NCBI RefSeq assembly: GCF_007954365.1 | Contig: NZ_VOLO01000002.1 | Span: forward strand, 1-64,000 | Source of the DNA: Frigoribacterium sp. ACAM 257 | Lineage (GTDB): Bacteria > Actinomycetota > Actinomycetes > Actinomycetales > Microbacteriaceae | Reading direction: 5' to 3' | Length of the DNA: 64,000 nucleotides | Shown here: positions 1 to 64,000 of the stretch, piece by piece | How the letters are laid out: every line of letters begins with the position of its first letter | Position numbering within the stretch: position 1 is the first letter of the stretch | Program-made: the position numbers and the translations under genes | The notes under the pieces: model-generated | The model's input: only the letters and a program-made list of their open reading frames with translations | Databases searched by the model: none | What the model was told of the DNA's origin: nothing

Positions 1-128
1 TCCTCGAGGGCACCACCGTCCACATCAGCCCCGACGCCGCCGCCCTGCTGAACCAGACCTTCAACACCGACGCCGTCCAGGACGAGATGCTCGTCGGCGT
101 CGCGAAGATCACCGTCGCCACCGAGTAA
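1..128 (+). CDS. C-terminal fragment of an unknown protein
   Basis: The window opens inside a reading frame that ends with TAA at 126-128. The last 41 residues are visible, read from base 3, and end VGVAKITVATE. Alternating short hydrophobic stretches suggest a beta-rich extracytoplasmic domain. I cannot assign a family; a resemblance to the ends of HtaA-type surface domains is only an impression. A strong intrinsic terminator follows about 70 bases later, which supports this being a real, transcribed gene end. Confidence 0.6.
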   Translation, partial: LEGTTVHISPDAAALLNQTFNTDAVQDEMLVGVAKITVATE

Positions 129-197
129 CTCTCTCCCGCACGGTGTCGACCGCGCCGGTGCTGCGCCGTACCTCGTAGGGCCGGCATCCCGGTGGAA

Positions 198-231
198 CCC
201 CATCCCGCTTCGTGAGCGGGATGGGGTTTTT
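198..231 (+). terminator. Intrinsic terminator
   Basis: A perfect 12-bp stem (198-209 pairs with 215-226) with a five-base loop is followed by five T residues at 227-231. It lies 70 bases after the stop codon of the partial gene at the left edge and points the same way. It also separates that gene from the convergent kinase-like gene ending at 251. Confidence 0.9.
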
Positions 232-250
232 CCGTGCGCCCGGGCGGGCC

Positions 251-1153
251 TCAGGCCCAGCGCCGCCTCAGCCAGCCCAGGGCGGCCGCGGCCTCTCGCC
301 GTTGGAACTCCCGGAGGGTCGGCATGTCCGCCGGCGCGGGCGTCTGCAGCGCCTCCGTCCACGAACCGGCGAGGCCGGCGAGGACCGCGTCGACCGCCTC
401 CGGCGGCACCTCCCGCAGGGAGTCGTGCAGGAGGTGCCCCTCGACGTCGCTGCTCGGGTCGCGTACGAGCACATCGAGCAGGTACGTCACCGAGTCGAAC
501 CACGACGCACCGACCGAGGCCCACGGCCAGTCGACCAGCCACACGCGTGAGCCAGCGTCGACGAGGAGGTTGTCGGCACGGCAGTCGAGATGCACCAGGT
601 GGTCACCGTCGGCCGCCTCAGGGAGCCGCAGGGAGGCATCGCGCAGCCGATCGAGGTGCGTGACGGTCCAGGGATCGAGCTCCCCCACCGCTCCGGCCGC
701 GCTCAGGCGGTCCCAGCTCGCGGCGTCGGGCGTGAGCTCGTCCGTGAGGCGCGGCAGTGCCGAGACACCGTCGACGCGGGGCAGAGCGGCGAGCGCATCG
801 AGCACGAGCGTCGTGTCGTCCGGCCCCGGATGACGGCCGTCGACGTCCTCGAACGCCGCGACGACCCAGTCGTCCTGCTCGACCTCCGCGACCAGTCGGG
901 GCGCCGACACCGACGCGGGCAGCTCCCGGACGACCCCCGCCTCCCGCCGGTGCAGCTCGTGGGTACCCGCGTTCCGCGATCGGCTGGCCGACTTCGCGAA
1001 GACCCTGTGGCCGTCCGCGAGCACCAGCCGATCGGCGCTGCCGGAGGAGAACCCCGCCGACTGGCTCACCGCCTCCTCGACCTCGCTGCCCAGCGCCTCC
1101 TCGAGTGCACGGCGCACGGCGCGGGGCACCTCCGCCCACGTCGTCCTGGCCAT
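251..1153 (-). CDS. Aminoglycoside phosphotransferase (APH) family kinase
   Basis: A 300-residue protein of the APH/choline-kinase fold. The catalytic loop HLDCRADNLL (Brenner-type HxDxxxxN motif) and the metal-binding VDWPWA motif (equivalent of DFG) are clear in the C-terminal half, with the nucleotide-binding lobe before them. Family members phosphorylate aminoglycosides, macrolides or small metabolites; nothing here fixes the substrate, so resistance should not be assumed. I chose the ATG at 1153 because GGGAGGAG stands 5 to 6 bases upstream; the longer open frame to 1261 has no such site. The gene stands alone, convergent with the terminator at 198-231. Confidence 0.8.
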   Translation of the reverse strand: MARTTWAEVPRAVRRALEEALGSEVEEAVSQSAGFSSGSADRLVLADGHRVFAKSASRSRNAGTHELHRREAGVVRELPASVSAPRLVAEVEQDDWVVAAFEDVDGRHPGPDDTTLVLDALAALPRVDGVSALPRLTDELTPDAASWDRLSAAGAVGELDPWTVTHLDRLRDASLRLPEAADGDHLVHLDCRADNLLVDAGSRVWLVDWPWASVGASWFDSVTYLLDVLVRDPSSDVEGHLLHDSLREVPPEAVDAVLAGLAGSWTEALQTPAPADMPTLREFQRREAAAALGWLRRRWA

Positions 1154-1250
1154 GTTCGCTCCTCCCGCGACTCTCCTAGTCTCCCCGGTGGTGCAAGCAC
1201 CCGACCGGAACCGGTGCCCGCGCAGTGTCACGAGGGGCGATACTCGATTC

Positions 1251-1493
1251 GTGAACGACACGACGCGCCGCGGCGAGCGCGCCCTGCGTCAGCGCCTGCG
1301 CACGACGTCGTGTTCCGACTGCGAGCACCCGTGGGAGGAGCACGCCGGGTCGGCGGACGACGCTCCGACGACCTGCAGCGAGTGCCGGTACGAAGCCGAC
1401 CACGACCAGGTCGTCGACGGTCGGCCGCTGTGTCGCGACACCGTCCCCGCGGCCGTGATCGCACCTCCTCCCCTCAGGGGCGATCAGCCGTAG
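1251..1493 (+). CDS. Small zinc-ribbon-like protein
   Basis: An 80-residue protein starting at GTG 1251. Two CxxC pairs (CSDCEH and CSECRY) about 23 residues apart are spaced like a zinc-binding ribbon. A third cysteine lies in PLCRD. No transmembrane segment is seen. The gene converges on the small membrane protein ending at 1495, with one base between the stop codons. Function is unknown; small zinc ribbons often bind nucleic acid or act as partner proteins, but that is family knowledge, not evidence here. Confidence 0.55.
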   Translation: MNDTTRRGERALRQRLRTTSCSDCEHPWEEHAGSADDAPTTCSECRYEADHDQVVDGRPLCRDTVPAAVIAPPPLRGDQP

Positions 1494-1494
1494 G

Positions 1495-1758
1495 TCACGC
1501 GTCGGCGGACGCTGCCGAACGCCGTCGGAACAGGCGCACGACCACGGTCCCCGCCACCCAGACGACCGTGAGGGCGACGAAGGCGACCCACATCGGTGCG
1601 TCGAGGCGGTCGACGACGAACCAGAACAAGACGCTGCCCCCGAAGACCAGCAGCAGGTTGACCACGACGTCCTTGACGGGCAGCCACGGCGACGGGGGCT
1701 CGACGACCTCACGGACCTCGACGGGGCGAGGTCTCGGCGGGTCTGTCTCGTCGCTCAT
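1495..1758 (-). CDS. Small membrane protein, two predicted transmembrane helices
   Basis: An 87-residue protein with a proline-rich, acidic N-terminus (MSDETDPPRPRPVEV), a first hydrophobic helix around residues 29-49 (VVVNLLLVFGGSVLFWFVV), a second around 53-72 (MWVAFVALTVVWVAGTVVV), and a basic tail FRRRSA. This fits a two-helix inner-membrane protein with both ends inside. The start at ATG 1758 is the first in-frame Met that gives a sensible protein; the longer frame is arginine-rich shadow. No family recognised. Confidence 0.6.
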   Translation of the reverse strand: MSDETDPPRPRPVEVREVVEPPSPWLPVKDVVVNLLLVFGGSVLFWFVVDRLDAPMWVAFVALTVVWVAGTVVVRLFRRRSAASADA

Positions 1759-1896
1759 GGTCTGAGGATGCCAGATGTCCCCGCGCCTCACTCGGACCCG
1801 AGGAGGTGGCGATCGCGTCCGCGAGGACGACCGTCGCTGGGGGACCGTTCGAGCTCCGTCGTCCGGGCGCGCGGTCCGAGGCACCATGATCGGTTC

Positions 1897-2071
1897 ATGA
1901 GGATCAAGGTCACGTCGGCGGCGATGGCGATCGTCATCCTGTCGACACTTTCCGGTTGCGCTGCGTCTGGACGTCACCGTCGTGTTCGATGACGGAACGC
2001 TGCAGCGTGAAGCTGACGAGCGCTACGGCTCCGACATCGTCGTCGTCGTCTCGGCCTTGAAGCCCGCCTGA
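1897..2071 (+). pseudogene. Probable broken lipoprotein gene
   Basis: ATG 1897 begins MRIKVTSAAMAIVILSTLSGCAAS, a textbook lipoprotein signal with lipobox LSGC. The frame then runs into arginine-rich nonsense and stops at 1992. A different frame, from about 1967 to TGA 2071, reads plausibly as a protein end (LDVTVVFDDGTLQREAD, ending in VVVVSALKPA). The simplest reading is a small secreted lipoprotein disrupted by a frameshift or an internal deletion near the lipobox. It could also be a genuine 31-residue ORF by chance. Confidence 0.45.
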
Positions 2072-2113
2072 CCGTCCCGGGTCACGGATCAGCGGTCGAC
2101 GCGGTCGCGGTCA

Positions 2114-3958
2114 TCACGGTCGTTGGCGGCGCAGCCAGAAGTCGACCGCCTCCGCCGACGGGCGCGCCGTGACGGAGGTGACGTCACCGAGCTCGAGGAC
2201 GCTGTCGGGCGCCTCCTGCAGGCTAGGCCACCGTCCACGGTCGGCTCCGTTCGGATCGCCCCGCGTGACGAAGTCGAGCCAGTACCCCGTCATCTCCGAC
2301 TCGAGGCGACGGTCGACGGTCGTGTAGTCGATGTCCCCGTCGGCGCCGAGGTTGCCGTACGCGTACATCACCTCGGAGCCGTGGTACGCGCCGAAGCGGT
2401 CGAGGTCCGGGTCCGGAGGAACTCGCGTGAAGTAGTAGGGGTACACCGGCGACGTGCCGGACCTGGCAGCCGTCAGCCCCCACTTCCGCATCGGGGCGGT
2501 CATGGACTGGTCGGTGCCGGACCGGATCCGCGACGCGACCACCTCCTCCTCGTCCCCTCCCGGGTACAGCCCGAGGAATTCGTCGGCGTCGTCCCCGTAC
2601 TCCTCGCGGGCCTCCCGAGCCCAGGTCGCCGGGTCCGAGTCGACCCCGCCGATCAGGTCGAGGGACGTCTCGTCGGCGTTGCTGCCGAGCAGCAGGGGGA
2701 CGTCGTTCTGCTGCCCGGCCTCGTAGATCGCCGACGGGGTGTCGGGCAGCACGGCGTCGCCGACGACGGGCCACCAGTGCGTCGTGAGGTCCGCGGCCGC
2801 TGATGCCTTCGCGATTCGCTCCGCCGGCATGTCCCTCATCTCCGCAAGCGTGGCGCCGCCGAGCGCGTCGCTCAGGCCGCGGGCGGCCTCGCGCGCGTGC
2901 TCGGCGTCGTCGTAGAGATCGCCCCCGTCGCGGTCTCCCGCACTGCCCAGGCACCCGCCGCTCTCGCCGATGAGACCGTGGACGAGGCCCCTGGCCAGGG
3001 GCGAGACGCCCAGGATGCACGCGGCGCCCGAGCCCGCCGACTCCCCCGCGACGGTGACCCGCCCCGGGTCCCCGCCGAACTCGCCGATGTTGTCGTGCAC
3101 CCACTCCAGGGCGGCGAGCTGATCGAGCAGCCCCTGGTTGCCGGGGGTGCCGCCGCCGAGTTGGTCGCCGGCCAAAGCCGTGCTGTCCAGGAACCCGAAC
3201 ACCCCGAGCCGGTAGTTGATCGTGACGACGACGGCTCGACCGGTGGACGCCAGGGCCGTCCCGTCGTAGGCGGGCAGCGCGCCCGAGCCGGAGACGAACC
3301 CGCCGCCGTGCAGGTAGACGAGCACGGGCAGGGGCGAAGGAGGCGCCTCCGACGGTCTCCAGACGTTCAGCCGCAGGCTGTCCTCGTCGGTCGCGTACCC
3401 GCCCAGCAGCGTCTGCTCGAGCGGCAGGTCGAGCACGCGGGTCGCGGCCCGGGTGACGACGCTGGGCTCGGCCTGGACCACGGAGGTGCCGAAGTCGTCG
3501 GCGACGAGGGTCTCGGATCGTGCGGGCGCCGGTCGCGGCGCCTCCCACCTCAGGTCGCCGACCGGCGGGGCCGCGTAGGGGATGCCCGCGAAGGCGTCCA
3601 CGCGGCCGCTCGGGTCGCGCACGCCGACCACGTCGCCCTGGGCGGTCGTCACGGGATCCGTGTGGGGGCCGTCCAGGGTCCTGGTCCCGACGATCGGCCC
3701 TGCCGCCAGGGCCACGCCGCCGACGAGGGCAGCCACCCCGACCCACGCTGCGCCGCGGACGAACCACCGTCGACGCCGCCACGTCCGCGACAGGAGCGCG
3801 GCCGCCGCGACGGTCGCGGCCACGAGCAGCCACCCCCACCACGGAGCCTGGTTCAGCCAGGCGACCACCGCGCCGACCAGTGCCACGGCTGCGGTCGGCA
3901 GCCACCACCTCCTGCCGTGCGGTCCGCTGCGTGATCCGTCCTGCGTCTTCTTCGTCAC
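2114..3958 (-). CDS. Membrane-anchored type B carboxylesterase
   Basis: A 614-residue carboxylesterase/lipase of the alpha/beta-hydrolase fold. The oxyanion-hole motif HGGGF lies near residues 217-221, the nucleophile elbow GESAG puts Ser near 307, and later acidic (ADETS) and His (YHGSE) segments fit the rest of the triad. Unlike secreted type B esterases, it starts with three hydrophobic segments (about 21-36, 42-56 and 69-87), which should hold the catalytic domain outside the membrane. GTG 3958 is chosen for the GAGAGG Shine-Dalgarno just upstream; a longer frame to 4048 would run across the operator. It is divergent from the TetR gene at 4060, so regulation by that protein is likely. Substrate unknown. 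Confidence 0.85.
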   Translation of the reverse strand: MTKKTQDGSRSGPHGRRWWLPTAAVALVGAVVAWLNQAPWWGWLLVAATVAAAALLSRTWRRRRWFVRGAAWVGVAALVGGVALAAGPIVGTRTLDGPHTDPVTTAQGDVVGVRDPSGRVDAFAGIPYAAPPVGDLRWEAPRPAPARSETLVADDFGTSVVQAEPSVVTRAATRVLDLPLEQTLLGGYATDEDSLRLNVWRPSEAPPSPLPVLVYLHGGGFVSGSGALPAYDGTALASTGRAVVVTINYRLGVFGFLDSTALAGDQLGGGTPGNQGLLDQLAALEWVHDNIGEFGGDPGRVTVAGESAGSGAACILGVSPLARGLVHGLIGESGGCLGSAGDRDGGDLYDDAEHAREAARGLSDALGGATLAEMRDMPAERIAKASAAADLTTHWWPVVGDAVLPDTPSAIYEAGQQNDVPLLLGSNADETSLDLIGGVDSDPATWAREAREEYGDDADEFLGLYPGGDEEEVVASRIRSGTDQSMTAPMRKWGLTAARSGTSPVYPYYFTRVPPDPDLDRFGAYHGSEVMYAYGNLGADGDIDYTTVDRRLESEMTGYWLDFVTRGDPNGADRGRWPSLQEAPDSVLELGDVTSVTARPSAEAVDFWLRRQRP

Positions 3959-3979
3959 CCTGATCCTCTCGATGCGGTC

Positions 3980-4008
3980 CGTACTCGATACGAACCGTAC
4001 TCGATACG
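3980..4008. promoter_or_regulatory. Candidate TetR operator: two copies of CGTACTCGATACG
   Basis: The 13-mer CGTACTCGATACG occurs at 3980-3992 and again at 3996-4008, 16 bp apart. Each copy is itself an imperfect palindrome (CGTA, five bases, TACG). The outer edges extend this to GTCCGTA and TACGGAC, which are reverse complements. It lies between the divergent esterase and TetR genes, the normal position for an operator bound by two TetR dimers. That it is the operator is inference. Confidence 0.7.
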
Positions 4009-4047
4009 GACTGCACCCAATCTGGAGGAGGTGCGGGCCGGGGCGCA

Positions 4048-4053
4048 TAGGCT
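4048..4053 (+). promoter_or_regulatory. -10 element of the TetR gene; leaderless transcript likely
   Basis: TAGGCT at 4048-4053 matches the actinobacterial -10 pattern TAnnnT and ends six bases before the GTG start at 4060. Transcription would therefore begin at or next to the start codon. No Shine-Dalgarno is present, which agrees with a leaderless message. The operator repeats cover the expected -35 region. Confidence 0.5.
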
Positions 4054-4059
4054 CGTCCC

Positions 4060-4686
4060 GTGAACGACGGAGAAACCCCCTCGGTGCGGCGACGGACCGA
4101 CACCCGGCGTCGCCTCCTGGCGGCCGCGGCCGACCTGTTCGAGGCGAGCGGCACGATCAGCCAGAGCGTCGAGGCCCTGTGTGCGCGGGCGGGCTTCACC
4201 CGCGGGGCCTTCTACTCGAACTTCACCAGCGTCGACCAGCTCTACCTCGCGCTGCACGAGGAGCAGGCGGGCCGGGTCTGGCACCGTCTGTGGGCGGCCC
4301 TGGAGGCGCAGACGTCAGGTGAGGGGCGGCGAGGCTCCCTCGAGGAGGCGGTGGGCCACCTCCTGGACTCGCTGCCCGACAGCAGGGAGTGGTTCTCGCT
4401 GCGGTCGGTGCTGCTCGCGCGGGCGGCTGCGGACCCCGTCTTCGCCGACCTGATGAGGATCGACGACGGCGCCGTCGCGGCGGAGCTGGGCGCGCGGTTC
4501 GTCGCCCTCGCCGCCGTCCACGGACGCGAGCCCGTCGTCGAGCCGGCCCTGCTGGCGAAGGCCGTCGTCGCCGCCCACGTGGGCGCGGTCGGCCAGTCGG
4601 CCGTCGATCCCGACGGCGTGCGGACGCAGGTCGTCGCGGTGACGGCGGTCATCCGCGGGCTGACGGTCGAGTCGGCTGCGCCGTAG
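4060..4686 (+). CDS. TetR/AcrR family transcriptional regulator
   Basis: A 208-residue TetR-type repressor. The N-terminal helix-turn-helix reads TRRRLLAAAADLFEASGTISQSVEALCARAGFTRGAFYSNFTSVDQLYLAL, including the diagnostic GAFYSNF segment. The C-terminal all-helical part would bind a ligand. Start GTG 4060 follows a -10 hexamer by six bases (leaderless). The divergent carboxylesterase and the paired operator-like repeats between them suggest that it represses the esterase and itself. The inducer is unknown. Confidence 0.9.
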   Translation: MNDGETPSVRRRTDTRRRLLAAAADLFEASGTISQSVEALCARAGFTRGAFYSNFTSVDQLYLALHEEQAGRVWHRLWAALEAQTSGEGRRGSLEEAVGHLLDSLPDSREWFSLRSVLLARAAADPVFADLMRIDDGAVAAELGARFVALAAVHGREPVVEPALLAKAVVAAHVGAVGQSAVDPDGVRTQVVAVTAVIRGLTVESAAP

Positions 4687-4723
4687 GGCTGCTACCGCTC
4701 CCCCGACGGACGTCCGTGGCTCG

Positions 4724-5914
4724 TCAGCGCTCGCCGCCCCTGCCGAGCATGGCCACCAGGGCGGTGGCGAGGCTGCGGTCGATGTCGTCGGGGACCGCGC
4801 CGGCGCCCGTCCAGGGCACGTCGCCCCGGGCGATGGCGGCGAGGCTGCGTGCCTGCAGCGACAGGCCGAGGTCCATGGCCTGGATGGGGTTCCCGCCGGC
4901 GGCGGTGAGGTTGATCATGCGAGTGCCGTGCAGCGTGATGATCTCCCGACCGTCGACGAGACGGTGCAGGACACGGGCGTCGGGGTCGCCGCCGGGGGCG
5001 GAGAGGTCGACGGTGTCCACGGTGCGGCCGGCGAGCGCCGCGTGGTCGAGCTCCAGGCCCTCGTGGCCGACGCCGGCGATGATGACGCCGTCCCTGAGGA
5101 ACTCGATGTGCTCGTCGTCGATGACGGCCCGTGCGCCGGTCGCGAGGAAGAGCAGCTCGGTCCCGGGCAGGACCGAGCGGAGCGACCCGACGAGGTGGCC
5201 GCGCATGATGGCGTCCAGGGCGCGGAAGGGATCGGTGTCGACGACGCTGACGACGGCGCCGAGACCACGGAGGGTGTCGGCGACGCCCTTGCCGCAGGGA
5301 CCGTACCCGACGACGGTCGCCCGGGCTCCCGGGAGCATGGAGTTGGTCGCGTTCATGAAGCCCTGGACGATGCTCTGCCCGACGCCGTGTTCGTTCTCGA
5401 CGACGAGCTTCAGCTGGCTGTCGTTGATGACGACGACGGGGAAGTCGGGGGCGACCGGGAGGGCGCGGACGGCGATGCCCCCGGTGGTGGTCTCCTCCGT
5501 GGCGCCGAGGAAGTTCGCCGACCGGGGCGCGCCCCGGGTCAGCTTGGCGATGAGCTCGCCGCCGTTGTCCATGACGATGTCGGGCTCTGCCGCGAGGAGT
5601 CGGTCGAGGTTCCCGTCGTGCTCGTCGGCGCCGTCGGCGCGGTGCCCGATGACGGTGACGCCGAGCTCCCCGAGTGCGTCGGCCGTCTCCGCGACGGTGG
5701 TGCCGACGTTGCCGGTGAGGGTGACCCGAGCGCCCTGGTCGAGCAGCCAGCGGCACAGCACCGCAGTCTTGGGCTCGATGTGGATGCAGATGCCGACGTG
5801 CAGACCTGCGAAGACGGGGGCGTCGCGGCTGATGCTGTCCGCGAGGAGCGGCATGTTGCGGGTGGCCCAGTCGATGGCGGGGTAGCCGGCGGGGGCGAGG
5901 GTGCGTGAGGACAT
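4724..5914 (-). CDS. S-adenosylhomocysteine hydrolase-like protein
   Basis: A 396-residue protein of the adenosylhomocysteinase family, which splits S-adenosylhomocysteine using bound NAD. Family features seen: HIEPKTAVL near residue 45, VMDNGGEL near 115, EETTTGG near 140, NDSQLK near 164 (keeps the Asn-Asp-Ser and Lys of the active site), and the Rossmann loop GYGPCGKG near 203. It departs from classical enzymes: they are usually longer (about 430-490 residues), the post-NDS segment is EN rather than DN, and the C-terminal GCATGHP-type motif is replaced by NLTAAGGNP. ATG 5914 is chosen for AGAAGG seven bases upstream; another Met lies at 5947. No methionine-cycle gene is adjacent. It may act on a related nucleoside rather than serve the main methyl cycle. 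Confidence 0.75.
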   Translation of the reverse strand: MSSRTLAPAGYPAIDWATRNMPLLADSISRDAPVFAGLHVGICIHIEPKTAVLCRWLLDQGARVTLTGNVGTTVAETADALGELGVTVIGHRADGADEHDGNLDRLLAAEPDIVMDNGGELIAKLTRGAPRSANFLGATEETTTGGIAVRALPVAPDFPVVVINDSQLKLVVENEHGVGQSIVQGFMNATNSMLPGARATVVGYGPCGKGVADTLRGLGAVVSVVDTDPFRALDAIMRGHLVGSLRSVLPGTELLFLATGARAVIDDEHIEFLRDGVIIAGVGHEGLELDHAALAGRTVDTVDLSAPGGDPDARVLHRLVDGREIITLHGTRMINLTAAGGNPIQAMDLGLSLQARSLAAIARGDVPWTGAGAVPDDIDRSLATALVAMLGRGGER

Positions 5915-6302
5915 CGTGGTGCCTTCTTGTTCTGTCAGGCGGGTCATCGGTGGTGTGGTTTGCGGTCCACAGTGTCACTCGGCGCATGGGATGAGAGCCT
6001 TTCTGTCACCCTTGGCGGACCCTGGCTGCTGCTCTGTTTGTCACCAATATGATCCAACAGCCCATTCGGCTCTCGGCTCTCGGCTCTCGGCTCGGAGCTA
6101 TGGGCGCCTGCCCAAGATGGCATTCCGGCTAGACCCTCCACCTGAGGTCCCCCTAGCTGCTGCAAGCAGCTGCAAGGACGATCGATGCGGAGGGCAAGGC
6201 GGCGCGAGCGGCCAATGCGTAGATCGCATCAAGCGCGACGTCGACTCGAACCGCGCCTGCAAATGGCGACCTCATGTCGCGGTGATGGGGCAGACTGCAT
6301 GT
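5915..6302. other. Intergenic region at the left edge of the accessory block
   Basis: About 390 bases without a convincing gene. It should hold the divergent promoters of the SAH-hydrolase-like gene and the nuclease-like gene. It includes a 7-bp tandem repeat (CGGCTCT three times plus a partial, 6067-6093) and a small GCTGC/GCAGC inverted repeat near 6157-6172. GC falls and codon style changes to the right of here, so this may be one boundary of the accessory block. Confidence 0.5.
6067..6093. repeat. 7-bp tandem repeat, CGGCTCT x3.9
   Basis: CGGCTCT is repeated at 6067, 6074 and 6081, followed by CGGCTC at 6088. It lies in the gap between the SAH-hydrolase-like gene and the nuclease-like gene. 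A short tandem repeat like this can vary in copy number by slippage. Confidence 0.8.
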
Positions 6303-7775
6303 GTGAGCACACCTCGCATCTTCTTCTCTGACCAGTTCGGGATTCCCCGTGCAGCGCTCGACAAGTACGGCGCGTTCGATATCAACCTTCTTGCTGATGT
6401 ACGCCTGTTTGTCGACCCCTTCCTGCTGTTCAACAGCAAGAAAGCGGAGTACCAGGCGTTACACGAAGATGTCCTCCGGTACCTCCGGTTCCTTAAAACA
6501 ATCGCTGGCGATGACCTTCCCTCCGGAACGGTCAAGGATTTGTTCCGGTTCCAAGAAGTCAAGCAAAACTGGTTCGGCTACTGCGAACTCGGTAACGAAG
6601 GGCGTGGCCTCGGGCTCGACTTCGCTAAGGCGATGCGAGAAGCCCTTGGGCGCGCGCTCAGTAACTTCGGCGAGGAAACTGGGACAAAAAGTAGTCACCT
6701 GGAAAAGGTGGCCCTTATCCGCCCACGCGTGGGCAAAGACAACATCAGTGACTTCACCACGAACCTGATCAAGCACTATTTGGTGGATTACACCGAAAGG
6801 TTCGCGAAAGAACACATCGATCCCGCTTTCTGCGCGACGGTCGGTGTTCGTAGGGTTCGTTTCAATTACGACACGCAGACTTGGGTAGACGAACCGAGGT
6901 ACCTGCCCGTATTCCAGGGTGATTACGTGCTCCTCACCCCGGTAGACATGCTGATTCACGATGACGTCTGGATCAATCATGGCGACATGGTGAAGCGGTA
7001 TCCGCAGATCGTTGAAGGCGTAGATGACGACGTGCAACGCGCCCGAGTAGACCAGTACTTCCGTCGACAGCTCGCCGGCACGAAAGACCCAACGCCAAAA
7101 CAAATTGGAAACGCGCGAGAGCGGACTCTCGCGATGTTTCCTTCATTGCTGGACATCTATATTCGCTTGCGCGAGAACGACGGCGATGGTGCGGCCGCTG
7201 TCAGTGACGAAGAGATCGAGTACCTGCGGGCTGTGTTCGTGTCCTCTCTCTCTAAAGTACTCGAGGAGTTCTGGTCCCTTCCGGACATGGCCGCGAGGCC
7301 AAAGGCACCGAGTCTCGAAGAGGTCCGGTACCGAGTCAATGTCTTCAAGCGGTGGGTAGAAGACCAGGAAGGCTACCGGACTCTCAACGATGTTCGGGGC
7401 AAAGCTGCAGCAGAGAAGGACCTTCAACGGGTGGTCTTCCTTGCCTTGCAAGCAAGCCGATTTGACGTAAACGCAGAGGTGAACAACGGCCGCGGGCCGG
7501 TCGACTTTAAAGTGAGCCGAGGGTCAGCTGACAGCGCCTTACTCGAGATCAAGCTGGCATCAAATTCCCACCTGCGTCGGAACCTACAAAACCAAGTCGA
7601 CGTCTATCGAAAAGCGAATAACACCCGACATTCGGTGACCATGATCATCTACTACACCCGGGAAGAGAAGGCGAGAGTGGATAATATCGTGGCAGAACTG
7701 GGGTTAACGGACGAACCTGACGTTGTCCTTATCAACGCCCGGAACGACGACAAGCCATCTGGCTCAAAGGCGTAG
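6303..7775 (+). CDS. Uncharacterised protein with C-terminal PD-(D/E)XK nuclease-like domain
   Basis: A 490-residue protein. The N-terminus (STPRIFFSDQFGIPRAALDKYGAFDINLLADVRLFVDPFLLF) is distinctive but I do not recognise a named domain. Near the C-terminus, an Asp in GRGPVDFKV (about residue 401) followed by LLEIKLA (Glu about 414, Lys about 416) forms the D...ExK signature of the restriction-endonuclease fold, with a Gln-rich helix (NLQNQVDVYRKANN) and a strand (SVTMIIYYT) after it. No transmembrane segment. GTG 6303 is chosen because homologous-looking N-termini should start at the SxPRIFF segment; ATG 6285 is an alternative. Codon use is visibly more AT-rich than in neighbouring core genes. 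An Mrr-like gene follows, suggesting a DNA-targeting defence role, which is inference. Confidence 0.75.
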   Translation: MSTPRIFFSDQFGIPRAALDKYGAFDINLLADVRLFVDPFLLFNSKKAEYQALHEDVLRYLRFLKTIAGDDLPSGTVKDLFRFQEVKQNWFGYCELGNEGRGLGLDFAKAMREALGRALSNFGEETGTKSSHLEKVALIRPRVGKDNISDFTTNLIKHYLVDYTERFAKEHIDPAFCATVGVRRVRFNYDTQTWVDEPRYLPVFQGDYVLLTPVDMLIHDDVWINHGDMVKRYPQIVEGVDDDVQRARVDQYFRRQLAGTKDPTPKQIGNARERTLAMFPSLLDIYIRLRENDGDGAAAVSDEEIEYLRAVFVSSLSKVLEEFWSLPDMAARPKAPSLEEVRYRVNVFKRWVEDQEGYRTLNDVRGKAAAEKDLQRVVFLALQASRFDVNAEVNNGRGPVDFKVSRGSADSALLEIKLASNSHLRRNLQNQVDVYRKANNTRHSVTMIIYYTREEKARVDNIVAELGLTDEPDVVLINARNDDKPSGSKA

Positions 7776-7959
7776 GCAAATAGAAATGCCTTCTTTGGGC
7801 GTAGGGGCATCTCAACCCATAGCGGAGATCCTGCGGTTGACTCAGGCACCGGCACAATATCCGTATTTAGGGAGTGGTCCGACGGCTGGCAAACCTAAGC
7901 CTCCCTTGATGCCATAGGACCGCATTACGCTGGGTCAGCACACACAGAACTGGATAAGT

Positions 7960-8691
7960 ATGCAAATCGAGCCCCTACACCGCCAGAAGGCAGTCGAACT
8001 GGGCCTCCTATTTGGCGAAGGTTACCCCAACATCCATGACTCTGCGGCAGCGATTAGCGAAGCCGCAAGGCGCGACCGAGAGATGCAACGCGAGCTCAAC
8101 GACATTGCAGCTGAATTTGGGGATGCACATTTTCACGTGGCGCCCGAGAACGACTTCACGCCCAGCCAGCTCAGGATCGCCAAGCTCTACCTGGCCGAAC
8201 TCGGCTCCATCGCTTCTAAAGCGATTGCTACCGCCCTCCAGTGGCGAGCCCTCTTGGGTAAAGATGGCACTTACCCAGAGGCTGGCACGCAGTACCCACA
8301 CCTTCGAGACGCGGCGACCCGCAAAGAAATCGCGCGGGAGTTCGCTACAAAACACCCGACGGCCGCCATGAGTGGCGTAGGTAGCGCCGGAGGGTCATTG
8401 CGTCGCCCGAGACCGGGGACAGCCGAGGCACGATATGCGGAGCTGTGGGTCGCCAGTCATCTCGGCGGCGGCGCCACCGCAGCTAGTAATGATCGTGGCA
8501 TTGACGTCCTGGGCGGGGGGTACGCGGTACAGGTGAAGAACCTTGCCAGCCCCGTGGGTCGGCCGGTTGTTCAGAGCATCTTCGGGGCTGCCCAGGGACA
8601 TGGAAAACCGGCTATCTGGTCAAACCGTGGATTCACGTCTGGGGCCGTTGCCGAGGCCCGTCGGCTCGACGTTGCATTGTTCAGCTTTTAG
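7960..8691 (+). CDS. Mrr-like restriction endonuclease domain protein
   Basis: A 243-residue protein. Residues about 1-140 are helical and unassigned. The C-terminal part reads TAEARYAELWVASHLGGGATAASNDRGIDVLGGGYAVQVKN, the Mrr-type catalytic core: GIDV supplies the Asp (about 183) and QVK the Gln-x-Lys variant of the ExK motif (about 191). PVVQSIFGAAQGHGKPAIWSNRGFTSGAVAEARRLDVALF is the usual downstream part of that fold. Mrr enzymes cut DNA carrying foreign methylation; no methyltransferase is nearby, which fits a modification-dependent enzyme. Start ATG 7960. The gap of 184 bases after the preceding nuclease-like gene holds nothing else obvious. Confidence 0.8.
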   Translation: MQIEPLHRQKAVELGLLFGEGYPNIHDSAAAISEAARRDREMQRELNDIAAEFGDAHFHVAPENDFTPSQLRIAKLYLAELGSIASKAIATALQWRALLGKDGTYPEAGTQYPHLRDAATRKEIAREFATKHPTAAMSGVGSAGGSLRRPRPGTAEARYAELWVASHLGGGATAASNDRGIDVLGGGYAVQVKNLASPVGRPVVQSIFGAAQGHGKPAIWSNRGFTSGAVAEARRLDVALFSF

Positions 8692-8843
8692 ATCACCCGA
8701 GGAAATCACCAGCACTCTTGCCAATGATCCCGGGACTGCTGTCGCTTCAGTTGCCTCCTGCGCTGCAAGGATTTCGGTTCTCACGAAACGACAGTCACCG
8801 CGCCAAGAGCAACGCATATGACGATCACGCGTCAATAAAGGCT

Positions 8844-9674
8844 CTATCCAGAGGTTGCCTCGTCATGCAAACTAATCCATGTAGTGCCTACGGCCTGTGC
8901 CAGGTCACCTGACACTTCGTCCGACGTGATGACGGCGACGGCACCGTCGCGCTCAACCCAGAGGTCATTCTCATTCATTTTTCCTACCTCGATTACTCCT
9001 GCGGCAAACTCGACCTCGAGGGCGTCAGGACTGGCGGCCTGGACGAATACAGCCGGCCGCGCTCCCTTCGCATCCACGATCATGCAGCTCGCACTCGCGA
9101 CGAAGCGCGAAGTATCGACTTGGAAGAGCCCCTGGTCCGCTGGCGCTGGCGCCACCAGCTCGTCAACACAGGGCAGAAGAATGGTCAGTTGCTGGATGTT
9201 GACAATCTCACCTTGGTTCTCTCCATAGTTTTCTCCGTAGAGCCGGATACTCGAGTTCGCATGGAGGCCGAAGAGAGTAAGGCAGCAAACGACAGCGCTG
9301 ACAACCAATGCACTTGCCATCGCGTAAGCGGTGGCTTTTGATGCTTGCCCCCCGGTACGGAGGGACAGGAACGACAGCCCTGTCCCCAAAGCTCCGAACA
9401 GGACTCCGAACCAGGAGACGTGCCCGAGGAAGAACAGGCCGCAAGCCATCACGACGGATAGGGCAGCAGCAAGGGATGGCCAGCTTGTCGGCTCTCCACC
9501 CCGACCTTGCCTCAGGGGCCTACCCGTCGATCCTCTGGTGGTCAGGATGTGATAGATAGCCCACAGGAAGAACGCGATTGCAGCTCCGGCCAGGGCAAAC
9601 CACACCATCATGCAGACGAGGACAATCATCGAAAGGACTTGAACAAAGCCCAGCCCTAGTGACGCTTCCCGCAT
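8844..9674 (-). CDS. Membrane protein with extracytoplasmic C-terminal domain
   Basis: A 276-residue protein with four predicted helices: about 11-36, and, after a short basic loop (RGSTGRPLRQGRGG), three more between about 66 and 136. The remaining 130 or so residues are soluble, with four cysteines or fewer and no recognised domain. ATG 9674 is chosen for a run of six G residues just upstream; an earlier ATG at 9719 lacks such a site. It lies on the strand opposite to the two nuclease-like genes. Function unknown. Confidence 0.65.
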   Translation of the reverse strand: MREASLGLGFVQVLSMIVLVCMMVWFALAGAAIAFFLWAIYHILTTRGSTGRPLRQGRGGEPTSWPSLAAALSVVMACGLFFLGHVSWFGVLFGALGTGLSFLSLRTGGQASKATAYAMASALVVSAVVCCLTLFGLHANSSIRLYGENYGENQGEIVNIQQLTILLPCVDELVAPAPADQGLFQVDTSRFVASASCMIVDAKGARPAVFVQAASPDALEVEFAAGVIEVGKMNENDLWVERDGAVAVITSDEVSGDLAQAVGTTWISLHDEATSG

Positions 9675-9791
9675 ATTCGCCCCCCCAGGCCACAGTGTCA
9701 GGTCCTGAGGACCATGCAAACCCCATGTTCGGGGGCGCCAATTTCACTTCACGTAAGAGGACGGTTGCGTCCACGCGTCGCGGTCTGGCGA

Positions 9792-10934
9792 TTACTTCGC
9801 CGCTTTGAGCGCGGCTGTGTTGACGGCTGCGGCGAAGCTGTGGGCTAGTTCGCTGTCCTTGGGGCTCAGTTTGACCGACCAGACCCGTTCGGCTCCGGTG
9901 ATGACGAGGTAGAGCTCGCGGTCGTCGGTCTTCTTCTCTCTCGCTCCAATTACTGCTCCTACAGGGCCGAGAAGCGCAGCGCCGGTGATGGTGTTTCCCC
10001 AGTCGAACCGTCGAGAGATCTGCCCTGAGGTAAGCACCTCCACGTGGGTACCAGCCACCGGCTGGCTTGCACCCGCGTACGTGATTCGATTGCCGGAGAA
10101 GGTGACCCCACCTAGCGTGTGGATTCCGTCGACGCCGCGAGCACCTGCCTCCTTCTTAGCCTTTGCGTAGAAGTAGATGCCAAATCCGATGGCGCCGATG
10201 GCGCCAGCGATTAGTGCGTAGGTCAGCCCGCCGGCAAAGGCACCGATGGCGGCGCTCATGGATCCGCCGATTATGGCCCCGAGCCAACCCTCGGCCTGAC
10301 CGGGTACCCGTTTCTTGACCTTTCGTCTCTTCCTCGGCTCACTCAGCGCGGCCGGCGGTGCCGGGATCTTCTCGACGGCAAGTCGTTCCGCCATTACGAG
10401 CGCCTCGCGAATGCGTAGCCATTCCTCTCTGCTCGTCGTGGAAGTTCGAACGAAAGCAGTTTGAGACGTAGCGGATATTTTGTCGAGCGGCGGTTGGCCA
10501 ACACGGTCGAAGTCGACGACATTGTTCATGTCGTTCACCCTGACGCTACTGACGGTGCTCATGGGCAATTCAAGGTGCGGTTTACTCGTGGCCAGCTTCC
10601 GAAAGAGCAGTACTCCCCGCGCATCAAGCTCAATGAGGTTTCCCACGACTTGTGTCGGGGTAAATGTCGCGACGTTCGAGGCCTGTGTGTCGACCGGTTC
10701 GGCGCTCAAGTTGCCGCTTTCGGCGGGTGCAGCAGGCGCGGTTGCGGAAGGGGCGCTCCCCGAGGACGACGGGGCGGCTGCAACGATGACCTCGTCACTC
10801 TTCGGGGCGGGTTCCGACTGCTGGAGCTCGCTGGTAGCTGACCGGTGCTCGGTCCATTGGTTTCCGTCCCACCACCGCGCGTGACCCGCTCGCCCCGCAT
10901 CCGGGTACCAACCTGCCGGAACCTGCTCAGCCAT
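9792..10934 (-). CDS. DUF2510 domain membrane protein
   Basis: A 380-residue protein that opens with the actinobacterial DUF2510 motif (PAGWYPDAGRAGHARWWDGNQWTEH, residues 6-30). An Ala/Pro/Ser-rich linker follows, then a region around 105-190 that looks like a small beta-rich domain, a basic stretch (EPRKRRKVKKRVPG), two to three hydrophobic helices with Gly/Ala content (GWLGAIIGGSMSAAIGAFAGG onward), and a C-terminal domain resembling the short PH-like repeats seen in other DUF2510 proteins. GAGGGAG precedes ATG 10934. Such proteins are common in actinobacteria and have no established function. Confidence 0.7.
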   Translation of the reverse strand: MAEQVPAGWYPDAGRAGHARWWDGNQWTEHRSATSELQQSEPAPKSDEVIVAAAPSSSGSAPSATAPAAPAESGNLSAEPVDTQASNVATFTPTQVVGNLIELDARGVLLFRKLATSKPHLELPMSTVSSVRVNDMNNVVDFDRVGQPPLDKISATSQTAFVRTSTTSREEWLRIREALVMAERLAVEKIPAPPAALSEPRKRRKVKKRVPGQAEGWLGAIIGGSMSAAIGAFAGGLTYALIAGAIGAIGFGIYFYAKAKKEAGARGVDGIHTLGGVTFSGNRITYAGASQPVAGTHVEVLTSGQISRRFDWGNTITGAALLGPVGAVIGAREKKTDDRELYLVITGAERVWSVKLSPKDSELAHSFAAAVNTAALKAAK

Positions 10935-11211
10935 GGGCACTCCCTCATCCTGCCCGGATCCTCGCACAAGGATGGAGGACACAAAGCCGCCGCCGCGCAC
11001 ATACGGTTCTTTATGTGGCTTAGGGACGTCTCGTCTCGCCGCGAGACGGGCCCGGTCATGGGCTCCCACGCACGCAAGTCCGATCTGCGAGCACGCATCG
11101 TGAGGCGTGTTTCAGGGATTGCCGAAGAACCGATCGTGACGGGTAGCCAACAGACAGCTCGGGTGTTCAGCACTGACCAGGGAACGGAACGGACTTGTGC
11201 CGTCCCTCGGG

Positions 11212-11697
11212 TCATGAGGCAACGTTGGCGAAAGGCTTGCGTCCAAACGTCTCCTCGAACCGAGCTATCCACCGCTGCTCTACCGTCCGGCCGAGTTCTT
11301 CGCCGGTGGGCGCCCAGCCCACAAGAAGTTCGTTTGCGTCCGCTAGTTGCCAGATGGCGCGTCCGCCGGTGTGGCTACTTCCTCGGCGTGCGTATTGCTT
11401 GACGCGACTGTGTATGCCGCCCTTCGCTGGGTCGGCTTTACCGATGTAAAGGATCGGGCTGTTCTCTACCCATCGGCCCACCAAGGTTTCAACGTCGTAG
11501 GGCCTACCTGTCGCCAGGCTTGTGCTCGTGAAAGCCCGCTTGGTGGAACCTGGGCGCACGACGGCGTAGATACCGTGCGTCTTCGGCAGCTCGAGGTGTC
11601 GAGGAATCCGGACATCGTCGAATGTAACGAAGCCGCGAAAACCCACAGACTCAAGGCCCGCTCGGTCCCAGCTTGGAGGATATGGAAACTCGTTCAT
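11212..11697 (-). CDS. GIY-YIG nuclease-like protein
   Basis: A 161-residue protein with the GIY-YIG catalytic core: HGIYAVV at residues 41-47, LYIGKAD at 83-89, the following Arg and Tyr in GGIHSRVKQYARRG (98 and 102), and a C-terminal Glu-containing helix EQRWIARFEETFGRKPFANVA whose Asn fits the family end motif. GIY-YIG enzymes cleave DNA in repair, restriction and mobile introns. No DNA-recognition domain is attached. Its ATG overlaps the upstream gene's stop by four bases (ATGA at 11694-11697), so it is the third gene of a minus-strand operon with two unassigned proteins. Confidence 0.75.
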   Translation of the reverse strand: MNEFPYPPSWDRAGLESVGFRGFVTFDDVRIPRHLELPKTHGIYAVVRPGSTKRAFTSTSLATGRPYDVETLVGRWVENSPILYIGKADPAKGGIHSRVKQYARRGSSHTGGRAIWQLADANELLVGWAPTGEELGRTVEQRWIARFEETFGRKPFANVAS

Positions 11698-12134
11698 AAG
11701 TCACTCGGCGTGTCGTCGTCTGCCAAAAGATCGTCGATCCGCCGCTGGACGCGTGCGGCCTCGGCATGCCGGTCACACGTCCAGATGCCACTGATTGCCA
11801 CTGCCGCGTCGTCGCCGCACTGGGAACCGAGAGCGCCACCTCGCTCACACCGGTGCTTGATTTCTGGCAGCAAATGCGCGGGAGCAAGATCACTGTTCCG
11901 CCACCACCGACCTGTCCACTGGCTCAAATGTTCAGAGCAGTACCACCATCCGATACCACCGGACTTAGTCCAGTGCCTGATCACCGTCACGTCCTCAACC
12001 GGGTACCACGGGTCGCCTTCTCGGGTTCCGCGGTATGAGCACTGGCTCAGGTTCTCGCTGCCGACGTAGAGGCTGCGGTCTTCGACCTCACGAAGTGGTG
12101 TCGGCGTCTCGACCTTCATCTCACCTAGCTTCAT
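11694..12134 (-). CDS. Unknown small protein with Cys/His pairs
   Basis: A 146-residue soluble protein. It contains CSEH, then CERG, CGDD and CDRH in its second half, spacing that could bind zinc, and a Trp-rich stretch GGIGWWYCSEHLSQWTGRWWRNS. The acidic end is DDLLADDDTPSDL. ATG 12134 stands two bases after the previous gene's stop, and its own stop overlaps the GIY-YIG gene's start, so the three are very likely cotranscribed. No family recognised. Confidence 0.65.
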   Translation of the reverse strand: MKLGEMKVETPTPLREVEDRSLYVGSENLSQCSYRGTREGDPWYPVEDVTVIRHWTKSGGIGWWYCSEHLSQWTGRWWRNSDLAPAHLLPEIKHRCERGGALGSQCGDDAAVAISGIWTCDRHAEAARVQRRIDDLLADDDTPSDL

Positions 12135-12136
12135 GG

Positions 12137-12688
12137 TCAGGCTACGTTCTGCGTTGTGCGGTTCAGGACCGCACGCCATCGTTTGGCCTGCTCTTCCGTG
12201 ATGCCAACGTGCAGCTCGTGCCTCAGCTTGAGCTGCCGGCCGGACATGGTCACAAGAGGCCACTCGGTCGAGCCTTCATAGAGTCCGGGCCCCCACAGTG
12301 GAGCGTCTTTGTAGTGCTTCCTCAGGTGCGGAGTGATGTGGCGGCACGCAGTTCGCCATTCTCCGATCGTGAGCTCCGTGCGCTCGGAGATGTCCGTTGT
12401 GGAGAACAGCGTCCCGGGACTCTCGGCACAAAGAGTCATGACGATGGACCACCGACGGGTGGTCTCGGTCGTCGCTGCCGCGAGCCGCTCCAACGCAGAT
12501 TCAGGCCACGGAATGAACGCGCCGAACGTCGTGCGACGAAGCATTTCGCTAGCAAGCTCGTCATCGCTCAGTTCACCAGCTGACGGCGAAGTGGGTTCGC
12601 CACGCTTCCGTTGACGCTCCGCGATATCGAGTTCGATCGAATCGGCGTCTTGTGCCGGGACGGGAAGAAGAACCCATTTTGTGACCAT
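12137..12688 (-). CDS. Unknown protein with a possible winged-helix segment
   Basis: A 183-residue soluble protein, first gene of the three-gene operon ending with the GIY-YIG nuclease-like gene. The middle, GTLFSTTDISERTELTIGEWRTACRHITPHLRKHYKDAPLWG, reads like a helix-turn-helix followed by a wing, so it may bind DNA. The N-terminus (VTKWVLLPVPAQDADSIELDIAERQRKRG) is short and charged. ATG 12688 follows AAAGGA at a normal distance. Function unknown; sequence-specific DNA binding for the nuclease would be an attractive but untested role. Confidence 0.6.
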   Translation of the reverse strand: MVTKWVLLPVPAQDADSIELDIAERQRKRGEPTSPSAGELSDDELASEMLRRTTFGAFIPWPESALERLAAATTETTRRWSIVMTLCAESPGTLFSTTDISERTELTIGEWRTACRHITPHLRKHYKDAPLWGPGLYEGSTEWPLVTMSGRQLKLRHELHVGITEEQAKRWRAVLNRTTQNVA

Positions 12689-13078
12689 TATTTGGTCCTT
12701 TCGGTCGCAGCCAGGACTTCCGGCCGCCTCCAAATAGAGTGACCCGTTGCTACCAATCTGCACAACGGGCTACGTCGGAAATTTGCAACCCGCAGCTGGG
12801 CGGTCCCGAAGAGGGCGAAGGAAGGGAACTCCTGACGCGACTGCGAAAGCTGCTGAATAGCACCTCACCCTGGAGGCGACAGCAGCCCCCCGCGCTGGCT
12901 TCTCTAGCCGGATAGACGTGTGTTGGCAACCGTTTCCGAGTGGAGCGCACGGACGCGGAACGGCAGTATCGAGACCGGAATGCCCATCCTGCTAGTGCAG
13001 GTCAAATTGTCGCCTTTCGTCGAAAGCGACAACTTAGACAGCATTTCGACAAGATAGTTCGCAGACGACAGCAAGTTG
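12689..13078. other. Intergenic region between the accessory block and dnaB
   Basis: About 390 bases with no supported gene. It holds the promoter of the three-gene operon on the left and the hairpin that should end dnaB transcription on the right (13007-13032). I see no integrase, tRNA or perfect direct repeat that would mark an attachment site here. Confidence 0.5.
13007..13032 (-). terminator. Hairpin downstream of dnaB
   Basis: TTGTCGC at 13007-13013 pairs with GCGACAA at 13026-13032, and TTTCG (13015-13019) pairs with CGAAA (13021-13025), leaving one bulged C and a one-base apex that would open into a small loop. It lies about 46 bases after the dnaB stop codon on the minus strand. There is no long T run, so termination strength is uncertain. 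Confidence 0.55.
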
Positions 13079-14482
13079 CTAGCTCGGCATGTCCACGAAC
13101 CGCGAGAACATGCCGTGGAAGGCCACGGTGATCGTGTCCGTCGGGCCGTTGCGGTGCTTGGCGACGATGAAGTCGGCCTCGCCTTGGCGCGGGTTGTCCT
13201 TCTCGTAGGCGGACTCGCGGTGCAGCAGGATGACCATGTCGGCGTCCTGCTCGAGCGAGCCGGACTCACGCAGGTCGCTGATCGCGGGCTTCTTGTCGGC
13301 ACGCTGCTCGGGGCCACGGTTCAGCTGCGACAGCGCGATCACGGGCACCTGCAGTTCTTTCGCCATCAGCTTCAGGGCACGCGAGAACTCCGAGACCTCC
13401 TGCTGACGGCTCTCGACGCGCTTGCCCGAGGTCATCAGCTGCAGGTAGTCGATCACCACGAGCTTGAGGTTGTGCTGCTGCTTGAGCCGGCGGCACTTCG
13501 CGCGGATCTCGACCAGCGTCATGTTGGGCGAGTCGTCGATGAAGAGGGGCGCGTCGTTGATGCGGCCGCGCACCTGCGCGATGTTCGTCCAGTCACGGGC
13601 GTCGACGGTCCCCTTGCGCATGTTCTGCAGCGGCACGCTCGACTCGGCCGACATCAGGCGCATCGCGATCTCGCTGCGCCCCATCTCGAGCGAGAAGAAG
13701 ACCGAGGCCTGGCCGTGCTTGATCGATGCCGCCCGCGCGAGGTCGAGCGCCAGCGTCGACTTTCCGAGCGCGGGTCGCGCCGCCACGATGATCAGCTGAC
13801 CGGGGTGGAACCCGTTCGTCAGCGCGTCGAGCTGCGCGAAGCCGGTGGGCACGCCGGTCATCTGCCCGTCCCGGCCCTTGGCCGCCTCGATCTCGTCGAT
13901 CGCGACCGTCACGGCCTCGTTCAGGGGCACGTAGTCCTCTGTCTGGACTCCCCCGGCGACGTTGTAGACCTCGGCCTGCGCGTTGTTGACCAGGTCGACG
14001 ACCTCGCCCTCGCTCGCGTAGCCCATCTGCACGATGCGGGTGCCGGCCTCGACCAGGCGCCGCAGCACCGCCTTCTCGGCGACGATCGAGGCGTAGTAAC
14101 CGGCGTTGGCGGCCGTGGGCACGACGCCGGTGAGCGTGTGCAGGTACTCCGCGCCTCCTGCCCTCGACAGGTCGCCCGACTTCATCAGCTCGTCGCTGAC
14201 CGTGATGACGTCGGTGGGCTCGCCGTGCGAGTACAGGCCGAGGACGGCGTCGTAGATGACCTCGTGCTTCGGCACGTAGAAGTCCATGCCGCGGACGGTC
14301 TCGATGACATCGGCCACCGCGTCTTTGCTCAGCAGCATGCCGCCGAGGGTGCTCTGCTCGGCGAGCAGGTCGTGCGGGGGCACCCGGTCCATGCCGGTGC
14401 CCATGCCGCTGCGGTCGCTGCGCTGCTGCCGGTCGCTGTCGCCGGACGTGCCGCTCGCGAGACCGAGGTGAGCGATCGACAT
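13079..14482 (-). CDS. dnaB: Replicative DNA helicase DnaB
   Basis: A 467-residue hexameric helicase that unwinds DNA ahead of the replication fork. The N-terminal primase-interaction domain begins near PPHDLLAEQSTLGGMLLSKDAVADV; the RecA-like domain carries the Walker A ARPALGKSTLALDLA, Walker B-type KLVVIDYLQLM, and ALSQLNRGPEQRADKKPAISDLRESGSLEQDAD, as in all DnaB proteins. No intein interrupts it, although many actinobacterial dnaB genes carry one. AGGAGGT stands at a normal distance from ATG 14482. A group of DnaA-box-like sites lies 144 to 240 bases upstream. Confidence 0.97.
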   Translation of the reverse strand: MSIAHLGLASGTSGDSDRQQRSDRSGMGTGMDRVPPHDLLAEQSTLGGMLLSKDAVADVIETVRGMDFYVPKHEVIYDAVLGLYSHGEPTDVITVSDELMKSGDLSRAGGAEYLHTLTGVVPTAANAGYYASIVAEKAVLRRLVEAGTRIVQMGYASEGEVVDLVNNAQAEVYNVAGGVQTEDYVPLNEAVTVAIDEIEAAKGRDGQMTGVPTGFAQLDALTNGFHPGQLIIVAARPALGKSTLALDLARAASIKHGQASVFFSLEMGRSEIAMRLMSAESSVPLQNMRKGTVDARDWTNIAQVRGRINDAPLFIDDSPNMTLVEIRAKCRRLKQQHNLKLVVIDYLQLMTSGKRVESRQQEVSEFSRALKLMAKELQVPVIALSQLNRGPEQRADKKPAISDLRESGSLEQDADMVILLHRESAYEKDNPRQGEADFIVAKHRNGPTDTITVAFHGMFSRFVDMPS

Positions 14483-14625
14483 GGGACCTCCTGCAGGGTG
14501 TTCGGGTGCGTGCCGGACGGCGACGGACGTCGTCCAGGACGGTTCTACAGCGAGCGACCGACATCCCCGTGCCGAGCCGCCGCGACCCCCGTCTGGTGAG
14601 CGCGGTACACCTTATGGACACCAAG

Positions 14626-14721
14626 TTCTCCACAGCAAATGCACCTGTGGATAACTCTGGGGAGAACCGGTGAGAAACGCCGGGGGTGCTTGTTGACAAC
14701 TGTGGATCGTCCTGTGGACAA
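14626..14721. promoter_or_regulatory. Cluster of DnaA-box-like sites upstream of dnaB
   Basis: The reverse DnaA box TGTGGATAA is perfect at 14646-14654. One-mismatch or two-mismatch relatives are TTCTCCACA (14626-14634), TGTGGATCG (14701-14709) and TGTGGACAA (14713-14721). Four within 96 bases outside oriC suggests DnaA binding here, possibly controlling dnaB or holding DnaA; that is inference. Confidence 0.5.
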
Positions 14722-14968
14722 AAAGATACTTCACGCCAATTACAGCCCTTTGACCTGGGCTTTAATTCTCGGCAGCCTGTGTGTAGAAAGTTCCTTGAAC
14801 CGTGGGTTGAGAGTCCCGATTTGACTTCTGGCTGTGCACAGAGAAGTTGACAAGGAGGCGCGGTGCCCGGTACGAGCGCAGGTCGCGTTCAGCTTGACGT
14901 AACCCCCTGTTCGGGGGCTGTTCGCCGCCTCCTGCACCCCACTGGCCCCACGTCGTACCCTCCATGCA

Positions 14969-15018
14969 GCGTTCCGGACAAGATGACGCGGCACGCGGGT
15001 GCATCCTGTCCGGAACGC
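14969..15018. repeat. Inverted repeat, 12-bp perfect arms
   Basis: GCGTTCCGGACA at 14969-14980 and TGTCCGGAACGC at 15007-15018 are exact reverse complements. After one mismatch, GATG and CATC continue the pairing inward. It lies just beyond the rplI terminator on the minus strand and belongs to no gene. It could be a second terminator or a protein-binding palindrome. Confidence 0.75.
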
Positions 15019-15036
15019 GGCACCAGGGGACGCAGA

Positions 15037-15068
15037 AGAGCGGCGACCCCCGTGGGGGCCGCCGCTCT
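15037..15068 (-). terminator. Terminator hairpin of the rpsF-ssb-rpsR-rplI operon
   Basis: A 15-bp stem (15037-15051 with 15054-15068) has one mismatch and a very short apex. It lies about 34 bases downstream of the rplI stop on the minus strand. The stem is GC-rich; no strong T run follows. Confidence 0.65.
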
Positions 15069-15101
15069 GCTCTGCTGCGGTGCTGCTGGCGCAGCGCAGG
15101 A

Positions 15102-15554
15102 CTACTTCGCGCTGACCACCGTGAGGGTGATCGTGGCGACGACGTCCTCGCGCAGGCGCAGGGTCGCCTCGTGGTCGCCCACGAGCTTGATCGCCGTGGG
15201 GATCTCGACCTTGCGCTTGTCGATGGTCGCGACGCCCTGGGCGTTGACCGCGTCCGCGACGTCGCCGGGACGGACGGAGCCGAACAGACGACCGTCGGCA
15301 CCGGTCTTGACCGTGAGGCGGATCTTCTGGGCCTCGAGGCGGGCCTTGAGGTCGTGCGCCTCCTCGATGGTCTTGAGCTCGCGGGTGGCGCGGGCGGTGC
15401 GGATCTGCTCGACCTGCTTCTCGCCGCCACGCGACCACGCCACGGCGAAGCCCTGGGGGACGAGGTAGTTGCGGGCGTAGCCGTTCTTGACGTCGACGAC
15501 GTCACCGGCCGAGCCGAGGCCGGAGACCTCGTGCGTGAGGATCACTTTGGACAT
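15102..15554 (-). CDS. rplI: 50S ribosomal protein L9
   Basis: A 150-residue ribosomal protein that binds 23S r[41 protein letters not shown] is the highly conserved N-terminal domain; the long connecting helix follows and the C-terminal domain ends in [10 protein letters not shown]. Length matches the family. It is the last gene of the rpsF-ssb-rpsR-rplI operon, 28 bases after rpsR, followed by a hairpin. Confidence 0.97.
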
Positions 15555-15582
15555 GGTTGCTCTCTCTTCCGTTCGCCGCTGA

Positions 15583-15843
15583 TCAGCGGCCGGAGCCGGC
15601 GTAGGGGAGGAGCGCCATCTCGCGGGCGTTCTTCACGGCACGGGCGATGAGGCGCTGCTCCTGGACGGAGACGCCGGTGATGCGACGGGCGCGGATCTTT
15701 CCACGCTCCGAGATGAACTTGCGGAGGGTCGCGACGTCCTTGTAGTCGATGACGCCGACGCGGATCGCCTTCGCGGGAGCGGCGTTCTTGCCGCCCTTGC
15801 CGCGGAGGGGCTTGCGGCGGTCGCCGCTGCTCTTTCCAGCCAT
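15583..15843 (-). CDS. rpsR: 30S ribosomal protein S18
   Basis: An 86-residue S18 protein that pairs with S6 on the small-subunit platform. The core [51 protein letters not shown] is diagnostic. It lacks a CxxC zinc pair, so it is the zinc-independent form. The basic N-terminus and length are normal. It lies between ssb and rplI. Confidence 0.97.
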
Positions 15844-15894
15844 TGTTTTTCTGCTTTCGAGTTCAGATGAAGAAGAAGTGAGGTGCGACGAGGC

Positions 15895-16470
15895 CTAGAA
15901 AGGCGTCTCGTCGTTGTAGGTGCCGCCGCCGCCGGGGGTGTTCCAGACGTCGCCGCCCTGAGAACCGCCGCCCTGCTGGCCGCCGCCCTGAGCCGGTGCG
16001 GACTGGCCCCACGGCTCGGACTGCTGGGCGCCGCCGACCTGGCCCTGCTGGCCGCCGCCGCGGTTGCCCCCGAAGGAGCCACCGCCACCGCCGCCCTCGC
16101 GGGACGAGGCCGCGCGCGTGACCTGGGCGGTCGCGTAGCGGAGCGAGGGGCCGATCTCGTCGACGTCGAGCTCGAAGCTGGTTCGCTTCTCGCCCTCTTT
16201 CGTCTCGTAGCTGCGCTGCTTCAGACGGCCCTGCACGATGACGCGCGAGCCCTTCGTCAGCGACGACGCCACGTGCTCGGCGAACTCGCGCCAGACGCTG
16301 GCACGGAGGAAGAGCGCCTCGCCGTCCTTCCACTCGTTGGACGCGCGGTCCAACGTGCGGGGGGTCGACGCGATGGTGAAGTTCGCGACCGCGAGCCCGT
16401 TCTGCGTGTAGCGCAGCTCGGGGTCACTGGTGAGGTTGCCCACCACTGTGATGACGGTCTCGCCAGCCAT
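15895..16470 (-). CDS. ssb: Single-stranded DNA-binding protein
   Basis: A 191-residue SSB. The OB fold ([33 protein letters not shown], residues 3-35, through about 110) binds single-stranded DNA. A long Gly/Gln-rich linker follows, and the acidic tip YNDETPF at the C-terminus is the docking site for partner proteins. Its start ATG 16470 is four bases after the rpsF stop. It sits in the usual rpsF-ssb-rpsR context, near dnaB. Confidence 0.97.
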
Positions 16471-16473
16471 CGG

Positions 16474-16944
16474 CTACTCGGCAGCCTTCGGTGCGGCGGG
16501 CGCAGCGGGAGCGGCAGGCGTCGCGGAGCCGGCAGGCGTCGCGGAACCGGCGGCAGCCGGTGCAGCAGCGGCGGCCGGAGCAGCGGCGGGAGCCTTGGCG
16601 GCCTTGCGGGCAGCCTTCTCGTCCGAGAGCTTCTTGGCCTCGGCGACCATCGCGATGGCCTCCTCGGCGCGCAGCACCTTGGTGCGGAGCACGGCCTCGG
16701 AGAGACCCAGCTGACGGTCGAGCTCGACCGTGGCGGCCGAGTTCGCCGTCATGTTGACGACGGCGTAGATGCCCTCGGTCTTCTTCTTGATCTCGTAGGC
16801 GAGACGACGACGACCCCAGATGTCGACGTTGTCGATCGTGCCGCCGTCGTTGCGGATGACGTTGAGGAACTTGTCCAAGCTCGGGGCGACGGTGCGCTCA
16901 TCGATCTCGGGGTCCAGGATGACCATCAGTTCGTACTGGTGCAT
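16474..16944 (-). CDS. rpsF: 30S ribosomal protein S6 with Ala/Pro-rich tail
   Basis: Residues 1-96 or so ([31 protein letters not shown] through VLRAEE) form the S6 fold that pairs with S18. The family is usually about 95-130 residues; here it is 156 because of a low-complexity tail of Ala and Pro with a repeated GSATPA unit. AAGGAGGTGGG lies just upstream of ATG 16944, a strong ribosome-binding site. First gene of the operon. Confidence 0.95.
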
Positions 16945-17136
16945 GACTAACCCACCTCCTTCGGACTTCGCGGCTACAGACGTTCTGCAGCAGGAGGGTG
17001 TTCATGACGTCGCGCCCGCCCGGGGGCAGACGCAACCTTCCCAGCGTAGCCGGTCACCCGGCCCCGCACAATGCCGGGCCAGCACAGTGCCCGGCCGGCG
17101 ACGACTGGCGACGAGCACCGACCGAGACGACCCCGG

Positions 17137-18543
17137 TCAGCGGGGAGTCCCGCGCCCGCCCGCGTCCTGGTCGTCCTCGAGCGTGGCGGTCGCCGCCTCC
17201 TGCGCCCTGGCCAGCGCCTCCTCGACCGTCGTCGTGCCGAGGAACATCTCGTCGAGCACCGGGTCGACGACCGGCTCGGCGTCGCCCCAGATGCCGGTCG
17301 GCGCGGGGATCGAGCGTCCCGAGGCCACCACGTCGAAGAACGGCGCGACGTCGACGCCCTGCTCGGACCAGTGCTCGTAGTACGCGGCCTGGGCGCCGAG
17401 CACGGCGGGCACGGCCGCTCCGTCCGCGCCGATGTAGCGAGACCCGTCGGTCGAGCCGAGCCAGGCGAGCACCCGTGCCGTCGCGTCGAGGTGCGACGTG
17501 TGGGCGTTGCCGGCCGCGACGATGCCGTTCGACACGCTGACGCGCCCTTCCGGCCCGGCGGGCATGCGCGCGACGCCCCAGCTGAAGTCGGAGGCGGCCG
17601 CGACCGGCGCCAGGCTGTACAGCCCCGACTGGAACAGCGCCATGTGGCCCGACGTGAACTGGTCGCGGCTGTAGTCCGGGTCGGCGTTGGTGAGCGACGC
17701 CGGGGGAGCGACCCGGTGCTGCTGCACCAGGTCGACCACGTACCGGAACGCGGCCTGCGCCTCCGGCGTGTCCAGCTCGAAGGAGGTGCCCGTCGCGTCC
17801 TCGAGGCTCGCCCCGTTCGACCCGAGGTAGTCGAGCCAGATCGCCTGCAGGTCCTCGCCCGCGTTGTAGCCGTACTGCACGGGGGTGCCGTCGAAGGCGG
17901 GATCGGCGGCGCTGCGGCCCTGGCCGTCGCGGGTGAGCTGCTCGAGCACGGGCAGCAGGGTGTCGCCCTCGCCGCCGCCCGGTGCCCAGGTGAGGTCGTC
18001 GAGCGCCGCGGGGTCGACGCCCGCCGCGGCCAGCAGGTCGGCGTTGTAGTAGAGGGCGACGCCGCCGTCGCTGAGCTGGGGCACGCCCCAGAGGTGCCCG
18101 TCGAGCGTGTACTGCTCGGTGACGTCGGGGCTCCAGGCGCGGTGCGCCGAGGCGCCGAGCACCTGGTCGACGTCGAGCAGGTCGCCCGCCTCGGCCTGGT
18201 CGGCGTAGGCGGCGCTGTTCAGCCAGTAGACGTCGGGGGCGGTGCCGGCGTCGACGTCCGAGTCGAGGTCGGCGAAGTACCCCGAGTACGGGACCACCTC
18301 GACGTCCACGTCGATCGTCGGGTTGTCCCGCTCGAAGGTCGCGAACGACTTCTCGTAGCCCGCCGCGACTCCCTCGTCCCACAGCCGCACGGTGACGGTC
18401 TTCCGTCCGTCGCGGCCGGGAGACGCCGTCCTGCTCTCGGACGAGTGGGAGGCGCCGAACGCGGCGATGCCCGCGGCGGAGCCGGCGACCACGACGACGC
18501 AGACGGCGGCGGCGATCGTGACGGAGCTGGGTCGGGTGCGCAC
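17137..18543 (-). CDS. Extracellular solute-binding protein (family 1), orphan
   Basis: A 468-residue ABC-importer binding protein. A hydrophobic signal segment (residues 8-30) is followed by TVTVRLWDEGVAAGYEKSFATFERDNPTIDVDVEVVPYSGYFADLDSDVDAGTAPDVYWLN, the sugar-binding protein (SBP_bac_1) pattern, and later LWGVPQLSDGGVALYYNADLL. There is no lipobox cysteine in the usual place, so it may be secreted or anchored by the uncleaved helix. Starts at GTG 18543; TACTGT (18550-18555) six bases upstream suggests a leaderless message. No permease or ATPase gene is adjacent, so transport needs partners coded elsewhere. Ligand unknown, probably a sugar. Confidence 0.85.
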   Translation of the reverse strand: MRTRPSSVTIAAAVCVVVVAGSAAGIAAFGASHSSESRTASPGRDGRKTVTVRLWDEGVAAGYEKSFATFERDNPTIDVDVEVVPYSGYFADLDSDVDAGTAPDVYWLNSAAYADQAEAGDLLDVDQVLGASAHRAWSPDVTEQYTLDGHLWGVPQLSDGGVALYYNADLLAAAGVDPAALDDLTWAPGGGEGDTLLPVLEQLTRDGQGRSAADPAFDGTPVQYGYNAGEDLQAIWLDYLGSNGASLEDATGTSFELDTPEAQAAFRYVVDLVQQHRVAPPASLTNADPDYSRDQFTSGHMALFQSGLYSLAPVAAASDFSWGVARMPAGPEGRVSVSNGIVAAGNAHTSHLDATARVLAWLGSTDGSRYIGADGAAVPAVLGAQAAYYEHWSEQGVDVAPFFDVVASGRSIPAPTGIWGDAEPVVDPVLDEMFLGTTTVEEALARAQEAATATLEDDQDAGGRGTPR

Positions 18544-18559
18544 GACCCGACAGTACGGC

Positions 18560-19990
18560 CTAGGAGGCGCGCGCCGCCCACCAGGCCAGCAGCCGGTCGG
18601 TCGCGACCTCGCTGCCGAGGGGCCCCTCCTCGGTGCGCAGCTCGAGCAGGAACCGGTACGCCTCGCCCACCTCGCGGCCGGGGGAGATGCCGAGCACGCG
18701 CTGGATGTCGTCGCCGTCGAGGTCGGGGCGGAGCGAGTCGAGCGCCTCCCGCTCGCGCAGGTCGGCGATGCGGGCCTCGAGGTCGTCGTAGGCGAAGCCG
18801 AGCCGGTCCGCCTTCCGCTTGTTCCGCGTCGTCACGTCGGCGCGGGTCAGCATGTGCAGGCGCTCGAGCTCGTCGCCGGCGTCGCGGACGTACCGACGCA
18901 CGGCCGAGTCGGTCCAGGCGCCCTCCGTGTACCCGAAGAAGCGGAGGTGCAGCTCGATCAGCCGTGACACGGCCTTGGTCGTGTCGTTGTCGAACCGCAG
19001 GGCCCTGAGCCGCCTGCGGGCCAGCTTCGACCCGACGACGTCGTGGTGGTGGAACGTCACCACCCCGCCCGGCTCGAGCCTGCGGGTGTCGGGCTTGCCG
19101 CAGTCGTGCAGCAGCGCGGCGAGCCGGAGGGTGAGGTCGGGCGCCTCGCCGGGGTGCCGCTCGCGCTCGTAGCCGATGGCCTGGTCGAGCACCGTGAGGC
19201 TGTGCTCGTAGACGTCCTTGTGGTGGTGGTGCTCGTCGATCTCGAGGCGCATCGCCGCGAGCTCGGGCAGGACGTGGTCGGCGAGGCCGGTGTCGACCAT
19301 CAGCCGGATGCCGTCTCGGGGCGTGTCGGTGCGGAGCAGCTTCGAGAGCTCGTCGGCGACGCGCTCGACCGAGACGATCGAGAGGGTGGAGGCGCGGGCC
19401 GAGATCGCCTCGCGCACCTCGTCCGAGACGGAGAAGCCGAGCTGCGCGACGAAGCGGGCGGCGCGCATCATGCGGAGCGGATCGTCCCGGAACGAGTCGA
19501 CGGCGCTGCCGGGCGTCGCGAGGCGGCCGGCCAGCAGGTCCTCCACGCCGCCCGAGGGGTCGACGAGCACCTGCTCGGGCAGCCGCAGCGCCATGGCGTT
19601 GACGGTGAAGTCGCGGCGGACCAGGTCGCCCTCGAGGGTGTCCCCGAACTCGACGACGGGCTTGCGCGTCTCGCCGTCGTAGACGTCGCTGCGGTAGGTC
19701 GTGATCTCGACGACCTCGCCGTCGACGCGGGCCGCGATGGTGCCGAACTGGCGACCGACGTCCCAGTGCGCCTCGGCCAGCGGCACGACGATCTCGAGGA
19801 TCTCGTCGGGGGAGGCGTCGGTCGTGAAGTCGAGGTCGTTGACCCGCCGGTCGAGGAACGCGTCGCGGACGGGGCCGCCGACGAGGGCGAGCTCGTGGCC
19901 GGCCGCGGAGAAGGCGGCGGCGAGCCTCGCGATGCGGGGCGTGGCGGCCAGGTGGTCCAGTCGCTGGAGGGCGGAGGCGACGGTGTCCAT
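18560..19990 (-). CDS. cca: CCA tRNA nucleotidyltransferase
   Basis: A 476-residue enzyme that adds or repairs the 3' CCA of tRNAs. The catalytic head has LVGGPVRDAFLDRRVNDLDFTTDA with the DxD metal ligands, followed by the flexible-loop and tRNA-binding segments, and an HD-type domain (LLHDCGKPDT). The tRNAs seen in this window do not encode CCA, so this activity is needed. I choose ATG 19990 (MDTVASALQ); a GTG at 20008 would add six residues. No Shine-Dalgarno is present for either. Divergent from the DUF6049 gene. Confidence 0.92.
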   Translation of the reverse strand: MDTVASALQRLDHLAATPRIARLAAAFSAAGHELALVGGPVRDAFLDRRVNDLDFTTDASPDEILEIVVPLAEAHWDVGRQFGTIAARVDGEVVEITTYRSDVYDGETRKPVVEFGDTLEGDLVRRDFTVNAMALRLPEQVLVDPSGGVEDLLAGRLATPGSAVDSFRDDPLRMMRAARFVAQLGFSVSDEVREAISARASTLSIVSVERVADELSKLLRTDTPRDGIRLMVDTGLADHVLPELAAMRLEIDEHHHHKDVYEHSLTVLDQAIGYERERHPGEAPDLTLRLAALLHDCGKPDTRRLEPGGVVTFHHHDVVGSKLARRRLRALRFDNDTTKAVSRLIELHLRFFGYTEGAWTDSAVRRYVRDAGDELERLHMLTRADVTTRNKRKADRLGFAYDDLEARIADLREREALDSLRPDLDGDDIQRVLGISPGREVGEAYRFLLELRTEEGPLGSEVATDRLLAWWAARAS

Positions 19991-20115
19991 GACCGACCAC
20001 TTTGCCACAGTGCGCCCGGCGCACCCGGCCGCGCCCGCCTCCTCCCCAGGGCTGAGCCGGTCCGTCGCCGGTCGCGTCCCGGGGCGCCCACCGCGACCGT
20101 CCGGTCTCGATTGCC

Positions 20116-20121
20116 TAGACT
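20116..20121 (+). promoter_or_regulatory. -10 element upstream of the DUF6049-murJ genes
   Basis: TAGACT at 20116-20121 fits the TAnnnT -10 pattern seen elsewhere in this window, 42 bases before the ATG at 20164. No convincing -35 match is visible. Confidence 0.35.
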
Positions 20122-20163
20122 CGGCATGCTCGTCGGCCGTCCCGCGCCGGCCGCACCTTGCCT

Positions 20164-22455
20164 ATGAGACGACTCCACGCCCTGCTCGCCGCGCTGACGG
20201 CGGTGTTCGTCGTGGTCGTCGGGCTGCCCGCAGTGGCCGGCCCAGGTCTCGGGCTCGGCGGTGCGGGCCTCGGGCTCGGCGCCTCCTCGGCGTCGGCCGC
20301 GTCCGTGCCCTCGAGCGTCCCCGACGACGCCGTCACCCTCGCCCTGGCGCCCGCCGAGTCCGGGGTGCTCGTGCCGGATCGCGACCTCGTGCTCGACGTC
20401 GTCGTCACCAACACCACGGAGGACGACCTGCCCGCGTCGGTCGCCCGCGTCTACCTCGACCGGAACGCCTTCGTCACCCGGGCCAAGCTGGCGAGCTGGC
20501 TCTCGCCGGGCTCGACCAGCGGCAACGACTACCTCGGCACCTCCCTGACGCGCGTCGACGTGCCCGAGGTCCCCTCGGGGCAGTCGCGCACGGTCGGATC
20601 CGTCACCGTGTCCGCCGCGGCCGTCGCCCTCGGCGGCTACGGCTGGGGCGCCCGTGCCCTGGGCGCCCGACTCGTCGACTCGGACGGCGCCCAGCTCGCC
20701 CAGGCGCGCAGCAGCGTCGCGTGGTTCCCGGCCGAGAGCTTCCAGGCGACGAAGGTCGCCGTGGCGGTGCCGATCACGACGCCCGAGACCGAGAACGGCG
20801 TGCTCGACGCCAGCGCGCTCGCGGCCTACACGTCGATCGACGGCACGCTCACGCGCCAGCTGAGGGCCGTGAAGGGCACGCAGGCCGCCGTGGCCGTCGA
20901 CCCCATGATCATCGCGTCCGTCCGGCTGCTGGGCACGTCGGCGCCTGCCTCCGCACTCGACTGGCTCGACCAGCTGCAGCGCTCGGGCCTCGAGACGTTC
21001 CCGCTCGCGTACGCCGACGCCGACGTCGCGGGCCTGAGCCAGGGAGGCGCGGCGTCGATCCCGACGCCCGTCTCGTTCGACGCCCTCGTCGACCCGACCC
21101 TCTTCGCCGAGTCGACCCCGAGCGGCACCCCCGAGCCGTCGACGAGCGGCACCTCCGAGCCGTCGGCCGTCGAGCCGCCGGCCGACGGGGGCACGGGCCC
21201 CGACGGGTCGGACGACCCCGCCGCGGCGCCGCCGCTGCCCACCACCGAGTCGCTGCTGAGCTGGCCGTGGTCGTCCACCGGCGTCGCGTGGCCCGAGGCC
21301 GACACCGTGGTCGCCGCCGACCTCGACGTCCTGGCCGCGAGCGGGTACACCTCCACGATCCTGTCGAGCTCGAACGTCGCGGTCTCGACGGGAGCCACCG
21401 AGAACGCGGCGACCCAGCTCGGGGCCACCGCGGGGCTCGTCTCGGACGACACCCTCTCGACCCTCCTCTCGGACGCGGCCGGCGCCTCCGGCGACGAGGC
21501 CTGGGCCACCACGATGGCCGAGCTCTCCGCCAGCGTCGCGACCGTCGCCCGCGAGCGTCCGAGCGACGCCCGCACGCTCCTCGCCACGCTCGGACGCGGC
21601 TGGTCGCCCGACGGCGCCTACCTGACCCAGACCCTGGCGGCGCTCCGCGACCTGCCGTGGTCCGCCGCGAGCACCCTGCAGGAGGCGTTGGCCAGCGCCC
21701 CGACCGCCGCCACCGTCGTCGACGAGCCCGAGGACGACGCCCGGGCGGCCCTGATGCGCACGCTCGTCACGGCCGATCGCCGCGTCGTCGACTTCGCCAC
21801 CGCCCTCGCGCAGCCCCAGACCGTGACGGCCTCGTCGCGCCTCCGGACCCTGGCCCTCGCGTCGCACTCGTGGCGCGCGAACCCCGACGGCCTCGCGACG
21901 GAGGTCGCCGTCGCCGACGCCGACTCCGTCACCACGTCCGGCCTCGTCTCGATCGTGCAGGGCAGCGACCTCTCCATCCTCGGCGACCGCACGTCCCTGC
22001 CGCTCTACGTCCAGAACTCGACGTCGTCGGCTGCCACCGTCTACCTGATGGTCCAGCCGTCGAACTCGCTGCTGTCGGTCGAGCAGAACCGGATCGAGGT
22101 GACCGTCGCGTCCGACTCGCAGGCACGGGTCAGGGTCCCGGTGCAGTCCGTCGCGAACGGCACCGTCGACGTCTCGCTCAGCCTCGTGAGCTCGACGGGG
22201 GTCGCCATCTCGACGCCCGCCACCGTGTCCATCTCGGTGCAGGCCGGGTGGGAGACGGCGATCACGTGGGTCTTCGCCGTCGGGTTCCTCGTGCTCTTCG
22301 GCGGGGGCATCTACCGGACCTTCCACAAGCGGCGGCTCGCACGCGAGCAAGCGGCCGGCGCAGGCGCAGGCGCCGGAGCAGAAGCGGACGCAGCAGCAGC
22401 AGCAGCGGCGTCGACCGACGGCGGCGACACCGCCGAGACCGGTGTCCGCCCGTGA
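20164..22455 (+). CDS. DUF6049 family secreted/membrane protein
   Basis: A 763-residue protein with an N-terminal signal sequence (RRLHALLAALTAVFVVVVGLPAVAG), a long extracytoplasmic part, and a single C-terminal helix (ITWVFAVGFLVLFGGGIY) followed by a basic stop and an Ala-rich cytoplasmic tail. Its place directly before murJ, with stop overlapping the murJ start (GTGA at 22452-22455), matches the actinobacterial gene found beside mviN/murJ. A Ser/Pro/Glu-rich insert with GTPEPSTSGTSEPS lies mid-protein. Likely linked to cell-wall assembly; molecular role not established. ATG 20164 is preferred over TTG 20158. Confidence 0.85.
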   Translation: MRRLHALLAALTAVFVVVVGLPAVAGPGLGLGGAGLGLGASSASAASVPSSVPDDAVTLALAPAESGVLVPDRDLVLDVVVTNTTEDDLPASVARVYLDRNAFVTRAKLASWLSPGSTSGNDYLGTSLTRVDVPEVPSGQSRTVGSVTVSAAAVALGGYGWGARALGARLVDSDGAQLAQARSSVAWFPAESFQATKVAVAVPITTPETENGVLDASALAAYTSIDGTLTRQLRAVKGTQAAVAVDPMIIASVRLLGTSAPASALDWLDQLQRSGLETFPLAYADADVAGLSQGGAASIPTPVSFDALVDPTLFAESTPSGTPEPSTSGTSEPSAVEPPADGGTGPDGSDDPAAAPPLPTTESLLSWPWSSTGVAWPEADTVVAADLDVLAASGYTSTILSSSNVAVSTGATENAATQLGATAGLVSDDTLSTLLSDAAGASGDEAWATTMAELSASVATVARERPSDARTLLATLGRGWSPDGAYLTQTLAALRDLPWSAASTLQEALASAPTAATVVDEPEDDARAALMRTLVTADRRVVDFATALAQPQTVTASSRLRTLALASHSWRANPDGLATEVAVADADSVTTSGLVSIVQGSDLSILGDRTSLPLYVQNSTSSAATVYLMVQPSNSLLSVEQNRIEVTVASDSQARVRVPVQSVANGTVDVSLSLVSSTGVAISTPATVSISVQAGWETAITWVFAVGFLVLFGGGIYRTFHKRRLAREQAAGAGAGAGAEADAAAAAAASTDGGDTAETGVRP

Positions 22456-24122
22456 GCGCACAGGGCGGCCTCGGCCGCGCGAGCGTGTTGCTCGCCTCGG
22501 GCACGATGGTGTCGCGGGTGCTCGGCTTCGTCAAGACGGCCGTGCTGGCGGCCGCCATCGGCCAGTCCGCGAGCCGCGCAGCCGACTCGTTCGCCCTCGC
22601 CAACCAGCTGCCGAACAACATCTACGCGCTCATCGCGGGCGGCCTGCTGAGCGCGGTGCTCGTGCCCCAGATCGTGCGGGCGGCCACGCAGGACGACGAC
22701 GGCGGCCAGCGGTTCATCAACAAGATCGTGACCCTCGGCACCATCGTCTTCGCGGCGGTCGGCCTGGTCGGCACGCTGCTCGCGCCCCTGCTCGTGCGCC
22801 TCTACGCCCAACAGGCAGGCTCAACTGGTCAAGGGGGTTACACGTCCGACGCCATCGCCCTCGCGACGGCCTTCGCCTACTGGTGCCTGCCGCAGATCTT
22901 CTTCTACGCGATGTACTCGCTGCTGAGCGAGGTGCTCAACGCCCGTCAGGTGTTCGGGCCCTTCACCTGGGCTCCCGTGATCAACAACGTCGTGGCGATC
23001 GCGGGCCTGGTCGTGTTCATGGTGCTGTTCGGCGGCTCCGCCGAGAACTCGGTCGTCGAGGTCTGGACCCCTGGCCGAATCACGGTGCTCGCCGGCACGG
23101 CCAGCCTCGGCGTGCTGGCGCAGGCGGGATTCCTGCTGCTCTTCTGGCGCCGCGCAGGGCTGTCGTTCCGCCCCGACTTCCGCTGGCGCGGCGTCGGCCT
23201 CGGCGCCACCGGCAAGGCCGCGGGCTGGCTCTTCGGCATGGTGCTCGTCACCCAGCTCGCCGGTCTCGTGCAGAGCCGCGTCGCGTCCGAGGGCAGCGGG
23301 ACGGGCGCGTCGAACGCCGTGCTCGCCAACTCGTGGCTGCTCTTCATGCTGCCCCACGGCATCGTCGCCGTGTCGATCGCGACCGCCTACTTCACCCGGA
23401 TGAGCGGGCACGCCTCGCGCGGGGACCTGCGCGCGGTGCGCACCGACCTCTCGCAGTCGCTCCGCACCATCGGCATGTTCATGGTGTTCGCGACGGTGGC
23501 CATGTGCGTCGTGGCGTACCCGTTCGCGAGCTTCTTCGAGAGCACCTTCACCGGGGCGAGCCAGATGGCACAGGTCATCCTCGGCTTCATGCCGGGGCTC
23601 GTCCTGTTCAGCGTCCTCTTCGTCGTGCAGCGAGTCTTCTTCGCGCTGCACGACCAGCGCACGCCGTTCTTCATGCAGATCGTCCAGTCGGGCATCTTCG
23701 TGATCGGCACCCTCATCTCGTCCGCCCTGGTGCCCGACGACCTCATCGCCGTGGCCATCGCGGTGACGACCTCGGTCGCGGGCTCGGCCCAGACGATCGT
23801 CGCCCTCGTGCTGGTGAAGCGCCGCCTCGGCGGCATCGACGGCCGCTGGGTGCTGCGCCGGTACCTGCAGTTCGCCTTCTTCTCGCTGATGGCCGGCATC
23901 GTCGGGCTCGTCGTCGTGACCGGTCTGGGTGGTTTCGACCCCGAGGGCTTCGCGCACTCGGGCCGCATCGCGGGCATCCTGACCGTCGTCGTCGCCGGGC
24001 TCGTCATGGCCGTCGTCTACCTCGGGCTCCTGGCGCTGATCCGCCTGCCCGAGCTGACCGACCTGACCGCCCCGGTGATCCGCCGGGTCCGACCGCTGGC
24101 AGCGCGCCTCCTACGTCGCTGA
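22452..24122 (+). CDS. murJ: MurJ/MviN lipid II flippase
   Basis: A 556-residue polytopic membrane protein of the MOP superfamily that flips lipid II to the outer face of the membrane. About 14 hydrophobic helices are seen; the first part reads ASVLLASGTMVSRVLGFVKTAVLAAAIG with LANQLPNNIYALIAGGLLSAVLVPQ, typical of MviN. The mycobacterial C-terminal pseudokinase and extracellular domains are absent. GTG 22452 overlaps the DUF6049 stop, so the two are translationally coupled. Confidence 0.93.
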   Translation: MSAQGGLGRASVLLASGTMVSRVLGFVKTAVLAAAIGQSASRAADSFALANQLPNNIYALIAGGLLSAVLVPQIVRAATQDDDGGQRFINKIVTLGTIVFAAVGLVGTLLAPLLVRLYAQQAGSTGQGGYTSDAIALATAFAYWCLPQIFFYAMYSLLSEVLNARQVFGPFTWAPVINNVVAIAGLVVFMVLFGGSAENSVVEVWTPGRITVLAGTASLGVLAQAGFLLLFWRRAGLSFRPDFRWRGVGLGATGKAAGWLFGMVLVTQLAGLVQSRVASEGSGTGASNAVLANSWLLFMLPHGIVAVSIATAYFTRMSGHASRGDLRAVRTDLSQSLRTIGMFMVFATVAMCVVAYPFASFFESTFTGASQMAQVILGFMPGLVLFSVLFVVQRVFFALHDQRTPFFMQIVQSGIFVIGTLISSALVPDDLIAVAIAVTTSVAGSAQTIVALVLVKRRLGGIDGRWVLRRYLQFAFFSLMAGIVGLVVVTGLGGFDPEGFAHSGRIAGILTVVVAGLVMAVVYLGLLALIRLPELTDLTAPVIRRVRPLAARLLRR

Positions 24123-24198
24123 CCGGAGAGCGAGCCGGCTGCCGAGCCGGTCGCTGGGCGCCGTCTGCGAGCCCTGGGCCGTCGGAATGCGTCGACCC

Positions 24199-24204
24199 TA
24201 GGAT
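24199..24204 (+). promoter_or_regulatory. -10 element of trxB
   Basis: TAGGAT at 24199-24204 lies 92 bases before the trxB ATG in a 173-base gap after murJ. It matches the TAGRMT hexamer used ahead of other genes here. The -35 is not clear. Confidence 0.4.
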
Positions 24205-24295
24205 GTGTTTCACCAGACGGTCGAGCGAGGGCGAGACGGGCGGACAGCCCGCCGTTCCCCTCCCGTCATCCACGAACGTCACGAGGAAGGTGCTC

Positions 24296-25303
24296 ATGCG
24301 CCAGATCATCATCATCGGCTCCGGACCCGCCGGCTACACGGCGGGCATCTACGCGGCACGCGCCGGCCTCGAGCCGCTGATCGTGGCGAGCTCGGTCGAG
24401 GCGGGCGGCGAGCTCATGAAGACCACCGAGGTCGAGAACTTCCCCGGGTTCCCCGACGGCATCCAGGGGCCCGAGCTGATGTTCAAGCTGCAGGAGCAGG
24501 CCGAGAAGTTCGGCGCCGAGGTGCTGCTCGACGACGTCACCAGCGTCGACCTCACGGGCGACGTGAAGACGGTCACGCTCGGCAGCGGCACCGTCGAGCA
24601 GGCGCTGACCGTGATCTTCGCGACCGGCAGCGCGTACCGCAAGCTCGGCCTGCCCGACGAGGAGCGCCTGAGCGGCCGCGGCGTCAGCTGGTGCGCCACC
24701 TGCGACGGCTTCTTCTTCAAGCAGAAGGAGATCGCGGTCGTGGGAGGCGGCGACTCGGCCATGGAGGAGGCGACGTTCCTGACGCGCTTCGCCTCGAAGG
24801 TCTACGTCATCCACCGCTCGGAGACGCTCCGCGCGTCGAAGATCATGCAGGACAGGGCACGCAGCAACGACAAGATCGAGTTCGTGTTCAACACGCAGGT
24901 CACGGCGATCCTCGGCGACGAGAAGGCCACGGGCGTGCAGCTGACCGACACGGTCGACGGCAGCACGCGTGACCTCGACCTCGACGGCCTCTTCATCGCG
25001 ATCGGCAACGACCCGCGAGTGCACCTCGTGCACGGCCAGGTCGACCTCACCTCGAGCGGCACCATCGCCGTCGAGGGCCGCAGCTCGAAGACCAACCTCC
25101 GCGGCGTCTTCGCGGCGGGCGACGTCGTCGACGACACCTACCGCCAGGCGGCCACCGCGGCCGGCTCCGGGGTCGTCGCCGCGCTCGACGCCGAGCACTT
25201 CCTGGCCAGCCTCGACCAGTCGTTTCTAGCCGAGCACACCGAGGGCGCCGCAGAGGGCATCGACACCGCCGAGTCGGTCGCCCCCGAGCCCGTCTCCGCC
25301 TGA
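24296..25303 (+). CDS. trxB: Thioredoxin-disulfide reductase
   Basis: A 335-residue flavoenzyme that reduces thioredoxin with NADPH. IIIIGSGPAGYTAGIYAARAG binds FAD, WCATCDGFFF holds the redox cysteines (133 and 136), VVGGGDSAMEEATFLTRFA binds NADPH, and GVFAAGDVVDDTYRQAATAAGSG closes the FAD site. A 25-residue acidic tail extends past the usual end. AGGAAGG lies upstream of ATG 24296. trxA follows 71 bases later. Confidence 0.97.
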   Translation: MRQIIIIGSGPAGYTAGIYAARAGLEPLIVASSVEAGGELMKTTEVENFPGFPDGIQGPELMFKLQEQAEKFGAEVLLDDVTSVDLTGDVKTVTLGSGTVEQALTVIFATGSAYRKLGLPDEERLSGRGVSWCATCDGFFFKQKEIAVVGGGDSAMEEATFLTRFASKVYVIHRSETLRASKIMQDRARSNDKIEFVFNTQVTAILGDEKATGVQLTDTVDGSTRDLDLDGLFIAIGNDPRVHLVHGQVDLTSSGTIAVEGRSSKTNLRGVFAAGDVVDDTYRQAATAAGSGVVAALDAEHFLASLDQSFLAEHTEGAAEGIDTAESVAPEPVSA

Positions 25304-25374
25304 CCTGCGACCGCGGGTCGACGACGTCGGCCCGCGTGCGCGAACCACACGAACCCCTGACGAAAGGAACCACC

Positions 25375-25701
25375 ATGAGCAGCGCCAAGGCAGTCACCGA
25401 CGCCTCCTTCGAGGCCGACGTCCTCAAGTCCGACAAGACGATCCTGGTCGACTTCTGGGCCGAGTGGTGCGGCCCGTGCCGCGCCGTCTCGCCGATCCTC
25501 GACCAGATCGCGGCCGAGCACGCCGACAAGATCGAGATCGTCAAGCTCAACGTCGACGACAACCCGCAGACCGCCATGCAGTACCAGATCACGTCGATCC
25601 CGGCGATGAAGGTCTACAAGGGCGGCCAGGTCGTCAAGACCGTCATCGGCGCCAAGCCGAAGCCGGCCCTCGAGGCCGACCTGGCGGAGTTCCTCGCGTA
25701 G
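25375..25701 (+). CDS. trxA: Thioredoxin
   Basis: A 108-residue thioredoxin with the active site WAEWCGPCR (Cys 32 and 35) and the cis-proline loop SIPAMKVYKGG. It passes electrons from TrxB to target disulfides. GAAAGGA precedes ATG 25375. A perfect 15-bp terminator hairpin follows the gene, so the trxB-trxA unit ends here. Confidence 0.97.
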   Translation: MSSAKAVTDASFEADVLKSDKTILVDFWAEWCGPCRAVSPILDQIAAEHADKIEIVKLNVDDNPQTAMQYQITSIPAMKVYKGGQVVKTVIGAKPKPALEADLAEFLA

Positions 25702-25727
25702 GTCGACCCCGCGTCGACGCACCGCAC

Positions 25728-25761
25728 GAGAGCCCGCCCAGCACCCGCTGGGCGGGCTCTC
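25728..25761 (+). terminator. Intrinsic terminator of trxB-trxA
   Basis: A perfect 15-bp stem, 25728-25742 with 25747-25761, and an ACCC loop, 27 bases after the trxA stop. T-rich sequence afterwards is weak (CGCCGTC), as is common in this GC range. Confidence 0.85.
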
Positions 25762-25824
25762 GCCGTCTCCGGGCCGCTCCGGGCATATCCTGAACCGCAC
25801 CACCTCTGACCGACAGGGACGCAC

Positions 25825-27132
25825 ATGACCGACAAGGGCACCAACCTCGACCCGTGGTACGACTCGTACGCCGACCGCACGGCCGGCCTGAGCGCCTCCG
25901 AGGTCCGAGCCCTCTTCGCCGTCGCCAGCCGTCCCGAGGTCGTCTCGCTGGCGGGCGGCATGCCCTTCGTCTCCGCCCTGCCCCGTGAGCTCGTCACCGG
26001 CGCCATCGACCGCGTGATGTCGCAGAACGGCGGAGCCATGGCCCTGCAGTACGGGTCCGGGCAGGGCACTCCCGCGATCCGCGAGCACATCATGCAGATC
26101 ATGGCCATGGAGGGGATCCGGGGCAGCGCCGACGACGTCGTCGTGACCACCGGCTCCCAGCAGGCCCTCGACCTGGTCACCCGGCTCTTCGTGAACCCGG
26201 GCGACGTCGTCCTCGCCGAGTCGCCCAGCTACGTGGGCGCCCTGGGCGTCTTCAAGGCGTACCAGGCCGAGGTCTCGCACGTCGCGACCGACGCCGAGGG
26301 CCTCGTGCCGGAGGCGCTGCGAGAGACGATCGCGCGGGTCAGGTCCGAGGGCCGCACCATCAAGTTCCTCTACACGATCCCCAACTTCCACAACCCGGCC
26401 GGCGTGACGCTGACCTGGGCCCGCCGACTCGAGATCCTCGAGATCTGCCGCGACGCCGGGATCCTCGTCCTCGAGGACAACCCGTACGGCCTCCTGTACT
26501 TCGACCAGCCGGCCCCCCAGGCGATGCGCTCGGTCGACGACGAGGGCGTCATCTACCTCGGCTCGTTCTCGAAGACGCTCGCTCCCGGCTTCCGCGTCGG
26601 CTGGGCCCTGGCCCCGCACGCCATCCGCGAGAAGCTCATCCTCGCCAACGAGTCGGCGACCCTCTCGCCCAACTCGTTCGGCCAGTTCGTCATCACCGAG
26701 TACCTCGACCAGGCCGACTGGCGCGGTCAGATCGAGTCGTTCCGCGGTCTCTACCGCGAGCGTCGGGACGCCATGATCTCGGCGCTGGGGGAGTATCTCC
26801 CGTCGCTCAGCTGGACCGTGCCCGACGGCGGTTTCTTCGTGTGGGTCACCCTGCCCGACGAGCTCGACTCGAAGGCGATGCTGCCTCGTGCGGTGAAGGA
26901 ACTCGTCGCCTACACGCCCGGCACGGCGTTCTTCGCCGACGGTGGCGGCCGCCAGAACATCCGGCTGTCGTTCTGCTACCCGACGCCCGAGTCGATCCGG
27001 ACCGGGATCGCCCGGCTCGCGACCGTGGTCAACGGCGAGCTCGATCTGCTCGCGACGTTCTCCGGCGCCCGGCTCGGCTCGCCCCTGACGATGCGCTCCG
27101 GCGTGTCGACACCGCCGCCGAACACCAACTGA
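25825..27132 (+). CDS. PLP-dependent aminotransferase, class I/II
   Basis: A 435-residue fold-type I aminotransferase. The sequence runs through SLAGGMPFVSALP near the start, the Schiff-base lysine in SFSKTLAPGFRVGW (Lys about 250), and the C-terminal Arg in NIRLSFCYP that binds the substrate carboxylate. It resembles the 2-aminoadipate/aromatic aminotransferase group and lacks the MocR DNA-binding domain. Substrate cannot be fixed. Its position before a D-Ala-D-Ala-ligase-like gene may hint at amino-acid supply for the wall, which is a guess. Confidence 0.85.
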   Translation: MTDKGTNLDPWYDSYADRTAGLSASEVRALFAVASRPEVVSLAGGMPFVSALPRELVTGAIDRVMSQNGGAMALQYGSGQGTPAIREHIMQIMAMEGIRGSADDVVVTTGSQQALDLVTRLFVNPGDVVLAESPSYVGALGVFKAYQAEVSHVATDAEGLVPEALRETIARVRSEGRTIKFLYTIPNFHNPAGVTLTWARRLEILEICRDAGILVLEDNPYGLLYFDQPAPQAMRSVDDEGVIYLGSFSKTLAPGFRVGWALAPHAIREKLILANESATLSPNSFGQFVITEYLDQADWRGQIESFRGLYRERRDAMISALGEYLPSLSWTVPDGGFFVWVTLPDELDSKAMLPRAVKELVAYTPGTAFFADGGGRQNIRLSFCYPTPESIRTGIARLATVVNGELDLLATFSGARLGSPLTMRSGVSTPPPNTN

Positions 27133-27197
27133 TCAGCACTTAAGCCGAAACGCCGCCACAGGACGACCACGTGGCCGATCCACGAGAGAGAGCCCCG

Positions 27198-28157
27198 ATG
27201 ACTCAGAGCGCCGTCAAGAAGGTCACCGTGCTGGCCGGGGGCATCTCCCACGAGCGCGACGTCTCGCTGAGATCGGGGAGGCGCGTGGTCGACAGCCTCG
27301 TCGCCAACGGCATCGAGGTCGACCTGCGCGATCCCGACGCGTCGCTGCTCGGGCACCTCACCTCCACGCGCCCCGATGTCGTCTGGCCGGCGCTGCACGG
27401 CGCCAGCGGCGAGGACGGCGCCTTGCGAGGTCTACTCGAGGCGCTCGACATCCCCTTCGTCGGCAGCAGCTCGGCGGCGGCGCGGCTCGCCTGGGACAAG
27501 CCCACCGCCAAGGAGCTCGCGCACCGCGCGGGAGTCCGGACACCTCGGGGCATCACCCTCTCGCACGACGCCTTCCGCGAGCTCGGCGCGGCCGGAGTGC
27601 TCGCCGCCATCTCGGAGGAGCACCCCGTCCCCGTCGTCGTGAAGCCGGCCCGGGGCGGCTCGGCGCAGGGCGTGACCGTCGTCGAATCCGCGGATCAGCT
27701 GCCCCGTGCGATGGTGGATGCCTACACGTACTGCGACGACGTGATCGTCGAGCAGAAGATCACCGGTATCGAGATCGCGGTCGGCGTCATCGACACGGGC
27801 GACGGCCCCTCGGCCCTGCCGGCCGTCGAGATCGTCCCCCGCAATGGCGTCTACGGCTTCGAGGCCCGGTACAACGCGGGTGAGACGACGTTCTTCACGC
27901 CGGCCCGCCTCGATGACCGAGCGCAGGAGGCGGCGGCCCAGACCGCCGTGACGGTCCACCAGGCTCTTGGCCTCCGCCACCTCTCCCGGGTCGACCTGAT
28001 CGTCGACGCGGCGGGCACCCCGTGGTTCCTCGAGGTCAACGTGCTGCCGGGGCTGACGGAGACTTCTCTCGTACCGATGGCGCTCGACGCAGCAGGTTTC
28101 GAGCTCGGGCTGGTCTACGCGGCTCTCGCCGAGAAGGCCGTCCTCGACCACGCGTGA
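27198..28157 (+). CDS. D-alanine--D-alanine ligase-like ATP-grasp enzyme
   Basis: A 319-residue ATP-grasp protein. VLAGGISHERDVSLRSGRRV matches the N-terminal Ddl motif, VVKPARGGSAQGVTVV the ATP-binding loop, and FLEVNVLPGLTETSLVPMA the metal-binding end. This is typical of Ddl, which joins two D-alanines for peptidoglycan. Many Microbacteriaceae have a second ddl elsewhere, so this may be a paralogue with changed specificity. ATG 27198 follows GAGAGAG. A parS site lies five bases past its stop. Confidence 0.88.
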   Translation: MTQSAVKKVTVLAGGISHERDVSLRSGRRVVDSLVANGIEVDLRDPDASLLGHLTSTRPDVVWPALHGASGEDGALRGLLEALDIPFVGSSSAAARLAWDKPTAKELAHRAGVRTPRGITLSHDAFRELGAAGVLAAISEEHPVPVVVKPARGGSAQGVTVVESADQLPRAMVDAYTYCDDVIVEQKITGIEIAVGVIDTGDGPSALPAVEIVPRNGVYGFEARYNAGETTFFTPARLDDRAQEAAAQTAVTVHQALGLRHLSRVDLIVDAAGTPWFLEVNVLPGLTETSLVPMALDAAGFELGLVYAALAEKAVLDHA

Positions 28158-28161
28158 CACC

Positions 28162-28175
28162 GTTTCACGTGAAAC
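28162..28175. promoter_or_regulatory. parS: parS site 1
   Basis: GTTTCACGTGAAAC, the perfect 14-bp palindromic core of bacterial parS, lies between the ddl-like gene and the 3' end of parB. ParB binds it and spreads to organise the origin region for segregation. Confidence 0.95.
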
Positions 28176-28215
28176 ACGCTCAGGGGGTGACGTCTCGAGC
28201 GATCGAGCGTGCCTC

Positions 28216-29178
28216 CTACTGGGAGAACGGGTCCTGGCCCAGTGCAGCGAGGATGCGGTTGAGGTCCTGCATCGAGGCGAAGTCGATGGCGATCGAGCCT
28301 TTACGGGCGCCCATCCGCACCTTCACCTTGGTCTCGAGCTTGTCGCCGAGGTTCTCCGCGACCTCATCGAGGTGAGCCTGGTGGCGACCCACAGCGCCCC
28401 GTGTCGTGCGGGGCTTGATGCTCGTGCCGGCAGCAGCCGCCTCTGCAGCGCGCACTGACAGGTCCTCGTTGACGATCTTGTCCGCGAGCCTCTCCATGAG
28501 CAGAAAGTCTCCGGTCGACAGGATCGCGCGAGCGTGTCCGGCAGACAGCACTCCCGACGCGACCCGGCGCTGTACGCTCGCCGGCAAGCGAAGGAGGCGC
28601 AGCGTGTTCGAGATCTGCGGCCGACTACGCCCGATACGACTGGAGAGCTCGTCCTGAGTGATGCCGAAATCAGCGAGAAGTTGCTGATAGGCGGATGCTT
28701 CCTCGAGCGGGTTGAGCTCAGCCCGGTGCAGGTTCTCGAGCAGGGCGTCCCGGAGCATCGACTCGTCCGCCGTCTCCTTGACGATCGCAGGGATGGTCGC
28801 GAGCCCCAGCTGCTTCGTCGCGCGGAGGCGTCGCTCACCCATGACGAGTTCGTACTGCGGGGCCGCGGTGGCCCCCTTCGCGGACGCGTCTCGAGGGAGC
28901 GGGCGAACGACAATCGGCTGGAGCACCCCGACCTCGCGGATGCTGGTGACCAGCTCAGCCAGCTCCTCCTCGCGGAACTCTGCTCGCGGCTGCTGCGCGT
29001 TCGGCACGACGTCGAGGGGGTTGAGGTTTGCCAGCCGCGCACCGGGCACGGCCACCAACTCGTCGGCCGTCTGCTGTCCGGTGGGGAAGAAGACGTCGAC
29101 AGGCCGATCCGTGCCCTCCTCGGCCACGGGGATGAGCGCACCGATGCCGCGCCCGAGTCCGGTTCTCTTGGTTGCCAC
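28216..29178 (-). CDS. parB: Chromosome-partitioning protein ParB
   Basis: A 320-residue CTP-dependent DNA clamp. TGLGRGIGALIP opens it, GERRLRATKQLGLATIPAIV is the CTP-binding/box II region, the helix-turn-helix follows (ITQDELSSRIGRSRPQISNTLRLLRLP), and the C-terminal dimer domain ends with DLNRILAALGQDPFSQ. Starts at GTG 29178, sharing one base with the parA TAG stop, so they are coupled. Confidence 0.96.
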   Translation of the reverse strand: MATKRTGLGRGIGALIPVAEEGTDRPVDVFFPTGQQTADELVAVPGARLANLNPLDVVPNAQQPRAEFREEELAELVTSIREVGVLQPIVVRPLPRDASAKGATAAPQYELVMGERRLRATKQLGLATIPAIVKETADESMLRDALLENLHRAELNPLEEASAYQQLLADFGITQDELSSRIGRSRPQISNTLRLLRLPASVQRRVASGVLSAGHARAILSTGDFLLMERLADKIVNEDLSVRAAEAAAAGTSIKPRTTRGAVGRHQAHLDEVAENLGDKLETKVKVRMGARKGSIAIDFASMQDLNRILAALGQDPFSQ

Positions 29179-30080
29179 TACTGGGGTGCTCCTCGTCGTG
29201 CTAGTTCTGCTGCGGCCTCGAGGTACGAGATCGAGCCGGGTGAGTTCGTGTCGTAACTGATGACGGTCTGTCCGTAGCCCGGTGCCTCGCTGATGCGAAC
29301 GGACCGGGGGATCAGCGTCTGGAGGGCCTCCGAGGGGAAGTGCTCACGAACATCGGCGACCACCTGACGAGCCAGGTTCGTGCGACCGTCGTACATCGTG
29401 AGCAAGATGCTCGACACCTGCAGACGCGGGTTGAGGTGCTTCTCGATCAACTGGATGTTGCGCAGCAGCTGGCTGAGCCCCTCCAGGGCGTAGTACTCGC
29501 ACTGGATCGGGATCAACACCTCGCCCGCCGCGACGAAGGCGTTGATGGTGAGCAGGCCCAGCGAGGGCGGGCAGTCGATGAACACGTAGTCGAAGCGCTC
29601 GCCCGCGGCTTCCGTGGCCGACAGGTAGGCGTCGAGCTGCGTCCGGAGCCTCTGCTCACGAGCCACGAGCGACACCAGCTCGATCTCCGCACCGGCCAGG
29701 TGGATCGTCGCCGGGACGCAGTAGAGATCAGGGAACTCGGGACTCTGCTGGACGACGTCGGAGATGTCGCCCTCGTTCACGATAACGTCGTAGACACTCG
29801 GTGTCTCCGCCCGGTGCTCCACCCCGAGTGCGGTCGACGCGTTCCCCTGCGGGTCCAGGTCGATCACGAGCACACGGGCCCCGCTCCGAGCCAGAGCGGC
29901 GGCGAGGTTGACCGTGGTCGTCGTCTTGCCTACCCCGCCCTTCTGGTTCGAGACGGTCAAGATCCGGGTCTTGTCCGGCGCCGGGAGGGGATCCTTCGAG
30001 AGCGCCTCGCGCCGACGGCGGAGATCAGCGAGCTCCCGTGCCAGGGGAGTGCTGTCGTCGTACTCCGTGGATGAACTCAC
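29178..30080 (-). CDS. parA: Chromosome-partitioning ATPase ParA
   Basis: A 300-residue Walker-type ATPase. VSNQKGGVGKTTTTVNLAAALA is the deviant Walker A motif, VIDLDPQGNAST follows, and FIDCPPSLGLLTINA is the ParA signature. It positions the origins with ParB. I choose GTG 30080 because GGAG lies seven bases upstream; an in-frame ATG at 30095 would add five residues but has parS sequence as its leader. A parS site starts 22 bases upstream of the chosen start. Confidence 0.95.
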   Translation of the reverse strand: MSSSTEYDDSTPLARELADLRRRREALSKDPLPAPDKTRILTVSNQKGGVGKTTTTVNLAAALARSGARVLVIDLDPQGNASTALGVEHRAETPSVYDVIVNEGDISDVVQQSPEFPDLYCVPATIHLAGAEIELVSLVAREQRLRTQLDAYLSATEAAGERFDYVFIDCPPSLGLLTINAFVAAGEVLIPIQCEYYALEGLSQLLRNIQLIEKHLNPRLQVSSILLTMYDGRTNLARQVVADVREHFPSEALQTLIPRSVRISEAPGYGQTVISYDTNSPGSISYLEAAAELARRGAPQ

Positions 30081-30101
30081 CGGGGATCTCCGCATCGCTG
30101 T

Positions 30102-30115
30102 GTTTCACGTGAAAC
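30102..30115. promoter_or_regulatory. parS: parS site 2, in the parA leader
   Basis: Perfect GTTTCACGTGAAAC core, directly upstream of parA. Its position allows ParB bound here to affect parA-parB expression. Confidence 0.95.
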
Positions 30116-30225
30116 GGCCTCCTGCGTGGTCACGATCGACGATGATCATCACTGTTGGGCCGAGCCTCCACTCTATCTCGCCCGGTCGCGTGGCCAGGCA
30201 CGGGAGCTCTCATCATCTTGTCCAT

Positions 30226-30239
30226 GTTTCACGTGAAAC
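30226..30239. promoter_or_regulatory. parS: parS site 3
   Basis: Perfect GTTTCACGTGAAAC core, 111 bp from site 2 (end to start). Three sites within 2.1 kb form a compact loading zone about 5.4 to 7.6 kb left of oriC. Confidence 0.95.
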
Positions 30240-30588
30240 GGGAACCAAGGCAGTGCCTCGAAGTGTTCAGAGAGAGTGATCGACGTGTTTGTGCACAGGC
30301 TCGCCAACATGTGCATAACTGCGTCGAAGACGCATCGGACAGGTCGATGACACGTGTCTCGGCAACTGCCGCAACGGACGTAGAGTGAAACGCCGTGGCC
30401 TGGACCTCAGAACACCGAGATCGACCGCACCCAACTGAAGATCATGGCAAATGCTGATCAAGTCCGGTATCTGCGTGATCCGCGCAGAGACACCGTGAGA
30501 CCCAGTTCGTCGGGAGACAGCAACGGCCAAGTGCCCGAAGCGCTCAGATCGCTTCCTGTGGAGCCGACCACCGCCTCCTCGGCCGGCG

Positions 30589-31269
30589 TCAGTCGAGTGT
30601 GGCTCGGAACACCCGGGTGGTCTCGGCGGGGTCCACGACGCCGACGCCGAGCTCGAGCACCTCGACGTCGACGAGGTGCGTCCGGGCGATGACCTTGCGG
30701 GCGGCCTCGACCTCGTGGTCGACGCGCGCGCCCTTCATCAGGATCAGCTCTCCGCCCGTCTTCACGAGCCGAGCCGTGAGCGGTATCAACTTGGTCAGGG
30801 CCGAGACGGCGCGAGCCGTCGCCTGGTCGAGCCAAGTGTCGAGCTCGACGTCCTCCGCGCGCGCGCGGATCACCTCGACGTTCGTGAGGCCGAGGCGCTC
30901 CGCCTCTGCGGACAGCCAGTCGGTCCGACGCTCCATCGGCTCGATGAGCAGGAGCGTGGTGTCCGGTCGGGCGGCAGCGAGCACCAGGCCCGGCAGGCCG
31001 GCACCCGAGCCGATGTCGCCGACGCGTGCGCCGGATCGCAGGAGCGGTGCCACGAGCCCCGAGTTGATCACGTGCCGGGTCCAGAGGCGCGGCAGCTCGA
31101 GGGGGCCGATCAGGCCCAGCTCCTCTCCGTGCTGCGCGAGGTCGGCAGTGAACTGCCGGACGACCTCCACGCGATCGCCGAAGATCTCGCGTGCGACGGC
31201 GGGCTCGGCCTCGAGCTCCGTGCTCAGGTGCGGACGGACCGGCCCGTCAGCGTCGTGCTCAGTGCTCAC
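30589..31269 (-). CDS. rsmG: 16S rRNA (guanine-N7) methyltransferase RsmG
   Basis: A 226-residue SAM-dependent methyltransferase that modifies G527 of 16S rRNA. IGSGAGLPGLVLAAARP is the SAM loop; LPRLWTRHVINSGLVAPLL upstream is the family signature. Starts at GTG 31269, eight bases after the khpB stop. Loss of this enzyme gives low-level streptomycin resistance in other bacteria. Same position as in other actinobacterial origin regions. Confidence 0.95.
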   Translation of the reverse strand: MSTEHDADGPVRPHLSTELEAEPAVAREIFGDRVEVVRQFTADLAQHGEELGLIGPLELPRLWTRHVINSGLVAPLLRSGARVGDIGSGAGLPGLVLAAARPDTTLLLIEPMERRTDWLSAEAERLGLTNVEVIRARAEDVELDTWLDQATARAVSALTKLIPLTARLVKTGGELILMKGARVDHEVEAARKVIARTHLVDVEVLELGVGVVDPAETTRVFRATLD

Positions 31270-31277
31270 GGTGGGGG

Positions 31278-31868
31278 TCAGCCGCGCTTGATGACGGTGT
31301 GCCGGTCTCGGCCCTCGCCCTCGGACTCCGAGACGAAGCCGCGGGCGGCGACGATGTCGTGCACGAGCTTGCGCTCGTACGACGACATGGGAGGCAGCGA
31401 GGCCGCCGTGGCGCCCTCCTCCAGGCGCTCCACGGCCCGGTCCACCATGGCCCCGAGCTCGGCCTCGCGCGTCTGCCGCGACCCGCCGATGTCGAGGATG
31501 AGACGAGAGAACTCGCCCGTCTTGGTCTGCACCGCGATGCGCGTCAGCTCCTGCAGGGCCGTCACCGTGTCGGGCTTCGACAGTGCCCTCAACGAACCCT
31601 CGCCGGAGGCGTCGACCGAGATGTACGAGCGGCCGCCGCGGACCTCGATGTCGATGTCGCCGTCGAAGTCGCAGATGTCGAGGAGCTCCTCGATGTAGTC
31701 GGCGGCGATCTCGCCCTCGTCGATGACGGACGCGGCGTCGGCCCCGTCGACCGTGTCGGATGCGCCGGAGTTGTGCTGCCGGTCGTCCGTGACGGTCGCC
31801 TCCTCGGGCCCCTCGGCGTTCACCTCGCGAGCCTCGTTGCCGGTGGTGTCGATGTCGGTGTCCTTCAC
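31278..31868 (-). CDS. khpB: Jag/KhpB RNA-binding protein
   Basis: A 196-residue protein with a KH-like domain (DYIEELLDICDFDGDIDIEVRGGRSYISVD, about 60-90) and a C-terminal R3H domain (MVDRAVERLEEG...LPPMSSYERKLVHDIVAARGFVSESEGEGRDRHTVIKRG). The N-terminus is acidic and probably disordered. It binds RNA and is linked to YidC and cell-shape control in other bacteria. Its start overlaps the yidC stop by four bases. Confidence 0.92.
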   Translation of the reverse strand: MKDTDIDTTGNEAREVNAEGPEEATVTDDRQHNSGASDTVDGADAASVIDEGEIAADYIEELLDICDFDGDIDIEVRGGRSYISVDASGEGSLRALSKPDTVTALQELTRIAVQTKTGEFSRLILDIGGSRQTREAELGAMVDRAVERLEEGATAASLPPMSSYERKLVHDIVAARGFVSESEGEGRDRHTVIKRG

Positions 31869-32827
31869 TTCTTGGCGCCGTTCTGCTTCTTGGCGCGGTT
31901 CTTGCCGACGGGCTGCACGCGCTGCGTCGCCTTGGGCACGGCGGGCGCGGACTCGATCTCGGTGACCGTGATGTCGCCGATGCCGAGTCCCTTGCGCTGG
32001 GCCTTCTTCGCGAGACGCTCCTCGCGGGCGAGAGCCGCCTCGCTGCCGGGGGTGGGCATGTTCCGGATGACGATGAACTGCTGGGCCATGGTCCAGATGT
32101 TCGAGGTCAGCCAGTAGAACATGACGCCGAGGGGGAACGAGAGGCCCGAGAAGACGAACACGAGGGGCAGGAAGTAGAGCAGCATGCGCTGCTGCTTGAA
32201 CATCGGGCTCGCCTTGGTCTCGGGCGACATGTTCTTCGAGACGATCTGCAGCTGGGTGATGAACTGCGACGCGGTCATGACGACGACCATGATGCCGGCC
32301 ATCAGCCGGACCTCCCAGGTCGTGGCGCCCAGGAAGGTCTCCTTCAGGGGCGCGCCGAAGAGCGAGGACTCACCGAAGGAGGTGGAGAGCGCCTGGCTGA
32401 GGAGGCCGATGCCGACCTTGTCCTGCTGGGCGTTGTGCAGCACCGTGTAGAGGCTGAAGAAGATCGGCATCTGGATGAGGAGCGGCAGGCACGAGCTCAA
32501 CGGGTTGGTGCCCGTGTCCTTGTACAGCGCCATCGTCTCTCGCGACATGGCCTCGCGGCTGAACTGGTCGCGCTTGCCCTTGTACTTGTCCTGGATCTTC
32601 TTGAGGCGAGGCGCGATCTCCATCATGCGTCGCTGGCTCTTGATCTGCCGGACGAAGATCGGGATCAGGGCGGCCCGGACCACGAGCACGAGGCCGACGA
32701 TCGACAGGACCCAGGTGCTGCCCGCGGCCGTGTCCATGCCGAGGGCGGTGAGCACGTTGTGGAAGCCCACGAGGATCGCCTCGACGACCCACCTGAGGGG
32801 CCAGAGGATGGTTCCGATGAAGTCCAT
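31865..32827 (-). CDS. yidC: Membrane protein insertase YidC
   Basis: A 320-residue insertase of the short Gram-positive/Oxa1 type. Helices near 8-25, 42-60, 107-125, 170-190 and 215-235 are seen; the conserved basic loop KSQRRMMEIAPRLKKIQDKYKGKRDQFSREAM follows helix 2. The tail is basic (GKNRAKKQNGAKK), as expected for ribosome contact. Starts at ATG 32827, just after yidD. Confidence 0.95.
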   Translation of the reverse strand: MDFIGTILWPLRWVVEAILVGFHNVLTALGMDTAAGSTWVLSIVGLVLVVRAALIPIFVRQIKSQRRMMEIAPRLKKIQDKYKGKRDQFSREAMSRETMALYKDTGTNPLSSCLPLLIQMPIFFSLYTVLHNAQQDKVGIGLLSQALSTSFGESSLFGAPLKETFLGATTWEVRLMAGIMVVVMTASQFITQLQIVSKNMSPETKASPMFKQQRMLLYFLPLVFVFSGLSFPLGVMFYWLTSNIWTMAQQFIVIRNMPTPGSEAALAREERLAKKAQRKGLGIGDITVTEIESAPAVPKATQRVQPVGKNRAKKQNGAKK

Positions 32828-32837
32828 GGTGTTCGGG

Positions 32838-33200
32838 TCAGCCCTTTCCGTGGCTCTGGACGAGGAGACGGGGCGTGCCGCTCGGGGCGGGCGCGACCAC
32901 GTCGGATCGAGGGACCACGAAGCCGAAGGCCGTGGTGGTGTACTTCTGTCGCCGAGGCGGGGTCACGTCGTCGATGCCGCCGGCAGCCCAGGGGTTGCAA
33001 CGACCGATCCGCCACGCGCCCATCGCCGAGCCCCGCACGACTCCGTGCTGCTGGATGGCCTCGAGCGCGTACCGCGAGCACGACGGGTGGTACCGGCAGA
33101 CCTCGCCGTAGAGGGGAGAGATGACGGCACGGTAGGCGCGGAGCAGCACGACGCAGACGTTGCGCGGCAGCAACGTCACGAACTGCACCGCTTGCTTCAC
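32838..33200 (-). CDS. yidD: Membrane protein insertion efficiency factor YidD
   Basis: A 120-residue YidD. The diagnostic block is YRAVISPLYGEVCRYHPSCSRYALEAIQQHGVVRGSAMGAWRIGRCNPWAAGGIDDV, with its three conserved cysteines. The C-terminal 35 residues are an extra variable tail. GTG 33200 overlaps the rnpA stop (GTGA). It helps insertion of membrane proteins with YidC. Confidence 0.95.
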   Translation of the reverse strand: MKQAVQFVTLLPRNVCVVLLRAYRAVISPLYGEVCRYHPSCSRYALEAIQQHGVVRGSAMGAWRIGRCNPWAAGGIDDVTPPRRQKYTTTAFGFVVPRSDVVAPAPSGTPRLLVQSHGKG

Positions 33201-33532
33201 TGTCCCACGACCTTGTCGACGACCCCCGAGATGTCCGTGAGCAGGGTAGACCACGGAACGTCGAGGCTGCCTGGCAGTGCGCGGACGACCACGTCGGTGC
33301 CGGGCGGCACCCCCGGGAGGATGTCGTGACAGACGTGCTTCAGCCGACGGCGCACGGTGTTGCGCGCGACCGCGTTGCCGACGGTCTTGGCCACGATGAA
33401 CCCGAACCGGACCAGGTCGTCATCTCGACGACGCACGTAGACGACCGAGTGCGCCGTGCCCGACTTGCGGCCACGGCGCACTGTGTTTCGGTAGTCGTCT
33501 GCGCGGACGATCCGGTTGGCCCGGGCCAACAC
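33197..33532 (-). CDS. rnpA: Ribonuclease P protein component
   Basis: A 111-residue RNase P protein that assists tRNA 5' maturation. VLARANRIVRADDYRNTVRRGRK begins the mature sequence and the RNR motif is seen as VARNTVRRRLKHVCHD. GTG 33532 is chosen from family alignment; no strong Shine-Dalgarno is visible, and the open frame runs far upstream. It starts eight bases after the rpmH stop. Confidence 0.94.
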   Translation of the reverse strand: MLARANRIVRADDYRNTVRRGRKSGTAHSVVYVRRRDDDLVRFGFIVAKTVGNAVARNTVRRRLKHVCHDILPGVPPGTDVVVRALPGSLDVPWSTLLTDISGVVDKVVGQ

Positions 33533-33540
33533 GGAGGCTG

Positions 33541-33678
33541 CTACGCGGAGAGCTCGGTGCGGCCCTTGCCGCGGCGGTGGGCCAGGATGGCGCGGCCCGC
33601 ACGGGTGCGCATACGTGCACGGAAACCGTGCTTCTTGGCGCGACGACGGTTGTTCGGCTGGAACGTTCTCTTGCTCAT
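33541..33678 (-). CDS. rpmH: 50S ribosomal protein L34
   Basis: A 45-residue, strongly basic ribosomal protein reading [18 protein letters not shown] and continuing [22 protein letters not shown]. It is too short for many gene finders but unmistakable. ATG 33678 follows GGAGAG. First gene of the rpmH-rnpA-yidD-yidC-khpB-rsmG unit, divergent from dnaA. Confidence 0.96.
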
Positions 33679-33984
33679 GGTGTTCTCTCCAGGGGATGCG
33701 GACCTGGCCTGGTGCCGTGATCCGAGAAGTCTTCAACAGCCGAGTCGGCTGGGATTCAACTGATTAAAAGTACGCGGCATCTGTCCTGCGGTCAAACGAC
33801 AGCTCTCCCGGGAGTTCTCCACAGTGTTGACAACCTTGGTTGCGGAGGGTGTGGGCCGACGAACTAAAGTGGGCACCTCCCACTCCGCATCCGCGTAGTT
33901 CTGGGGAAGTAGCAGTGTTCCTGGCTGAGACGACGATCGTCCGCCAGTGGAGAAACCTGTGCATAAGTAGGTAGGAAGAGCCCC
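33679..33984. other. rpmH-dnaA intergenic region
   Basis: Holds the divergent promoters of rpmH and dnaA. Two one-mismatch DnaA boxes are visible: TTCTCCACA at 33825-33833 and TGTGCATAA at 33958-33966, so dnaA may autoregulate. TTGACA at 33837-33842 looks like a -35 but has no convincing -10 at the right spacing. Confidence 0.6.
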
Positions 33985-35400
33985 GTGGCGAACACCGTAG
34001 ATCCGGTCCAGGACCTCTGGCGATCCGTGCTCGCGACCCTGACGACCGACGATCGCATCACTCCCCAGCTGCACGGCTTCATCAGCCTGGTCGAGCCGAA
34101 GGGCGTGCTCGGCGGCACTCTCTACCTCGAGGTCCCCAACGACCTCACCCGCGGCATGCTCGAACAGCGCATCCGCACTCCGCTGCTCGAGTCGATCGCC
34201 GCGCTCGGCGACACCTCCGTCGCGAGCTTCGCCATCACCGTCAACCCCGACATCACGCCGGACACGCTCACGCAGCAGCCCGAGGAGTCGGAGCCCGCCC
34301 ACTACATCGAGGCCCCGTTCGTCCCGGCCCCGGTGGAGTCGCCCTCGACGGGCAAGCGCAACGACTCGCGGCTGAACCCCAAGTACAGCTTCGACAACTT
34401 CGTGATCGGCGCCTCGAACCGCTTCGCCCACGCCGCGGCCGTGGCCGTCGCAGAGGCTCCGGCCAAGGCGTACAACCCTCTCTTCATCTACGGATCGTCC
34501 GGGCTGGGCAAGACGCACCTCCTCCACGCCATCGGCCACTACGCCGAGACGATGTACCCGGGCATCCGCGTCCGCTACGTGAGCAGCGAGGAGTTCACGA
34601 ACGACTTCATCAACTCGATCGCGAACAACCGCTCGAACCTGTTCCAGCAGCGCTACCGCGAGATCGACATCCTCCTGATCGACGACATCCAGTTCCTGCA
34701 GGGCAAGGACTCGACTCAGGAGGCCTTCTTCCACACCTTCAACACGCTGCACGACCACGACAAGCAGCTCGTGATCACGAGCGACCTGCCCCCCAAGCAC
34801 CTGACCGGCTTCGAGGACAGGATGCGGTCCCGCTTCGAGTGGGGCCTGATCACCGACGTCCAGGCGCCCGACCTCGAGACCCGCATCGCGATCCTCCGCA
34901 AGAAGGCGCAGAGCGAGAAGCTGCAGGTCCGCGACGAGGTGCTCGAGTTCATCGCCACGAAGGTGTCGAGCAACATCCGCGAGCTCGAGGGCACGCTGAT
35001 CAGGGTCACGGCGTTCGCCAGCCTCAACCGCACCGCGGTCGACATGGCCCTCGTGCAGACCGTCCTGAAAGACCTGATCACCCTCGACGAGGACAACATC
35101 GTCGCGCCGGTCGACATCATCAACCACACCGCCGACTACTTCAAGCTCTCGGTCGACGACCTGTACGGGTCCTCCCGCTCGCAGGCCATCGCGACCGCCC
35201 GGCAGATCGCGATGTACCTCTGCCGTGAGCTGACGAGCCTCTCCCTCCCCAAGATCGGCCAGCTCTTCGGCAACCGCGACCACACGACGGTCATGTACGC
35301 CAACAAGAAGATCAGCGAGCTCATGAAGGAACGCCGCTCGATCTACAACCAGGTGACGGAGCTGACCAGCCGGATCAAGCAGGACACCCGCTACAAGTAG
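33985..35400 (+). CDS. dnaA: Chromosomal replication initiator DnaA
   Basis: A 471-residue initiator. Domain I/II occupies about 1-130, the AAA+ domain carries the Walker A GSSGLGKTHLLHA (about 171-183) and LLIDDIQFLQGKD Walker B, and the DNA-binding domain ends with LPKIGQLFGNRDHTTVMYANKKI, which recognises DnaA boxes. GTG 33985 follows AGGAAGAG. oriC lies directly downstream. Confidence 0.98.
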   Translation: MANTVDPVQDLWRSVLATLTTDDRITPQLHGFISLVEPKGVLGGTLYLEVPNDLTRGMLEQRIRTPLLESIAALGDTSVASFAITVNPDITPDTLTQQPEESEPAHYIEAPFVPAPVESPSTGKRNDSRLNPKYSFDNFVIGASNRFAHAAAVAVAEAPAKAYNPLFIYGSSGLGKTHLLHAIGHYAETMYPGIRVRYVSSEEFTNDFINSIANNRSNLFQQRYREIDILLIDDIQFLQGKDSTQEAFFHTFNTLHDHDKQLVITSDLPPKHLTGFEDRMRSRFEWGLITDVQAPDLETRIAILRKKAQSEKLQVRDEVLEFIATKVSSNIRELEGTLIRVTAFASLNRTAVDMALVQTVLKDLITLDEDNIVAPVDIINHTADYFKLSVDDLYGSSRSQAIATARQIAMYLCRELTSLSLPKIGQLFGNRDHTTVMYANKKISELMKERRSIYNQVTELTSRIKQDTRYK

Positions 35401-35442
35401 GCGAGTCGCGGCGCCCTGCCGGCGCCTCCTCGCCGTGGGCCC

Positions 35443-35477
35443 CGAACGGGCGTCGACCTCGTGTCGGCGCCCGTTCG
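35443..35477 (+). terminator. Hairpin after dnaA
   Basis: A 15-bp arm at 35443-35457 pairs with 35463-35477, broken only by one G-T position. It lies 43 bases past the dnaA stop; no T run follows. It separates dnaA from the origin. Confidence 0.6.
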
Positions 35478-35529
35478 TGCGTCGACGAGCCTCCAGGAGG
35501 CGGTCGACCGCCCCTGGGTACAGTCGTCG

Positions 35530-35800
35530 TTCCCACAGTGTGGATAACTTGTGGAAAGACGTGGACAACTCGGGCTGACGTGTTCACGGATCACTCCGGC
35601 CTGTGGGAAGTGGCTCCGGCCTCGGGTCGGCACTCGCCCCGTCGACCCCGTCGAGTCCACACCCCGTGCACAAGTCACAGACGTGTAGTTCCCTCTGGCC
35701 TCGGGGTTTTAAACAGGTTATCCACACTGTGCACAACGGTTAAGACTGTTAATCCTGATTACAAGAAATTGTTGGAGAGACAACCTTGTGGACAGCCGGC
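35530..35800. other. oriC: Origin of replication oriC
   Basis: Located between dnaA and dnaN. Perfect DnaA boxes: TGTGGATAA at 35539-35547 and TTATCCACA at 35718-35726. Weaker copies: TGTGGAAAG (35550-35558), CGTGGACAA (35560-35568), TGTGCACAA (35728-35736) and TGTGGACAG (35787-35795). An AT-rich stretch at 35737-35780 (runs such as TTAAGACTGTTAATC) is the likely unwinding element. Gene order and AT content make this the chromosomal origin. Confidence 0.9.
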
Positions 35801-35890
35801 GGCGGTCTCCGGGCCCGGGACCGCCCGCCTCCTCGCTGTGGCAGTATTGGCGGGCCATCCACGAGCGAGTAGTCGAACAGGGGTCCCCGC

Positions 35891-37039
35891 GTGAAGTTCC
35901 AGGTCAACCGCGACGTCTTCAGCGATGCCGTCTCCTTCGCCGTGAAGCTCCTCCCGCAGCGCACCACCCTGCCGATCCTCAGCGGAGTCCTGATCGAGGC
36001 AGATGCCGACGGGCTCACGCTGTCGTCGTTCGACTACGAGGTCTCGGCCCAGACGAGCATCGCGGCCGAGGTCGACGAGCCGGGGACGATCCTCGTCTCG
36101 GGGCGTCTGCTGGCCGACATCGCCAACCGCCTCCCGAACGCACCCGTGACCTTCTCCACCGACGAGAACCGCATCGCCGTCAGCTGCGGCTCCGCGAACT
36201 TCTCGCTGCTGAGCATGCCCGTCGAGGAGTACCCGACGCTGCCCACGGTCGGTGAGCGGTCCGGGGTCGTTCCCGGCGACGCCTTCTCGCTGGCGATCTC
36301 GCAGGTCGCCGTCGCTGCCTCACGCGACGACGTGACGCCGGTCATCACGGGCGTGCAGCTCGAGGTCACCGAGAACGCTCTCTCGCTCGTGGCCACCGAT
36401 CGCTACCGGGTCGCCGTCCGCGGCATCGAGTTCGATCCCGGCACTGCCGCCAGCACCGAGACGACCACGGCGCTCGTGCCGGCCCGCACCCTGCAGGAGG
36501 TCGGCAAGACCTTCGGCAGCGCCAGCACCGTGTCCGTCTCGATCACCGGCAGCGACGACCGCGAGCTGATCGCGTTCCAGGCCGGTGACAAGACCGTCAC
36601 GTCGTTGCTGATCAAGGGCAACTTCCCCCCGGTCAAGCGACTCTTCCCCGAGACCGTCGAGAACTTCGCGGTGATCAACACCGCCGAGCTCGTCGAGTCC
36701 ATCCGCCGCGTCTCGCTCGTGCTCGAGCGCGAGGCGGCCCTCAGGTTCACGTTCACGATCGACGGCCTCACCCTCGAGGCCGTCGGCAGCGAACAGGCGC
36801 AGGCATCAGAGTCGATCGACGCGTTGTTGACGGGAGAGGACACGGTCGTCTCGTTGAAGCCGCAGTTCCTCCTCGACGGCCTCGGAGCCGTCCACTCCGA
36901 GTTCGTGCGGATCTCCTTCACCAAGACGGAGAACCCGAACAAGCCTGGTCCTGTGCTGATCACCAGTCAGTCGTCCAAGGACCAGGCAGGGGCTGACAGC
37001 TACCGCTACCTGCTGCAGCCCAACCTCCTCCTGCGCTGA
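35891..37039 (+). CDS. dnaN: DNA polymerase III beta subunit (sliding clamp)
   Basis: A 382-residue clamp. MKFQVNRDVFSDAVSFAVKLLPQRTTLPILSGVLIEAD opens domain 1; three topologically similar domains follow. The C-terminal partner pocket region is present but ends LLQPNLLLR, slightly longer than the classical MPMRL end. Starts at GTG 35891. First gene right of oriC. Confidence 0.97.
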   Translation: MKFQVNRDVFSDAVSFAVKLLPQRTTLPILSGVLIEADADGLTLSSFDYEVSAQTSIAAEVDEPGTILVSGRLLADIANRLPNAPVTFSTDENRIAVSCGSANFSLLSMPVEEYPTLPTVGERSGVVPGDAFSLAISQVAVAASRDDVTPVITGVQLEVTENALSLVATDRYRVAVRGIEFDPGTAASTETTTALVPARTLQEVGKTFGSASTVSVSITGSDDRELIAFQAGDKTVTSLLIKGNFPPVKRLFPETVENFAVINTAELVESIRRVSLVLEREAALRFTFTIDGLTLEAVGSEQAQASESIDALLTGEDTVVSLKPQFLLDGLGAVHSEFVRISFTKTENPNKPGPVLITSQSSKDQAGADSYRYLLQPNLLLR

Positions 37040-37095
37040 CAGCGCGACACGACGGAGGCGCCACGATCGACGCCTCCACAGAACGAAGGATCCTC

Positions 37096-37980
37096 ATGCA
37101 CATCGGCCTCGTCGGTCTCGGCAAAATGGGCAACAACATGCGCGCTCGCCTGCGCAACGCGGGCATCGAGGTGACCGGCTACGACGCCAACCCCGCCGTC
37201 TCCGACGTCGCCGACCTGGGCGCCCTCGCCCAGGCGCTCCCGTCGCCGCGCCTCGTCTGGGTCATGGTCCCCCACGGCCAGATCACCGACGCCGTCATCA
37301 AGGACCTGGGCGAGGTCCTCGAGCCGGGCGACCTCGTCATCGACGGCGGCAACTCGAAGTGGCTCGACGACGAGGTCCACGCGACCCTCCTCGACGCCAA
37401 GGGAATCCGCTACATGGACGCCGGCGTCTCCGGCGGCGTCTGGGGCCTCGACAACGGCTACGGCCTGATGGTCGGCGGCGACACCGCCGACGTCGAGCGG
37501 GCGATGCCCGTCTTCGACGCGCTGCGCCCCGAGGGCCCCCGCGAGGAGGGCTTCAGCCACGCGGGCCCCGTCGGTGCCGGGCACTACGCGAAGATGGTCC
37601 ACAACGGCATCGAGTACGCGATCATGCAGGCCTACGGCGAGGGCTACGAGCTCCTCGAGGCCAAGGGCCTCGTCGAGGACGTCCCCGCGGTCTTCAAGGC
37701 GTGGCAGCGCGGCACGGTCGTCCGGTCCTGGCTGCTTGAGCTCATGGTCCTCGCGCTGGACGCCGACCCCAAGCTGGACGCGCTCTCGGGCTACGTCGAG
37801 GACAGCGGCGAGGGCCGCTGGACGCTCGAGGAGGGCATCGCCCACGCCGTGCCGATGCCGGCCCTGAGCGCGTCGATCTTCGCGCGCTTCGTGTCGCGCC
37901 AGGGCGAGGGCTCGCCCACCATGAAGGCCGTCGCCGCCCTGCGCAACCAGTTCGGCGGCCACGCGGTCAAGAAGGCCTAG
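37096..37980 (+). CDS. gnd: 6-phosphogluconate dehydrogenase, short (NAD-type) form
   Basis: A 294-residue enzyme that oxidises and decarboxylates 6-phosphogluconate. HIGLVGLGKMGNNMRARL is the Rossmann loop; VIDGGNSKWLDDE and MDAGVSGGVWGLDNGYGLMVGG form the active site, with the catalytic Lys in GHYAKMVHNGIEYAIMQAYGEGYELL. The short form lacks the C-terminal domain of the 470-residue enzyme and often uses NAD. Its place between dnaN and recF is typical for actinobacteria. Confidence 0.93.
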   Translation: MHIGLVGLGKMGNNMRARLRNAGIEVTGYDANPAVSDVADLGALAQALPSPRLVWVMVPHGQITDAVIKDLGEVLEPGDLVIDGGNSKWLDDEVHATLLDAKGIRYMDAGVSGGVWGLDNGYGLMVGGDTADVERAMPVFDALRPEGPREEGFSHAGPVGAGHYAKMVHNGIEYAIMQAYGEGYELLEAKGLVEDVPAVFKAWQRGTVVRSWLLELMVLALDADPKLDALSGYVEDSGEGRWTLEEGIAHAVPMPALSASIFARFVSRQGEGSPTMKAVAALRNQFGGHAVKKA

Positions 37981-37995
37981 TCGCCTCCGGCCCGC

Positions 37996-39192
37996 GTGCG
38001 AGTACTCCATCTGAGCCTGACCGACTTCCGGAACTACGCTTCCGCCGAAGTCGCACTCGCGCGCGGGCCCAATCTCTTCGTCGGGCGGAACGGCCAGGGC
38101 AAGACCAACCTGGTCGAGTCGCTCGGCTACCTGGCGACCCTCGGGTCGCACCGTGTCTCGTCCGACGCCGCGATGATCCGGCAGGGCACCGACTCGGCGA
38201 TCGTCCGGGCACGACTCGAGTCCGAGGGGCGCGAGCTCCTCGCCGAGGTGCAGATCAACCGCGCCGGGGCCAACCGCGCCCAGGTCAACCGCAGCGCGAT
38301 CAAGCCCCGTGAGCTGCCGCGCTACTTCACGAGCGTCCTGTTCGCCCCGGAGGACCTCGCGCTTGTCCGGGGCGAGCCGTCGGGCCGGCGCCGGTTCCTC
38401 GACGAGCTCCTCGTGACCCGGGCGCCGCGGTTCGCGGGCGTCCAGGCCGACTACGACCGGGTGCTCCGGCAGCGGAACACGCTCCTCAAGTCGGCCCGCG
38501 CCTCCGGGGTCAAGGCCGGCCAGCTCGGCACCCTCGACATCTGGGACGAACGACTCGTCGCGCTGGGCACCGAGATCGTCGTCGCCCGCGAGCGTCTGGT
38601 CGCCGACCTCGCGCCCGAGGTGGCTCGTTCGTACGCCGCCGTCGCGGGCGAGGACCACGCGGCACGGCTGTCGACCGTCCTGAGCATCCGCGGCGCGACG
38701 GTCGACGACGACGCCCCCGCGCCGGAGGCGCCCACCGAGCAGGTGGCGCCGGCCGAGGTCGCCGACGTGTTCCGCGAGGCGCTCGCCCGGGTCCGGCCCA
38801 GCGAGCTCGACCGAGGCCTCACCCTGGTCGGGCCGCACCGCGACGACCTGTTCCTCTCTCTCAACGGCCTCCCCGCCCGGGGCTACGCGAGCCACGGCGA
38901 GTCCTGGTCGTTCGCCCTCGCCCTGAAGCTCGCGTCGGCGGCGGTCGTCCGCGCCGAGGCGACCACGGGCGATCCCGTCATCGTGCTCGACGACGTGTTC
39001 GCCGAGCTGGACGGGTCCCGGCGCGAACGGCTGGCCGACGCCGTGGCCGACTACGAGCAGGTGCTCATCACCGCCGCGGTCGAGGAGGACGTGCCCGACC
39101 GGCTGGCCGCGCACACGGTCCGCATCTCTGCCGGCACCATCGTGGAGGCTCCGGTCGTCGCGGACGTCGGCGATCCTGCGGGCGCGTCGTGA
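37996..39192 (+). CDS. recF: DNA replication and repair protein RecF
   Basis: A 398-residue SMC-like ATPase that loads RecA at gaps. LHLSLTDFRNYASAEVALARGPNLFVGRNGQGKTNLVESLGYLATL holds Walker A; GYASHGESWSFALALKLA is the ABC signature region and VIVLDDVFAELDGSRRERL the Walker B/D-loop. Starts at GTG 37996, 15 bases after gnd. The stop overlaps the next gene's GTG. Confidence 0.96.
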   Translation: MRVLHLSLTDFRNYASAEVALARGPNLFVGRNGQGKTNLVESLGYLATLGSHRVSSDAAMIRQGTDSAIVRARLESEGRELLAEVQINRAGANRAQVNRSAIKPRELPRYFTSVLFAPEDLALVRGEPSGRRRFLDELLVTRAPRFAGVQADYDRVLRQRNTLLKSARASGVKAGQLGTLDIWDERLVALGTEIVVARERLVADLAPEVARSYAAVAGEDHAARLSTVLSIRGATVDDDAPAPEAPTEQVAPAEVADVFREALARVRPSELDRGLTLVGPHRDDLFLSLNGLPARGYASHGESWSFALALKLASAAVVRAEATTGDPVIVLDDVFAELDGSRRERLADAVADYEQVLITAAVEEDVPDRLAAHTVRISAGTIVEAPVVADVGDPAGAS

Positions 39193-39773
39193 GCGTCGAC
39201 GACGATCGCCCCGTCGAGGAGGCGCCCTCCTCGACGACGGGACCGCCGCCTCCTGCGCCCCCCGGGGCCCTGCCCCCCGAGCCCCTTCCGGACGACGAGG
39301 CACAGCGGGTCTACCTGAGGTTCCGCCGCGTCTTCGGCGACCCGAACGGCCGCTCGCGGGACGGCCGTCGGCGCAAGGCGATCAAGCTCGGCTCGCCGAG
39401 CCAGCCGTTCGGCACGGGACGCGAGCCCCGGGGGATCGCCGACGTGCTCGCGAGCGTCACGTCCGAGCTGGGCTGGAAGTCGCCCCTGGCGCAGTCCGAC
39501 CTGATGGCGGCGTGGCCCGACATGGTCGGCGACGAGCTCTCCGCGCACTCGCACCCGGTGTCCATCGACGACGGCACCCTGACCGTGCAGTGCGACTCGA
39601 CGGCCTGGGCGACGCAGCTTCGCCTGATGCGCGGGACGGTGACGACGACCATCGTCCGGCGGTACCCCGACGCGGGCATCCAGTCGGTGCGTTTCCTGGC
39701 ACCCAACGCCCCGTCCTGGAAACGCGGCCCCAGATCGGTCCCAGGGCGTGGCCCTCGCGATACCTACGGCTAG
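39189..39773 (+). CDS. DUF721 (DciA-like) helicase-loader protein
   Basis: A 194-residue protein with a Pro-rich N-terminus and the DUF721 domain (IADVLASVTSELGWKSPLAQSDLMAAWPDMVGDELSAHSHPVSIDDGTLTVQCDSTAWATQLRLM). DUF721 proteins include DciA, which supplies DnaB to the origin in bacteria without DnaC. Overlaps recF by four bases (GTGA). Its position in the recF-gyrB gap is the standard actinobacterial one. Confidence 0.9.
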   Translation: MSVDDDRPVEEAPSSTTGPPPPAPPGALPPEPLPDDEAQRVYLRFRRVFGDPNGRSRDGRRRKAIKLGSPSQPFGTGREPRGIADVLASVTSELGWKSPLAQSDLMAAWPDMVGDELSAHSHPVSIDDGTLTVQCDSTAWATQLRLMRGTVTTTIVRRYPDAGIQSVRFLAPNAPSWKRGPRSVPGRGPRDTYG

Positions 39774-39782
39774 GGAGGGTGA

Positions 39783-41912
<2,130 letters not shown>

Positions 41913-41988
41913 CGCGTGCGCCGGCTGAGCCGGAGCACGCCCGCGCCCCGCGGAGGACACCGGGGCAGACCACGACAGACGGAGAATC

Positions 41989-44653
<2,665 letters not shown>

Positions 44654-44661
<8 letters not shown>

Positions 44662-45061
44662 CGTCGCCGAGAAGCTTCAGCGCAAGACCGCGCGCCCGTC
44701 CGGCACCAAGCAGGTGCGCCTCAAGCTCGTCTACATCGACTTCTGGTCGGTGGTGAAGCTGTCGTTCCTCATCGCCGTGGCGCTCGGCATCGTCACCGTC
44801 GTGGCGTCGTTCCTGATCTGGCTGATCCTCAACCAGACGGGCATCTTCAACGACCTCGACCAGGTGCTCCGCGACATCCTGGGCGACCAGAACTTCACCA
44901 TCCAGGACAGCTTCAACGTCGGCCAGGTCATGCTGTTCTCGATCGTCGTGGCCGTGCTGAACGTCGTGGTCGGCACCGTGCTCGGCGCCGTCGTGGCCGT
45001 GCTCTACAACCTGAGCGTCCGCGTCACCGGCGGCCTCCTGGTCGGCTTCACGAACAACTGA
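44654..45061 (+). CDS. DUF3566 transmembrane protein
   Basis: A 135-residue membrane protein with a basic N-terminus ([30 protein letters not shown]) and two helices: about 36-58 and 95-120. The DUF3566 family regularly follows gyrA in actinobacteria. Starts at ATG 44654, overlapping the gyrA stop by eight bases. Function not known. Confidence 0.88.
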
Positions 45062-45113
45062 TCCGGGTCGGATCGGTCCCCGCGGCCGATTCGTCATCTC
45101 CGTCGTGGTGCTG

Positions 45114-45119
45114 TAGGCT
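45114..45119 (+). promoter_or_regulatory. -10 element of tRNA-Ile
   Basis: TAGGCT at 45114-45119 stands 13 bases before the mature 5' end of tRNA-Ile, a normal distance for a -10 plus a short leader removed by RNase P. Confidence 0.5.
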
Positions 45120-45132
45120 TTACGACGGTCCG

Positions 45133-45206
45133 GGGGCTATAGCTCAGGCGGTTAGAGCGCTTCGCTGATAACGAAGAGGTCACAGGTTCAAGTCCTGTTA
45201 GCCCCA
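45133..45206 (+). tRNA. tRNA-Ile (GAT anticodon)
   Basis: A 74-base cloverleaf. GGGGCTA pairs with TAGCCCC in the acceptor stem; the anticodon arm CTTCG-CTGATAA-CGAAG gives GAT; the T-arm has GTTCAAG. The 3' CCA is not encoded. It follows gyrA and DUF3566 as in related genomes. Confidence 0.96.
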
Positions 45207-45243
45207 CTCCCGTAGGTAGTACGACGGGTCCACCCGGTACCTC

Positions 45244-45316
45244 GGGGCCTTAGCTCAGTTGGTAGAGCGCCTGCTTTGCAAGCAGGATGTCAGGAGTTCG
45301 ATTCTCCTAGGCTCCA
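45244..45316 (+). tRNA. tRNA-Ala (TGC anticodon)
   Basis: A 73-base cloverleaf. GGGGCCT pairs with AGGCTCC (one G-T); the anticodon arm CCTGC-TTTGCAA-GCAGG gives TGC; T-arm GTTCGAT. No CCA encoded. 37 bases separate it from tRNA-Ile, so one transcript is likely. Confidence 0.96.
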
Positions 45317-45373
45317 CTCGATATCGGCTTCGCGTGTTCGGTCACTGCGTGACCTCACGAGAGACATCTCGTC

Positions 45374-45413
45374 GTGCTCGTCTGGCTGCGCCGCCGCTCC
45401 TGCGGCGCAGCGT
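45374..45413. repeat. Hairpin repeat, copy A (after tRNA-Ala)
   Basis: About 40 bases nearly identical to 59566-59605 (two differences). The core arms GCTGCGCCGC (45385-45394) and GCGGCGCAGC (45402-45411) are perfect complements around the seven-base loop CGCTCCT. It begins 58 bases past the tRNA-Ala 3' end. Confidence 0.85.
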
Positions 45414-45444
45414 GTCGGCTGCGATCCAGCCGCCTGCGGAGCAG

Positions 45445-45498
45445 GCGACGTCGCTGCGCTCGTCGCCGGGTGCGACGTCGCTGCGCTCGTCGCCGGGT
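45445..45498. repeat. 27-bp tandem repeat, two full copies
   Basis: 45445-45471 and 45472-45498 are identical 27-mers beginning GCGACGTCGCTGCG; a third partial copy (GCGACGTCGC) follows. Not in a gene. Confidence 0.85.
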
Positions 45499-45691
45499 GC
45501 GACGTCGCCGCGTGTGGGCTCCTCATTCAGGAAGATCTGGCCTGAGTCGTGCCAGGTAGGCGTGCGAATCCTGAGTCGTGCACCGATCAGGACTCCTGGA
45601 ACCGCACCTCCTGAATTGTGGGGCGTGCGAGCCCTTCCCTGGACCGGGCGTCGTGGCCACCGCATCAAGCCGACTCGGAGCGGGACGATCG

Positions 45692-45763
45692 TCGAGGGCG
45701 GGTGTTCCGCGTCGAGGGCGGGTGACGGGCGACCCGCCCTCGACCCGAACTACCCGCCCTCGA
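45692..45763. repeat. Four-copy inverted/direct repeat with 20-bp period
   Basis: TCGAGGGCGGGT at 45692-45703 and 45712-45723, then its reverse complement ACCCGCCCTCGA at 45732-45743 and 45752-45763. The four starts are spaced exactly 20 bp, two copies in each orientation, so the whole is a dyad centred near 45727/45728. Confidence 0.85.
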
Positions 45764-45864
45764 GCAGTGAGTCGTGCGCAGGGACACGACCGGCGGCAGT
45801 CGAGGAGGCGCGGGTCGGGATGGGCGACGGGCCGGCCTTCGAGGAGGCGCGGGCGGGGACGCAC

Positions 45865-45896
45865 GAAGGGCCCGCCTCCCAGGAGACGGGCCCTTC
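45865..45896 (-). terminator. Hairpin downstream of the 45926 gene
   Basis: GAAGGGCCCG (45865-45874) pairs perfectly with CGGGCCCTTC (45887-45896) over a 12-base loop. It lies 29 bases past the stop of the minus-strand gene to its right. Confidence 0.75.
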
Positions 45897-45925
45897 ACAG
45901 CGGTGATGGCTGCGGGGTGTGAGGA

Positions 45926-46471
45926 CTACGCCTTGGTGTCTGCGTCGTCGTCGGCGACCCAGAGCTCGTCGTCGGCACGGAGCGTCTGCACCGCGGCGAA
46001 GACGAGACCGCCGAGCGCCACGACGCCGAGGCCGATCAGCAGCACGCCTCCGACGCCGGGGCCCGACTTCTTCTTGGTCGGCGCGTACTTCGACGCCTTC
46101 GAGGCGAACTTGCCGCCCTGCTTCTTTGCCTTCTTGACGGCCTTCGCGACCTTGGGGTCGTTGACCAGGTCGAGGCCGCCGAAGTAGGAGGAGAGGGCCG
46201 GGTAGACGTCGTGCTTCAGACGGTCCTGGGCGACGGTCGCGGCGTGGCTGCCGGCGGACAGGCCCTGCGAGACGGCCGGGCGGACGTTCTGGTCGACAGC
46301 GTGCTTGATGCGCGGCGTCACGTTCTTGTTGGCGTACCGGACGCCGTGGTCACGGGCGTCGCCGATGACCTTGCCTGCGTGGCTGACGACCTCACGCTGC
46401 TCCGACCACACGTCGAACGCGTGCTTCTTGAACTTCTTCAGTTCTTTCTTCTGCTTGCGTGACAGGGCCAC
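45926..46471 (-). CDS. Conserved Lys-rich protein with C-terminal membrane helix
   Basis: A 181-residue protein. The N-terminal two thirds are basic and helical (LSRKQKKELKKFKKHAFDVWSEQREVVSHAGKVIGDARDHG), the middle has KVAKAVKKAKKQGGKFASKASKYAPTKKK, and a single helix (GVGGVLLIGLGVVALGGLVFAAV) precedes an acidic tail (ADDELWVADDDADTKA). GTG 46471 is chosen for GGAGG six bases upstream. I know similar short proteins from Microbacteriaceae but no function. Divergent from the cyclophilin gene. Confidence 0.7.
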   Translation of the reverse strand: MALSRKQKKELKKFKKHAFDVWSEQREVVSHAGKVIGDARDHGVRYANKNVTPRIKHAVDQNVRPAVSQGLSAGSHAATVAQDRLKHDVYPALSSYFGGLDLVNDPKVAKAVKKAKKQGGKFASKASKYAPTKKKSGPGVGGVLLIGLGVVALGGLVFAAVQTLRADDELWVADDDADTKA

Positions 46472-46609
46472 AGTGTTCCTCCAACGACTAGTAGGCAACG
46501 GCTCGGTTCGATGCTGGCTTCCCAGTCTGGCACGAGGCTTCCTGGCAGGTAACACCGCGCTGGCTGGGCACCCGCTGATGTGCGGAGGGCCCTGTGGGAG
46601 AATGGGGCC

Positions 46610-47149
46610 ATGTCTACGCACACCGCTGTCGCCACCATCAAGACCAACCACGGCACCATCACCGTGAACCTCTTCGGCGACCACGCACCCAAGACCGTCG
46701 CCAACTTCACCGGCCTCGCCACCGGCACCATCGAGTGGACCCACCCGTCCACGGGCAAGGTCAGCACCGACCCCCTGTACGACGGCGTCGTCTTCCACCG
46801 CATCATCAAGGACTTCATGCTCCAGGGCGGCGACCCCCTCGGCCAGGGCATCGGCGGCCCCGGCTACCAGTTCGACGACGAGATCCACCCCGAGCTGACG
46901 TTCGGCGAGCCCTACGTGCTCGCCATGGCGAACGCCGGCAAGCAGGGCGGCCGCGGGACCAACGGCTCGCAGTTCTTCATCACCACGGTGGCCACCCCCT
47001 GGCTGCAGGGCAAGCACACCATCTTCGGCGTCGTCGCCGACGACGAGTCGAAGAAGGTCGTCGACGCCATCGAGGGCGTCCCCACCGACGCGCGCGACAA
47101 GCCCCTCGAGGACGTCGTGATCGAGAGCGTCACCATCGACGAGGTCTAG
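46610..47149 (+). CDS. Peptidyl-prolyl cis-trans isomerase (cyclophilin type)
   Basis: A 179-residue cytoplasmic cyclophilin. GTITVNLFGDHAPKTVANFTGLATG, GVVFHRIIKDFMLQGGDP, MANAGKQGGRGTNGSQFFITTVATPWLQGKHTIFG contain the catalytic Arg, Phe, Met and Gln of the family. No signal peptide. ATG 46610 follows GAGAAT by six bases, so the message may be leaderless. The rhomboid GTG starts on the next base after its stop. Equivalent to ppiA near the origin of other actinobacteria. Confidence 0.94.
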   Translation: MSTHTAVATIKTNHGTITVNLFGDHAPKTVANFTGLATGTIEWTHPSTGKVSTDPLYDGVVFHRIIKDFMLQGGDPLGQGIGGPGYQFDDEIHPELTFGEPYVLAMANAGKQGGRGTNGSQFFITTVATPWLQGKHTIFGVVADDESKKVVDAIEGVPTDARDKPLEDVVIESVTIDEV

Positions 47150-47995
47150 GTGACACAGGTCCCCGCCGACGCAGCGAACTACTGCTACCGGCACCCTGAC
47201 CGGCAGAGCTTCGTGCTCTGCCAGCGATGCGGGCGCACCATCTGCGGCCAGTGCCAGACCCCGGCTGCGGTCGGGGTGCACTGCCCTGAGTGCGTGCGTG
47301 AGGCACGGGCCTCGGCTCCGCGCGTGCAGCCGCGCGTCGTGGGGAGCATCCGCAGCGCCTCCCGCGGCGGGGCCCCGGTCGTCACCTACGGCCTCATCGG
47401 CGTGAGCCTGCTCGTGTACCTCGCGCAGGTGCTCACGGGTGGCGTCGTCAGCTCGGCGTTCTCGTACTTCGCCCCGATCGCCCTGACCGAGCCGTGGCGC
47501 ATCGTCACCTCGATGTTCACCCACGGCAGCGTGCTGCACATCCTCTTCAACATGTACGCGCTGTACATCTTCGGGGCGCAGCTCGAACGGACGCTGGGGC
47601 GGGCCCGCTACGCGGCGCTCTACTTCATCAGTGGCCTGGGCGGCGCGGCGGCCGTGACGCTCCTCTCGCCGGCCACTCCGGTGGTGGGCGCCTCCGGGGC
47701 GATCTTCGGCCTCATGGCGGGCTTCTTCGTGATCGCGCGCAGCCTGGGCGGCTCGAACGGCGTCCAGCTGCTCGTCCTGCTGGGGATCAACCTCGCCATC
47801 GGCTTCGTGTCCCCGAACATCTCGTGGCAGGCGCACGTCGGCGGGCTCGTCGTGGGTGCCCTCGTGTCGTTCCTCTACACGAAGACGCGCCACCGGTCGA
47901 AGGCCGGGCTGCAGACGGCGGGGCTCGTCGCCATCGGCGCCGTCTGCCTGCTGATCGTCCTCGGGCGCTCGGCGATGTACCTCGGCTATCCGTGA
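47150..47995 (+). CDS. Rhomboid family intramembrane serine protease
   Basis: A 281-residue protein. The first 45 residues form a zinc-finger-like region (YCYRHPDRQSFVLCQRCGRTICGQCQTPAAVGVHCPECVREA). Six or seven helices follow, with HILFNMYALYIFG, the catalytic Ser in GASGAIFGLMAG and the catalytic His in WQAHVGGLVVG. The enzyme cuts within membrane helices; substrate unknown. Adjacent to the cyclophilin gene, so cotranscribed. A strong hairpin follows. Confidence 0.93.
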   Translation: MTQVPADAANYCYRHPDRQSFVLCQRCGRTICGQCQTPAAVGVHCPECVREARASAPRVQPRVVGSIRSASRGGAPVVTYGLIGVSLLVYLAQVLTGGVVSSAFSYFAPIALTEPWRIVTSMFTHGSVLHILFNMYALYIFGAQLERTLGRARYAALYFISGLGGAAAVTLLSPATPVVGASGAIFGLMAGFFVIARSLGGSNGVQLLVLLGINLAIGFVSPNISWQAHVGGLVVGALVSFLYTKTRHRSKAGLQTAGLVAIGAVCLLIVLGRSAMYLGYP

Positions 47996-48010
47996 CGCGA
48001 GTCGGGCCGA

Positions 48011-48050
48011 ACGAAGGAGGCGGCACCCACCTGGGTGCCGCCTCCTTCGT
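48011..48050 (+). terminator. Terminator of the cyclophilin-rhomboid pair
   Basis: An 18-bp perfect stem (48011-48028 with 48033-48050) and a four-base apex. It lies 16 bases past the rhomboid stop. It contains GGAGGCGG and its complement. Confidence 0.85.
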
Positions 48051-48093
48051 CGTCGGACCGGTCCGATCTCAGCGAGCGGGGTTCTCCACCGAC

Positions 48094-48102
48094 TTATCCA
48101 CA
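48094..48102. promoter_or_regulatory. Perfect DnaA box beside crgA
   Basis: TTATCCACA, the exact DnaA consensus, lies in the 180-base gap between the rhomboid terminator and the crgA stop codon, 12 kb right of oriC. A CTCTCCACA follows at 48107. Whether DnaA binds is not shown. Confidence 0.5.
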
Positions 48103-48177
48103 GGGCTCTCCACAGTGGGGATAGTTACAGCCATGTAAGTGCGAACGCCTGTTCGAGCGGGCTGGGCCGGGTGGAGC

Positions 48178-48441
48178 TCAGCGCCAGCGGGTGGTCATGA
48201 GGAACCCGATGAACATGATCCCGAACCCGATCAGGATGTTCCAGGAGCCGAGCGAGCCGATGGGCAGGGCGCTCTGGCTGACGTAGAAGACGACGATCCA
48301 GGCGAGCCCGATCAGCATGAAGCCGAACATCACCGGCTTGAACCACACCGGGTTCGGGGCGTCGGCCGCGGGGCGCGCCTCGGCGGAGCGGTCCGCGCGG
48401 GCGCGGGCGGGCTTCGAGGTGGGGTTCTTGTCTGCAGCCAT
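48178..48441 (-). CDS. crgA: Cell division protein CrgA
   Basis: An 87-residue protein with a charged N-terminus and two helices (about 37-55 and 63-80): WFKPVMFGFMLIGLAWIVVFYVSQSALPIGSLGSWNILIGFGIMFIGFLMTTRWR. This is the CrgA pattern. It recruits wall-synthesis proteins to the septum. Same strand and place as crgA near the origin of other actinobacteria. TAGGAT lies seven bases before ATG 48441, so the message is probably leaderless. Confidence 0.94.
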   Translation of the reverse strand: MAADKNPTSKPARARADRSAEARPAADAPNPVWFKPVMFGFMLIGLAWIVVFYVSQSALPIGSLGSWNILIGFGIMFIGFLMTTRWR

Positions 48442-48448
48442 GGCGCAC

Positions 48449-48454
48449 ATCCTA
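48449..48454 (-). promoter_or_regulatory. -10 element of crgA
   Basis: On the minus strand TAGGAT occupies 48454-48449, with seven bases to the ATG at 48441. Transcription would start at or one base before the start codon. Confidence 0.5.
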
Positions 48455-48542
48455 GCGTGGAGCCCCTGGCGGGGCTGGTGGCCGGGTCGGAGGCCCTCCA
48501 CAGGCGGGCCGTCGTCGCCGCCGACGTCCAGAGCGGCGCGGA

Positions 48543-48548
48543 TAGGAT
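48543..48548 (+). promoter_or_regulatory. -10 element of the sortase gene
   Basis: TAGGAT at 48543-48548 ends six bases before ATG 48555, the same leaderless arrangement as crgA, to which it is divergent. Confidence 0.5.
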
Positions 48549-48554
48549 CGGCCC

Positions 48555-49328
48555 ATGACCGTCGACGCACGTCTCGCCCCGACCGACGGTCGGCGCCCTC
48601 GGCGACGGCGCCCCAGGGTGAGCTTCGTGGGCGTGCTAGGCGAGCTGCTCATCACGGCAGGGGTCCTCGTGCTGCTCTTCATCGCCTGGCAGCAGTGGTT
48701 CAACGACCTCGTCGTCGCGGGCGAGCACCGGGACCAGGCCTCGCAGCTCTCGCAGCAGCTCGAGCGCCAGGCCGAGGAGGCGCCACCCGCGACCGCGGAC
48801 GAGGCCGGCGCCCCGCCGGTCACCGCTCCTCCGGCCGAGGCGGAGCAGTTCGCCAACCTCTACGTGCCTCGCTTCGGCGCGGACTACGCCGTCCCGATCG
48901 CGGGCGGCACGAGCACGGTCCGCACCCTAAACAAGATCGGCATCGGCCACTACGACGACACGCAGATGCCCGGCGAGGTCGGCAACTTCGGCATCGCCGC
49001 GCACCGGACGACCTACGGTGCCCCGTTCAACAAGGTCGCCGACCTGCGCCCGGGCGACGAGCTCTACGTCCAGACGGCCGACGGCTGGTACACCTACACC
49101 TTCCGCAACCTCCAGTACGTGCAGGCGACCCAGGTCTCGGTGCTGCAGCCCGTGCCCGACGCGCCCGACGTGACCGCCGCCTCCGGGGAGCGACTCATCA
49201 CCCTCACCAGCTGCAACCCCATGTTCACCGCTCAGGAGAGGATCGTCGCGTACGGCGTCTTCGACTCGTGGCAGCCGCTCTCGGACGGCCCGCCCGCCGC
49301 CCTGGCCGCTGCCGGGATCGGGGGCTGA
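48555..49328 (+). CDS. Class E sortase
   Basis: A 257-residue membrane-anchored transpeptidase. A basic N-terminus is followed by one helix (VGVLGELLITAGVLVLLFIAW, residues about 25-45), a coiled and Pro-rich linker, then the sortase barrel with GNFGIAAHRTTYG (catalytic His), ERLITLTSCNP (catalytic Cys about 220) and a nearby Arg in QERIVAYG. It joins surface proteins to the cell wall. The small downstream gene and trpG/pabA follow closely. Confidence 0.92.
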   Translation: MTVDARLAPTDGRRPRRRRPRVSFVGVLGELLITAGVLVLLFIAWQQWFNDLVVAGEHRDQASQLSQQLERQAEEAPPATADEAGAPPVTAPPAEAEQFANLYVPRFGADYAVPIAGGTSTVRTLNKIGIGHYDDTQMPGEVGNFGIAAHRTTYGAPFNKVADLRPGDELYVQTADGWYTYTFRNLQYVQATQVSVLQPVPDAPDVTAASGERLITLTSCNPMFTAQERIVAYGVFDSWQPLSDGPPAALAAAGIGG

Positions 49329-49330
49329 CC

Positions 49331-49492
49331 GTGTACGGCGCCCTCTGGCGCGTCCTCCCGGGGCCCTGGTGGCTGCGGCTCCTGCTGGTACTGGTGCTCC
49401 TCGCCGTCGTGCTGTTCGCCCTGGTCGAGTGGGTCTTCCCCCTCGTGAACGAGATCATCCCCGCCCCCGACGTCACCGTGGAGGAACAATGA
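49331..49492 (+). CDS. Small single-helix membrane protein
   Basis: A 53-residue protein, GTG 49331: YGALWRVLPGPWWLRLLLVLVLLAVVLFALVEWVFPLV and an acidic end, PDVTVEEQ. It starts two bases after the sortase stop and its stop overlaps the next ATG by four bases (ATGA). Small proteins of this type accompany the sortase in this locus in related genomes. Function unknown. Confidence 0.8.
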   Translation: MYGALWRVLPGPWWLRLLLVLVLLAVVLFALVEWVFPLVNEIIPAPDVTVEEQ

Positions 49493-50127
49493 CGCGCATC
49501 CTGGTCGTCGACAACTACGACAGCTTCGTCTACACGCTGAACGGGTACCTGCAGCAGCTCGGCGCCGAGACGGACGTCGTGCGCAACGACTCGTTCGGCC
49601 GCGACGAGATCGCCGACCGCATCGCGGAGTACGACGCGGTGCTGCTCTCGCCCGGCCCCGGCACCCCGGCTGCGGCGGGCGTCTCGATCGACGTCGTCCA
49701 CGCTGCTCTGGCCGTCGACAAGCCCCTGCTCGGCGTCTGCCTCGGGCACCAGGCGATCGCCGAGGCCCTGGGCGCCACCGTCACGCACGCAGAAGAGCTG
49801 ATGCACGGCAAGACGTCGCGCGTCGAGCACGACGACAGCGCCTTCTACGCCGACGTGCCCCAGCCCTTCACCGCCACCCGGTACCACTCGTTGGCCGTCG
49901 TCGACGAGACGGTGCCGGACGACCTCGACGTCACGTCGCGCACCGCGGGCGGAGTGATCATGGGGCTGCAGCACCGCTCTGCCCCCCTGTACGGCGTGCA
50001 GTTCCACCCGGAGTCGGTGCTCACGCAGGGCGGCTACCAGATGATCGGCAACTGGCTCGGAGTCGCGGGGCTGCCCGAGGCGGCGGTCACGGCCCGCTCG
50101 CTCAGCCCGTTGGTCGACCTGAGCTGA
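49489..50127 (+). CDS. trpG: Glutamine amidotransferase of anthranilate/aminodeoxychorismate synthase
   Basis: A 212-residue class I amidotransferase. ILVVDNYDSFVYTLNGYLQQLGAE, LSPGPGTP, LLGVCLGHQAIAEALGA (catalytic Cys) and GVQFHPESVLTQGG (catalytic His-Glu) are complete. It supplies ammonia to TrpE or PabB. TrpG and PabA cannot be told apart from this and no trp genes are adjacent; the same position near the origin in other actinobacteria is annotated both ways. Confidence 0.92.
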   Translation: MTRILVVDNYDSFVYTLNGYLQQLGAETDVVRNDSFGRDEIADRIAEYDAVLLSPGPGTPAAAGVSIDVVHAALAVDKPLLGVCLGHQAIAEALGATVTHAEELMHGKTSRVEHDDSAFYADVPQPFTATRYHSLAVVDETVPDDLDVTSRTAGGVIMGLQHRSAPLYGVQFHPESVLTQGGYQMIGNWLGVAGLPEAAVTARSLSPLVDLS

Positions 50128-50140
50128 CGCGGGGGCCGGT

Positions 50141-50196
50141 CAGCCCGGTCAGTGCGCTCAGCCCGGTCAGTGCGCTCAGCCGGGTCAGCCTGCGCT
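50141..50196. repeat. 18-bp tandem repeat between trpG and pknB
   Basis: Two identical 18-mers (CAGCCCGGTCAGTGCGCT) at 50141-50158 and 50159-50176, then a third copy with changes that runs into the last codons of pknB (50177-50196). Confidence 0.85.
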
Positions 50197-51894
50197 GCAG
50201 ACGCCGAGCGTGATCTCGGAGCCCTGCGGCTGGTCCCCCGGGGGCAGCGACTGGTTCGACACGCTGCCGCCCGAGCAGCCCGGGTCGACGTACGACTTGA
50301 CGGTGAGGCCCAGCTGGTCGCCGAGGACCGAGACGGCCTGCTCGAACGACTGGCGGGTCACGTCGGGGACGTTCACCTTGCCGTTGCTGACGACGAGGTC
50401 GACCGTCGCTCCCTCAGCCAGCTCGGTGCCCGCCGCGGGCGTCGACTCGAGCACGGCGTTCTCAGGGACGTCGGGCGAGTAGTCGGACGTCTGTTGCCCC
50501 TGGGCGAGTCCAGCCGCGGTGATGGCCGCCCAGGCGTCCTCCAGCTGTTGACCGTCGACGGCCGGCATCGCGACCTGGACAGGACCGGACGACACGGTCA
50601 CCGCGACGGGCGAGTTCTTGAGCACCGCGGTGCCGGCCTCGGGGTCGGTGGAGATGACGACACCCTCGTCGACCGTGTCGCTCGGGGTGTCGGTGCGGGT
50701 CACGGTGAGGTCGAGGTCGCCCAGCTGGGTCGCCGCCTCGTCGTAGGTGCTGCCGGCGACGACGGGGATGGTCGAGGTCTGAGCGTTGTCGATCTGGGGA
50801 GGCTGGAGGTTCACCACCCAGAACACGACGGCCACGATGACGATGCCGACGAGCACGATGCCGGCCCAGATCCAGGCGACCGGGGGTCGTGTCTGCGTCC
50901 GTTGCGGTCGGTCGTTGTCGTCGGAGGAGAGCTCCTTCAGCGCAGCCTCGCTGCCGACCCGGCTGTGAGGATCGACGCCGAAGAGCGTCGACCCTGCCTC
51001 GGGCGCGGGGCGTCGTCGTTCCGGTGCGCGCCCCTCGCCGGCGGCGTGGACGTCGGCTCGGAAGTCGGCGGCCGTCTGGAAGCGCTCGAAGCGGTCTTTC
51101 GCGAGGGCCCGGAGGACCACGGCGTCGAGGGCCGGCGAGACCCCCGGCGCCACGGTGCTCGGCGGCACGGGGGCTTCGCTCACGTGCTGGTAGGCGACCG
51201 CCACGGGGGAGTCGCCGCGGAACGGCGGGCGCCCGGTGAGGAGCTCGAAGAGCAGGACGCCGGTGGAGTACAGGTCTGAGCGGGCGTCGACGGTCTCGCC
51301 CCGTGCCTGCTCGGGGCTGAAGTACTGGGCAGTGCCGAGGATCGTGGTGGTCTGGGCCACCGTCGCGGACGAGTCGGAGATGGCACGGGCGATGCCGAAG
51401 TCCATCACCTTGACCTGCCCCGAGTGCGTGATCATGACGTTCCCGGGCTTGATGTCGCGGTGCACGACGCCTGCCCGGTGGGAGTACTCGAGTGCGGTCA
51501 GGATGCCCTCGGTGATGCGGACGGCCTCGGCCGGGTCCATCGGCCCCTCGCGGACGACGTCCTTGAGGAGTCGCCCCTCGACGTGCTCCATGACGATGAA
51601 GGGCACCTGGACCTCGTGACCGCTGCGGTCGCGGGTGGTCTCCTCGCCGGCGTCGAAGACGCGGACGATGGTCGGGTGCGCCATGCGAGCGGCAGCCTGG
51701 GCCTCTTGGCGGAAGCGGGTGCGGAACGCGGGATCGGTGGCCAGCGACGGCTTCATCAGCTTGATCGCCACGCGGCGGCCGAGCCTCGCGTCGGTCCCGA
51801 CGTGGACGTCAGCCATCCCGCCCCGCCCGATCAGCTCACCGATCTGGTACCGGTTGGCGAGGAGGTGGATGCCCTCTCTCACGCCTTCAACCAC
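50185..51894 (-). CDS. pknB: Serine/threonine kinase PknB with PASTA domains
   Basis: A 569-residue transmembrane kinase. Kinase domain about 15-285: GRGGMADV loop, VAIK lysine, [11 protein letters not shown] and SPEQ. One helix at about 338-362. Outside, three PASTA units follow (about 375-570), the last with two cysteines (PGCSGG and GVCSAG) that could form a disulfide. PASTA units sense muropeptides or lipid II, and the kinase tunes wall growth. GTG 51894 has AGGGGAG eight bases upstream; GTG 51882 is an alternative. The gene is last of the fhaA-pknB cluster. Confidence 0.95.
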   Translation of the reverse strand: MVEGVREGIHLLANRYQIGELIGRGGMADVHVGTDARLGRRVAIKLMKPSLATDPAFRTRFRQEAQAAARMAHPTIVRVFDAGEETTRDRSGHEVQVPFIVMEHVEGRLLKDVVREGPMDPAEAVRITEGILTALEYSHRAGVVHRDIKPGNVMITHSGQVKVMDFGIARAISDSSATVAQTTTILGTAQYFSPEQARGETVDARSDLYSTGVLLFELLTGRPPFRGDSPVAVAYQHVSEAPVPPSTVAPGVSPALDAVVLRALAKDRFERFQTAADFRADVHAAGEGRAPERRRPAPEAGSTLFGVDPHSRVGSEAALKELSSDDNDRPQRTQTRPPVAWIWAGIVLVGIVIVAVVFWVVNLQPPQIDNAQTSTIPVVAGSTYDEAATQLGDLDLTVTRTDTPSDTVDEGVVISTDPEAGTAVLKNSPVAVTVSSGPVQVAMPAVDGQQLEDAWAAITAAGLAQGQQTSDYSPDVPENAVLESTPAAGTELAEGATVDLVVSNGKVNVPDVTRQSFEQAVSVLGDQLGLTVKSYVDPGCSGGSVSNQSLPPGDQPQGSEITLGVCSAG

Positions 51895-52091
51895 GCGCCG
51901 GTCTCCCCTCTGGGACCTCGCTGCCTGCGCGACCCTTCCGAACCGGACCCAGTGTATCCGGGCCTCGACCCTCGGACGGGGCCGTCGCCTACGCCAGAGG
52001 GATGATTGTCAGCGCTTCGTGACACCCCGACGACGGCCGAGGCCACGACCGTCGGGGACGATCGTGGCCTCGGTGGAGCGAGGGAGCTGCG

Positions 52092-53882
52092 TCACTCCTC
52101 GTCGCCGTTCTCGTCGGTCGGGACGGGGCTCGGCGTCTCGACGGGGGCCGTCACGGTCACCGAGACGCCGGCGGACGGGGCCGAGCTCAGCTGGCCGCAG
52201 ACGGCGACGTACTGCACCGTCATGGTGCCCGGCGTCTCCGACTTCACGGAGACGCTCGTGAGGTTCGTGCCGAGCTGTCCGCTCGTCTGGCCGCCCATGT
52301 CCGTGCCGCCGGTGATCGAGTACGTGTACCCGGTCAGCGTGTAGCCCACGGGGCAGTTGCCGTAGGCCTGCCACGACACGTCCACCGTCTGCTGGCCGTC
52401 CCCGAGGACGGTGGGGGCGGAGGCGGTCGGCGCGGTCGGCTGCGGGGGCGTCGGCGCCGCACGGTAGATGTACATCGTCACCGAGGCGCCGATGGGCACG
52501 TTCCCGCTGCGGTCGAGACCTGCGACGGTCCCGACCAGCGCTGCGTCCGTCGGCGTCGTCGTGGCGTCGATCGCGGTGACGTCGAGGCCCAGGTCGACGA
52601 GACGTCCGCGTGCGTCGTCCTCCGAGAGGCCGATGTAGGCGTCCTCGTCGACCGCGACCGTGGTCGGGGTCGGCTCGGGCTCCGGGGACGAGCTCGAGGG
52701 GGACGGCGCGGGCGCGGACGACGACGGGGTGGTCGGAGCCGGTGCCGGGTCGTCGGAGTTCACCGCGAAGGCGACCAGGGCGGCGACGCCGGCGAGGACG
52801 ATGACGCCGAGCACGATCAAGGGCCAGAACCACGGGCTGCGCGGCTTCTTCTCGTCGTCCAGGTCATCGCCGTCGCCGCGCTGGGCCTCGGGGTCGGCCG
52901 CACCGGGCGTCCAGGCAGCGGCACCGGGCTGCTGGCGCGTGCTGCCGCTGGGGTCGTAGAGCTGGGTCGTGGCGTCCTGGGCGCTGAAGGCCTGGGTCGC
53001 GGCGTCCCCTGCCCCGGCGGCCGCCATGCCGATCATCGGGACCGCGACGGTCGCTGCCGCCACGTCGCCCCGGCGGAGCGCCCGTGCCGCCTGGGCCAGC
53101 GCCGAGGCGCTCGCGGGGCGGTCGGCGGGCTTCTTGGCGATGCAGGACAGCACCAGGCGGCGCACGGGTTCGGACACCGTCGAGGGCAGGTCCGGCGGCT
53201 GCTCGTTGATCTGCGCCATGGCGATGGCGACCTGCGACTCGCCCGTGAAGGGCCGACGGCCCGCCAGGGCCTCGTACGCCACGATGCCGAGCGAGTAGAT
53301 GTCGGTGCTCGGCGACGCCGGGTGGCCGCTCGCCTGCTCGGGCGACAGGTACTGGACGGTGCCCATGACCTGTCCGGTCGCGGTCAGCGGCACCTGGTCG
53401 GCGATGCGCGCGATGCCGAAGTCGGTGATCTTGACGCGGCCGTCGGGGGTCACGAGCAGGTTGCCCGGCTTGATGTCGCGGTGCACGAGGCCCGCCGCGT
53501 GGGCCGCCTGCAGCGCGGAGGCCGTCTGCGCGACGATGTCGAGCACCTTGTCGGTCGGCAGCACGCGGTCGCGCTCGAGCACGGTGGACATGGCCTCGCC
53601 GGGGACGAGCTCCATGACGAGGTAGGCACTGCCTTCCTCCTCGCCGTAGTCGAAGACGTTCGCGATGCCCTCGTGGTTGACGAGCGCGGCGTGCCGCGCC
53701 TCGGCGCGGAAGCGCTCGAGGAATCCGGGGTCGCCCAGGTACTCGTCCTTGAGGATCTTGATCGCGACCGTTCGGCCGATGACCAGGTCCGTGGCTTCCC
53801 AGACCTCGCCCATGCCGCCGATGGCGACGCGGGTCGACAACTGGTATCGCCCACCGAAGGTGATTCCGCCGGAAGGTCTCAT
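52092..53882 (-). CDS. pknA: Serine/threonine kinase PknA with an extracellular PASTA and beta-sandwich region
   Basis: A 596-residue kinase. The kinase domain (about 12-275) has [24 protein letters not shown] and SPEQ. An Ala/Gln-rich linker leads to a helix ([24 protein letters not shown], about 350-373). Outside lies a Pro/Ser linker, one PASTA-like unit ([19 protein letters not shown]), then about 110 residues with two cysteines and a beta pattern. PknA in mycobacteria has no PASTA, so this outer part is notable. ATG 53882 overlaps the pbpA stop by four bases. Confidence 0.93.
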
Positions 53883-55351
53883 TTGTTCAGCACCGCCTCT
53901 AGTACTTTCTTCGCGATTGGTGACGCGACACTGTTCCCGAACGCGGACTGTCCGAGCCCGCCGCCGTTCTCGACGACCACCGAGATGGCCACTTCTGGGT
54001 CCGCCGCCGGCGCGAAGCCGGTGAACCACAACGTGTAGGGGTCGCCCGGGCCGTTCTCGGCCGTTCCTGTCTTGCCCGCGACGTCGACCCCAGCGATTCT
54101 CGCACCGCTGGCGGCGCCGTCCGCGACGTCCTGCACCATCATGTCGGTCATCGTCTCGGCCGTCGCCGCGCTGACGGGCTTGCCGTACTGGCTCGGCGAG
54201 AAGTCCTCCACAGGGCTGAGGTCGGGGTTCAGGACGCTCTCGATCAAGGTCGGGTCCATCAGCGTCCCGCCGTTCGCGATCGCGGACGAGACCATGGCCA
54301 TCTGCAGGGGCGTGACCCGGTCCGAGCCCTGGCCGAACGACTGCAGCATCAGCGTCGCGTCGTCGATCGGCTCGCCGTCGCTCTCGGTCGGGAAACGGCT
54401 GGGCGTGACGGCCTGGGGGATGTCGATCGAGTCGTCGCCGAAGCCGAACGCCTCCGCCTGGTCGGCCATCGCGTCGGCGCCCAGGGCCTGGCCGAGCTGG
54501 GCCATGGGGATGTTGCACGACAGGCGCAGGGCGGTCGCGATGGTGGCCGTCTCGCCGCCTCCGCAGCTGCCGCCCTCGGCGTTGTTGATGCTGAAGGTCG
54601 AGCCGGGCAGCTGCAGGGTGCTGGGGTTCGGGAACTCGCTGTCGGGCGTGTAGTCGCCGCTCTCGAGGGCGGCCGCGACGGTGACGAGCTTGAAGGTCGA
54701 GCCGGGGGCGTACAGGTCGCCCTGGATCGCCCGGTTCTGCAACGGGTCCGAGGGGTCGGCGACGAGGGCGTCGTACGAGCTCTTGACCGCGGCGGGGTCG
54801 TGCGACGCCAACGGGTTGGGGTCGTAGCTCTGCTTCGAGACCATGGCGAGGATCTTGCCCGTCGCCGGGTCCATCGCGACGACCGAGCCCGAGTTGTCGC
54901 CGAGGGCGTCGTACGCCGCCTGCTGCACGGCGGGGTCGAGCGTGAGGTTCACCGTGGCGCCCTCGGGGTCCTGGCCGGTGAGCAGCGAGTTGATCTGGTC
55001 GAAGAACTGCGAGTTCGCGTTGCCGGTCAGCTGCTGGTTCATGGCGTCCTCGACGCCGCGCGAGCCCTGACCGAGCGTGTAGTAGCCCGTGACGGGGGCG
55101 TAGAGCTCGGGCTGCGGGTACGTGCGCTGGAACTCGTAGACGTCGTCGACTGGCACGGACTGGGCGACGGGCTGGCCGCCGACCAGGATCGGGCCACGCT
55201 GGGCTGAGTAGCTCGCCAGGAGCGAGCGATAGTTGCGCCCGTCGGCCCGGAGCGTGTCGGCCTGGATCGTCGTGATGTACGAGCTCGAGATGAAGAGCGC
55301 CACGAACATGGCGAGCACGACGAAGCTCACGCGCTTGAGTTCTTTGTTCAT
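53879..55351 (-). CDS. pbpA: Penicillin-binding protein PbpA (transpeptidase)
   Basis: A 490-residue class B-type penicillin-binding protein. One N-terminal anchor ([23 protein letters not shown]), a dimerisation domain, then the transpeptidase: [10 protein letters not shown] (SxxK), SCN (SxN) and KTGTAEN (KTGT). It cross-links peptidoglycan with RodA. Starts at ATG 55351, sharing one base with the rodA stop. Confidence 0.95.
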
Positions 55352-56832
55352 CAGCCGATCACCAGCCTCGGTTGGTCGCGGACGGAGTCGGACAGCCGCA
55401 GCAGGAGCGCCACGATGATCCAGTTCGCCACGAGGGAGGAGCCGCCCGCGGCCATGAAGGGAGCCGTCAGCCCGGTCAGCGGGATCACCCGCGTGACGCC
55501 GCCCATCACGACGAACACCTGCAGGGCGATGACGAAGGCGATGCCGACGCCGAGCATCCGCCCGAAGTCGTCCTGGCCGACGAAGCCAATGCGGAAGCCG
55601 CGCGAGACGAGCAGCAGGTAGAGCGCCAGGATCGCGAAGATGCCGGCCAGGCCGAGCTCTTCACCGAGCGAGGCGAAGATGTAGTCGCTCTCGGCGAGGG
55701 GCGTCGTCTGGGGTCGGCCCTGGCCGAGCCCCGTGCCGACGAGGCCGCCGTTCGCGAAGCCGAAGAGGCCGGTCACGAGCTGGAACGAGCCGCCGTCGGC
55801 CGAGTACTCGGCAGGGTCGAACGGGTTCAGCCAAGCCCGGAATCGACCCTGGACGTACCCGAGGAACGTGCTGGCGACGATGGCGCCCCCGAGGAACATC
55901 GTGAGGCCCAGCACGATCCAGCTGCCGCGGCCGGTGCCGATGTAGATCATCACCAGGAACAGGCCGAAGTAGAGCAGCGAGGTGCCGAGGTCACGCTGGA
56001 AGATCAGCACGCCCATGGCGACGACCCAGACGATGAGGATCGGCCCGAGGTCGCGGGCCCTCGGGAACCGCATGCCGAGGATCTTGGGGCCCATCAGCGA
56101 CAGGTTGTCGCGGGCGGTGACCAGGTACCCGGCGAAGAAGATCGCCAGCGTGATCTTCGCGATCTCGCCGGGCTGGAACGAGAACGGGCCGATGTCGATC
56201 CAGACGCGGGCGTTCAGGCCCTCGCGGCCGAGACCCGGGATCAGCGGCAGCAACAGCAGGGCGATGGACACGAACATCGCGATGTACCGGTAGCGCGAGA
56301 GCACCCGGTAGTTGCGGACCACGATCAGGGCGACGAGCGCGATCGTCATCGCCATCACGGTCCAGGCGATCTGCTTGATGCCGAAGGCCGCCCAGCCCTC
56401 ACGCCCGTAGGCGAGGTCGATCCGGTAGATCATCGAGATCCCGATGCCGTTGAGCGTCAGCGCGATCGGCAGGAGGAACGGGTCGGCCTCGCGGGCCACG
56501 ACCCGGAGCACGAGGTGGAAGATCAGGCCAAGTCCGAGCACCGCGGAGCCCGCCACCAGCACTGAGGCGTCGATCGCCCCGGTCGCGCCGAGCTGCACGA
56601 GCACGATCGCCCCGGCGCAGATGCCGGCCGCGACGATCAGCAGCAGCAACTCGAGGTTGCGCAGCTTCGCGGGCTGGCGCAGCCGCAGCGTGATCGCCTG
56701 GGTCAGGTTCTGGGCCTGAGAGGCGTCCGAGGAGGCGCGAGCGGGTCCACGGGACGCGCCCGCGCCTCCTGCGGGACGCCCGATCTGCTCGGTGAGGGCC
56801 CCGTCTGACCGCTGGTCATCGAGCGACGGCAT
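55351..56832 (-). CDS. rodA: RodA/FtsW family glycan polymerase
   Basis: A 493-residue SEDS protein with about ten helices. [53 protein letters not shown], and [29 protein letters not shown] are SEDS signatures. It polymerises glycan strands and works with PbpA. FtsW and RodA are hard to tell apart; the context (pbpA downstream) favours RodA. ATG 56832 is chosen over TTG 56838; it overlaps pstP by 17 bases. Confidence 0.93.
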
Positions 56833-58060
56833 CGGCAAGCCTCTCGACGATGGCGCGGGCGTCGCCGAGCGAGTCCGCGTTGATCGTGTCCTCGACGGTC
56901 TGCTGCGTGTAGTTCGGCAGGTCGTCCACCTGGACGCCGGTGACCTCGTGCACCTCGCTCAGGGTGATCGGCCCGAGCGTCTGCTGCACTCCCTTGTAGA
57001 TCACGACCGTGCCGTCGCGCTCGCCGACGTAGTAGTGGTCCTGGGTCCACTGGTAGGCGAGGAACAGGCCGGCGGCGAGGGCGCCGACGGCGACGACCAG
57101 CGCCACCAGCCAGGTGACCCGCCGGCGGCGACGCCGACGCCTGTCTTCTGCGATGAGCTCGGCGAGGTACTCGTCGGACTCGGGCTCGAAGTGGCTGTCC
57201 TCCGGGGTCGAGGCGACCTTGAGGGGGTGCAGCAGGATCGTGGGCAGACGGAGCGACTTGCGCCCCGTCTCGCCCTCGAAGGTGAGCGGCGCCGAGGCCG
57301 AGCCGACCGTGACCGGGGGCTCGACGGCGGAGTCGCCCGTGTCGTCGACGTCGACGACCACGACGGTCACGTTGTCGGGGGCTCCGTGGTCGAGGGTCTC
57401 CTTGACGAGGCGGCGCGTGGTCTGGTCCGCGTCGAGGCCTGCGGCGAGTGCCTTCTTGATCCGGTCCTCGGCGAGGTAGCTGCTGAGCCCGTCGGAGCAG
57501 ATCAGCCAGCGGTCGCCCGGCTGGGTGCCGATGATGGCCGTGTCGATCTCGGGGGCGGCGTCGACGTCGCCCAGGACGCGCATCAGGACGCTCCTGCGGG
57601 GGTGGACCGCCGCCTCCTCGGCCGTGATCCGGCCGCTGTCGACGAGGCGCTGGACGAAGGTGTGGTCGGCGGTGATCTGGCTCAGCTCCCCGTCGCGCCA
57701 CAGGTAGATGCGCGAGTCGCCGATGTGGGCGATCGTCATGCTGTCGCCGACCCGGAGCAGCGCGCTCACGGTCGTTCCCATGCCCGTGAGCTCCTGGTGC
57801 TCGAACACCGTCTCGGCGAGCAGCTGGTTCGCCGCGATCAGCGACGACTGGAGCGCGAACTCGGCGTCGCCCGGCGACGTGTACTGCTTGTCGGTCTCGC
57901 GGATGCGGCGGATGGCGATCGCCGAGGCGACGTCGCCGCCGGCGTGGCCGCCCATGCCGTCGGCGACCACGAACAGCTGCTGACCGGCGTAGCCGCTGTC
58001 CTGGTTGTTGGACCGGATCTTGCCCACGTTGGACAGGGCGGCACTCTTGGGCGTCGTCAT
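56816..58060 (-). CDS. pstP: PP2C-family serine/threonine phosphatase PstP
   Basis: A 414-residue PP2C phosphatase, counterpart of PknA and PknB. Metal-binding motifs VGKIRSNNQD, VVADGMGGHAGGDVAS, HIGDSRIYL, CSDGLSSYL and GAPDNVTVVVV are present in the first 240 residues. One helix (VTWLVALVVAVGALAAGLFLAYQW) leads to a short outer domain of about 90 residues. ATG 58060 is the first gene of a tight overlapping run. Confidence 0.95.
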   Translation of the reverse strand: MTTPKSAALSNVGKIRSNNQDSGYAGQQLFVVADGMGGHAGGDVASAIAIRRIRETDKQYTSPGDAEFALQSSLIAANQLLAETVFEHQELTGMGTTVSALLRVGDSMTIAHIGDSRIYLWRDGELSQITADHTFVQRLVDSGRITAEEAAVHPRRSVLMRVLGDVDAAPEIDTAIIGTQPGDRWLICSDGLSSYLAEDRIKKALAAGLDADQTTRRLVKETLDHGAPDNVTVVVVDVDDTGDSAVEPPVTVGSASAPLTFEGETGRKSLRLPTILLHPLKVASTPEDSHFEPESDEYLAELIAEDRRRRRRRRVTWLVALVVAVGALAAGLFLAYQWTQDHYYVGERDGTVVIYKGVQQTLGPITLSEVHEVTGVQVDDLPNYTQQTVEDTINADSLGDARAIVERLADAVAR

Positions 58061-58067
58061 GGGGCGG

Positions 58068-58607
58068 TTACCGTCGCAGCTCGAAGCTCGTCTGCCCGAT
58101 CGTCACCGTGGCGCCCGTGGGCACCGGAGTGGGGACGGTGACCCGCTCGTCCGCGAGGAACGTCCCGTTCGTGGAGTCCAGGTCCTGCACGACCCAGCGT
58201 CCGTTCCAGAGCATGAGGCGGGCGTGGTGCGTCGAGGTGTAGTCGTCGCGGATGACCAGGTTGCTCTCCTGTGAGCGCCCGATGGTGAGGGGCCCGTCGC
58301 CGAGCGGCATCTCGAGGCCGGCCTTCGCGCCCTTCGTGATGACGAGGCGCGTCGCGGCGCCGTCGCCGGCGCCCGAGGGGGCGGCGGGCGGGCGCTGCTG
58401 CGCAGGGACGGGCGTCGCCACGGGCCGGGGCGCAGGAGGCGCGGCAGCCGCCGACGAGGCTCGTCCCGGCTGCTGGTCGGTCGGCATCTTGCGCGCCCGC
58501 TGCCCGAAGAGATCGGAGCGCAGGGCGAAGACGACGGCGAAGACGAAGAGCCACAGCACGGCCAGGAAGGCGAAGCGCAGGGCGAAGAGCGTCAGCTCAC
58601 TGGTCAC
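58068..58607 (-). CDS. fhaB: FHA domain protein FhaB
   Basis: A 179-residue protein. An N-terminal helix (TLFALRFAFLAVLWLFVFAVVFAL), a Pro/Ala-rich linker, and a C-terminal FHA domain (PLTIGRSQESNLVIRDDYTSTHHARLMLWNGRWVVQDLDSTNGTFL), which binds phosphothreonine. It is a partner of the PknB pathway. GTG 58607 overlaps the fhaA stop by four bases. Confidence 0.94.
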   Translation of the reverse strand: MTSELTLFALRFAFLAVLWLFVFAVVFALRSDLFGQRARKMPTDQQPGRASSAAAAPPAPRPVATPVPAQQRPPAAPSGAGDGAATRLVITKGAKAGLEMPLGDGPLTIGRSQESNLVIRDDYTSTHHARLMLWNGRWVVQDLDSTNGTFLADERVTVPTPVPTGATVTIGQTSFELRR

Positions 58608-59317
58608 CAGGATCCCCCTCGGACGTCGGGCCCGGCGAAGGGGTCGGGCGTCGCAGACTGGGGGAGCACCCGGAACACGATACGCGTACGGCCGATCTCG
58701 ATGACCGAGTCCGGCTGCAGCGCCGCCTTCGAGAGGGGCGCGCCGTTCAGCTTCGAGCCGTTCGTCGAGCCCAGGTCGCGGGCCTGTGCGCGCTGGCCGT
58801 CCCACAAGATCTCGACGTGCCTGCGGCTGGTGCCCGTGTCCTGCACGGTGATGTCGGCGTCGCTGCCGCGGCCGATCACGGTGCGCTGACCGGTGATCGC
58901 GTGGCGCGTGCCGTCGACGTCGACGAAGGGGCGCCACTTCACGTCGCCCTGCACGTTCCGCGAGTCGACGGCCAGGATGCCGAGGCTCAGCGCCTCGTCC
59001 GCTCGGAGCTGGACGCGGAGGGGACCCGCGAACTGGTACCCCTGAGCCGTCGCGTGCCGTTGCGTGAGCTGGGTCAGCTCGTCGATCAGCGCCCGCCCCA
59101 CGGAGGCCATCGCCTCGTGGTCGGTCGGGGACAGCCGGACCAGGAGCTCGTTCGGCACGAGGATGCGGTCACGGGAGACCACCGCGGCCTTCGTGTCGAG
59201 CTCGCGGCGCAGCGCGCTCGTGATCTCGAGGGGCTGCACGCTCGATCGGAACGTCTTGGCGAACGCGCCGTTCACGGCGCGCTCCAGCCCGCGTTCGAAG
59301 TTGTCGAGCAGTCCCAT
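58604..59317 (-). CDS. fhaA: FHA domain protein FhaA
   Basis: A 237-residue protein: a DUF3662 N-terminal domain (GLLDNFERGLERAVNGAFAKTFRSSVQPLEI, through about 120) and a C-terminal FHA domain (RTVIGRGSDADITVQDTGTSRRHVEILWDGQRAQARDLGSTNGSKLNG). It is much shorter than mycobacterial FhaA, lacking the long linker. ATG 59317 leads the whole fhaA-to-pknB run, whose promoter must lie in the 120 bases before tRNA-Leu. Confidence 0.94.
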   Translation of the reverse strand: MGLLDNFERGLERAVNGAFAKTFRSSVQPLEITSALRRELDTKAAVVSRDRILVPNELLVRLSPTDHEAMASVGRALIDELTQLTQRHATAQGYQFAGPLRVQLRADEALSLGILAVDSRNVQGDVKWRPFVDVDGTRHAITGQRTVIGRGSDADITVQDTGTSRRHVEILWDGQRAQARDLGSTNGSKLNGAPLSKAALQPDSVIEIGRTRIVFRVLPQSATPDPFAGPDVRGGSW

Positions 59318-59381
59318 GGGTCTCCAGGTTCGGGGGTCGCTGGTCGCCCGATCTTAGCCGGACGGCGTGCAGGGCCCCCGC

Positions 59382-59414
59382 AGGTGCTCTGACGAGGTGC
59401 TCTGACGAGGTGCT
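59382..59414. repeat. 13-bp tandem repeat upstream of tRNA-Leu
   Basis: AGGTGCTCTGACG at 59382-59394 and 59395-59407, with a 7-base start of a third copy (59408-59414). It sits between the fhaA start and the tRNA-Leu -10. Confidence 0.85.
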
Positions 59415-59421
59415 GGGACAT

Positions 59422-59427
59422 GATAAT
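59422..59427 (+). promoter_or_regulatory. -10 element of tRNA-Leu
   Basis: GATAAT at 59422-59427, one base from the TATAAT consensus, lies 12 bases before the mature tRNA. Confidence 0.55.
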
Positions 59428-59439
59428 GTTCTCGAGTTC

Positions 59440-59523
59440 GCGCGAGTGGCGGAATTGGCAGACGCGCTGGCTTCAGGTGCCAGTGCTCGAAAGGGCGTGG
59501 GGGTTCAAGTCCCCCCTCGCGCA
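59440..59523 (+). tRNA. tRNA-Leu (CAG anticodon)
   Basis: An 84-base class II tRNA. GCGCGAG pairs with CTCGCGC; anticodon arm CTGGC-TTCAGGT-GCCAG gives CAG; a long variable arm (TGCTCGAAAGGGCG) follows; T-arm GTTCAAG. No CCA encoded. Confidence 0.95.
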
Positions 59524-59530
59524 CGAACGA

Positions 59531-59560
59531 AAATGGCTCACCCCTACGGGTGAGCCATTT
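59531..59560 (+). terminator. Terminator of tRNA-Leu
   Basis: AAATGGCTCACCC (59531-59543) pairs exactly with GGGTGAGCCATTT (59548-59560) over CTAC; CCTTTGT follows. It lies seven bases after the tRNA. Confidence 0.85.
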
Positions 59561-59565
59561 CCTTT

Positions 59566-59605
59566 GTGTTCGTCTGGCTGCGCCGCCGCCCCTGCGGCGC
59601 AGCGT
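59566..59605. repeat. Hairpin repeat, copy B (after tRNA-Leu)
   Basis: Matches copy A at 45374-45413 with two differences. GCTGCGCCGC and GCGGCGCAGC form the stem, loop CGCCCCT. It starts 42 bases past the tRNA-Leu 3' end, just after the terminator. Confidence 0.85.
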
Positions 59606-59607
59606 CG

Positions 59608-59634
59608 AAAGGCCCTCCTCTGGAGGGCCTTTTT
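59608..59634 (+). terminator. Second terminator after tRNA-Leu
   Basis: AAAGGCCCTCC (59608-59618) pairs with GGAGGGCCTTT (59622-59632), with T residues running on to 59634. A classical intrinsic terminator, 85 bases past the tRNA. Confidence 0.85.
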
Positions 59635-59651
59635 CATTCGCGGCGTCTTCT

Positions 59652-59678
59652 GTCGCGCCGCCGCCCCTGCGGCGCGAC
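59652..59678. repeat. Hairpin repeat, copy C (variant)
   Basis: GTCGCGCCGC (59652-59661), loop CGCCCCT, GCGGCGCGAC (59669-59678). Compared with copies A and B, the outer two base pairs change on both arms while the core and loop stay, so pairing is kept. On the minus strand it lies 36 bases after the SRAP stop and may act as its terminator. Confidence 0.8.
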
Positions 59679-59713
59679 GTCGCGAAGATGGCTCGCCCCT
59701 GCGGTGCCGCGGG

Positions 59714-60397
59714 TCAGACGACCGGGGCGATCAGGTGGGGGCCGGTGTTCCGCACCGAGCCGACGTCGCGCGTGACCTCGTGGTGCACGAGGTCGTGGGC
59801 CACCTCGAAGGAGGTGCGGTCGAGCAGCGCGAGCAGCTCGCCCGTGTCGAGGTGGTCGCCCAGCCAGTCGTCGTAGGCGTCAGGCGTGAGGCAGGACGGC
59901 ATCCGGTCGTGGACCTCGCCGGGCGCGACGTGCGCGTCGCGGGTGATGATCGACATCGAGAGCACCCAGCGGGCCGGGTCGTCCTCCTCCTTCGCAGGGT
60001 CTGGCCACGCGCTCATCACGCCCGCCATCGCGAGGCCGGCGTCCGGCTGGTGCACGAAGTGCGGCTGCTTGCCGGTCTCGGTGACGACCCACTCGTAGTA
60101 GCCCAGCGCCGGGACGACGCAGCGTGCCTGCGCGAACGGCCGGCGGAACATGCCGCTCGTCGCCACCGTCTCGACGCGCGCGTTGATCGGCTGCGGCCTC
60201 TTCTTCAGGTCGGGGTACCACGACGGGGTCAGCCCCCAGCGTGCCTGCGCGAGCTCTCGCTCGCCGTGGCGAGTCCGCACCACGGGGACGGTCGTCGTCG
60301 GGGCGACGTTGAAGTCGTCCGGCAGGGGACCGAGGCCGGCGAGCAGGTCGGGCATCAGGTCGGACGTCGCCTTCGCGATGACGTAGCGGCCGCACAT
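59714..60397 (-). CDS. SOS-response-associated peptidase (SRAP/HMCES-like)
   Basis: A 227-residue SRAP protein. MCGRYVI at the start gives the catalytic Cys2, NVAPTTTVPVV the Asn, NARVET and GYYEWV the Glu, and VHDRMPSCL the His. SRAP proteins bond covalently to abasic sites in single-stranded DNA and protect forks. ATG 60397 is fixed by the need for Cys at position 2. It stands alone. Confidence 0.94.
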   Translation of the reverse strand: MCGRYVIAKATSDLMPDLLAGLGPLPDDFNVAPTTTVPVVRTRHGERELAQARWGLTPSWYPDLKKRPQPINARVETVATSGMFRRPFAQARCVVPALGYYEWVVTETGKQPHFVHQPDAGLAMAGVMSAWPDPAKEEDDPARWVLSMSIITRDAHVAPGEVHDRMPSCLTPDAYDDWLGDHLDTGELLALLDRTSFEVAHDLVHHEVTRDVGSVRNTGPHLIAPVV

Positions 60398-60561
60398 GGG
60401 CCCAGTCTGCTCCCGTCGGGGCGGGGGCGGAAGGGGCTCGGACCGAGGTCGAACACTCGGGTCGCCCGGGTCGCCAGACGGTTCCCCTCGGGGCCTCGTC
60501 CATGGTTCACTGTGGCCACGCGCGGCGGCGCCGCCGCTCGGGAGCAGGAGAGGTGGTCGCC

Positions 60562-61098
60562 GTGGCTCGCTCAGGAGAGGTCGCCGACGCGGCGGAGGAG
60601 CTGCGCGGCTGGGTGGTCGTGGGCGTCGTCCCCGGCACCGCCGAGACCGTCGTCGCCAGGGCGGCGGAGTTCGCGCGCCGGTTCGGCACCGGGCTCGCCT
60701 GCGTGGCCGTCGAGCCCGACCGGATGGCCTTCGCCGAGAGCATCGACGGCACCGTTCTCTCGTACCCGATAGCCCCGGAGGACTGGGCAGACGAGATCGC
60801 GTTCGAGCCCGAGCTGCGCGAGCGCCTGCTCACGGTGCTCGTGGACCACGCCGGGCCGGTCGCCTTCGTGGCCCTCACCGGCGACCCGGCGACCGGCCTC
60901 TCGTCGTTCGCCGGCACCGTCGACGCGCCGATGATCGTGGTGGGCAGCCGGGAGCCGGGGCTCCGCGGGAGCCTCCGCGAGTTCTTCGCCGGCTCCGTGG
61001 CGCTGCACCTCAGCCACCGCCAGGCGCGCCCTGTGGTCGTGGTGCCGCTCGCACCCGTGTCGCGCGCACAGGCGCTGCCGTGGGAGGACGAGCTGTAG
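60562..61098 (+). CDS. Universal stress protein family protein
   Basis: A 178-residue UspA-like protein. WVVVGVVPGTAETVVARAAEFARRFGTGLACVAVEP opens the fold and ends with DAPMIVVGSREPGLRGSLREFFAGSVALHLSHRQARPVVVVP, which holds the family glycine-rich ATP-type loop in a changed form. GTG 60562 is chosen with GGAGAG nine bases upstream; a longer frame begins 60502. Role unknown. Confidence 0.82.
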   Translation: MARSGEVADAAEELRGWVVVGVVPGTAETVVARAAEFARRFGTGLACVAVEPDRMAFAESIDGTVLSYPIAPEDWADEIAFEPELRERLLTVLVDHAGPVAFVALTGDPATGLSSFAGTVDAPMIVVGSREPGLRGSLREFFAGSVALHLSHRQARPVVVVPLAPVSRAQALPWEDEL

Positions 61099-61134
61099 GG
61101 CGCCTCCTCGTCTCGTCGTCGGGTCGCCGGACGC

Positions 61135-62049
61135 TCAGTCGTGGGTGGCGCGCTCGTGCTCGGCGTGGTCGGCCGGCTCGAGCTGGAACGTGGCGTGCTC
61201 GACCTCGAAGTGCGAGGCGAGGCACTTGTCGAGGGCGTCGAGGGTCTCGTCGACGCGCATGTCGCAGAAGACGTCGCGCTCGACGACGACGTGCGCCGAG
61301 AACACGGTCGCCCCGCTGGTGATCTGCCAGGCGTGCACGTCGTGGGCGGACACCACCCCGGCCGTCTCGGTGATGTGCGCGCGCACGGCCGCGAGGTCGA
61401 TGTCGCCCGGCGCCGAGCCGAACAGCACGCGCACGGCCTCGCGCAGCAGCGACCACGCCCGGGGGACGATCATGGCCGCGATGATCAGCGAGCCGACCGA
61501 GTCGGCCTGGTCGAAGCCCGTGGTCAGCACGACGATCGACGCGACGACGACCGCGGCGGACCCGAGCAGGTCGCCGAGCACCTCGAGGTAGGCACCGCGC
61601 ATGTTGATCGAGTGGGAGGCGCCGCCGCGCAGCACGAGCAGCGCCACGACGTTGGTCGCCCCGCCGACGAGGCCGACGACGAGCATCGGCACGCCGAGCA
61701 CCTCGAGGTGGCTCGGGTCGAGCAGCCGGGACACGGCGGCGACGGCCACCGAGAGCGAGACGGCGACGAGCACCAGCCCGTTGATCAGCGCCGCGAAGAC
61801 CTCGGCCCGCCGGTAGCCGTACGTCTGACGGCCGCTCGCGGGGCGCGCGGCGACGATGGTCGCCAGCAGGGCGATGACGAGGCCGGCGAGGTCGGAGGCC
61901 ATGTGCCCGGAGTCGGCCAGGAGGGCGAGGGAGCCGGAGAGGGCCGCCCCGACGAGCTGCGCGACGAGGCCGAGGGCGACGACGCCGATCGCGAGGCGCA
62001 GACGGCGACCGTCGGCGGCCATGTGGCCGTGCGCGTGGTCGTGGCCCAT
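61135..62049 (-). CDS. Cation diffusion facilitator (CzcD/ZntB-type exporter)
   Basis: A 304-residue transporter with six helices. N-terminal His-rich HDHAHGHMAADG; ADSGHMASDLAGLVIALLA and later YLEVLGDLLGSAAVVVAS hold the paired HxxxD and xxxxD metal sites (here HMASD and LEVLGD). The soluble C-terminal domain has HDVHAWQITSG and other metal-binding residues. It exports Zn, Co or Cd using the proton gradient; the metal is not fixed by sequence. Confidence 0.92.
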   Translation of the reverse strand: MGHDHAHGHMAADGRRLRLAIGVVALGLVAQLVGAALSGSLALLADSGHMASDLAGLVIALLATIVAARPASGRQTYGYRRAEVFAALINGLVLVAVSLSVAVAAVSRLLDPSHLEVLGVPMLVVGLVGGATNVVALLVLRGGASHSINMRGAYLEVLGDLLGSAAVVVASIVVLTTGFDQADSVGSLIIAAMIVPRAWSLLREAVRVLFGSAPGDIDLAAVRAHITETAGVVSAHDVHAWQITSGATVFSAHVVVERDVFCDMRVDETLDALDKCLASHFEVEHATFQLEPADHAEHERATHD

Positions 62050-62223
62050 GCGTCGCTCCTCACGTCACCCGGTCGGCCCGCCGGGTGCTGGCCGTCGTCG
62101 ACCCTACCGGCGGCGACCGACGCCCGACAGGTGCGCGGGCCAGTCGATGACGAGGATCGTTCCCGACTGGGCGCGGCCGCTCCGGAGGGGAACAGAGGAG
62201 GCGCCCCGGTCGTTGGCAGCGTC

Positions 62224-63111
62224 ATGACCGACACCGTCTCCGCCTCCGTCCGCCGCACCTCCTCGTCGGGGCCGCTCGTCGGCGTGACCGGCGCGACCGG
62301 GGCCGTCGGCGGCCGCGTCGCCGCCGCGCTCGCCGAGGCAGGCGTCCGGCAGCGCCTGCTCGTCCGCGACGCCGCCAGGGCGCCGCAGCTCGCGGGCGCC
62401 GAGGTGGCGGAGGCGACGTACGGGGACCACGGGGCCTCCGTGGCGGCGCTGCGCGGCGTCGACGTGCTCTTCATGGTGTCGGCTGCGGAGGCACCCGACC
62501 GCAGGGCCCAGCACCTCGACTTCGTGGCGGCCGCCGCGGAGGCGGGCGTGGGACACGTCGTCTACACGTCGTTCCAGGGCGCGGCTCCCGACGCCGTCTT
62601 CACCCTCGCCCGCGACCACTGGGCCACCGAGGAGGCGCTGCGCGCGTCGGGCATGCAGGTCACCCTGCTCCGTGACTCCTTCTACCTCGACGTGCTGCCC
62701 GAGTTCGCGGACGAGCAGGGCGTGCTGCGCGGGCCCGCCGGGTCGGGGCGCGTGGCCGCGGTCGCGCGCGCGGACGTGGCGGACGTGGTGACGGCCGTCC
62801 TGACGGACCCGTCGGCGCACGCCGGAGCGACCTACGAGCTGACCGGCTCGGAGGCGGTCTCGCTCGACGACGCGGCCACGCGCCTGGCCGCCGTGCTCGG
62901 CCGTCCGTTCTCGTTCGTCGACGAGACCCTCGACGAGGCGTACGCGTCACGGCAGCGCTGGCAGCCCGAGCCGTGGCAGGCCGACGCGTGGGTCAGCACC
63001 TACACGTCGATCGCGTCGGGCGAGGTGTCCGGCGTCACGACCGCCGTGCGCGACCTCACCGGCCACGACCCGCTGACCATCGAGACCCTGTTCGGGCCTC
63101 GCGGCGCCTGA
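62224..63111 (+). CDS. NAD(P)-binding NmrA-like/SDR protein
   Basis: A 295-residue protein of the atypical short-chain dehydrogenase fold. VGVTGATGAVGGRVAAALAEAG is the GxxGxxG nucleotide loop; VLFMVSAAEAPDRRAQHLDFVAAAAEAGVGHVVYTSFQGAAPDA follows the NmrA/azoreductase-like pattern. It lacks the YxxxK catalytic pair, so it may be a redox sensor or quinone reductase (QorB-like). ATG 62224. Divergent from the cation exporter. Confidence 0.82.
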   Translation: MTDTVSASVRRTSSSGPLVGVTGATGAVGGRVAAALAEAGVRQRLLVRDAARAPQLAGAEVAEATYGDHGASVAALRGVDVLFMVSAAEAPDRRAQHLDFVAAAAEAGVGHVVYTSFQGAAPDAVFTLARDHWATEEALRASGMQVTLLRDSFYLDVLPEFADEQGVLRGPAGSGRVAAVARADVADVVTAVLTDPSAHAGATYELTGSEAVSLDDAATRLAAVLGRPFSFVDETLDEAYASRQRWQPEPWQADAWVSTYTSIASGEVSGVTTAVRDLTGHDPLTIETLFGPRGA

Positions 63112-63126
63112 CCTTCTGCCGCCGGC

Positions 63127-64000
63127 TCAGCTCACGCGACGCGCGGACAAGACGCCGCTGACGCCGAGCACGAGCACCGACACGAAGATGCCCACCATGG
63201 GCAGCTCCCACCCGCCGGAGGCGTCGTGCAGCCCGCCGATCGCCAGCGGGCCGAGCGAGGCGATGGCGTAGCCGCCGCCCTGCACGAGGGCGGAGAGCCG
63301 GCGAGCGTCGTCGCCGTTCGAGGCCATCCGGACGATCACGATGAAGATGATCGTGATGCCGCCGCCCTGGGCCGCGCCGCCGAAGATCGACCAGACCAGC
63401 CAGTGCTCGGGCGCGAAGAACAGGCCGAGCGGCATCGCCGTCCAGAGCACACCGATCAGCGCGATCACCGCCGAGGGACGCCAGCGGAGAGCGAGCAGGG
63501 GCACGCCGAGAGCTCCGACGACCGCCATGATCTGGAACACCGACGAGCTCGCGCCGGCGGCCTCGCGGGTCAGGCCGATCTCGTCGCCGAGCAGCGTGGG
63601 CATCCACGCGGTGAGCCCGTAGTAGGCGAAGGCCTGGCCGGCGAAGGCGAGCGTGAGGCCCCAGGTGGTCCAGCGCCGCAGCAGCGGCCGTCGCCGCGCC
63701 TCCGCGTCGGCCTCGTGGGCTGCGGTCTCGACCACGTCGATGCCGCCGGTGATGACGTCGGCCGTGGAGGCGCCTCCTGCGTCGACCGCACCGGCTGCGG
63801 TGCGTGACCCCACGCCGAGCGCGACCCGCGGACCGACGGCGACGGCCCACACGGCCACCGCCAGCACGGCGAGCAGCCCCCAGCCGACCAGCGCGGCAGG
63901 CCAGCCGACGACCGAGGCGATCGGGGCGGTCGCCAGCGACGTGATCATCGACCCGACGTTGAGCGCCGACGTGTAGATGCCCGTGACGAAGCCCGCTCGC
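63127..64000 (-). CDS. MFS transporter, CynX/NimT type (partial)
   Basis: The C-terminal part of a major facilitator protein; the start lies beyond the window. The reading frame continues to the edge (GFVTGIYTSALNVGSMITSLATAPIASVVGW, about residues in helices 4-5), matching the CynX/NimT family used for cyanate and nitroimidazole. Seven to eight helices are visible. The central loop (RTAAGAVDAGGASTADVITGG to RRPLLRR) is long. Convergent with the NmrA-like gene. Confidence 0.82.
   Translation of the reverse strand, partial: RAGFVTGIYTSALNVGSMITSLATAPIASVVGWPAALVGWGLLAVLAVAVWAVAVGPRVALGVGSRTAAGAVDAGGASTADVITGGIDVVETAAHEADAEARRRPLLRRWTTWGLTLAFAGQAFAYYGLTAWMPTLLGDEIGLTREAAGASSSVFQIMAVVGALGVPLLALRWRPSAVIALIGVLWTAMPLGLFFAPEHWLVWSIFGGAAQGGGITIIFIVIVRMASNGDDARRLSALVQGGGYAIASLGPLAIGGLHDASGGWELPMVGIFVSVLVLGVSGVLSARRVS

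Follow-up and report, generated by a model that had tools for sequence, protein, structure and literature searches.

A candidate single-gene defence nuclease of Frigoribacterium with a conserved N-terminal domain related to PDC-M36A

Introduction

Defences that consist of a single nuclease protein have to separate invader from self without a methylase. In type I Shedu, as outlined in passages of one report, an N-terminal clamp binds DNA ends and a PD-(D/E)XK domain nicks (PMC12904381). Further candidates come from computational screens. The PDC family names go back to a 'guilt-by-embedding' screen, and most of these candidates still await validation according to the relevant passages of that work (PMC12988326). 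Two other PDC candidates, PDC-M63AB and PDC-S04, are given as inactive when tested in the native host in an excerpt of a second study (PMC12409345), and DefensePredictor is summarized in a third as having led to 31 further validated systems, 13 of them with PD-(D/E)XK domains (PMC13092281). Our full-text literature search for PDC-M36, bioRxiv preprints aside, found no paper.

Here we describe a nuclease gene located in the window, by which we mean the whole stretch of DNA analyzed, namely positions 1 to 64,000 of contig 7 in the 3.33-Mb genome of Frigoribacterium sp. ACAM 257. Its features are collected in Table 1, in which the N-terminal module is called the N-domain.

Table 1. Coordinates of the nuclease gene, its parts and its surroundings in the window
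Feature	Position	Strand	Basis or remark
Single-gene nuclease, 490 aa	6303..7775	+	GTG start at 6303, stop 7773-7775
N-domain, residues 6-256, family-defining module	6318..7070	+	PADLOC PDC-M36A match 9-256
Helical linker, residues 257-360	7071..7382	+	least conserved part; helices in model
PD-(D/E)XK nuclease domain, residues 361-478	7383..7736	+	model, structure alignment, family alignment, Pfam hits
Catalytic signature D401 ... E415-x-K417	7503..7553	+	80/80 aligned close-family proteins including the window protein
Conserved C-terminal tail, NARNDDKPSGSKA in the window	7734..7772	+	consensus DARxDNKPSASxA
Mrr-like nuclease (Mrr_cat)	7960..8691	+	Pfam PF04471, 28.6 bits, cut-off 21
Low-GC accessory island ending at dnaB	6000..13078	.	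GC 0.53-0.64 vs 0.68-0.76 for 1-6000
dnaB, conserved edge of variable slot	13079..14482	-	97-100% identical in 15 congeners

Comparison with described systems

The window protein shares its N-domain with PDC-M36A, and both carry a PD-(D/E)XK-type motif at the C-terminus. However, the full PDC-M36A members at loci L109 and L018, which match the PDC-M36A profile over nearly its full length (745 and 798 bits, respectively), bear a different version of the nuclease (DLIFYN ... E-x-K-N-V), whereas the window protein aligns with profile positions 9-250 of 457 only (67.6 bits, E 2.3e-19), which was its sole PADLOC match at E <= 10. These full members also have two paralogous genes of ~125 aa directly downstream, which the window gene lacks. 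In the viral-contig loci L107-L110 and on a Methylobacterium plasmid (L018), these two small genes encode 121-148 residues, and the first lies 9-14 bp downstream; both match PDC-M36B in L109 and L018, the loci scanned. When four B and four C proteins were used as phmmer queries, the called ORFs of 122 loci gave matches only in L018 and L107-L110, and PDC-M36B-like genes were found neither near the window gene nor in the 91 close-homologue loci. Because the PDC-M36B genes are absent and the PDC-M36A match is partial, we regard the window gene as a single-gene relative of PDC-M36A that stands outside PDC-M36. It links this database candidate to a common single-gene form that the PDC-M36A profile matches in the N-terminal half only.

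The window protein resembles Shedu (SduA) in being the product of a single gene with an N-terminal part, sensing in Shedu, and a PD-(D/E)XK nuclease, and by analogy with the mechanism sketched for Shedu it may work in a similar way (PMC12904381). In the structure alignment described below, the Shedu nuclease domain (8ti9) appeared with a Z score of 4.9 over 123 aligned residues. The Pfam and PADLOC libraries contain SduA models, but the window protein matched Shedu in neither. The Shedu N-terminus is furthermore termed diverse in a passage of the same report (PMC12904381), whereas the N-domain of the window family is as well conserved as its nuclease. The protein shares with type IV restriction enzymes (Mrr, McrBC) the character of a methylase-free nuclease, and the adjoining gene is Mrr-like, but the window protein itself has no Mrr_cat match. 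It differs from restriction-modification (R-M) systems in that no cognate methyltransferase was found among the window island genes scanned. PHROG 30194, a phage family without a given function, matched residues 6-450 (E 2.5e-33), which indicates that phage or prophage genomes hold relatives of almost the full length.

A probably horizontally acquired gene under purifying selection

The nearest relative is a Frondihabitans protein (L021) that is 73% identical to the window protein. The matching stretch opens at the identical residue in both, V/M-STPRIFFSDQFG, which supports the GTG start, and the DNA homology between the two loci begins at 6288, 15 bases ahead of the GTG. The two genes differ at the third position in 277 of 489 codons and at the second position in 72; dN was 0.20 and dS was saturated, indicating that the protein is under purifying selection, and this excludes a chance ORF. 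Since homology to the relative's locus is limited to the gene alone, the gene seems to move as one unit. Its composition is foreign (GC3 0.66, compared with 0.95 for dnaB), for which horizontal acquisition is the best explanation.

Distribution of relatives

A scan of 84,980 species genomes yielded 356 relatives, of which the best 80 (41-73% identity) were kept. These 80 loci were found by two short N-domain patterns, and forms lacking the patterns are therefore under-counted. Alignment A3 comprised 85 proteins, namely the window protein, 74 of the 80 loci and ten viral-contig loci; it omits L079 and L096, in which the called gene is interrupted, as well as L039, L059, L078 and L082. The close family consists of 80 of the 85 aligned proteins (window, 74 genome loci and five viral-contig loci). 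The window-type form spans about 20 phylum-level groups, 20 being labelled in the tree, which draws on the best 80 of the 356 relatives. The 21 Actinomycetota rows make up one side of a well supported branch. The Pseudomonadota, Bacillota, Chloroflexota, Nitrospirota and Verrucomicrobiota are each divided, and these splits in the sequence tree are suggestive of transfer without proving it. A Cryobacterium bin and a Microbacterium bin encode identical family proteins (L028:3166-4641 and L030:2561-4036), each followed by a gene for a 760-aa AAA protein, and this sequence identity probably reflects a recent transfer.

Nineteen plasmid records matched the protein, 11 of which hold at least 80% of it. 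A scan of viral_contigs with the alignment gave 11 loci, and one with the single window protein gave no relative; tblastn with the window protein against 50,697 phage records and a comparison of phage records with a PDC-M36A protein gave no match. At closer range the occurrence is patchy. Among 99 genomes (the window's own and its nearest), five including its own had any match, and a close match was confined to its own. A profile of the N-domain hit 10 of 296 genomes of the class, three hits reading as window type, three as a type with the motif VECKNY and three as nuclease-free; the tenth (G157, E 8.7e-5) coincides in part with a dnaA-like ORF and was set aside as probably spurious.

The C-terminal nuclease domain

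The initial annotation had recognized a D...ExK core of the restriction-endonuclease fold at the C-terminus, and both the alignment and a predicted structure bear this out. In the close-family alignment (window plus 79 others), D401, E415 and K417 were each present in all 80 proteins, within the motif NGRGPVDFK ... LEIKLA; the catalytic glutamate, given earlier as Glu414, is Glu415. An AlphaFold2 model of the full protein (pLDDT 84.8, pTM 0.81) predicted a helix at 371-382, strands at 388-390, 402-406 and 410-418, a helix at 424-439, a strand at 444-450, a helix at 453-465 and a strand at 474-478. Residues 371-478 are thus predicted to follow the order of elements found in restriction endonucleases, with an alpha-beta-beta-beta-alpha-beta core, the absence of which would have spoken against the earlier assignment. 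Ten-residue means of pLDDT over 371-480 were 72-94, except for 57 at 391-400 and 69 at 431-440. The top rows of VIA-align 2 were BstYI (Z 7.3) and a chain of the Wolbachia CinA/CinB complex (Z 7.3), and the following rows included BamHI (6.5), OkrAI (6.5), a chain of the CidA/CidB complex (6.5) and BglII (6.3). Although these Z scores are middling, the sequence motif and the predicted fold agree, and we take the PD-(D/E)XK core to be real.

Searches by other means returned less. Foldseek with the full model gave nothing under E 0.05, and PDB sequence searches with the protein or the family profile gave no meaningful match. The window protein matched no Pfam family at E <= 1, Mrr_cat included, and among the 85 aligned proteins PDDEXK_9 was matched in 13 and PDDEXK_3 in four, at weak significance. 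Beyond the nuclease, the C-terminal tail is well conserved in the close family (K484 in 79/80, S486 in 77/80 and S488 in 79/80), and a similar tail occurs in distant members with the same nuclease version (L003, L004, L016, L124 and L125).

A conserved N-domain shared by several architectures

Our interest centres on the N-domain. The N-terminal ~380 residues had been described as unfamiliar. This holds insofar as neither Pfam nor NCBIfam contains a family that matches it; the region is not unique, however, as it contains a conserved module that PDC-M36A also matches. We aligned 29 chosen proteins representing five architectures: the window type (D401 ... E415-x-K417); the PDC-M36A type (DLIFYN ... 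E-x-K-N-V); a DITY ... VECKNY type (L005 and L126-L128); proteins with altered nuclease residues (L019 and L020); and nuclease-free proteins of 305 to 342 residues (L121, L133, L134 and L135). D32, E85, G92, G100, D146, S149, D150 and P213 were present in all 29 and D38 in 28, and every aligned member of the PDC-M36A type kept D32, E85, G92, G100, D146, S149 and D150. Judged from these sequences, the N-domain is a conserved, portable and functionally undescribed module common to PDC-M36A and nuclease-free proteins. In L019:7995-9803 and L020:7941-10028, the nuclease shows E to H and E to K changes, the N-domain is intact and the C-termini are longer. The nuclease-free proteins (L133:8362-9279, L134:7772-8800, L135:8443-9360 and L121:9372-10334) have all of the invariant residues.

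Mean pairwise identity over 80 proteins was 0.555 for the N-domain, 0.557 for the nuclease and 0.392 for the linker. The idea that the N-domain is better conserved than the nuclease was rejected on these equal values. Target-recognition domains vary in sequence, and a domain conserved equally with the nuclease is therefore unlikely to be a variable sequence-reading domain.

Several invariant residues fall within blocks 91-150 of the model (mean pLDDT 61-82), in loops or at helix starts, a predicted placement that would fit a site to which a metal, a ligand or DNA adds the missing part. A model of the isolated N-domain (pLDDT 75.1, pTM 0.79) found no relative among PDB structures; its confidence is lower, and with three stretches under pLDDT 50 the absent match does not prove a new fold.

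Defence genes around the relatives

Neighbours were counted at 91 loci (all 80 plus five plasmid and six viral loci) by scanning ORFs of at least 90 aa. Gene calling was simple, taking the longest ORFs, and the names HsdM, HsdS, HsdR, Res, AbiE, TIR, MORC/Z1 and type IIG were assigned by eye. Immediately upstream, PADLOC recognized type III restriction enzymes in 7/86 cases and Pfam recognized RE_endonuc in 6/86; as background, RE_endonuc was matched once across 30 related genomes and never in 14 controls, sets that differ from the homologues' own genomes. Immediately downstream, PDC-S06 (AAA_13) was found in 3/78 and HerA in 2/78. A cluster reading as HsdM was present at 10 of the 91 loci, and genes of type I restriction systems also recurred beside relatives, as did RloC/PrrC-like ATPases. 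The commonest PADLOC family accounted for 7/86 upstream and 4/78 downstream neighbours, and most immediate neighbours are not recognized defence genes.

We also compared N6-methylases with their background in 42 of the homologues' own genomes, those of loci with ~10 kb on either side (L066 and L079 left out). Five lay within 10 kb of homologues, compared with 0.2 expected from 39 strong hits in 177.8 Mb, 0.90 Mb of which surrounds the homologues. The enrichment of ~25-fold (Poisson P about 2e-6) is approximate, because the observed cases were collected with an iterated profile at >=60 bits and the background with Pfam at >=100 bits.

As read from these sequences, the relatives lie among changing defence genes. 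The question whether homologues recur beside known defence genes, raised in the initial annotation, can thus be answered affirmatively for restriction genes of types III and I and for ATPases resembling RloC/PrrC. By eye, a TIR-domain gene lies beside prophage genes at L138, and among the nuclease-free loci L135 has AbiE-like and methyltransferase genes nearby and L133 a MORC/Z1-like pair. A pairing with an XRE-ImmA/IrrE regulator was considered and rejected, occurring at only two of the 91 main-set loci. Related XRE-ImmA/IrrE-like (HExxH) genes stand 8-34 bp upstream in three different hosts (L011:8679-9983, L023:8923-9966 and L139:6901-8088).

Proposed function and alternatives

We consider it likely, with a probability of roughly 0.7, that the window gene was acquired horizontally and encodes a single-gene defence nuclease under the control of its N-domain; its defence activity, target and trigger are the parts that we infer. 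The kept catalytic residues, the restriction-like predicted fold, the portable N-domain, the defence genes near relatives and in the corresponding slot of congeners, and the patchy occurrence all argue for this reading. On the other side stand the many neighbours of relatives outside recognized defence families, the missing PADLOC matches of the further island and flank genes scanned in the window, and the reported inactivity of two other PDC candidates. The N-domain would then act as a sensor or licensing module, a switch responsive to a ligand, a metal or a DNA structure, and would keep the nuclease inactive until infection. Once released, the nuclease would cut DNA, probably the invader's. 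By analogy with Shedu, which responds to DNA ends, the N-domain more likely recognizes a feature that many invaders share. As one conserved domain with few invariant residues is common to several nuclease versions and to nuclease-free proteins, the question of what it senses can be tested by swap or mutation. A more far-reaching proposal, possible but tentative, gives the N-domain a sensor or enzyme fold that has yet to be described. It would then be an infection detector that can be moved between proteins and has an acidic site of its own for a metal or ligand; bacteria would have joined it to at least three different PD-(D/E)XK nucleases, kept it after nuclease decay and also used it by itself, in some cases next to other restriction systems. 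As a single-gene weapon, the window gene would be its simplest form.

Some defence nucleases act indiscriminately once triggered, and abortive types are found among the neighbours of relatives (PrrC/RloC-like; by eye also AbiE and TIR). The protein might accordingly act in abortive infection or as a toxin, with host DNA or RNA and not the invader's genome as the target of the activated nuclease, a mode that overlaps with that of the gated defence nuclease. Against this reading, which we consider unlikely, nothing in these data points to toxicity, and a sequence cannot tell the substrate.

It is less probable still that the protein serves as an accessory subunit that depends on a host R-M system and reads modification state or complexes. 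Such a role would fit a number of loci. In L026, L028 and L051 the family gene trails a gene for a helicase-like protein of ~1050 aa, which by eye is a type III Res subunit, with a gap of at most 5 bp or an overlap of 4; in L028, L030 and L051 it is followed by a 757-760-aa AAA gene; genes resembling HsdM, HsdS and HsdR, subunits named by eye, are nearby in other loci; and the nuclease-free form of L135 sits ahead of a type IIG-like methyltransferase, again by eye. However, the neighbours elsewhere are of many unrelated kinds, and a same-strand gene lies within 40 bp at just 28/90 loci upstream and 23/86 downstream. Where a gene is so tightly linked, dependence on partners is possible, and this counts against the single-gene reading. 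Beside the window gene itself, scans of the island genes with Pfam and PADLOC turned up neither a methylase or helicase of an R-M system nor a specificity gene, in agreement with the initial annotation; PADLOC matched none of five further ORFs of the island and two genes of its flank.

The gated defence nuclease also has to be weighed against a housekeeping or mobile-element maintenance nuclease without an immune role, which would suit the 19 plasmid records with relatives and the Phage_integrase domains in 4/86 upstream and 1/78 downstream neighbours. The occurrence described above (5/99 related genomes; 10/296 genomes of the class by N-domain, one probably spurious) is too patchy for housekeeping, and relatives are enriched beside R-M genes, which leaves this reading improbable.

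Least probable of all is that the window gene and the Mrr-like neighbour form one system: the two genes share the strand, a gap of only 184 bp, a nuclease-like character and similar GC3 (0.66 and 0.65), but the Mrr-like gene has no relative in any homologue's locus, and L021 has a different Mrr-type gene nearby on the opposite strand (by eye). The Mrr-like gene was accordingly rejected as a conserved partner, and of the earlier proposal of a single- or two-gene antiphage system the single-gene form and a probable defence context stand. In the other 98 of the 99 related genomes, one partial match to the Mrr-like gene was seen, and in PADLOC the gene gave a weak ZorD match only.

The slot beside dnaB

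The island that carries the gene ends at dnaB, and the slot after dnaB is a hypervariable cargo site in the genus (window 13079 leftwards; L112:844-5032; L117:1478-2809). Homology to six congeners stops at or within ~55 bases of the dnaB end, the exception being one 84-bp match elsewhere, and the sequences after dnaB are nearly unrelated among the six, any pair aligning over at most 2.6 kb of 14 kb with dnaB included. This comparison excludes G011, whose contig ends there and from whose other side L122 comes. We scanned ten slot proteins of G007, G013 and G006 against PADLOC, leaving out G003, G009 and G012. G007 carries near full-length Gabija genes (GajA, E 4e-264; GajB, E 8.9e-226) and G013 a PDC-S19 gene; the other three proteins of G007, the other two of G013 and the two of G006 had no match.

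Two further window ORFs on the minus strand may be mentioned. The ORF at 11212-11697 reads like a GIY-YIG nuclease (GIYAV ... LYIGKA), with no match in Pfam or PADLOC. The ORF at 4724-5947 is adenosylhomocysteinase-like; in a search of 16 genus genomes its full-length match was only in its own genome, where a partial match, 37% identical, lies on contig 6.
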